Positions 1 through 27,453 of a DNA stretch of 27,453 bases are shown here, piece after piece. The DNA is from a virus. The stretch lies in the IMG/VR virus record IMGVR_UViG_3300030104_000146, positions 1 through 27,453 of that record. One strand, 5' to 3'. Numbering within the stretch: position 1 is the stretch's first letter; the number at the start of each line of letters is the position of its first letter. The position numbers were made by a program, and so were the translations under genes. The notes under the pieces are model-generated. The model saw nothing but the letters and a program-made list of their open reading frames with translations, did not search any database and was not told the DNA's origin.

Positions 1-2
1 TG

Positions 3-155
3 AGAATTTTTAGTGCAAAACCCGTTAAGGATTTTAGCTCACACGCTTGCGATGCCGCAAGATACATGGCCATATCTTTATCGGAATTACCAAAACAAAA
101 ACTCGCTAGCCAGCAAACTGCTGAAAGCGATTATGCAATACACACGGAGAAATAA
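3..155 (+). CDS. Terminase large subunit, C-terminal end (5' partial)
   Basis: An open frame enters from the left edge and stops at TAA 153-155, giving about 50 residues. It carries the segment DFSSHACDAARYMAISL, which matches the usual end of phage large terminase nuclease domains (H-[AS]-x-D-A-x-R-Y). The Asp there is normally the last metal-binding residue of the RNase H-like nuclease that cuts concatemeric DNA during head filling. The position directly before the portal module is where a terminase is expected. Only the C-terminus is present, so the ATPase domain cannot be examined. The family assignment rests on this one motif plus synteny. Confidence 0.8.
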   Translation, partial: RIFSAKPVKDFSSHACDAARYMAISLSELPKQKLASQQTAESDYAIHTEK

Positions 156-157
156 TT

Positions 158-382
158 ATGGGATTTTTAAAACCAGACCCACCAGCAATGCCAGCGATAC
201 CAGAACCAAAACCATTGCCAGAACCACCAAAGGCGGAAGATCCAGAAAGAGAAAGAGAAGCAGAAGAAAAAAGAGCAAAGATTAGAAGAAATAGAAAAGG
301 AAGATCATCAACAATTTTAACTACTGCTGATGGTTTAGAGGATGACGAATTAACAACTAAAAAGAAAATGTTAGGAGAATAA
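158..382 (+). CDS. Small proline-rich protein with GRSSTIL C-terminal motif
   Basis: The product has 74 residues. Residues 6-30 are Pro/Glu/Lys-rich (repeated P-x-P), residues 30-47 are a charged, probably helical stretch, and residues 47-73 are a conserved-looking tail (KGRSSTIL, then ADGL, then KKKMLG). A GGAG ribosome site at 146-149 lies 8 bases before the ATG, and the gene follows the terminase stop by 2 bases. Small proteins of this type between terminase and portal are common in podoviruses, but I know of no defined function. The same tail recurs at the end of the next gene. The final Leu-Gly codons contain AGGAG, which serves as the ribosome site of that gene. Confidence 0.75.
   Translation: MGFLKPDPPAMPAIPEPKPLPEPPKAEDPEREREAEEKRAKIRRNRKGRSSTILTTADGLEDDELTTKKKMLGE
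373..377 (+). promoter_or_regulatory. Ribosome binding site inside the end of the preceding gene
   Basis: AGGAG is formed by the last Leu-Gly-Glu codons of the 74-residue protein and lies 6 bases before the ATG at 384. The same arrangement recurs at 1001-1005 in front of the portal gene. Confidence 0.7.
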
Positions 383-383
383 T

Positions 384-1010
384 ATGGGTGGAGCAAAAGA
401 CAGCGGAGCAACTGGTTCAGACGCAGGATTTGAGAATACTCAGAAATCAAAACTGTCAAAAAAAAATCAAAAGTTAGTTGATACAAGTTTTGATGAAAGA
501 GGTAAAGTTAAATTGGATAATACAAAACTACCTCCTTCTCTTTCTATTTTAAAGGAGCCATTTAAAGCTGGAACAAAAGTTAATAGAGATTTTTTTACAG
601 ATAAAGTTTTAGGTTCTAAAAATTATAAAACAACTTCTAAAAAAGATTTTTTAAACATGACTGTTAGCCAACAAGAGCAAATCTATGGCGATTACATGAA
701 AGGCAGACAAACTGGTAACACCGATGCTTATGGAAATCCTATTAGCGGTGGCGGTGGCAACGATAATAATAACCAACCTATATTAACATCTGCTGCTGAA
801 ACTTTACCAGCAAACAATATGACAGCAAACAATATGACAACTACAGCTCCTACAAACGCTGAAATTACACAAGCTAGTTCAACAACTATGTCTGCTGACG
901 AAATTTTAGTTGCTAATAAGAAAAAGGGTAGATCACAAACTATTTTAAATAATGCAGATGGTTTAGGTAATAGTACCGCTAACACAATGAAAAAAACATT
1001 AGGAGCATAG
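384..1010 (+). CDS. Hypothetical virion-module protein with GRSQTIL C-terminal motif
   Basis: The product has 208 residues. Residues 1-95 are Lys/Asp/Ser-rich and probably soluble, with FFTDKVLGSKNYKTTSKKDFL in the middle. Residues 120-130 are Gly/Asn-rich, and a Thr/Asn-rich stretch at about 140-165 includes a short repeat (TANNMTANNMT). The last 28 residues (181-208: KGRSQTIL, ADGL, MKKTLG) align without gaps to the end of the upstream 74-residue protein, with about 16 identical positions. I do not recognise the N-terminal part. The stop TAG is immediately followed by the portal ATG, so translation is likely coupled. A role in head assembly or the head-tail interface is suggested only by position. 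Confidence 0.75.
   Translation: MGGAKDSGATGSDAGFENTQKSKLSKKNQKLVDTSFDERGKVKLDNTKLPPSLSILKEPFKAGTKVNRDFFTDKVLGSKNYKTTSKKDFLNMTVSQQEQIYGDYMKGRQTGNTDAYGNPISGGGGNDNNNQPILTSAAETLPANNMTANNMTTTAPTNAEITQASSTTMSADEILVANKKKGRSQTILNNADGLGNSTANTMKKTLGA
1001..1005 (+). promoter_or_regulatory. Portal ribosome binding site inside the end of the preceding gene
   Basis: AGGAG overlaps the final Leu-Gly-Ala codons of the 208-residue protein and lies 5 bases before the portal ATG at 1011, which directly follows the stop codon. Confidence 0.7.
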
Positions 1011-2612
1011 ATGGCACAAGATCCAAAAGCGAAAATGGTATTAGAGAGATATAAAACTCTCAAAGCTCAAAGAGTTACTTGGGAAGATCATTGGCAAGAA
1101 ATTGCAGATTATTTTTTACCTAGAAAAGCTAACATTACAGAAAAACATACTAAAGGCGATAAGCGACACGATCAAATATTCGATGGTACAGCCACTCATG
1201 CTTTAGAATTATTATCTTCATCTTTAAATGGTATGTTGACTAATACTGTTTCTCCATGGTTTATTTTAAAATTTAGAAACCAAATGATGTTTGACAACGA
1301 TGTTGCAAACGAATGGTTAGAAAGCTGCGCAAAAATTATGCAGCAAGTATTCTCAAGATCAAACTTCCAACAAGAAATATTTGAATTGTACCATGAGCTG
1401 TTAGCATTTGGTACGTCTGCTATGTTTATTACAGACGATGTTAAAGATGATTTAAGATTTAAAACTTTACATATTTCAGAAATATTTATTACAGAAAATG
1501 AAAAAGGTTTAGTTGATAGTTTAACTAGAAAGTTTCAAATCAAAAATAAAAACATTCCAGCTTTATATGCGGATGCAAATCTACCAAGAGCAATCCAAAC
1601 AGATATAGAAAAATTCCCTTTTGATGACACAACTATTATTCATTCTGTTTATCCAAATGATAAACCAATGGGTTATGACAATGCAAAAAATATGGATTAT
1701 ATTTCTTGTCATGTTCACGAAAAAACTGGAACTTTGTTAAGAGAAAGTGGATTTAAAGAATTTCCTTATGTTGTACCTAGATATTTAAAATCTTCATCTA
1801 ACGAAGTATATGGAAGATCTCCAGCGATGAATGCGTTACCAGATACGAAGATGTTAAACACAATGTCTAAAACAACTATCAAGGCAGCTCAAAAGCAAAT
1901 TGATCCACCTTTAATGGTTCCTGATGATGGTTTTATTTTACCAATACGAACTGTACCTGGAGGATTAAATTTTTATAGATCTGGAACTAGAGAAAGAATT
2001 GAACCATTACAAATAGGTTCAAACAATCCTCTTGGTTTAAATATGGAAGATCAAAGAAGAAAAGCTATTAGAGAAAACTTTTTTGTAGATCAGTTAATGA
2101 CAACTGGAAATCAAAACATGACAGCTACAGAAGTTTTACAAAGAACTGAAGAAAAAATGAGATTACTTGGCCCCGTGTTAGGCAGATTACAATCTGAATT
2201 ATTGCAGCCATTAATTACTAGATCATTTAATTTATTATTCAAAAATAATAAACTACCTCCAGTACCAGAAGAAATCGGAGATCAAGATGTAGAAATTGAA
2301 TATGTATCTCCATTAGCAAAAGCACAAAAGAGCCAGGAGCTATCCTCAGTTATGAGAGGAATAGAAATATTTGGTTCAATGCAAAATATTGCTCCCGTTT
2401 TTGATTACATAGATATTGATGGATTAGTTGGACACATCCAAGAAGTATTAGGATTGCCAGCTAAAATTATGAGATCAAAAGCTGAAGTACAACAAATGCA
2501 ACAACAAAAACAACAAGCAGAAATGGAACAAATGCAATTACAACAAGCTCAACAAGTGGCGGAAAGTGCTGGAAAAGTAGCTCCAGCTTTAAAGGTATTA
2601 AATGAACAGTAA
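1011..2612 (+). CDS. Portal protein (T7 gp8-like head-to-tail connector)
   Basis: The product has 533 residues, close to T7 gp8 (about 536). The N-terminal stretch (RVTWEDHWQEIADYFLPRK, then DQIFDGTATHALELLSSSLNG and SPWFILKF) is characteristic of the podovirus head-tail connector family. Downstream segments such as YVVPRYLKSSSNEVYGRSPAM and the region around QNMTATEVLQRTEEK also fit. Family members form a dodecameric ring at one vertex through which DNA is packaged and ejected and on which the tail is built. The last 50 residues (about 484-533) are Gln/Met-rich and probably coiled, like the variable tails of this family. The gene overlaps the next one by 11 bases. Confidence 0.93.
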   Translation: MAQDPKAKMVLERYKTLKAQRVTWEDHWQEIADYFLPRKANITEKHTKGDKRHDQIFDGTATHALELLSSSLNGMLTNTVSPWFILKFRNQMMFDNDVANEWLESCAKIMQQVFSRSNFQQEIFELYHELLAFGTSAMFITDDVKDDLRFKTLHISEIFITENEKGLVDSLTRKFQIKNKNIPALYADANLPRAIQTDIEKFPFDDTTIIHSVYPNDKPMGYDNAKNMDYISCHVHEKTGTLLRESGFKEFPYVVPRYLKSSSNEVYGRSPAMNALPDTKMLNTMSKTTIKAAQKQIDPPLMVPDDGFILPIRTVPGGLNFYRSGTRERIEPLQIGSNNPLGLNMEDQRRKAIRENFFVDQLMTTGNQNMTATEVLQRTEEKMRLLGPVLGRLQSELLQPLITRSFNLLFKNNKLPPVPEEIGDQDVEIEYVSPLAKAQKSQELSSVMRGIEIFGSMQNIAPVFDYIDIDGLVGHIQEVLGLPAKIMRSKAEVQQMQQQKQQAEMEQMQLQQAQQVAESAGKVAPALKVLNEQ

Positions 2613-2823
2613 AGATCTTAAAGAAATAGAACTTGCTTATAAACAAACTTTTAGTTCTGAAGCTGGAGAAAAGGTTTTAGAAGATCTAAAAAAAAGATGT
2701 AGCTTTTATAATACTACGCACATTAAAGGCGATAGCCATGAAAGCGCATTTTTAGAAGGAACAAGATTTGTAATCTTGTTTATTAATAATATGCTCAATA
2801 AAAAACCAACGGAGGATAAATGA
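2602..2823 (+). CDS. Bbp19-like small phage protein
   Basis: The product has 73 residues. FSSEAGEKVLEDLKKRC, then SAFLEGTRFVILFINNML, follows the pattern of the small Bbp19-type proteins encoded just after the portal in Bordetella BPP-1-like and many other podoviruses (F-x3-G-x2-VL-x-DL-x3-C ... EG-x-R). Their molecular role is not established to my knowledge. The ATG lies inside the end of the portal gene (11-base overlap), and the stop overlaps the scaffold start as ATGA, so it is translationally coupled on both sides. The call rests on motif pattern and synteny. Confidence 0.75.
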   Translation: MNSKDLKEIELAYKQTFSSEAGEKVLEDLKKRCSFYNTTHIKGDSHESAFLEGTRFVILFINNMLNKKPTEDK

Positions 2824-3665
2824 GTAGTGAAACAAACCAGGTAGCAGTTGAACCTACAAGTCAAGTGTCTGCGGAAACACCAACAAACGATACAACATTA
2901 ACGGCAGAAACAGTAGCATCGGATTGGAAAGCCAGTTTATCAGAAGAAATAAGATCTGATAAATCTTTAGAAAATATTAAAGATATAGAAGGTTTGGCAA
3001 AGTCTTATGTTCATGCACAAAAATTAGTAGGTGCAGATAAAATTCCAGTACCTAATAAATTTGCAACAGAAAAAGATTGGGATGCAGTTTACGAAAGACT
3101 TGGCAGACCCGATGATCCATCTGGATATAAATACGATTTACCAGAAGATCAAAATTTAGATAGCGAAGCTCTTAAAAGTTTTTCAGATCAAGCGCATAAA
3201 CTTGGATTACTTCCTGGTCAAGCAAATGGTGTTGTTAAATTTTATAATGATGCAATGTCAAAAATACAACAAGATCAAGAAAGCGTAGCTGTAGCTGCAA
3301 GAGAAAACAGCACTAAAGAATTAAAACAAGAATGGGGCCAAGCATATCCACAGAAAATTAGCCAGGCTTCTAATCTTGCAAAAAGTGTAGGAGCTAGCGC
3401 ATTGTTTGATACTAATTTAGCAGATGGAACTAAACTTGGAGATCATCCAGTTATGATAAAAGCATTTGCAGAGCTAGCAAGTAAAATGGGAGAAGATAGT
3501 ATTACGCAATCTTCTGGGCCAATTTACCAAACACCAGCTCAATTAGAAAAAGAAATTGGACAACTAACACAAGTTGGATCTGCTTATTGGGATAAAAACC
3601 ATCCTAATCATAAATCAGCAGTTGAAGAAGTTTTAGCTTTACGAGAAAAAAAAAATCAAGTATAG
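2820..3665 (+). CDS. Capsid assembly scaffolding protein (T7 gp9-like)
   Basis: The product has 281 residues and lies directly upstream of the capsid gene. The first 30 residues are disordered and Thr/Glu-rich. DWKASLSEEIRSDKSLENIKD and LAKSYVHAQKLVGADKIPVP, followed by RPDDPSGYKYDLPED, are typical of podovirus scaffold proteins. The remainder is Gln/Lys-rich and helical, with a charged C-terminus (EEVLALREKKNQV). Scaffolds of this family guide procapsid assembly and leave before maturation. The start ATG overlaps the preceding stop (ATGA). Near its end the gene has a run of ten A residues (3646-3655), a possible slippage site. Confidence 0.85.
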   Translation: MSSETNQVAVEPTSQVSAETPTNDTTLTAETVASDWKASLSEEIRSDKSLENIKDIEGLAKSYVHAQKLVGADKIPVPNKFATEKDWDAVYERLGRPDDPSGYKYDLPEDQNLDSEALKSFSDQAHKLGLLPGQANGVVKFYNDAMSKIQQDQESVAVAARENSTKELKQEWGQAYPQKISQASNLAKSVGASALFDTNLADGTKLGDHPVMIKAFAELASKMGEDSITQSSGPIYQTPAQLEKEIGQLTQVGSAYWDKNHPNHKSAVEEVLALREKKNQV

Positions 3666-3671
3666 CTGAAA

Positions 3672-3767
3672 ATATCGGGATAATCGATAGACCCCGAAAG
3701 ACTTTAGGAAAGACTAACATCTAAAAGATGTAAAAGCCAGGTTTCGACCCGCAAGGATAATCAGCCG
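3672..3767 (+). promoter_or_regulatory. Hairpin-rich leader upstream of the capsid gene
   Basis: This is the longest gap between genes (3666-3805, 140 bases) and it is richer in G+C than its surroundings. By eye it holds TCGGG/CCCGA (3675-3679 with 3693-3697), CTTT/AAAG (3702-3705 with 3709-3712), ACATCT/AGATGT with a 3-base loop (3717-3722 with 3726-3731), and GGT/ACC around a TTCG tetraloop (3740-3749). The word GGATAATC occurs twice (3678-3685 and 3755-3762). No open frame or promoter-like pair is evident. A GAGGAG ribosome site (about 3794-3799) then precedes the capsid ATG. A structured mRNA leader, processing site or translational element for the capsid is the best guess; it does not fold as a tRNA. 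Confidence 0.45.
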
Positions 3768-3805
3768 TTTAACTTAAACATAAACATAACCAAGAGGAGA
3801 ATAGT

Positions 3806-4681
3806 ATGTCTATTCAAATTACTACTTCTTTTGTTGAACAGTATAGTTCTAACGTATCTATGCTTTCTCAACAAATGGGAAGTAAACTTAGAGGTTCTGT
3901 TGATGTGGAAAATATTAATGGCAAAAATGCCTTTTTCGATCAAGTAGGCGTTACTGCTGCTCAATTAAGAACGAGCAGACATGGCGATACTCCACAGATC
4001 GATACTCCGCACAGCAGAAGAAGATTGAGCTTGGCAGATTACGAGTGGGCTGATTTAGTTGACGATGTTGACAAAGTTAGAATGCTTGTGGATCCAACAA
4101 GTTCATACGCTAAAGCAGCGGCAGCAGCGATGAATAGAGCAATGGATGATGTTATTATTACAGCATTCAACGCATCTGCATCAACTGGTGTAGCTGGTGG
4201 TTCATCTACAGCTTTACCTTCAACGCAAAAAACTGCAACTTCAGATCAATCAGATGGTTTGACTATTGCTAAACTTTTGTCTGCGAAGAAAATCATGGAT
4301 GATAACGATGTTGATCCTTCTATAAAGAGATACATTGTTTGCGGGCCACAACAAATATCAGATCTATTAGGTACAACTTCAGTTACAAGTGCTGACTTTA
4401 ATACAGTTAGAGCTTTATCAACTGGAGAAGTTAATTCATTCCTAGGATTTGAGTTTATAATGTCAACAAGACTGAACAAGGATGCAACTAATACTACTGA
4501 CAGATTAGTTTTTGCTTATACTGAAGATGCTATTAAATTAGGTATCGGTAAGGATATTTCTGCAAAAATTTCTGAAAGAGCTGATAAGAGTTACAGTACG
4601 CAAGTTTACTACTGTATGTCTTTAGGCGCTGTCAGAATGGAAGAAAAGAAAGTTGTTCAAATTCCTTGTCACGAAGCATAA
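3806..4681 (+). CDS. Major capsid protein
   Basis: The product has 291 residues. Segments such as FVEQYSSNVSMLSQQMGSKL, FFDQVGVTAAQLRTSRHGDT, SRRRLSLADYEWADLVDDVD and MNRAMDDVIITAFNASAS match a capsid protein family seen in BPP-1-like and marine podoviruses. Members are expected to have the HK97 fold and form the icosahedral shell. The N-arm and E-loop area is residues 30-75, the long helix is residues 85-120, and the C-terminal part (CMSLGAVRMEEKKVVQI) closes the domain. The placement after the scaffold, the long leader and the strong ribosome site suit the most abundant virion protein. No frameshifted minor form is evident at its 3' end. Confidence 0.9.
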   Translation: MSIQITTSFVEQYSSNVSMLSQQMGSKLRGSVDVENINGKNAFFDQVGVTAAQLRTSRHGDTPQIDTPHSRRRLSLADYEWADLVDDVDKVRMLVDPTSSYAKAAAAAMNRAMDDVIITAFNASASTGVAGGSSTALPSTQKTATSDQSDGLTIAKLLSAKKIMDDNDVDPSIKRYIVCGPQQISDLLGTTSVTSADFNTVRALSTGEVNSFLGFEFIMSTRLNKDATNTTDRLVFAYTEDAIKLGIGKDISAKISERADKSYSTQVYYCMSLGAVRMEEKKVVQIPCHEA

Positions 4682-4696
4682 TAGGAGGATAGAAAT

Positions 4697-5176
4697 ATGG
4701 GAACTAAAAATACTGACTTAGTAGCAAATTTCGAAGCGTCTCCTTCAGTTGCTAACAACTCTGCTGAATTACATGGTGTTCTAAGAACAGCTCATGGAAC
4801 AGTAGAATTAGCATCTGGCGATAGTGACGATGACGATATTGTTATGTTAGCACCAATTCCATCAAATGCTGCTGTACCAAGTTTATTCATTGGTTCAGAC
4901 ACTTTTGGCGGATCGTGTACTTTCAATGTAGGAATATACACTTCAGCTGGAGTAGTTAAAGACGAAGATGTATTTGCAACTGCGGTAGCTGATGCTGCTG
5001 CAATGGCAGATGTTCGTTTTGAAGCTGCTGATATTGATACAGCTGGTAAAAAGATGTGGGAATTAGCTGGAGACAGCTCTGATCCAGGAGGATACTACTA
5101 CATAGCGGCTACTATGGCTGCTGCGGGTGGTACTGCTGGTACTATGTCTTGGAACATTTCATACGTTGTAAATTAA
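4697..5176 (+). CDS. Probable capsid decoration or accessory head protein
   Basis: The product has 159 residues, is acidic (SGDSDDDDIVM near residue 40) and rich in Ala/Gly/Val, with alternating hydrophobic patterns typical of beta-sandwich proteins. It ends with GGYYYIAATMAAAGGTAGTM and WNISYVVN. It lies 15 bases after the capsid stop with an AGGAGG ribosome site (4683-4688), so it should be strongly translated. Small beta-rich proteins in this slot are often head decoration or stabilising proteins. That role is inferred from position and composition; I recognise no specific family. Confidence 0.65.
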   Translation: MGTKNTDLVANFEASPSVANNSAELHGVLRTAHGTVELASGDSDDDDIVMLAPIPSNAAVPSLFIGSDTFGGSCTFNVGIYTSAGVVKDEDVFATAVADAAAMADVRFEAADIDTAGKKMWELAGDSSDPGGYYYIAATMAAAGGTAGTMSWNISYVVN

Positions 5177-5190
5177 TACAATAAAAATTT

Positions 5191-5222
5191 TAGGCGGGGA
5201 AAGCGAGAGTGGAACCCGCCTA
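5191..5222 (+). other. GC-rich stem-loop after the capsid genes
   Basis: TAGGCGGG (5191-5198) pairs perfectly with CCCGCCTA (5215-5222) around a 16-base purine-rich loop. It sits alone between two genes in AT-rich DNA. No T-run follows on the + strand, so it is not a standard intrinsic terminator in that direction. A T-run lies on the left side only, which would fit termination of minus-strand transcripts. It could also protect or process the capsid mRNA, or partly mask the next start: the next gene's GGA ribosome site (5223-5225) abuts the stem. Confidence 0.6.
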
Positions 5223-5229
5223 GGATGCA

Positions 5230-5433
5230 ATGACAAAAAAAATCGATAAACCAAAACTGGTATTACACTTTAAGAGTGGCAATCATATTTATAGATATGT
5301 TTTAGTTGATCGATTTAAACATGATAGCAAAAACCATTATGGTTTTGATACTAAACAAGAATTAACTGAAGCTGAAATATTTGCTTTGGTTACACCAAGA
5401 AAGTTAAGACGTAAATATATAAGGAAGGAATAA
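5230..5433 (+). CDS. Small basic hypothetical protein
   Basis: The product has 67 residues and is Lys/Arg-rich. The first half is beta-like (KLVLHFKSGNHIYRYVLVDRF), followed by LTEAEIFALVTPRKLRRKYIRKE. I do not recognise the family. The ATG lies 7 bases past the foot of the 5191-5222 stem-loop, with only a weak GGA ribosome site, so translation may depend on the hairpin. The next gene follows by 1 base. It lies between head and tail genes, where small connector-like or accessory proteins are common; no function is claimed. Confidence 0.65.
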   Translation: MTKKIDKPKLVLHFKSGNHIYRYVLVDRFKHDSKNHYGFDTKQELTEAEIFALVTPRKLRRKYIRKE

Positions 5434-5434
5434 C

Positions 5435-5581
5435 ATGGCTAAAACTGGATTATACGCAAACATTCATAAAAAAAGAGCTAGAATTAAAGCTGGCAGTAAT
5501 GAAAAAATGAGAAAGCCTGGAAGTAAAGGCGCACCAACAGCAGCAAACTTTAAACGAGCTGCTAAAACAGCAAAGGCATAA
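5435..5581 (+). CDS. Conserved small phage protein (MAKTGLYANIHKKR type)
   Basis: The product has 48 residues and is very basic. It begins MAKTGLYANIHKKRARIKAG, followed by EKMRKPGSKGAPTAANF and a basic Ala/Lys tail. I recognise this pattern (GLYANIHxKR, then KMRKPGxxGAPT) from many short-tailed phages, where the gene sits next to the tail-tube genes, but I know of no assigned role. AAGGAAGG at 5421-5428 is its ribosome site, 6 bases before the ATG. The stop TAA at 5579-5581 is 3 bases before the tail-tube start. The gene is short enough for automated callers to miss. Confidence 0.8.
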   Translation: MAKTGLYANIHKKRARIKAGSNEKMRKPGSKGAPTAANFKRAAKTAKA

Positions 5582-5584
5582 TAA

Positions 5585-6166
5585 ATGGCATCCGTAATTC
5601 AAATTTGTAACTCAGCATTAAATCAACTAGGAGCTAGTTCTATAACAGCTCTTACTGAAAATTCTAAAAATGCAAGATTATGCAACGAAAGATATGAAAC
5701 AGTAAGAGATGCAGTATTTAGATCTCATCCATGGAATTGCTTAATTAAAAGAGTTCAATTAGCGCAAGATACAGATACTCCAGCCTGGGGTTTTACATAT
5801 CAATATACATTACCTTCAGATTGTTTGCGTGTATTACAAATCAAAGATTACGATGCAGATTATAAAATTGAAGGAAGAAAATTATTAATAAATGAAGCTG
5901 ATGTTTATTTAATTTACCTAGCACAAATAACAGATGTTAATCAATTAGATGTGTTGTTAAGAGAAACAATATCAGCTCATTTAGCACAAGATATTTCTTA
6001 TGCCATAACTTCAAACTTACAAGTTACAAAGTTAATGACAGATAAATACCAAGCAAAATTATCAGAAGCAAAACATACAGACGCTAGCGAAGGATATAAT
6101 ACAGATCCGACACTAGGAAACACAGACCAAGTAATAACAGACGATTTCATAAACAGTAGATACTAA
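5585..6166 (+). CDS. Tail tubular protein A (T7 gp11-like)
   Basis: The product has 193 residues (T7 gp11 is 196). The start MASVIQICNSALNQLGASSI, then ARLCNERYETVRDAVFRSHPWNC, is a hallmark of the tail tube A / adaptor family. WGFTYQYTLPSDCLRVLQI and ETISAHLAQDISYAIT follow in the usual order. The family forms a dodecameric ring between portal and nozzle. It lies just upstream of the nozzle gene, as in T7-like phages. Confidence 0.92.
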   Translation: MASVIQICNSALNQLGASSITALTENSKNARLCNERYETVRDAVFRSHPWNCLIKRVQLAQDTDTPAWGFTYQYTLPSDCLRVLQIKDYDADYKIEGRKLLINEADVYLIYLAQITDVNQLDVLLRETISAHLAQDISYAITSNLQVTKLMTDKYQAKLSEAKHTDASEGYNTDPTLGNTDQVITDDFINSRY

Positions 6167-6168
6167 TT

Positions 6169-8937
6169 ATGCCTAAACAACTTTTAAGCATACCTAGCTT
6201 TACGGCTGGGGAGCTTTCATCCTCTATGGAGGGTAGAACAGACTTTGCCAAATATTTTAATGGCGCAACAAATATAGAAAACTTTGTTGTATTACCCCAC
6301 GGGCCAGTAACTAGACGGCCAGGATCTTATTTTGTATCTGAAATAAAAACATCTGCAAATAGCACAAGATTAATACCATTTACTTTCTCAACTGAACAAA
6401 CTTACATTTTAGAATTGGGCAACAATTATATCAGATTTTTTAAAGATAGTGGTCAAATAGTTGAAAGTAATAAAACTATAACAGCAATAACTAAAGCTAA
6501 TCCAGGTGTAGTTACATCTAGTTCACATGGTTATTCTAACGGAGATTTTATAAATATTTCTAGTGTTGTAGGAATGACAGAAGTAAATAATAAAACTTTT
6601 AAAGTTGCCAACAAAACTACAAATACATTTGAGTTACAAGACGTTGATGGTAACAATGTTAATTCATCTGGTTACACTACTTATTCATCTGCTGGAATAG
6701 CAAATAGAATTTATCAAATCACAACTGAATACACTACTGCACAACTGTTTGATTTAAAATTTGCGCAATCTGCTGACGTGATGTATATCTGCCATCCCGA
6801 TCACGAACCGATGAAACTATCCAGAACTGGACATACATCCTGGTCGCTTACAGAAGTAGATTTTGGAACTAACGGGCCATACATGGATACTAACACAACG
6901 GCAACCACTTTAACGCCAGCATCCGCTGGTACGGGAACGGGTGTAGATATAACTGCCAGCTCAACTACTGGAATAAATAACGGGGATGGTTTTCAAACAA
7001 CAGACGTTGGCAGAATAATAAAATTTAATGGTGGCGAAGCAAAGATAACGGGTAGAACAAATACAACAGTTGTAGTCTGCACAATTACCGATGCTTTTGC
7101 TAACACCGATGCCACAGCAACTTTTCAATTAGGATCATTTTCTGACACTACTGGTTTTCCATCTTCAGTTTCTTTTTTTGAACAGCGTTTAGTATTTGCA
7201 GCAACTAACGATCAACCACAAACTATATTTTTTTCAAAATCTGGAGACTATGAAAATATGTCTGCTGGAACTAATGATGATGATGCTATGATTTATACAA
7301 TCGCATCAAATCAAGTTAATGCAATTAAAGCAATGAAAGCTACAAGAACTTTAATTGTAATGACAACGGGTGGAGAATATTCCGTGTCATCTGGAAACGC
7401 ATCTGCAATTACTCCTACAAATATTTCTATTGTTAAACAATCTAACTATGGTTCAGCGGGTGTTGATGCTTTATCTATTGGTAACGCCACTATCTTTTTA
7501 CAAAGAGCTAAAAGAAAAATTAGAGAGCTTGCTTATAATTTTGATACTGATGGTTATGTTGCACCAGACTTAACTATACTTGCAAATCATATTACCGAAA
7601 CTGGCGTAGTTCAAATGGATTACCAACAAGAACCACATTCTGTAGTATGGGCTGCAAGAACAGACGGAGTGTTATCTGGTTTAACTTACAATAGATTAGA
7701 AAATGTCGTAGCCTGGCACAGACATATATTAGGTGGAAAATCAGACACAACTAAAAATATTATTCAACAAAAAATTTCTTTTACTTCCAATGCTTCAAAT
7801 GTTTCAACAACAAATAACACAATCACAATTTCATCACATGGTTTATCTACTGGCGATCCAGTTTATTATTATGCTGCGTCTAATGTTATTGGTGGATTAA
7901 ACATTTCTTCACTTTATTACGTTATTGCAGCAGACAGTAATACGATTAAACTTGCAACGACAGCAACCAACGCTACAGCTGGTACGGCTATCAATTTAAC
8001 ATCGGCTCCTGGATCCGATACAACTCAATTTATTTATCAAGGTGTAAATATTTCTTCTAATTTTATTTATTCTGTATCTCATGGATTTAAAACTGGAGAT
8101 ATATTTTATTACGATAACACGGGTACAGCGATTGGCGGTTTATCGGAAAATACAAAATATTATATTGAAAAAATTGATAACAATCAATTTAAACTGTATT
8201 CAGATAAAACTTTATCTACAGTTGTTAGTTTAACTTCAGCTCATACTTCAGAACAAACGGATAATATTTTAACTCATGCTAAAGTAGAAAGTGTTGCTGT
8301 AATTGATGGCGATACCGATGAAGATCAAGTTTGGGTTATTGTTCAAAGATGGATAAACGGAGCTGTAAGACGTTATGTAGAATATTTTACACCATTTGAT
8401 TTTTCAGAAGATGTAACAGCATTTCATTACCTGGATAGTGGATTAAGTTATGTTGGCGATGAAACATCTACATTATCTGGTTTAGATCATTTAGTTGGAG
8501 AAGTTGTAGATGTTATTGGCGAAGGTTCAACTCAAACTTCAAAAACTGTATCTGCTTCTGGCGGAATAACTTTAGACAATGCAACTGAACAAGCTAAAGT
8601 TGGTTTACTTTATACTTCTGATTTACAAACAATGAGATTAGATGAGGGTTATACAGAGACTACTCAAACTAAAACAAAAAGAATTTACGATTTATCAATT
8701 AGATTTCAAGATACAGTAGGAGCTAGTGTGGGGCCAAATGCAGCTAATTTAACTGCTATTGATTTTAGAGCTAGTGGATCTCCAATGAACTTGCCTATTC
8801 CATTATTTACTGGAGATAAAACAATAGAGTTTGATACGGGTTATGGAACTGAAGGATTAGTTTATGTTCAACAACCCCAAGCTCTACCAATGACGATCCT
8901 AGGTATCTATCCTAGATTGGAGACAGAAAGTGTCTAA
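6169..8937 (+). CDS. Tail nozzle / tail tubular protein B (T7 gp12-like) with beta inserts
   Basis: The product has 922 residues; T7 gp12 has about 794. The N-terminus (LLSIPSFTAGELSSSMEGR, then YFNGATNIENFVVLPHGPV and RRPGSYFV) is typical of podovirus nozzle or stabilisation proteins that form the hexameric distal tube. Three inserts look like one repeated beta module (SSHG.. or SVSHG.. followed by a TGD or NGD turn): about residues 104-175, 540-622 and 627-700. This pattern resembles the domain often annotated as E1 FCCH-like in phage nozzles. The inserts could explain the extra length and would lie on the outer surface. LVVGEVVDVIGEG-type C-terminal nozzle sequences (about 780-800) follow. 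The last 8 bases overlap the next gene. Confidence 0.9.
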   Translation: MPKQLLSIPSFTAGELSSSMEGRTDFAKYFNGATNIENFVVLPHGPVTRRPGSYFVSEIKTSANSTRLIPFTFSTEQTYILELGNNYIRFFKDSGQIVESNKTITAITKANPGVVTSSSHGYSNGDFINISSVVGMTEVNNKTFKVANKTTNTFELQDVDGNNVNSSGYTTYSSAGIANRIYQITTEYTTAQLFDLKFAQSADVMYICHPDHEPMKLSRTGHTSWSLTEVDFGTNGPYMDTNTTATTLTPASAGTGTGVDITASSTTGINNGDGFQTTDVGRIIKFNGGEAKITGRTNTTVVVCTITDAFANTDATATFQLGSFSDTTGFPSSVSFFEQRLVFAATNDQPQTIFFSKSGDYENMSAGTNDDDAMIYTIASNQVNAIKAMKATRTLIVMTTGGEYSVSSGNASAITPTNISIVKQSNYGSAGVDALSIGNATIFLQRAKRKIRELAYNFDTDGYVAPDLTILANHITETGVVQMDYQQEPHSVVWAARTDGVLSGLTYNRLENVVAWHRHILGGKSDTTKNIIQQKISFTSNASNVSTTNNTITISSHGLSTGDPVYYYAASNVIGGLNISSLYYVIAADSNTIKLATTATNATAGTAINLTSAPGSDTTQFIYQGVNISSNFIYSVSHGFKTGDIFYYDNTGTAIGGLSENTKYYIEKIDNNQFKLYSDKTLSTVVSLTSAHTSEQTDNILTHAKVESVAVIDGDTDEDQVWVIVQRWINGAVRRYVEYFTPFDFSEDVTAFHYLDSGLSYVGDETSTLSGLDHLVGEVVDVIGEGSTQTSKTVSASGGITLDNATEQAKVGLLYTSDLQTMRLDEGYTETTQTKTKRIYDLSIRFQDTVGASVGPNAANLTAIDFRASGSPMNLPIPLFTGDKTIEFDTGYGTEGLVYVQQPQALPMTILGIYPRLETESV

Positions 8938-9382
8938 GATAGATTTTGTACCATTTGAAAACAAACACGCAGAATTTATTTTAGAACAAGGATTAAATTC
9001 TGAATTGTTAGAGTTAAGACCCGAACACAGAAAATACGCTTATTATCTTAAAGAAATTGGAATGTCGTTTACTGGGATGTTGAACAACAAACCCATAGCG
9101 GCTGGAGGAGTGTTTCCACTCTGGGATGGCGTAGCCGAAGGGTGGGTCTTGGCTACAAAACAAATAAATAACTTTCCAATAACATTTTCAAAAGTTATTA
9201 AATTAAGGTGCGATATGCTTTTAAAAAATAATAATTTTAAAAGATTTCAAACAAGTGTCAAAGCTGATTGTGATGTTGCTATCCGATTTGCAAAATTTTT
9301 AGGTTTAGAGGAAGAAGGATTAATGAAGAACTACGGGCCAGATGGTGCTGACTTTTACAGATTTGCGAGGATTTTAAAATGA
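8930..9382 (+). CDS. T7 gp13-like internal virion protein A (GNAT-like fold)
   Basis: The product has 150 residues (T7 gp13 is 138). It starts with GTG inside the nozzle gene, after a GGAGA site. NNKPIAAGGVFPLWDGVAEG is the gp13/GNAT-like core, followed by FPITFSKVIKLRC, FKRFQTSVKADCDVAIRFAK and FLGLEEEGLMKNYGPDGADF, which match the acetyltransferase-like internal virion protein A family. In T7 gp13 is needed for morphogenesis but is not firmly shown to acetylate anything, so an enzymatic role is not claimed. Position between nozzle and gp14-like genes agrees. It overlaps the next gene by ATGA. Confidence 0.85.
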   Translation: MSKIDFVPFENKHAEFILEQGLNSELLELRPEHRKYAYYLKEIGMSFTGMLNNKPIAAGGVFPLWDGVAEGWVLATKQINNFPITFSKVIKLRCDMLLKNNNFKRFQTSVKADCDVAIRFAKFLGLEEEGLMKNYGPDGADFYRFARILK

Positions 9383-9825
9383 GTTTTTTTGGAGATATAT
9401 TTGCGGGTAAAGCTGAACAAAGAGCAGCTGAATACAATGCAAAGATTATAGAAAATAATAAAAAAATTAAAGAGCAAGAAGCTAAACAGATTATGTCTGT
9501 TCACAACGAATATAACTTGCCAAGATTTGATAAAACAGTTGAACAGATACAAGGTGCAACCACAACAAGTTATGCCAGTAGTGGTGTCGAATTATCGGGT
9601 ACAGTTGCAGAAGCTCTTTATGCACAAGAATTAGAATTACAAACAGACAGAGACATTATGCAATTCAATGCAGAGAACGCTAGAGACACAGCAGAGAATG
9701 AAGCGATTATGATGCAAGCTGAAGCAGATCTACAAAGATACAGAGGTAAGGTTGCTAAAAAAGCTAGTTACTTTGCAGCGGGTCAAAGTTTATTAAATAC
9801 GGGATCAATGTTTTATGGAGCTTAA
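9379..9825 (+). CDS. Internal virion protein B (gp14-like)
   Basis: The product has 148 residues (T7 gp14 is 196). It begins MSFFGDIFAGKAEQRAAEYN and continues as long, charged and Gln-rich helices (about 8-50 and 75-130), with the core YASSGVELSGTVAEAL between them. It ends in a small-residue hydrophobic segment (SYFAAGQSLLNTGSMFYGA). This layout is typical of gp14-like core proteins, which are ejected first and, in T7, form the outer-membrane part of the DNA conduit. The start overlaps the preceding stop (ATGA), and the next gene starts 2 bases after its stop. Confidence 0.8.
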   Translation: MSFFGDIFAGKAEQRAAEYNAKIIENNKKIKEQEAKQIMSVHNEYNLPRFDKTVEQIQGATTTSYASSGVELSGTVAEALYAQELELQTDRDIMQFNAENARDTAENEAIMMQAEADLQRYRGKVAKKASYFAAGQSLLNTGSMFYGA

Positions 9826-9827
9826 TT

Positions 9828-11933
9828 ATGTCAATTAAATTATACAAATCACAATTAGAACCAACAGCTAAATCTTCTAATGTTCAAAACAGAGCTTTTG
9901 CAAGTCTCCAGGAAGCTGGATCTATTGGTAGAGCCTGGAAAGGCATGGTTCAATCTGGAGAAAAACTTTACGCAAAACATCTTGATTATAAAACTGACAA
10001 TGAAGTTTTAGAAAAAGTTAAAGAAGTTATGAATGGTAGCGATAGTTATACGGGTTTATCTGAAACTAAAATTAACGCATCACAAATGAGTGATCCAGAT
10101 GCAGCGGGTAAATTATACAACGATCAATGGCAAACTATATTTGACACAGTAAATAGTCAACTCTCAGGCAAACAAGCTCAAAGAAAGTTCAAGTCATGGA
10201 TGACAAAACAAAATTTTAAAGATGTAAACGCAATTAAAACAGCATCTACTGAAAATTTTTTATTATCATTAAGAAGAAACAAATTAGATCAAGTTGAAAC
10301 TTTAAAAAAATCTATACTGTATGGAACACCTTTAGAAAGTAGCGCAGCTCGTAAAGAATTAAATGCCTGGTACGAAGATACAAAAACAAAAGAAATATTT
10401 GGTAATACATTAGATAAAGTAAAGAAAGCAACTGAAACACAAATTGCTTTTTTTAAATATAAAAATGTACCAATAGAACAACAAGCAGAAGCTATAGAAT
10501 TAGCAAAGAAAGATCCAAATATTCCTCTTGATGGCGAATATTCTGTTGATGCTTTAGAAAAATTACAAGTTACTAAAAAAGTTACTGCTGATTATGCAAA
10601 CAAAAACAATATTAATACGATGGAAAGCAATATGAAAGCTGGCTATGTAATTAACGAAGAAGATTTTGCAGCAGCTATTAAGATTGCGCAAGATACTGGC
10701 GATGAAAAAGGTTTAATTAAATTAGCACAAATGCAAGTTGATTATCCTATTTATCAACAACTAAACAATATGTCTGTAGAGGCAATTCAAAATAGAATAA
10801 ATATTTTAACTAATTTTCAAGGTAAAGATGGAAAAGGTAAAAAATTAGAAGATATAAATAATTTAAGAATTTCAAAAGAATATTTAGATAATTTAACTAC
10901 AGAATTAAATAAAGATCAATTAGTAACAGCTAGTGAAAAAAATATTATTAGTCTTGAAACTATAGGTTTTGAAGAATTACTAACAACTGGCAATATTGAT
11001 AATTTTAAAGATAAAGTTGAAAAAAGAATTGCACAAGCCAAAACTGTTTCTGATTTTTATAAAAGATCAATTAAATATTTTACAGAAGATGAAAAGACAG
11101 CTATTCAAAGTGCGTTTGATAGTGCAACAAGTGCTAATCAAATTATAAATTTATCTACTGGTTTAGTTAAAGCATTCGGTATGGATAGTGCAAAAGCATT
11201 TAAAGAATTTTCTAAAGATAGTTCAGTTTTTGCTCACATAGGCGGATTAGTTATGATGAATAATGGCGTGCCAGGCAATAATGTAAAATTAGCTGTCGAT
11301 GGATATTTGTTATCTAAAAATGCAGATCTTGCTGATAAGTATAAAATGAAAAGCACAGATGGAGTTTTACTAAATGTTATAGGTAAATATTCTGGAGCTT
11401 TTGGAGAAAATCAAAATACTTTTAATAGAGTAGTAGAAACAGCTAATTATATTTACGCTGCACAATTAAAAAATAATGGAGAAACTACAAAAAATTTTAA
11501 AGGTTCTGAATGGGAAGAAGCATTTAAAATGGCTGCTGGTGCAACAATAATTGAAAAAACGGGGCCAGATATAACAATGGGTGGCTTTGATATTAACTCA
11601 AGAAAAAACATGGTTGCTATTCCACCTTGGTTAGAAGAAGGAAAATTTAAAGATGTTGAAGAATTATTAAAAAGTAATCCAGAATTGTTTACTCAAGCAT
11701 CATCAAATGGAAAAAATCCACAAATAAACGGAGAAGAATTTTTACCATCACAAGTTTTTTTAGAACAATATCCATATTTTGTAAGTGTTGGTAATGGTAA
11801 ATATAAAATAGCCATGGGAGAAAATCCTCTTACACTTGGAGGAGATCACGAATATTTATTTAATACTGACAATCAATTATTCATAATTGATCTAAATAAT
11901 ATCAAAGCAGAAATAACAACAGAATTACAATAA
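9828..11933 (+). CDS. Internal virion protein C (gp15-like)
   Basis: The product has 701 residues (T7 gp15 is about 747). It is almost wholly helical by composition (Lys/Glu/Gln/Ala/Asn-rich) with no signal peptide or clear membrane segment. The N-terminal part (LYKSQLEPTAKSSNVQNRAF) resembles the start of gp15-like proteins. Helical stretches include QWQTIFDTVNSQLSGKQAQR and FKSWMTKQNFKDVNAIKTAS. No enzymatic motif is visible. The call depends mainly on length, composition and its place between gp14-like and gp16-like genes. In T7, gp15 forms the periplasmic part of the ejection tube. Its stop overlaps the next start by one base (TAATG). Confidence 0.7.
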   Translation: MSIKLYKSQLEPTAKSSNVQNRAFASLQEAGSIGRAWKGMVQSGEKLYAKHLDYKTDNEVLEKVKEVMNGSDSYTGLSETKINASQMSDPDAAGKLYNDQWQTIFDTVNSQLSGKQAQRKFKSWMTKQNFKDVNAIKTASTENFLLSLRRNKLDQVETLKKSILYGTPLESSAARKELNAWYEDTKTKEIFGNTLDKVKKATETQIAFFKYKNVPIEQQAEAIELAKKDPNIPLDGEYSVDALEKLQVTKKVTADYANKNNINTMESNMKAGYVINEEDFAAAIKIAQDTGDEKGLIKLAQMQVDYPIYQQLNNMSVEAIQNRINILTNFQGKDGKGKKLEDINNLRISKEYLDNLTTELNKDQLVTASEKNIISLETIGFEELLTTGNIDNFKDKVEKRIAQAKTVSDFYKRSIKYFTEDEKTAIQSAFDSATSANQIINLSTGLVKAFGMDSAKAFKEFSKDSSVFAHIGGLVMMNNGVPGNNVKLAVDGYLLSKNADLADKYKMKSTDGVLLNVIGKYSGAFGENQNTFNRVVETANYIYAAQLKNNGETTKNFKGSEWEEAFKMAAGATIIEKTGPDITMGGFDINSRKNMVAIPPWLEEGKFKDVEELLKSNPELFTQASSNGKNPQINGEEFLPSQVFLEQYPYFVSVGNGKYKIAMGENPLTLGGDHEYLFNTDNQLFIIDLNNIKAEITTELQ

Positions 11934-14386
11934 TGTCTATTTTTTACGATGAAGAACAAGCTACAGCTGTAGAAAATGTAACCAGTACTGCTCAAGGCGA
12001 AAGAACTGGTTTTATGAAAAACTATAGTGCTGCCTATAATGCTTTTACTAGATCAGAAACTTTTGCATCTGAACGAAATAATTATGCAGAAGAATATGGC
12101 AACATGATTGAAATATTAAATAAAACGGGTCATACAGATTTTGTTTCTCCTTATGATAATATGTTGACTTTTTCTGGAGAAGGCGAAGAACGAGTTGTCG
12201 GATATAAGCAAGTTGCTAAAATTCCTAATAGACAAGAATTAGAAGTAGATTTTTGGAATAAAATTTCAGAACTACAAACAACAGATGAAAATTTAAAATC
12301 ATTATTAGTAGAAGCTGGTTTAGATACTCCAGATAATATGAAAGCAACTATAGCAAGTAAAGCTCATAGTGCCTGGGAAGAATACGAAAATATAAACCAG
12401 AGAGCTTCTGGAGAATGGTATTCTTTTGGTGGTAAAACTGGTGGCTTTGTTGGTATGGCTGGAGGTGCATTTACAGATCCGATTATGTTAGGTGGTGTAG
12501 CAGCATCTTTTGGTTACTCTATTCCAAGTGGTATAGGTGCAGCAGCTTTAAGAGTTGCATACATGGAAGCAATTATTGGTGGTGTAACTGAAACATTAAT
12601 ACAATTAAAAGCACAACCATACAGAGCAGAGCTTGGTTTTGAAGATGCTGGTTTAGAAACTGGTTTAAAAAATATTGCCATGGTATCTGGTGCATCAGCT
12701 GTTTTATCTCCATTATTATTAGGTGTGTTTAAATCATTTGGTAAAGGTATTGAAGTAGGCCAAAAATATCTTGCTAAAGTTCCAACAGAAGATTTACAAA
12801 AAATAAAACAAGAACTTAATAATATAAATTCTAAATACAAAGATGATGCTTTAGATAATTACAAATTTCCAGAAAAAGATATACCTAACAATACTCCAGC
12901 TGCACGAACTGAACATAATGAAAGATTAAATACAGCTGTTAAACAATTACAAGACGGACAACCCGTAGATCTACCGCCAATAAGAAATAAAATTATATAT
13001 CATGGCACAGATAAATATTTTAAAGAGTTTGATCTTAATAAAACAGCAGATCAATCTATTTGGTTTACAGATGATATTAACGCTATCAAAGCTGGTAAAG
13101 TAGGAGCTAGTGGCAAAGGTAATATTATTGAAAGAATAATAGACGAAAATAAAATAAAATTAGCAACTGCTGAACAAGCTGATAAATTAACAGACGATCA
13201 ATTAATTGCACAAGGGTTTGAAGGTGTTAAGTATGAAAAATCTGCTGGTTTTGATGACAATAGTTACAGAATATTTAATACAGAAAAATTAGACAAAACT
13301 GGTTCCGTTCAATCTAAATCTGGTTTTAACAAAAACGAAACTAAATTAGCTGAAGATATTGAAGGTGTTAAAGATTTTGATGTGCCTACAGAGGCAGCTT
13401 ATAGAAATCAAGCCTCAGTTTCAGAAGGAGAAATGTTTGAAGATGGAATGTCTTTGGCCATTAAAACGGAAGCTGGAGCAACATCAGCAGCAAAAACAGT
13501 TCCTACTGGTAAGCCTTTAGCAAAAACCCAGGATTTGGCATCTACATCCCAGGTAACAGATGCAGCTCCGTCATCTAAAGTTTTAGCAACTGCACAAACT
13601 AAACCTCCACTTATACGAGGTTCTACTACCAGTTCTGTTGGCGATTTTAATTCCATAACTAAAGATCGATTATACCATATATCAAATGATTTCAACGAAA
13701 TTTACAGTACGTTGTCGAAAAAACTTGATAGAGTTAAAAAGGATTTACAACCTACAGCAACAAAATATAGTGGCGATTTAAAGGCACGAATAAAAGATAA
13801 GTCTAAATTACAAGAAAAATTAGATCAAAATATTAAACCAGAACATATTTCAGATTATTTAGGTGCAAGAATTAATTTAGACACCATAACACAAGCAAAG
13901 CTAGTTTTATCAGATTTAAACAAACAAGTTAAAATTATTCACATTGACGATTTTTTAGATGATGTAGCAAGATCTAATAAAGGCTCTGAATATAGAGCTA
14001 TTCATGCACAAGTATTAACTAAAGATGGTTTTTCTTTTGAATTACAAATTAGATTAAAAGAACTAGAAAAACTTACAGATGAAAGCCACGCAGTTTATAA
14101 AAAGTTAAAATGGCAAAAAGATACTTTAACAGCAAAAGAATTAAATCAATTATTAGAAGCTGATAAAAAAATTAAAAAAAAATTAAAAGCTAAATATTTT
14201 GAAATTAAAGATAAAGAGTTTTCAAGATTAAATCCAACTAATGATATTGATACACCAATAGTTATTGGACAAAGAATAGATGAGGCTACTGGAGAAATAG
14301 TACCACTTACAAAAACATCAAGAGAAATGTACGAACAAGATGCTAAAAGTGCAACTATGTTTGAAAGATTGAAGGATTGTATATGA
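11933..14386 (+). CDS. Large internal virion protein with ART-like and RelA/SpoT-like domains
   Basis: The product has 817 residues. Residues 1-160 are helical. Residues about 165-275 are Gly/Ala-rich and hydrophobic around GAFTDPIMLGG, the DP pattern seen in gp16-like ejection proteins that enter the inner membrane. Residues 350-450 look like a phage-type ADP-ribosyltransferase domain: IIYHGT (His357), IWFTDD (377-380), GFEGVKY (Glu430) and YRIFNTEKL. A low-complexity linker follows (about 480-590). Residues 595-735 match a RelA/SpoT synthetase domain: KARIKDKSKL (617-626), ISDYLGARI (Asp641), EYRAIH (Tyr687), ELQIRL (Glu703) and ESHAVYKK (His719). I see no lytic transglycosylase motif at the N-terminus, unlike T7 gp16. 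The neighbours imply packaging and injection; catalytic activity is inferred from motifs only. Confidence 0.8.
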   Translation: MSIFYDEEQATAVENVTSTAQGERTGFMKNYSAAYNAFTRSETFASERNNYAEEYGNMIEILNKTGHTDFVSPYDNMLTFSGEGEERVVGYKQVAKIPNRQELEVDFWNKISELQTTDENLKSLLVEAGLDTPDNMKATIASKAHSAWEEYENINQRASGEWYSFGGKTGGFVGMAGGAFTDPIMLGGVAASFGYSIPSGIGAAALRVAYMEAIIGGVTETLIQLKAQPYRAELGFEDAGLETGLKNIAMVSGASAVLSPLLLGVFKSFGKGIEVGQKYLAKVPTEDLQKIKQELNNINSKYKDDALDNYKFPEKDIPNNTPAARTEHNERLNTAVKQLQDGQPVDLPPIRNKIIYHGTDKYFKEFDLNKTADQSIWFTDDINAIKAGKVGASGKGNIIERIIDENKIKLATAEQADKLTDDQLIAQGFEGVKYEKSAGFDDNSYRIFNTEKLDKTGSVQSKSGFNKNETKLAEDIEGVKDFDVPTEAAYRNQASVSEGEMFEDGMSLAIKTEAGATSAAKTVPTGKPLAKTQDLASTSQVTDAAPSSKVLATAQTKPPLIRGSTTSSVGDFNSITKDRLYHISNDFNEIYSTLSKKLDRVKKDLQPTATKYSGDLKARIKDKSKLQEKLDQNIKPEHISDYLGARINLDTITQAKLVLSDLNKQVKIIHIDDFLDDVARSNKGSEYRAIHAQVLTKDGFSFELQIRLKELEKLTDESHAVYKKLKWQKDTLTAKELNQLLEADKKIKKKLKAKYFEIKDKEFSRLNPTNDIDTPIVIGQRIDEATGEIVPLTKTSREMYEQDAKSATMFERLKDCI
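14372..14376 (+). promoter_or_regulatory. Ribosome binding site deciding the ATG at 14383
   Basis: AAGGA lies 6 bases upstream of ATG 14383, which also forms an ATGA overlap with the preceding stop. The TTG at 14377 in the same frame directly abuts the site with no spacer, so it is not a plausible start. Confidence 0.65.
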
Positions 14387-16920
14387 GCAAGTTTAGACAA
14401 TGTATTATTAATGGTGTTAAAGAAGGTTTAATAAGTGAAACTCAAGCATATAAATTTAGAGATAATTTAAACGAGCTAGAAGATTTTTATCAATCAAGAA
14501 AAAATTTAAGTAAACCAGAAGCAGAGCAAAGAGCTGCAAGAGAAGTTTACGATGCTATGAAAATAGAGGAGGCTGAAAAGTTAAGGTTTACTATCTTGCA
14601 AAAAAATAAAATGCTTGAAATAGAAAATGTTTTTGCAACTTATAAAAATGCAAATGGAGAGCAAGATTTTGCAAATGCTTATAGAGCATTAATGGCACAA
14701 GATAATATAAATCCTTTACCTAATGTAGAAAGAGCTGTTGATATTGAAAGAGGAAAAGCTCATCAATTAATGGCAGATCTATTAGATAAAATGAAATACA
14801 AAATTGGTGGGTTTCAAACTAAAAATCAAAAAGCTAATTTAAAATTAATGGTAAGAGAATTAATGGGAGAAAATACTTCTAACCTTAATGCAAAACAATT
14901 AGCAGATGCTTGGAGACAGACAGCAGAGCATTTAAGAAAAAGATTTAATAAATTTGGTGGTAAAATTTTATCAAGAAAAGATTGGGGATTACCACAAATA
15001 CACGATACATTATTAGTAAGATCTGTACCTAAAGCAGAATGGATAGATTTTATTTTACCTAAATTAGATTTAGATAAAATGATTAATGAAAGATCTGGTT
15101 TACCTTTTAACGACAAAACTATTAGAGAGGCATTAAGTGAAGTTTACGACAATATTGCAACAGAAGGTATGGCAACTTTCAAACCAAATACAAATGGTTA
15201 CGGCAAAGCATTACACAATAGAAGATTAGATCACAGATTTTTAGCATTTAAAAACGCTGATGATTGGATGGAATATCAAACAAGATTTGGTTCTCCAGAT
15301 CCATTTAAAACTATGATGGAACATATTAACGGGATGTCTAGGGATATAGCTTTACTTAAAATCCTGGGGCCAAATCCAGATGCAATACACACTTGGGCGA
15401 TACAATCTATTAGAAAACAAATGAAGATTGATGCAGCAGCAGAAGCACAAGGAAAATTTAAAAGAAAAAGATTAAATAAATATAGAAACGAAGAAGATAG
15501 AACTGAAGCAATAATTGAAAATACAAAAAATTTATATGCTTATCACAAAGGAACTTTGCATAAACCTATTGATGGTTTTATGGGTAGAACTTTTGCATCA
15601 TTAAGACAATTATTAACTGCTGCACAATTAGGGGGTGCTTCAGTTATGGCAATTACAGACTTTCATTGGTCAAGAATAACATCTAAATTTAATGGTTTAC
15701 CTACTTACAAAGCAAATCAAAATTCTCTTAAATTATTAAAAGAAGGTATAAAAAAAGATAAAGCATTATCAAGAACAGCTATTAGATTAGGATTAATTGC
15801 AGAACATTGGAGTACAGTTGCGGGAGTTCAAGCAAGATTTTTAAACGAAGTAGATGCTCCATTTTGGTCTAAAAGAATTTCTGATTTTGTATTAAGAGGA
15901 TCTGGATTATCACACATTACTCAATCTGGAAGATGGGCGTTTGGTATGTCTGTAATGGGAACACTTGCAGAAGAAAGCGGAAAAGTATTTAAAAAATTAG
16001 ATCCTAATTTACAAAAACAATTACAGAAAAACGGCATTGGAGCTGATGAATGGGATATTATTAGAAAAACAAAATTATATGATGCTGGAGTAGATGAGCC
16101 ATCTATGGTTGGTAAAGGTGCAACTTTTTTAAGACCAGATGATATTATGCAAAGAGCTGACTTAGATGAAGCTACAAGAGAATTTTTAACTACCAGGTTA
16201 TTAACTTATGTAACTAATGAAACAAACTTTGCAGTACCTACTTCTTCTGCAAAAGGTAGAATTGTTGCAAGTGGTTATACTCAACCTGGAACACTACCAG
16301 GCGAACTAATGAACTCTGTTTTAATGTATAAAAATTTTCCAATTACTTTAGGAATGACGCATTTGGCTAGAGGTTTTCAGCAAGTAGGTTTAGCGGGAAA
16401 AGCTAAATATTTAGTGCCAATGATTGTAGGAGGTGCTTTGATGGGAGCTTTAGCTTATGAAATAAAACAAATTGCAGCTGGTAAAAACCCAACACCAGTA
16501 GAAAATATGGGGCCACGATATTGGTTAAATGCAATAGTTTATGGTGGTGGATTAGGAATATTTGGAGACTTCTTATTTTCAGATCAAAACAGATATGGTG
16601 GATCTTTAAGTAAAACTATTGCGGGGCCAGTTACTTCATTTTTAGGAGATACTATAAATTTAACTATTGGCAATCTTATACAACTAGGAACTGGAGAAAA
16701 AACTAATGCTGGGAGAGAGCTTGCAGCATTCGTACAAAGATACACTCCTGGTTCTTCTTTATGGTATGCCAGAGTTGCTTTAGAAAGAATACTATTTGAT
16801 ACACTTGAAAAGCTAATAAATCCCGATTTTGATAACGATACTAGGAGAGATACTAACAAATTATTAAACAGAACTGGTCAAGATTATTGGTGGGAACCAG
16901 GCGAAATTACACCAAATTAG
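14383..16920 (+). CDS. Large internal virion / DNA ejection protein (gp16-like C-terminal type)
   Basis: The product has 845 residues from the ATG that overlaps the preceding stop. The N-terminal 330 residues are charged and helical. LYAYHKGTLHKPIDGFMGRT and LRQLLTAAQLGGASVMAITD (about 400-430) start a more hydrophobic half. Residues about 640-820 (MYKNFPITLGMTHLARGFQQ, VPMIVGGALMGALAYE, WLNAIVYGGGLGIFGDFLF, TPGSSLWYARVALERILFD) match the C-terminal part common to podovirus large internal virion proteins. With the upstream 817-residue gene it appears to replace a single T7 gp16 (1318 residues). Probable membrane association during ejection; no catalytic site recognised. Confidence 0.75.
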   Translation: MSKFRQCIINGVKEGLISETQAYKFRDNLNELEDFYQSRKNLSKPEAEQRAAREVYDAMKIEEAEKLRFTILQKNKMLEIENVFATYKNANGEQDFANAYRALMAQDNINPLPNVERAVDIERGKAHQLMADLLDKMKYKIGGFQTKNQKANLKLMVRELMGENTSNLNAKQLADAWRQTAEHLRKRFNKFGGKILSRKDWGLPQIHDTLLVRSVPKAEWIDFILPKLDLDKMINERSGLPFNDKTIREALSEVYDNIATEGMATFKPNTNGYGKALHNRRLDHRFLAFKNADDWMEYQTRFGSPDPFKTMMEHINGMSRDIALLKILGPNPDAIHTWAIQSIRKQMKIDAAAEAQGKFKRKRLNKYRNEEDRTEAIIENTKNLYAYHKGTLHKPIDGFMGRTFASLRQLLTAAQLGGASVMAITDFHWSRITSKFNGLPTYKANQNSLKLLKEGIKKDKALSRTAIRLGLIAEHWSTVAGVQARFLNEVDAPFWSKRISDFVLRGSGLSHITQSGRWAFGMSVMGTLAEESGKVFKKLDPNLQKQLQKNGIGADEWDIIRKTKLYDAGVDEPSMVGKGATFLRPDDIMQRADLDEATREFLTTRLLTYVTNETNFAVPTSSAKGRIVASGYTQPGTLPGELMNSVLMYKNFPITLGMTHLARGFQQVGLAGKAKYLVPMIVGGALMGALAYEIKQIAAGKNPTPVENMGPRYWLNAIVYGGGLGIFGDFLFSDQNRYGGSLSKTIAGPVTSFLGDTINLTIGNLIQLGTGEKTNAGRELAAFVQRYTPGSSLWYARVALERILFDTLEKLINPDFDNDTRRDTNKLLNRTGQDYWWEPGEITPN

Positions 16921-16961
16921 TTATAGACAATATAGACTTTTTTAAATAAAGAGAAACATAG

Positions 16962-16994
16962 TGTAGGATTTTCATGCCTACAAACTATTTTTTT
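16962..16994 (+). terminator. Probable intrinsic terminator between ejection and fibre genes
   Basis: TGTAGG (16962-16967) pairs with CCTACA (16977-16982) around a 9-base loop. Five bases later a run of seven T residues (16988-16994) follows. It lies in the 96-base gap between genes (16921-17016), one of only two sizeable gaps in the window. The 6-bp stem is short and the T-run is slightly displaced, so termination may be partial. I see no convincing promoter pair in the same gap. Confidence 0.5.
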
Positions 16995-17016
16995 CACAAC
17001 ACAGATATAAAAAATT

Positions 17017-18675
17017 ATGACGATTTCTACGACAACTTTGCGTAATTCCTATAGTGGTAACGGATCCACGACAGAATTTGCGTACACATTTCCGATAAAT
17101 TCAACTTCTGAAATAACAGTAATTGAAAGATCGGCTACTGGAACAGAGACAGTTAAATCTGAAGGTACTGGATCTACTAATTATTCTATAGTTGATAATG
17201 GCGCATCGGGTGGAACTGTTACTATGGTTACGGCTCCCGCATCGGGAACTACTTTAGTTATTTTAAGAAACACTAATTTAACTCAAGAAACGGATTATGT
17301 TGCTAATGATCCATTTCCAGCAGAAACTCACGAAGATGCTTTGGATAAACTCCAAATGCAAAACCAGGAGCTTCAAGAAGAATTAGATAGATCTCTTAAA
17401 ATTTCTCGTACTAACACAATGACGAGTACCGAGTTTACTACGTCTGCAACTGACAGAGCTAGTAAAGTATTGTCATTTGATAGTTCTGGAGAGCTATCTG
17501 TAACGCAAGAGCTTGGAACATTTAAAGGTAACTGGGCCGCTTCAACAGCGTATGTAATTAGAGATTTAGTTAAAGATACGTCAACTAATAATATTTTTAT
17601 TTGTGTAACTGCTCATACCAGCTCTGGTTCACAACCATTAACGACAAATACAGACAGCGCAAAATGGTCTTTAATAGTTGACGCTGCATCGGCTACCAGT
17701 TCTCAAAGTGCTGCTGCAAGTTCAGCCACAGCAGCGGCCAACTCTGCGACAGCTGCCGCTTCAAGTGCCTCAACTGCGAGTGGCCATAAAGATACTGCGA
17801 CTACAAAAGCCTCAGAAGCCGCTTCATCGGCAACAGCTGCGGCTAGTTCAGCTACATCTGCTGCTGCCAGTTACGATAATTTTGATGATAGATACCTAGG
17901 AGCAAAATCTAGTGATCCTTCAGCTGATAATGACGGAGACAGTTTAGTTACTGGAGCATTATATTTTAATACTTCAAATAATGTTATGATGGTTTACACG
18001 GGTTCTGCCTGGGTAAGAACTACTCCGAGTTCTTCGGATCAAACAAATATTAATACTTTATCTGCTAGCGCAGTAGTAACTGATATGGGATTATTGGCTA
18101 CTACCGATGTTATCGCTGATATGGCTTTGTTAGCAAATTCAGATGTTATTGCTGACATGGCATTATTAGCAACAACAGATGTCATTGCAGACATGAATAC
18201 TCTAGCAACGTCTGATATTGTTTCTGACTTAAATACTTTAGCAACGTCTGACATTGTTTCAGATCTTAATCAATTAGCCACTTCAGATTTTGTATCTGAC
18301 TTGAATGCTATTGAAGCAATCAAAGCTAATGTAACAACTGTTGCTGATAATGTAGCTGGTGTAAATAGTTTTGCAGAAAGATATAGAGTTGGATCATCTG
18401 ATCCCTCATCTAGTAATGATGCTGGAGATCTCGCGTTTAATACATCGTCAAATGTTTTAAAATATTACGATGGCTCTGCTTGGCAAACTATATCAGCCAA
18501 TACAGACATAAAAGTTTCTGTATCATCAAATGATACAACACCAAATTTCTTACTTTCAAAATTTACTGCTGGATCTGGGATCTCTCTAGCAGAAACAAAC
18601 GATGGCGGTAATGAAACTATAACAATAACAAATACTGGAGATGACCCAACAGCCTTGGCGATAGCTTTAGGTTAA
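17017..18675 (+). CDS. Tail fibre protein with T7 gp17-type N-terminus
   Basis: The product has 552 residues. Residues 1-135 match the T7 tail-fibre attachment domain (TTLRNSYSGNGSTTEFAYTF, VILRNTNLTQETDYV, DPFPAETHEDALDKLQMQNQ). Residues 169-216 look like a small carbohydrate-binding-type module (FKGNWAASTAYVIRDLVKD ... CVTAHTSSG). Residues 217-288 are an Ala/Ser-rich shaft. Residues 289-335 and about 450-490 are two copies of a module ending NTSNNV-x-YTGSAW / NTSSNV-x-YYDGSAW. Between them lie six 12-residue repeats (359-430). The C-terminus is short, with no obvious chaperone or depolymerase, so receptor binding may lie in the separate fibre genes downstream. No strong ribosome site is visible before the ATG. 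Confidence 0.88.
   Translation: MTISTTTLRNSYSGNGSTTEFAYTFPINSTSEITVIERSATGTETVKSEGTGSTNYSIVDNGASGGTVTMVTAPASGTTLVILRNTNLTQETDYVANDPFPAETHEDALDKLQMQNQELQEELDRSLKISRTNTMTSTEFTTSATDRASKVLSFDSSGELSVTQELGTFKGNWAASTAYVIRDLVKDTSTNNIFICVTAHTSSGSQPLTTNTDSAKWSLIVDAASATSSQSAAASSATAAANSATAAASSASTASGHKDTATTKASEAASSATAAASSATSAAASYDNFDDRYLGAKSSDPSADNDGDSLVTGALYFNTSNNVMMVYTGSAWVRTTPSSSDQTNINTLSASAVVTDMGLLATTDVIADMALLANSDVIADMALLATTDVIADMNTLATSDIVSDLNTLATSDIVSDLNQLATSDFVSDLNAIEAIKANVTTVADNVAGVNSFAERYRVGSSDPSSSNDAGDLAFNTSSNVLKYYDGSAWQTISANTDIKVSVSSNDTTPNFLLSKFTAGSGISLAETNDGGNETITITNTGDDPTALAIALG
18091..18306 (+). repeat. Six tandem 36-base repeats in the tail fibre
   Basis: Six in-frame units of 36 bases encode the consensus [LTQ]LA-[TN]-[TS]-D-[VIF]-[IV]-[AS]-D-[ML]-[AN]. 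The first three units (LLATTDVIADMA-type) and the last three (TLATSDIVSDLN-type) form two subfamilies. The regular hydrophobic spacing suggests a trimeric coiled or beta-helical shaft. Confidence 0.85.
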
Positions 18676-18694
18676 TTAATAGGAGAAAAAACAA

Positions 18695-19060
18695 ATGGCA
18701 AATACTTTTAAGGTTGTTACTTTCGCTGCTGAACCCGCATCGGCTGGAACTCCATATAAAATGTACACAACTGCTGGCAGTACCACTACAGTAATTCTTG
18801 GTTTGATCCTAACTAACATTCACACATCTTCTGTTACAGTTGAGGTAGAATTAGTTAGTGATACAGCAAATAGGGGTGGTGCAAATAACGTAGCAAATGG
18901 AACATCTTTTTTAGTTAAAGATGTAACTATACCAGCTGGAAGTTCATTAGAACTTTTATCTGGCGGCAAAGTTGTAATGGAAGCAACAGACGAAATAAAA
19001 ATTGATTGTTCTGTAGCTGACAAAGTATCTGGATCACTTTCCATAATGGAAATTACATAG
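18695..19060 (+). CDS. Beta-rich virion structural protein, copy 1 (MANTFK type)
   Basis: The product has 121 residues. The pattern is alternating hydrophobic residues: TTTVILGLILTNIHTSSVTV, a stretch with an IPAGSSLELLSGGKVVME motif, then ATDEIKIDCS. It looks like a single beta-sandwich domain. The protein at 22635-22961 has the same layout (MAN start, ...TN, SIEILSAPLILEASD), so the two appear to be homologous modules. Small proteins of this type accompany fibre genes in marine phages; a fibre accessory or adaptor role is inferred. An AGGAG ribosome site at 18681-18685 lies 9 bases before the ATG. Confidence 0.7.
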   Translation: MANTFKVVTFAAEPASAGTPYKMYTTAGSTTTVILGLILTNIHTSSVTVEVELVSDTANRGGANNVANGTSFLVKDVTIPAGSSLELLSGGKVVMEATDEIKIDCSVADKVSGSLSIMEIT

Positions 19061-19069
19061 GATTTATAA

Positions 19070-19945
19070 ATGGCTTATATAGGTAATACACCAGCAGAAA
19101 GTTATGCAAGTTTTGAAAGACAAGTTTTTACTATTGTCAACTCTCAAACTGCATACACTTTAAATCATGCTGTAACTAATGAAAATGATATTAGGCTTGT
19201 AATTAATAATGTAATTCAAGAACCAGGATCAGGTAAAGCATATACTGCTAGTGGCACTACACTAACACTTTCTGCTGCATTGGTTAATGGTACAGATGAA
19301 ATGTACTGTGTTTATCTTGGTAGAGCTTTACAAACTGTAAATGCTCCAGATGGTTCTATTAGCAACTCACAAGTAGCACCTACAATAATTACTGGTCAAA
19401 CTGCTGAAACTTCTATCGCAACAGATGACACAATATTAATCCATGACACATCAGCTAGTGCATTAAAAAAAATGACTAGAGCAAACTTTGTATCTGGTAT
19501 TGGTGGAAATAATCAACCATATTTTACAGCATATCAAACTGGTAATTATTCTCTGTCTCAAAATACAGCAACAACGATAGTTTTAGGAAACACAACTGTA
19601 AATTCTGGAACTGATTATAATACTTCAAATGGAAGATTTACTCCAGAAGTCGCTGGAGATTATTTTGTAACTGCAACTCATACTAATAGACATGGCTCAA
19701 GTGGTAATGCTGTAGTTTTATTTGAAAGTTATATTCAAAAAAATGGAAGTAATACAAATTTTAGAGCTAGTGCTGGAAATGAAGGAACAACCACAGTAGG
19801 TCAATCAGTTTCTACTATGGGAGGAATAATTACTATGAATGGATCTAGTGATTATTTAACATTATCAGTAACTCAATATGATTATACTGGAAACGCAGCA
19901 CAAAATATATGCGAAATTCAATTTTTGGCATTTAAAATTATATAA
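19070..19945 (+). CDS. Tail fibre-like protein with C1q-like C-terminal domain
   Basis: The product has 291 residues. Residues 1-95 (MAYIGNTPAESYASFERQVF, then INNVIQEPGSGKAYTASGTT and MYCVYLGRALQTV) are an N-terminal module common in fibres of marine phages. Residues 96-145 form a linker. Residues about 147-291 look like a C1q/TNF-type jelly roll (FTAYQTGNYSLSQNTATTIV ... FTPEVAGDYFVTATHTNRHG ... CEIQFLAFKII), a trimeric receptor-binding head. The next fibre gene (20297) starts with almost the same MAYIG module, suggesting duplication of an attachment end with different tips. Receptor binding is inferred from the architecture. Confidence 0.75.
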   Translation: MAYIGNTPAESYASFERQVFTIVNSQTAYTLNHAVTNENDIRLVINNVIQEPGSGKAYTASGTTLTLSAALVNGTDEMYCVYLGRALQTVNAPDGSISNSQVAPTIITGQTAETSIATDDTILIHDTSASALKKMTRANFVSGIGGNNQPYFTAYQTGNYSLSQNTATTIVLGNTTVNSGTDYNTSNGRFTPEVAGDYFVTATHTNRHGSSGNAVVLFESYIQKNGSNTNFRASAGNEGTTTVGQSVSTMGGIITMNGSSDYLTLSVTQYDYTGNAAQNICEIQFLAFKII

Positions 19946-19963
19946 AATTAAGGAGGACAAACT

Positions 19964-20293
19964 ATGGCACAATTAAGTAATAAAATAAAACTCTACTGTG
20001 AAGCAAATGGTGTATCAGAAGTAGATTTTTTAAAAGATGTTATGTTGCAAGACGATAGTGATGGCAAAGGTGCTTACATTAAGGAGTGGAATTTAGATAT
20101 TGCACAACCAACAGACGCACAATTATCAGCACAAGAATCAGCAGCTAACAAAGAAGAAGCCAATGCTACTGTGAGAAGTACAAGACGTACAGCTTATGGT
20201 GATATTGGAGATCAGCTAGACGAAATCTATAAAGATATAGATGCTTGGAAAGCTAGAATAAAAAGTATTAAAGACGCAAACCCAAAGAGTTAA
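19964..20293 (+). CDS. Fibre-associated small protein (GDQLDE motif), copy 1
   Basis: The product has 109 residues. The C-terminal half has TRRTAYGDIGDQLDEIYKDI, then WKARIKSIKDANPK. This R-x2-AYG-x-IGDQLD ... IK-x-NPK pattern recurs in small proteins next to phage fibre genes (XkdW/fibre-assembly-like), and the gene at 22322-22642 has the same ending. Residues 1-60 are acidic and include PTDAQLSAQESA. An AGGAGG ribosome site (19951-19956) precedes the ATG. It may be a fibre assembly chaperone or accessory; the role is not proven for this family as far as I know. Confidence 0.65.
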   Translation: MAQLSNKIKLYCEANGVSEVDFLKDVMLQDDSDGKGAYIKEWNLDIAQPTDAQLSAQESAANKEEANATVRSTRRTAYGDIGDQLDEIYKDIDAWKARIKSIKDANPKS

Positions 20294-20296
20294 TAA

Positions 20297-21670
20297 ATGG
20301 CATATATAGGTAAATCACCGATAATAGGAAACTTTGTAAAGCTAGATGCTATTACAGCAGTTAATGGACAAGCTGCGTACACTATGCAAAATGGTGGTGC
20401 AAACTTTACAGACTATGAAACTGTTAATCAATTTTTAGTAAGTCTTAATGGAACTATCCAAGCTCCAACAGACAGTTTTACAGTAAGTGGTTCAACACTT
20501 ACATTTGCATCTAACCTATCTACAGGAGATGTTATAGACTTCGTTATAATTTTTGGTAATTCCTTATCTGCAGGAACACCTACAGATGCTACAGTTACAA
20601 CAGCTAAACTAGCTGATAGTGCAGTTACTGCTGCAAAGATAACTGATTCAACAATTACTGCTGCTAAACTTGCAAGTGGTACAGTACAAAATCAATCAGC
20701 ATTTAAAAACATCATCATCAATGGAGATATGCAACAAGCTCAAAGAGCAAATTCAACTTCTTCAATTAGTTCTAATGGTTATCACACAGTAGATAGATGG
20801 CAAACAAACTTATCAACTGCTGCTGGAGTATGGACACAATCACAAGACACAACTGTTCCATCTGGTCAAGGTTTTGCAAGATCATTAAAAATGGATTGTA
20901 CCACTGCTGATGGATCTTTAGCTGCTGGAGATAGACTTATAATACAACAAGCTATTGAAGGTCAAATGTTACAGTATCTTAAAAAAGGAACTTCATCTGC
21001 TGAAAGTCTTACAGTTTCTTTTTGGGTATATGCTACAAAAACTGGAACAAATATTATTGAATTATACGATAATGATAATACTAGACAAATTTCTCAAAGT
21101 TATACAATTTCATCATCTAACACATGGGAAAAGAAAACTTTAACTTTTGCTGGAGATACTACTGGAGCTTTTGGTAATGATGCAAATGCTTCTTTATATT
21201 TAAACTTTTATTTTGCTGCTGGTTCAACTTATTCTAGTGGAACTCTTAATACTTCTTGGGGTTCTGTAACATCAGCAAACAGAGCAGTTGGTCAAGTTAA
21301 TCATGCTGATAGCACATCAAATAATTTTTATATTACAGGAATACAAATGGAAGCTGGAACATCAGCATCTGATTTTGAGTTCACACCTTTTGATATAAGT
21401 AGAGACAGATGTAAAAGATATTTTTATAAAACAACAGGTAACCAATGGCTTTTTCCTTTATCTACAAACAATAATAATACTAGAAGTCAGGTGGTTTTTA
21501 GACCATCTATGAGAGCTACTCCAACTTCAACAGTAAGTTTTAGTAACACTGGAACTGGCTCTGGAACTCAATTTGAAAATGTTAACCATGTTACTGTTTA
21601 TGTAAATGGTCTTTCTTCTAGTGGAGATACAGCTTTACAAAGTGGTGCAACATTTGATGCGGAGTTATAA
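20297..21670 (+). CDS. Tail fibre-like protein with carbohydrate-binding-type domain
   Basis: The product has 457 residues. Residues 1-95 repeat the N-terminal module of the 19070 fibre (MAYIGKSPIIGNFVKLDAIT ... FTVSGSTLTFA). Residues 97-131 are fibre repeats (TTAKLADSAVTAAKITDSTI). From about residue 138, KNIIINGDMQQAQR, YHTVDRWQT and LTVSFWVYATKTGTNIIELY suggest a jelly-roll, carbohydrate-binding-like domain seen in many marine phage fibres. DFEFTPFDISRDRCKRYFYK (about 354-375) is its typical end. The C-terminal 80 residues are Ser/Thr/Asn-rich. It probably recognises a cell-surface glycan; this is inferred from the domain type. Confidence 0.75.
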   Translation: MAYIGKSPIIGNFVKLDAITAVNGQAAYTMQNGGANFTDYETVNQFLVSLNGTIQAPTDSFTVSGSTLTFASNLSTGDVIDFVIIFGNSLSAGTPTDATVTTAKLADSAVTAAKITDSTITAAKLASGTVQNQSAFKNIIINGDMQQAQRANSTSSISSNGYHTVDRWQTNLSTAAGVWTQSQDTTVPSGQGFARSLKMDCTTADGSLAAGDRLIIQQAIEGQMLQYLKKGTSSAESLTVSFWVYATKTGTNIIELYDNDNTRQISQSYTISSSNTWEKKTLTFAGDTTGAFGNDANASLYLNFYFAAGSTYSSGTLNTSWGSVTSANRAVGQVNHADSTSNNFYITGIQMEAGTSASDFEFTPFDISRDRCKRYFYKTTGNQWLFPLSTNNNNTRSQVVFRPSMRATPTSTVSFSNTGTGSGTQFENVNHVTVYVNGLSSSGDTALQSGATFDAEL

Positions 21671-21672
21671 TT

Positions 21673-21846
21673 ATGATTGAAACAGTAACAAAAAATTATT
21701 TAGATGGAGAATTTATAAATTATACTATGGTTAAAGATAGTGTTTCTTATATTGTGCCACTAGACGAAGCAAACACAGATTACCAAGCAATACAAAAATG
21801 GATAACAGATGGTGGAACTGTTATTGACAATGGAGGTGGAGAGTAA
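21673..21846 (+). CDS. Small fibre-associated protein (YQAIQKWI motif)
   Basis: The product has 57 residues. It begins MIETVTKNYLDGEFINYTMV and contains VPLDEANTDYQAIQKWITDG, then GTVID. The Y-x-A-I-Q-x-W-[IL]-x-x-G pattern occurs in small proteins beside phage fibre genes and in their N-terminal segments. The ATG lies 2 bases after the preceding fibre's stop, and its stop TAA (21844-21846) overlaps the next ATG at 21846 (TAATG), so it belongs to the same coupled unit. No function is known to me. Confidence 0.75.
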   Translation: MIETVTKNYLDGEFINYTMVKDSVSYIVPLDEANTDYQAIQKWITDGGTVIDNGGGE

Positions 21847-22322
21847 TGGCAATAATTAAACCAAACAATAATACAATATCTGCGATAACAGCTCTACCAG
21901 CAGCTATTACTACTGGTACAGTTTTACAAACTGTAACTGCAACTGATACTACAGAAAGAAGCACAACATCAACAACCTTTGTTACAGCTTCAAATACTTT
22001 ATCAGTAAATATAACTCCATCTTCTACATCTAGTAAAATATTAGTAGCAGTAAGCACTTCCACTTATGCTAATAATGGTGTTGATGGATTGCTAACAGTT
22101 TATAGAGATTCAACTGATTTAGGAAATAGTAATAGAGGTTTTCAAACCAATGGTGGAGATGATGCTCATGTTGTTGGTTCTTCATTTTCAGTATTAGATT
22201 CTCCAAACACTACATCACAAATAACATATCAAACATACATACATGGATCATCAAGTTACGCAATGAAAATGAATTATAGTGGCTCAAAAGGAACAATAAT
22301 AGCAATGGAGATTGGTGCATAA
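21846..22322 (+). CDS. Short tail fibre tip-like protein
   Basis: The product has 158 residues. It runs TTGTVLQTVTATDTTERSTT, then TLSVNITPSSTSSKILVAVS, VYRDSTDLGN and LDSPNTTSQITYQTYI. This sequence type (VLQ ... ITPSS-x-SSKILV ... ldsP) is common in fibre tips of marine and other podo- and myophages and is probably a beta-sandwich. It lacks the MAYIG attachment module of its neighbours, so it may bind another fibre or be a swapped tip. Its start and stop both overlap neighbouring genes by one base (TAATG), an organisation typical of this cassette. Confidence 0.7.
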   Translation: MAIIKPNNNTISAITALPAAITTGTVLQTVTATDTTERSTTSTTFVTASNTLSVNITPSSTSSKILVAVSTSTYANNGVDGLLTVYRDSTDLGNSNRGFQTNGGDDAHVVGSSFSVLDSPNTTSQITYQTYIHGSSSYAMKMNYSGSKGTIIAMEIGA

Positions 22323-22642
22323 TGACAAATGATATAATTATAAATGCAATATTAAAAATAAATCCAAATGCAGAAGTTTCTGTTAGTGGTGGAGATATAA
22401 ATAGTATTGTTTGGGAAAATGGAACAACACCTATTCCTAAAACTGATATAGAAGCTAAAATAAATGAGATAGGTACAGAATCTAATTATGTTCAACAAAG
22501 AAGAAATGCTTATCCTGAAATAGGAGATCAGTTGGATATGCTATGGCACTCAATAGATCAAAATCCAGAACTTAAACAAAAATACTTTAATTTTTATGAA
22601 GCTATAAAACAGGTTAAAGTTAAATATCCTAAGAATGGCTAA
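22322..22642 (+). CDS. Fibre-associated small protein (GDQLDM motif), copy 2
   Basis: The product has 106 residues. QRRNAYPEIGDQLDMLWHSI, then KYFNFYEAIKQVKVKYPK, mirrors the ending of the 109-residue protein at 19964-20293. The N-terminal part differs, with INPNAEVSVSGGDINSIVW. The shared C-terminus and different N-terminus suggest a conserved partner-binding tail with a variable head matched to each fibre. That is inference. It overlaps the next gene by 8 bases. Confidence 0.65.
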   Translation: MTNDIIINAILKINPNAEVSVSGGDINSIVWENGTTPIPKTDIEAKINEIGTESNYVQQRRNAYPEIGDQLDMLWHSIDQNPELKQKYFNFYEAIKQVKVKYPKNG

Positions 22643-22961
22643 CAGTTATAAATATAAAGGTGCAGCAATAGCATCTACTTCGCAGACATCAATACTTACT
22701 GCTGGAACAGATGAAACTATAATTATAAAATCTATTATAGTTACTAATAATACAGCTAATACACCTACAATTTCTTTAGATATTACAGATAATTCAGCAT
22801 CAGCAACATACAAAATATTAAATACAAAAGCTTTATCTGCTAATAATTCAATTGAAATATTATCAGCTCCACTTATACTTGAAGCATCAGATATTTTAAA
22901 AACAACAATAAGCTCTACTGATTCTATACATATAAATTTAAGTTATTTAATTATTACGTGA
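22635..22961 (+). CDS. Beta-rich virion structural protein, copy 2 (MANSYK type)
   Basis: The product has 108 residues. It has the same plan as the 121-residue protein at 18695-19060: MAN start, ETIIIKSIIVTNNTANTPTI, a NSIEILSAPLILEASD segment, then an Ile/Ser-rich end. This looks like a single beta-sandwich. The start ATG lies inside the end of the preceding gene, and the stop overlaps the next GTG (GTGA). The two copies flank the fibre cassette, one on each side. A structural or adaptor role is inferred; no catalytic motif is visible. Confidence 0.7.
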   Translation: MANSYKYKGAAIASTSQTSILTAGTDETIIIKSIIVTNNTANTPTISLDITDNSASATYKILNTKALSANNSIEILSAPLILEASDILKTTISSTDSIHINLSYLIIT

Positions 22962-23380
22962 TTGAACTGGTTAGAATACCAACAGAAAATGTTAATGATG
23001 CTTGGGGTATGGTATCACAAAATATTGCAGATGCATTAGCAAGATCTAATGGATATGCTAGAGCAGAACATATAAAAAAATGGATCTTAGATAATAAGAT
23101 GCAATTATGGATTCTTTGGAATTCACAAGATAAAAAGTATTATGGAGTAGTTGTTACAGAAATAATACAAAGACCATTACAGCGATGTTTAAATATTAAA
23201 ATCATGACTGGTAATCATCGTGAAAAATGGCAACATCTAATAAAACATATTGAAGATTTTGCATGGCAAAACAACTGTGATTTATTAGAGTTAGTAGCGA
23301 GACCTGGTTGGAAACGTGTACTTAAACCATTTGGTTTTAAAGAAAGTCATGTATTATTAGAAAAGAAAAAGGAGAAATAA
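22958..23380 (+). CDS. GNAT-like phage protein (ARPGWKRVL motif)
   Basis: The product has 140 residues and starts with GTG in a GTGA overlap. IPTENVNDAWGMVSQNIADA, then LWILWNSQDKKYYGVVVTEI and LELVARPGWKRVLKPFGFKE, match a small GNAT-like protein found in many phages just upstream of a Gly-rich virion protein, as here. The beta strand with GVVVTEI and the GW-x-RVL-x-x-FGF end fit the acetyltransferase fold, but an acetyl-CoA loop (Q/R-x-x-G-x-G/A) is not obvious, so it may be a non-catalytic structural relative. It is distinct from the gp13-like protein at 8930-9382, giving two GNAT-type proteins in one structural region. Confidence 0.7.
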   Translation: MIELVRIPTENVNDAWGMVSQNIADALARSNGYARAEHIKKWILDNKMQLWILWNSQDKKYYGVVVTEIIQRPLQRCLNIKIMTGNHREKWQHLIKHIEDFAWQNNCDLLELVARPGWKRVLKPFGFKESHVLLEKKKEK

Positions 23381-23383
23381 CAT

Positions 23384-24112
23384 ATGTCATTTGGAGGAGG
23401 AGGTGGAGGAACTTCTACTACAACAAGTAGAGTAGAACCTTACGCACCAGCACAACCAGCTTTAAATCAGATTATATCTGAAGCTGGAACTATATATGGT
23501 CAAGGACCAGCAGGTACTGGTTATGTACCACCATCACAACAAACATTACAAGGTTTAGCTGCACAAGAACAAATAGCAGGAGCTGCTAACCAACAGATTA
23601 TGGATACTATACAAGGCAAGTTTACAAATCCTTTCTTATCTCCTTTGATTGCACAAGCTGGACAAGATATCTATACAAATGTTGCAGGACAGTTTAGTGG
23701 TGCAGGTAGAACACCTACAAGTATGGGTGCTCAAAATGCTGTTATTTCACAAGTTGCAGATAGAGCATTACCACTTGCATTTAGTCAATTAGAAAGAGAA
23801 AGAGCTAGACAATTACAAACAGCTCAACAAGTACCAAGTTTAACTGCTGTTGGAGGAGCTTTAGAAGATATACAAGCTGAAAGACAATTAGCTCCAATGG
23901 CTGCATTACAACAATATCAACAAACAGTATCACCAATAGCTTTTGGTTTACCTTCAACAATGGGTTCTGTTCAACAACCTAGAGCTAATCCAGTTACAAT
24001 GGCTGCAGGTGGTGCATTAACAGGTGCAAGTTTAGCTCCTATGTTAGGAGCAACTGGACCAATGGGAGCTGCAATAGGTGCAGGTTTCGGATTATTGGGA
24101 GGATTATTATAA
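23384..24112 (+). CDS. Gly-rich conserved phage structural protein
   Basis: The product has 242 residues. It begins MSFGGGGGGTSTTTSRVEPY, followed by APAQPALNQIISEAGTIYG and YVPPSQQTLQGLAAQE. It continues with a Gln/Ala-rich helical core (about 65-180) and a Gly/Ala-rich hydrophobic end (GGALTGASLAPMLG ... GAGFGLLGGLL, about 205-242). The glycine start and the ePy-x-x-x-qP-x-L pattern are familiar from virion proteins that follow the GNAT-like gene in many phages. The hydrophobic C-terminus suggests membrane contact, such as a small ejected protein. An AAGGAG site (about 23369-23374) precedes the ATG. Confidence 0.7.
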   Translation: MSFGGGGGGTSTTTSRVEPYAPAQPALNQIISEAGTIYGQGPAGTGYVPPSQQTLQGLAAQEQIAGAANQQIMDTIQGKFTNPFLSPLIAQAGQDIYTNVAGQFSGAGRTPTSMGAQNAVISQVADRALPLAFSQLERERARQLQTAQQVPSLTAVGGALEDIQAERQLAPMAALQQYQQTVSPIAFGLPSTMGSVQQPRANPVTMAAGGALTGASLAPMLGATGPMGAAIGAGFGLLGGLL

Positions 24113-24207
24113 TGAAACTTAAAGAACATATACCACACATTATTAAATGTCATAAAAAAGAATGTGCAGTTATAGCTATAATCATTATTGCTTTAGCAAT
24201 ATTATAA
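24112..24207 (+). CDS. Single-span membrane peptide, 31 residues
   Basis: The ATG overlaps the preceding stop (TAATG) and the frame ends at TAA 24205-24207. The peptide has a basic N-terminal half (MKLKEHIPHIIKCHKKEC) and one hydrophobic segment (AVIAIIIIALAIL) running to the C-terminus. This suits a one-span inner-membrane protein with the N-terminus in the cytoplasm. A holin-like, superinfection or ejection-associated role is possible, but nothing decides. It is too short for most gene callers; tight coupling to both neighbours argues that it is real. Confidence 0.6.
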   Translation: MKLKEHIPHIIKCHKKECAVIAIIIIALAIL

Positions 24208-24216
24208 GGAGTTAAT

Positions 24217-25107
24217 ATGTCAGGAGGAGGAGGATCAGGATCTGATGGTGGAAATGATATGGAAGTTTCTGGAATGGAAGCTGCTGTATCAACAGAAAAA
24301 GGTATTAGTAATTATTCTGATACTAGAACATCATCAAGTTCATATAATGATTCATCAAATACAGGATCAGGTAATAGACCTAATCCACATACAGATTCAG
24401 GAACATCTAGATCTGATTTAACATTAGGTCCAGATAGATCTACTATAGGTATGGCTTCTGATTTAGGCATGTCTCAAACTCAATTAGATAGAGCTACAGC
24501 TAAAAATATTGTAGATCTTGTAGACTCAGGTGTAAATGTAAATGATGCTATAAGTGGTAAAACTTCTATGGAAAGAATTTTACAATCTAAAACTCCTTTT
24601 ATGTCAGTTAATGTATTAAAAGAAGTATTATCACCTTTTGCAAATGCTGCTAATACTAAAAGAAGATCTAATTGGATTGAAGGCACAGATAAATTTGGTA
24701 TGCCAAGAACAAGAGATTTTTATATACAACATAAAAGAGCATACAACCCAAATGCAGTATTAGTTAAAGGTTCACCTGAGTATGAATTTTTAGAAGATAG
24801 TGGATATTTTCAATCACTTGGTAATGATAATAATACTACTGGTGATAATGACAATTTTTATGATGTACCAGAAGATGTTAAATTAGTTGAAAATACAGCA
24901 GCTAATAGAATAGATAGTGTTGCAGCTAAATTTTTTGGTAAAAGTGCTGATAAATTTAAGTTTGATTTTCAAACTGAATATACAAAAGCATTAGCTAATC
25001 AAAAAACATTACTAAATAAACCATCAGCTGTAGGTTTATTAGCAGTAAATCAAAGTCCTTTCTATAATTGGTTAAAGGATAACAGCTTAGATAAAGGAAT
25101 ATTATAA
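24217..25107 (+). CDS. Hypothetical virion-type protein with Ser/Gly-rich N-terminus
   Basis: The product has 296 residues. Residues 1-75 are Gly/Ser/Asp/Asn-rich and probably disordered (MSGGGGSGSDGGNDMEVSGM ...). Residues 78-145 form a helical region (LGMSQTQLDRATAKNIVDLV, MERILQSKTPF). Residues 150-175 are basic and aromatic (KRRSNWIEGTDKFGMPRTRD). The rest is charged and helical, with KFFGKSADKFKFDFQTEYTK near the end. I do not recognise the family. An AAGGAG site (24206-24211) precedes the ATG, and the stop overlaps the next ATG (TAATG). It is grouped with apparent ejection-type proteins. Confidence 0.6.
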   Translation: MSGGGGSGSDGGNDMEVSGMEAAVSTEKGISNYSDTRTSSSSYNDSSNTGSGNRPNPHTDSGTSRSDLTLGPDRSTIGMASDLGMSQTQLDRATAKNIVDLVDSGVNVNDAISGKTSMERILQSKTPFMSVNVLKEVLSPFANAANTKRRSNWIEGTDKFGMPRTRDFYIQHKRAYNPNAVLVKGSPEYEFLEDSGYFQSLGNDNNTTGDNDNFYDVPEDVKLVENTAANRIDSVAAKFFGKSADKFKFDFQTEYTKALANQKTLLNKPSAVGLLAVNQSPFYNWLKDNSLDKGIL

Positions 25108-26231
25108 TGGGATTATTAACAGACACATATGGTGATATATTAAAAAAACTACAAGGAATAGATAATAGAGCAGATAATGATTTTTCTGATATGGACTCTG
25201 ATTTTAATTCATCATTAGGTGATGGAATAAAAGCAAGTTTAGCAGAAAGAAAAGGTGGTTCACCATTAACTAAAAAAGGTGGTGAATTATTTCCAACATC
25301 TATTGTTCCACAAAATATATTAAATCAAAATAAAACTAATAAAATACCTAAACAAAATGCCAAACCTTCAGATCCTATTGTTATGGGTGGTAGTGGTACA
25401 CAATATTCAAATGATAATAATTTTTTAAGTAAACTAGCAAATCTTGCTGGTACTGACTTAGATAAAGCAATGGCTACTTGGAAAGATAAAGGTGGCTTTG
25501 AAGGACTAATGTCTAATCCTGCATTTACTATAGGTCTAGCATTTTTACAAGCTGGTGCTGAAGGTAAATCATTAGGACAAGGTGCATTAGATAATGTAAT
25601 TAAAGCAGGAGCTGTATCACAGCAATATAAAAAAATTCTTGATGCTAGAAAAGAAGCTCCAATACAAGCTACTGCTGCTGATATATCAGAAACAAAAAAT
25701 TTATTAAGTAAAGTAGGTATCTCAGAAGGTAACTGGTTTGAAAACTTTGGTAGCAAAGTATCTAACTTCTTTAATAAAAATAAAGGAAGTAGAAATCCAG
25801 GACTTGATTATGATAAAGCTGTTGAAGAAATAGCAGTACAATATCAAGCTGCAGTAAGAAAAAAACAAGCTCAATTAAAAGCAGCTGGTAAACCACAAAT
25901 TTTAAGAGTAGATGACAAAATTAAAATTATGGAACAATTAATTAAATCTGGAGTAATACAAAAGAATGAAAGTTTCTTTAGTAAATTAGGTATTACAGAT
26001 GCTACTATTCAGAAAAGAGAACAAGGTGGACCAATCAATGCAGGTCAACCTTATCTTGTTGGTGAAAAAGGACCAGAAATAGTTATTCCACATTCATCAG
26101 GTAACGTAGTTGCTAATGATGATTCACAAGTATTTAATATGCTATTAGCATCTAATCCACAATTACAAAAAGTATCTAAGGAACGAGCTATGAAAATCTT
26201 AAAAGCTAAGTTTCCTGAGTATTTTGACTAG
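25107..26231 (+). CDS. Virion protein with tape-measure-like C-terminal motif
   Basis: The product has 374 residues. Residues 1-100 are charged and probably flexible. Residues about 130-175 are Gly/Ala-rich and hydrophobic (LMSNPAFTIGLAFLQAGAEG, SLGQGALDNVIKAGAVSQQY). Residues 245-270 are a basic helix (VQYQAAVRKKQAQLKAAGK). Residues about 304-335 contain GGPINAGQPYLVGEKGPEIV, then IPHSSGNVV, a motif best known from the C-terminal part of tape-measure proteins and also seen in other ejected virion proteins. The protein is far too short for a long tail's tape measure, so an internal virion role is more likely. Confidence 0.65.
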   Translation: MGLLTDTYGDILKKLQGIDNRADNDFSDMDSDFNSSLGDGIKASLAERKGGSPLTKKGGELFPTSIVPQNILNQNKTNKIPKQNAKPSDPIVMGGSGTQYSNDNNFLSKLANLAGTDLDKAMATWKDKGGFEGLMSNPAFTIGLAFLQAGAEGKSLGQGALDNVIKAGAVSQQYKKILDARKEAPIQATAADISETKNLLSKVGISEGNWFENFGSKVSNFFNKNKGSRNPGLDYDKAVEEIAVQYQAAVRKKQAQLKAAGKPQILRVDDKIKIMEQLIKSGVIQKNESFFSKLGITDATIQKREQGGPINAGQPYLVGEKGPEIVIPHSSGNVVANDDSQVFNMLLASNPQLQKVSKERAMKILKAKFPEYFD

Positions 26232-26235
26232 GAGT
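26230..26235 (+). promoter_or_regulatory. Ribosome binding site deciding the ATG at 26239
   Basis: AGGAGT lies 3-4 bases before ATG 26239 and overlaps the preceding stop TAG. An upstream in-frame TTG at 26224 would put this site inside the coding region and has no ribosome site of its own. Confidence 0.65.
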
Positions 26236-26238
26236 ATA

Positions 26239-26784
26239 ATGATTAAAAGATTTAAAATAACAGGCGTAAGCAAAAAGTTTAAAGGTTTAGAAAAACTTAA
26301 ACCACAAAAATCACCAAGCAGATTTACATCTGTTATGTCAGATGAAACTGTTAAAGCTAATCAAAGAAAACTATTAGGTGATTTACCTGAGTTTATGGGT
26401 TTATCACAAAGAGCTACTGGTGATCTTGCTGCTGAAAGTGTTGCACTTAAAACTATGAACAAAAAGTTTTTTGGTACATTACGTAAAGAACTTGGTAGAT
26501 CTAGAGCAAAAACAGCAACAGGTTTAAGAACTATTAGACAAACAAGAAAAGTACCTAAATTAGCAGTAACAAAAGCTAAATCTAAAGGTGCATTAAAATC
26601 ATATAAAACAGCTACTGTTAGATCAGAAAACGTATTTAGAAAAACAATGGAAAAATTTACTATGAAAAGTAAATCAAGTCCATTTGCTAAAAAAAGTAAA
26701 AAAATTCCAAAACAATCTGATGCTTTAGCAGATAGCAGAGAAATACAATATCAAAAAAAAATATTTAAAGACATGGGATTCTAA
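26239..26784 (+). CDS. Highly basic hypothetical protein
   Basis: The product has 181 residues from the ATG at 26239, with very high Lys/Arg content. It begins MIKRFKITGVSKKFKGLEKL. The middle is helical (LAAESVALKTMNKKFFGTLR), followed by a basic repeat-like stretch (KVPKLAVTKAKSKGALKSYK) and a Lys/Ser-rich end. There is no signal peptide or membrane segment. The charge suggests binding to nucleic acid or to DNA inside the head, but no known domain is visible. Its stop overlaps the next ATG (TAATG). It may be a core protein packaged with the genome; this is only a suggestion. Confidence 0.65.
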   Translation: MIKRFKITGVSKKFKGLEKLKPQKSPSRFTSVMSDETVKANQRKLLGDLPEFMGLSQRATGDLAAESVALKTMNKKFFGTLRKELGRSRAKTATGLRTIRQTRKVPKLAVTKAKSKGALKSYKTATVRSENVFRKTMEKFTMKSKSSPFAKKSKKIPKQSDALADSREIQYQKKIFKDMGF

Positions 26785-27453
26785 TGCCTCATAATGACTT
26801 TCATCTTGAAGAATTTAAGTTGAAAGATCCAATTAAAGGTTTATCTGATGGTTTAAAAGAACCTGTACAAGATAAAACTCCTGGATTCTTTCAGTCATTA
26901 CGTAATCCTATAGATCTTATTAGAGAAGAATCATTACCAGCATCATTGTATCAATGGCTTACTGGTAATACTAAAAAGAAACAAGCACAAGAAGCATTAC
27001 AATATATACAAAATAATCCTGATCAAGCAGGATCTAGAGTTTATAAAGAAGCAGAACGTAAACTAAATAGATTTGGTTATCTTCTAGAAGAAGGACCAAT
27101 GAATATAGACATTAAAGAAGTTGGGAATATGGTAAAACAAAATCCTAAACTATTTGGTGCTGAGCTTGTAAATATGATTGTTGCTGATCCTTGGCTATTA
27201 TTTATGCCATTAGGATGGGGTAGACTTGGTAGAGGTGTAGTAAATTCTATTAAGTTAAAACGTGGTAAAAATTTACAATATAAAAGATTAAAAGCTAAAA
27301 TAGCATCTGATCTTAAAGTAGGTGCAACAGCTACATTAGCTACACCATTAGTATTTTCTACTACATTTCAGTTAGGTGAAAATGCAAACCTAGATCCAAA
27401 AAGAACATCTATAGAAACTACTATAGGAGCTACAGCAGGAGCTTTATTCTCAG
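26784..27453 (+). CDS. Start of a large ejection-type virion protein (3' partial)
   Basis: The frame opens with ATG overlapping the preceding stop and stays open for 223 codons to the window edge. Residues 1-125 are charged and helical (GFFQSLRNPIDLIREESLPA, YKEAERKLNRFGYLLEEGPM). Residues about 125-150 are hydrophobic with a DPW turn (ELVNMIVADPWLLFMPLGWG), and more small-residue hydrophobic stretches follow (GATATLATPLVFST, then TTIGATAGALFS). This resembles the DP-containing membrane region of the 817-residue protein at 11933-14386. It is probably a second large internal virion protein; its C-terminal domains lie outside the window. Confidence 0.6.
   Translation, partial: MPHNDFHLEEFKLKDPIKGLSDGLKEPVQDKTPGFFQSLRNPIDLIREESLPASLYQWLTGNTKKKQAQEALQYIQNNPDQAGSRVYKEAERKLNRFGYLLEEGPMNIDIKEVGNMVKQNPKLFGAELVNMIVADPWLLFMPLGWGRLGRGVVNSIKLKRGKNLQYKRLKAKIASDLKVGATATLATPLVFSTTFQLGENANLDPKRTSIETTIGATAGALFS

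Follow-up and report, generated by a model that had tools for sequence, protein, structure and literature searches.

A conserved C-terminal tail on small proteins with different heads encoded upstream of phage portal genes

Small proteins encoded before the portal and the locus analysed

In T7, the genes of gp6.7 and gp7.3 lie upstream of the portal gene, separated from each other by gene 7 and followed by gene 7.7, while in phages PHB01, AnF1 and KpV766 both genes stand directly before the portal gene (gp6.7 of AnF1 was recognized by eye). T7 particles lacking gp7.3 are reported to assemble but to be defective in adsorption or ejection. According to passages of a report on T7 (PMC11784390), twelve copies of gp6.7 are arranged around the portal barrel. 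The same passages describe residues 84-98 of gp7.3 as six C-terminal loops, each lying on two neighbouring nozzle subunits at the adaptor-nozzle junction, with K84 and K85 on the DNA end; the mostly basic front of gp7.3, which is unresolved, is assigned there to channel density by Zheng et al. (PMC11784390). Regarding phages further from T7, excerpts of a preprint on Vibrio phage Peru-2 state that orthologues of gp6.7 and gp7.3 were not readily identifiable, that the small pre-portal ORFs may be analogous to them, and that one protein from the pre-portal place was detected in virions at low abundance (PMC13320782).

We have defined as the window the whole stretch of 27,453 nucleotides analysed here (IMG/VR virus record IMGVR_UViG_3300030104_000146), which belongs to a short-tailed phage from the sea. 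Two adjacent genes in it encode proteins of 74 and 208 residues with a common C-terminal end, which we call the tail, and the portal gene follows directly after the second of them (Table 1). The two ends align without gaps (KGRSSTILTTADGLEDDELTTKKKMLG / KGRSQTILNNADGLGNSTANTMKKTLG), with 16 of 27 residues identical, which confirms the common motif described in an earlier note on this DNA and shortens it from 28 to 27 residues. Their BLOSUM62 local score is 77, whereas 2000 shuffles of the 208-residue protein averaged 28.6 and reached 55 at most. The heads of the two proteins fall in different clusters, with no BLASTP link at E 1e-3 when low complexity is masked, in agreement with the unrelated N-termini that the note had reported.

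Table 1. Features of the window that bear on the two tail-bearing genes
Feature	Position	Strand	Evidence
First tail-bearing gene, 74 aa; head first Pro-rich and further on charged and basic, followed by the tail	158..382	+	ORF; PHROG 831 family
Tail 1, residues 44-74, RNRKGRSSTILTTADGLEDDELTTKKKMLGE	287..379	+	Tail profile match
AGGAG within tail 1, 6 bases upstream of the gene 2 ATG (384)	373..377	+	
Second tail-bearing gene, 208 aa; Gly/Asn-rich, mostly predicted disordered, helical at residues 62-110	384..1010	+	ORF, relatives, AlphaFold2
Conserved C-terminal module of the second gene, about 50 residues, PTxAE ... KKKGRxxTIL...GLG...KKTLGA	849..1007	+	Alignment of 20 relatives
Tail 2, residues 178-208, NKKKGRSQTILNNADGLGNSTANTMKKTLGA	915..1007	+	Tail profile match; phrog_831 E 0.03
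AGGAG within tail 2, 5 bases upstream of the portal-gene ATG (1011)	1001..1005	+	
Portal gene, Head-tail_con, 533 aa; usual neighbour 3' of tail genes	1011..2612	+	PF12236 E 1.1e-134; phrog_332
Tail tubular A / adaptor-like gene; putative docking-site side	5585..6166	+	phrog_394 tail protein E 2.8e-54
Nozzle (tail tubular B-like) gene; putative docking partner by T7 gp12 analogy	6169..8937	+	phrog_376 tail protein; PDB chain 8ck1_A 'Tail Nozzle' E 2.1e-89

Within its own record, the 208-residue protein matches itself and the tail of the 74-residue protein only. Besides, a tail profile built from 68 sequences, both window tails among them, lists just these two genes when run over the window ORFs of at least 28 aa, and a nucleotide pattern of the tail matches once in the window and never in 100 shuffled versions of the window. 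The AlphaFold2 model of the 208-residue protein has a mean pLDDT of 54.7, with ten-residue blocks above 70 only within residues 71-120. Its tail lies mostly below 50, as would be the case for a lone docking peptide and equally for any poor model.

A portal-linked module on different heads

We ran a degenerate DNA pattern covering nine residues (G-R-x-S-T-I-L-T-G), which fixes Arg as CGN and Ser as the TCN codon type, on IMG/VR and obtained at least 121 matches over 120 loci. Among the 121 matches listed, 118 lie at most 45 codons from a stop, with a median of 18, compared with a baseline of about 31% of codons in ORFs of at least 60 aa; the three others listed show an internal stop, no stop, and a stop 66 codons away, respectively. 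An L-G or L-x-G within 6 residues of the end, a feature outside the search pattern, is present in 114 of those 118 listed matches. A same-strand Head-tail_con portal gene, detected by a profile built from 15 portals, lies downstream in 90 of the 93 matches listed with at least 1.5 kb of room, at distances ranging in the first 80 loci from overlap to about 3.3 kb. The misses among the matches listed are L083, L110 and L185. L083 has only 1610 bases of room, and in its relative L069 the portal lies 2005 bases away; the matches of L110 and L185, whose ORFs have 18 and 28 codons, are likely due to chance and are included in the 118, as is a 34-codon ORF of L187.

The tail is therefore a real and widespread C-terminal module, carried by different heads and linked to the portal gene. 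The earlier note had suggested searching phage proteins for the motif and mapping the heads that carry it, and had reckoned with a tail absent or not conserved in homologues; conservation is wide instead.

Using the tail profile on 13,232 ORFs from 188 sources (E<1e-3 scaled to 1000 sequences), we found 239 matches whose end lies at most 8 residues from that of the ORF, and 10 others, a count that includes training sequences and overlapping loci and leaves out 113 weaker matches. Once overlapping loci and repeats were removed, at least 41 sources had two tail genes and 95 had one, the two-gene figure being a lower bound because three named two-tail phages fall below the threshold. A Pro-rich stretch followed by a charged one makes up many of the heads, and others are longer, coiled-coil-like or hydrophobic. 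In 20 relatives of the 208-residue protein the heads vary and the last 50 or so residues are kept, and one locus (L109) has two tails that are 90% identical on different heads. Head clustering with low complexity masked gave 115 clusters, which is not usable as a count of unrelated heads because masking split visibly similar Pro-rich ones.

Regarding known families, the 74-residue protein matches phrog_831 with an E-value of 3.1e-11 over profile positions 10-69 of 70, and the 208-residue protein does so with residues 153-206 only (E 0.03). PHROG 831 is annotated as of unknown function. Epsilon15 gp3 matches nearly its whole profile (6.2e-34), unlike the 208-residue protein, which matches by its C-terminal part alone. 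We place the locus in the PHROG 831 tail family on two features, the profile match and a C-terminal GR-x-(S/x)-T-I-L ... L-G upstream of a Head-tail_con portal, both of which are present. Tail-bearing proteins also match PHROG 4893, 29361, 4566 and 16847, since PHROG groups are formed on complete proteins. No Pfam or NCBIfam match reached the curated cut-off among the tail-bearing proteins scanned, PDB searches with the full profile, the tail profile and epsilon15 gp3 returned no relevant chain and none carrying the tail, and tblastn of the 74-residue protein, in which BLAST masks low complexity, gave no match in named phages. In the open-access and best-ranked results of a literature search we found no paper on this tail and no proteomics placing a tail protein in a virion; in the sections consulted of a paper on the BPP-1 capsid, mass spectrometry was restricted to two major bands (PMC3863775).

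Among named phages, the tail precedes the portal in epsilon15 (gp3), a BPP-1-type Bordetella phage (135 aa), Caulobacter RapA (172 aa), BcepC6B (gp04), Pseudomonas YA3 and an unannotated ORF of Xanthomonas CP2. The epsilon15, BcepC6B, BPP-1-type and RapA proteins have the same tail in the same pre-portal place as the window proteins; unlike the window, these phages have one copy each, and the heads of the BPP-1-type and RapA proteins are longer and different. Two copies each are found in the pelagiphages HTVC203P, HTVC028P, HTVC034P, Skadi-11 and Baldr. When 16 whole named records were searched at E<=1, the tail was present in 11 of them in one or two copies, with E-values that mean little because 10 of the 11 had supplied tails to the profile. 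What this search tells us is copy number, the absence of further copies, and CP2. Matches outside the profile training were the second copy of HTVC028P (1.1e-4), the first of Baldr (7.7e-6) and a partial one in CP2 (0.0026). The five other records (T7, the T7-like PPWS4, phiVC8, ZP6 and Vibrio 448O51-1) have a portal and no tail at this threshold, so the tail is not obligatory.

Gene order around the tail shows some variation. In HTVC028P and Baldr, a small and very basic protein (PHROG 25774; L052:2669-2830, L059:2837-2983) is encoded between the second tail gene and the portal gene, and four IMG/VR loci (L021, L023, L026 and L029) have a gap of some 150 bases before the portal, about the size of the PHROG 25774 gene. 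Baldr also has a gene annotated as a putative acetyltransferase between its two tail genes (L059:2181-2618). In CP2, the tail-bearing ORF (L064:2556-2762) runs past position 2626, where the portal gene is annotated to start, and similarity to portals begins at 3001; the annotated portal may start too early.

The earlier note had read the pair as a duplicated tail fused to different heads. The common tail and the different heads stand; a recent duplication within the window was rejected, as the two tails belong to two classes. In the close relative of the window (L001), tail 1 has a mean identity of 0.63 to first-gene tails of other phages and of 0.48 to second-gene tails, which makes the pair look old. 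Tails of one genome score higher with each other than in permuted pairs: 23 representative pairs scored 72.4 against 56.9 when permuted (0/5000), and 17 pairs without L109 scored 71.9 against 59.6 (0/5000), with kinship uncorrected in both tests. By plain identity, 15 of the 23 within-genome pairs are above the mean of other pairings. This likeness fits co-adaptation of the two tails to one partner, again with kinship uncorrected.

Ribosome sites and codon choice at the end of the tail

Near the ends of both genes the sequence reads TTA GGA G, with AGGAG 5-6 bases before the next ATG, as the earlier note had pointed out. Its placing of Leu-Gly as the last codons needs correcting: these codons are next to last, and one further codon stands before the stop (GAA in gene 1, GCA in gene 2). 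In low-GC tail genes, the final Gly codon is GGA in 81 of 95 cases, compared with 67 of 279 internal tail Gly codons. Taking one gene per 60%-identity cluster, the final Gly codon ends in a purine in 18 of 22 and internal ones in 20 of 70 (p 1.3e-5), with a weaker effect in the remaining 30 clusters (final 15/30, internal 40/154; p 0.015). Because the final Gly codon is biased to GGA, the proposed coding and regulatory dual use is supported. In close gene pairs of the window (gap of at most 6) with a Shine-Dalgarno (SD) match of at least 4 bases, the match lies inside the upstream gene in 12 of 12, since such spacing almost forces it, and a match of this length is absent in 7 of the 19 close pairs. 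The overlap with the ribosome site is selected in codon choice, yet it is ordinary for packed genes. As a minor observation, the nozzle gene begins 2 bases past the preceding gene and has no SD match of 3 bases or more before its ATG.

Likeness to gp7.3 and gp6.7 and the possible role of the tail

By profile alignment, 77 short tail proteins scored 27.6 against six gp7.3 sequences (column-shuffle maximum 15.1; 0/150), and 16 second-gene proteins scored 27.0 (maximum 17.7; 0/100), with HHalign probabilities of only 52-65%. In the realigned output, both sets put G-R-x-S on G83-K84-K85-S86 of T7 gp7.3; for the second-gene proteins this register appears on realignment only, and their scored alignment stops short of the GK motif, at template column 78. 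The match fades when the proteins are divided into parts. The tail alone gave a score reached by 49 of 100 shuffles, so that direct homology of the tail to gp7.3 is not supported; the basic stretch plus tail was reached by 10 of 100 (11 of 100 for tails picked independently of the pattern), and heads alone by 0 of 100 at a low score of 11.8. As the tail alone fails and the heads alone pass with a low score, the match rests on the layout of the whole protein. A tail HMM did not clearly pick out gp7.3, as 39 to 202 of 1000 shuffles reached the six scores, nor gp6.7 (108 to 845 of 1000). At E<=1 neither window protein matches the gp7.3 profile (PHROG 1320), and gp57 of HTVC034P does so with an E-value of 0.23.

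Gp7.3 (PHROG 1320; PDB 9JYZ) resembles the tail proteins in being a small basic protein, mostly unresolved in the structure and encoded upstream of the portal, in having GKKSLSV in register with GRxSTIL on realignment, and in that most of its relatives among the tblastn matches listed align only over the C-terminal third. It differs in its end, GGGINI, which has no KK-x-LLG. Because the match fades in this way, we limit the likeness to layout, place and a short core, for which common descent is possible. Gp6.7 (PHROG 1391) is likewise a second small pre-portal protein, and shares a GRK-x-L stretch and, with part of the tail family, an MCFxPK-type start. Its profile match to the tail proteins is weak, as 3 of 150 shuffles reach the profile-profile score (1 of 100 for second-gene proteins), and phrog_1391 matches the 74-residue protein at E 0.13, which leaves that protein outside the family. 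The T7-type gp6.7 and gp7.3 families align with each other (26.5; 0/150 shuffles) and have in common a G-(R/K)-K-x-L-x-V stretch (L188:236-535, L193:565-831) that scores 15.6, the maximum of 100 column shuffles being 13.9.

By analogy with T7, we tentatively favour reading the tail as a short linear docking peptide that would hold disordered, exchangeable minor virion proteins in the portal-tail channel, and give this somewhat less than an even chance. Confidence is reduced because the scored alignment of the second-gene proteins to gp7.3 ends ahead of the motif. Docking of this kind would operate in short-tailed phages with a Head-tail_con portal, where the heads could be exchanged, and the window genes would encode two such channel proteins, one from each of the two old classes. 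The earlier note had named the portal or terminase as possible partners, which is not supported; by the gp7.3 analogy, the adaptor/nozzle end of the channel would be the most likely place for the tails to dock, with the Pro-rich and basic heads perhaps running along the channel as a plug, an assembly scaffold or the first proteins to be ejected. Presence in the virion, disorder in the channel, the binding site and ejection are all parts that we infer. A broader version, possible although doubtful, is that the tail is one interchangeable docking code for serial sites in the portal-tail channel, such that any head (DNA-clamping, membrane-active, enzymatic or coiled-coil) would become a loaded channel protein. 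Phages with two genes would fill two neighbouring sets of sites with different cargo, and gp6.7 and gp7.3 of T7 would be a worn-down two-gene case.

If the docking reading is true, the uncharacterised pre-portal genes of epsilon15-type, BPP-1-type and abundant SAR11 phages would gain one testable role, as minor channel proteins with a common peptide. The newly seen structures of T7 gp6.7 and gp7.3 would extend to phages without recognisable orthologues, and the tail would be a natural short tag with which foreign proteins could be loaded into the tail channel of laboratory phages.

The main rival, which we consider rather unlikely, takes gp6.7 as the model: the proteins would ring the portal barrel inside the head, with an N-terminal loop on the portal as in residues 2-15 of T7 gp6.7, and would hold or guide the internal core, the tail binding the core or a gp14-like ejection protein and not the nozzle. 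One could argue for it from the starts of the short heads, as 26 of 101 distinct ones have PK(M/I) among their first 16 residues (mean of 1.5 and maximum of 6 after shuffling; the sequences are related and not independent), a feature like the MCFSPKIK start of T7 gp6.7, and Cys stands at residue 2 in 17 of the 101, compared with 1.3% of 708 long ORFs. Furthermore, the gp6.7 profile gave a mean of 2.07 bits over the 77 short tail proteins and at most 0.51 in 50 shuffled sets, the order gp6.7, gp7.3, portal is the same in PHB01, and weak matches to phrog_13568 are seen in some tail proteins as well as in one of the three gp6.7 proteins scanned. However, the window's own proteins have neither Cys at residue 2 nor PK(M/I), and the weak profile-profile alignment and phrog_1391 match described above speak against it. 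We regard as still less probable that the tail is a sorting tag, bringing small cargo into the procapsid via scaffold, portal or protease and playing no role in the finished tail; its C-terminal position, the varied heads, the gene place between terminase and portal, and the annotation of a protease or peptidase gene in five named phages, either between portal and capsid or close by, would suit such a tag, but the T7 precedent favours channel sites.

That the tail is kept mainly because its codons carry the ribosome site of the next gene, with protein similarity as a consequence, seems very improbable. The bias of the final Gly codon to GGA/GGG is what this would produce, and among the matches listed, an SD of at least 4 bases lies entirely within the tail gene for 37 of the 70 pattern-locus tails that are closely followed by a next start. 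Nevertheless, conservation begins some 20 residues upstream of the SD, it also holds in the 26 of those 70 listed tails that have no SD of this length, and other close pairs of the window have internal SDs yet no tail peptide. Finally, similarity of the two tails by chance or low complexity, which the frequently Pro-rich heads of low complexity could suggest, has a negligible probability, as it is refuted by the shuffle test (77 against a maximum of 55), the nucleotide-pattern shuffles and the scan statistics.

Record IMGVR_UViG_3300030372_000355 (L001, L010) is a close relative of the window, with tail proteins 99% and 100% identical to those described here. Elsewhere in the window, the end of the protein encoded at 23384-24112 weakly resembles gp7, an ejection protein of P22, with an E-value of 2.6e-4 that falls short of the Pfam cut-off.
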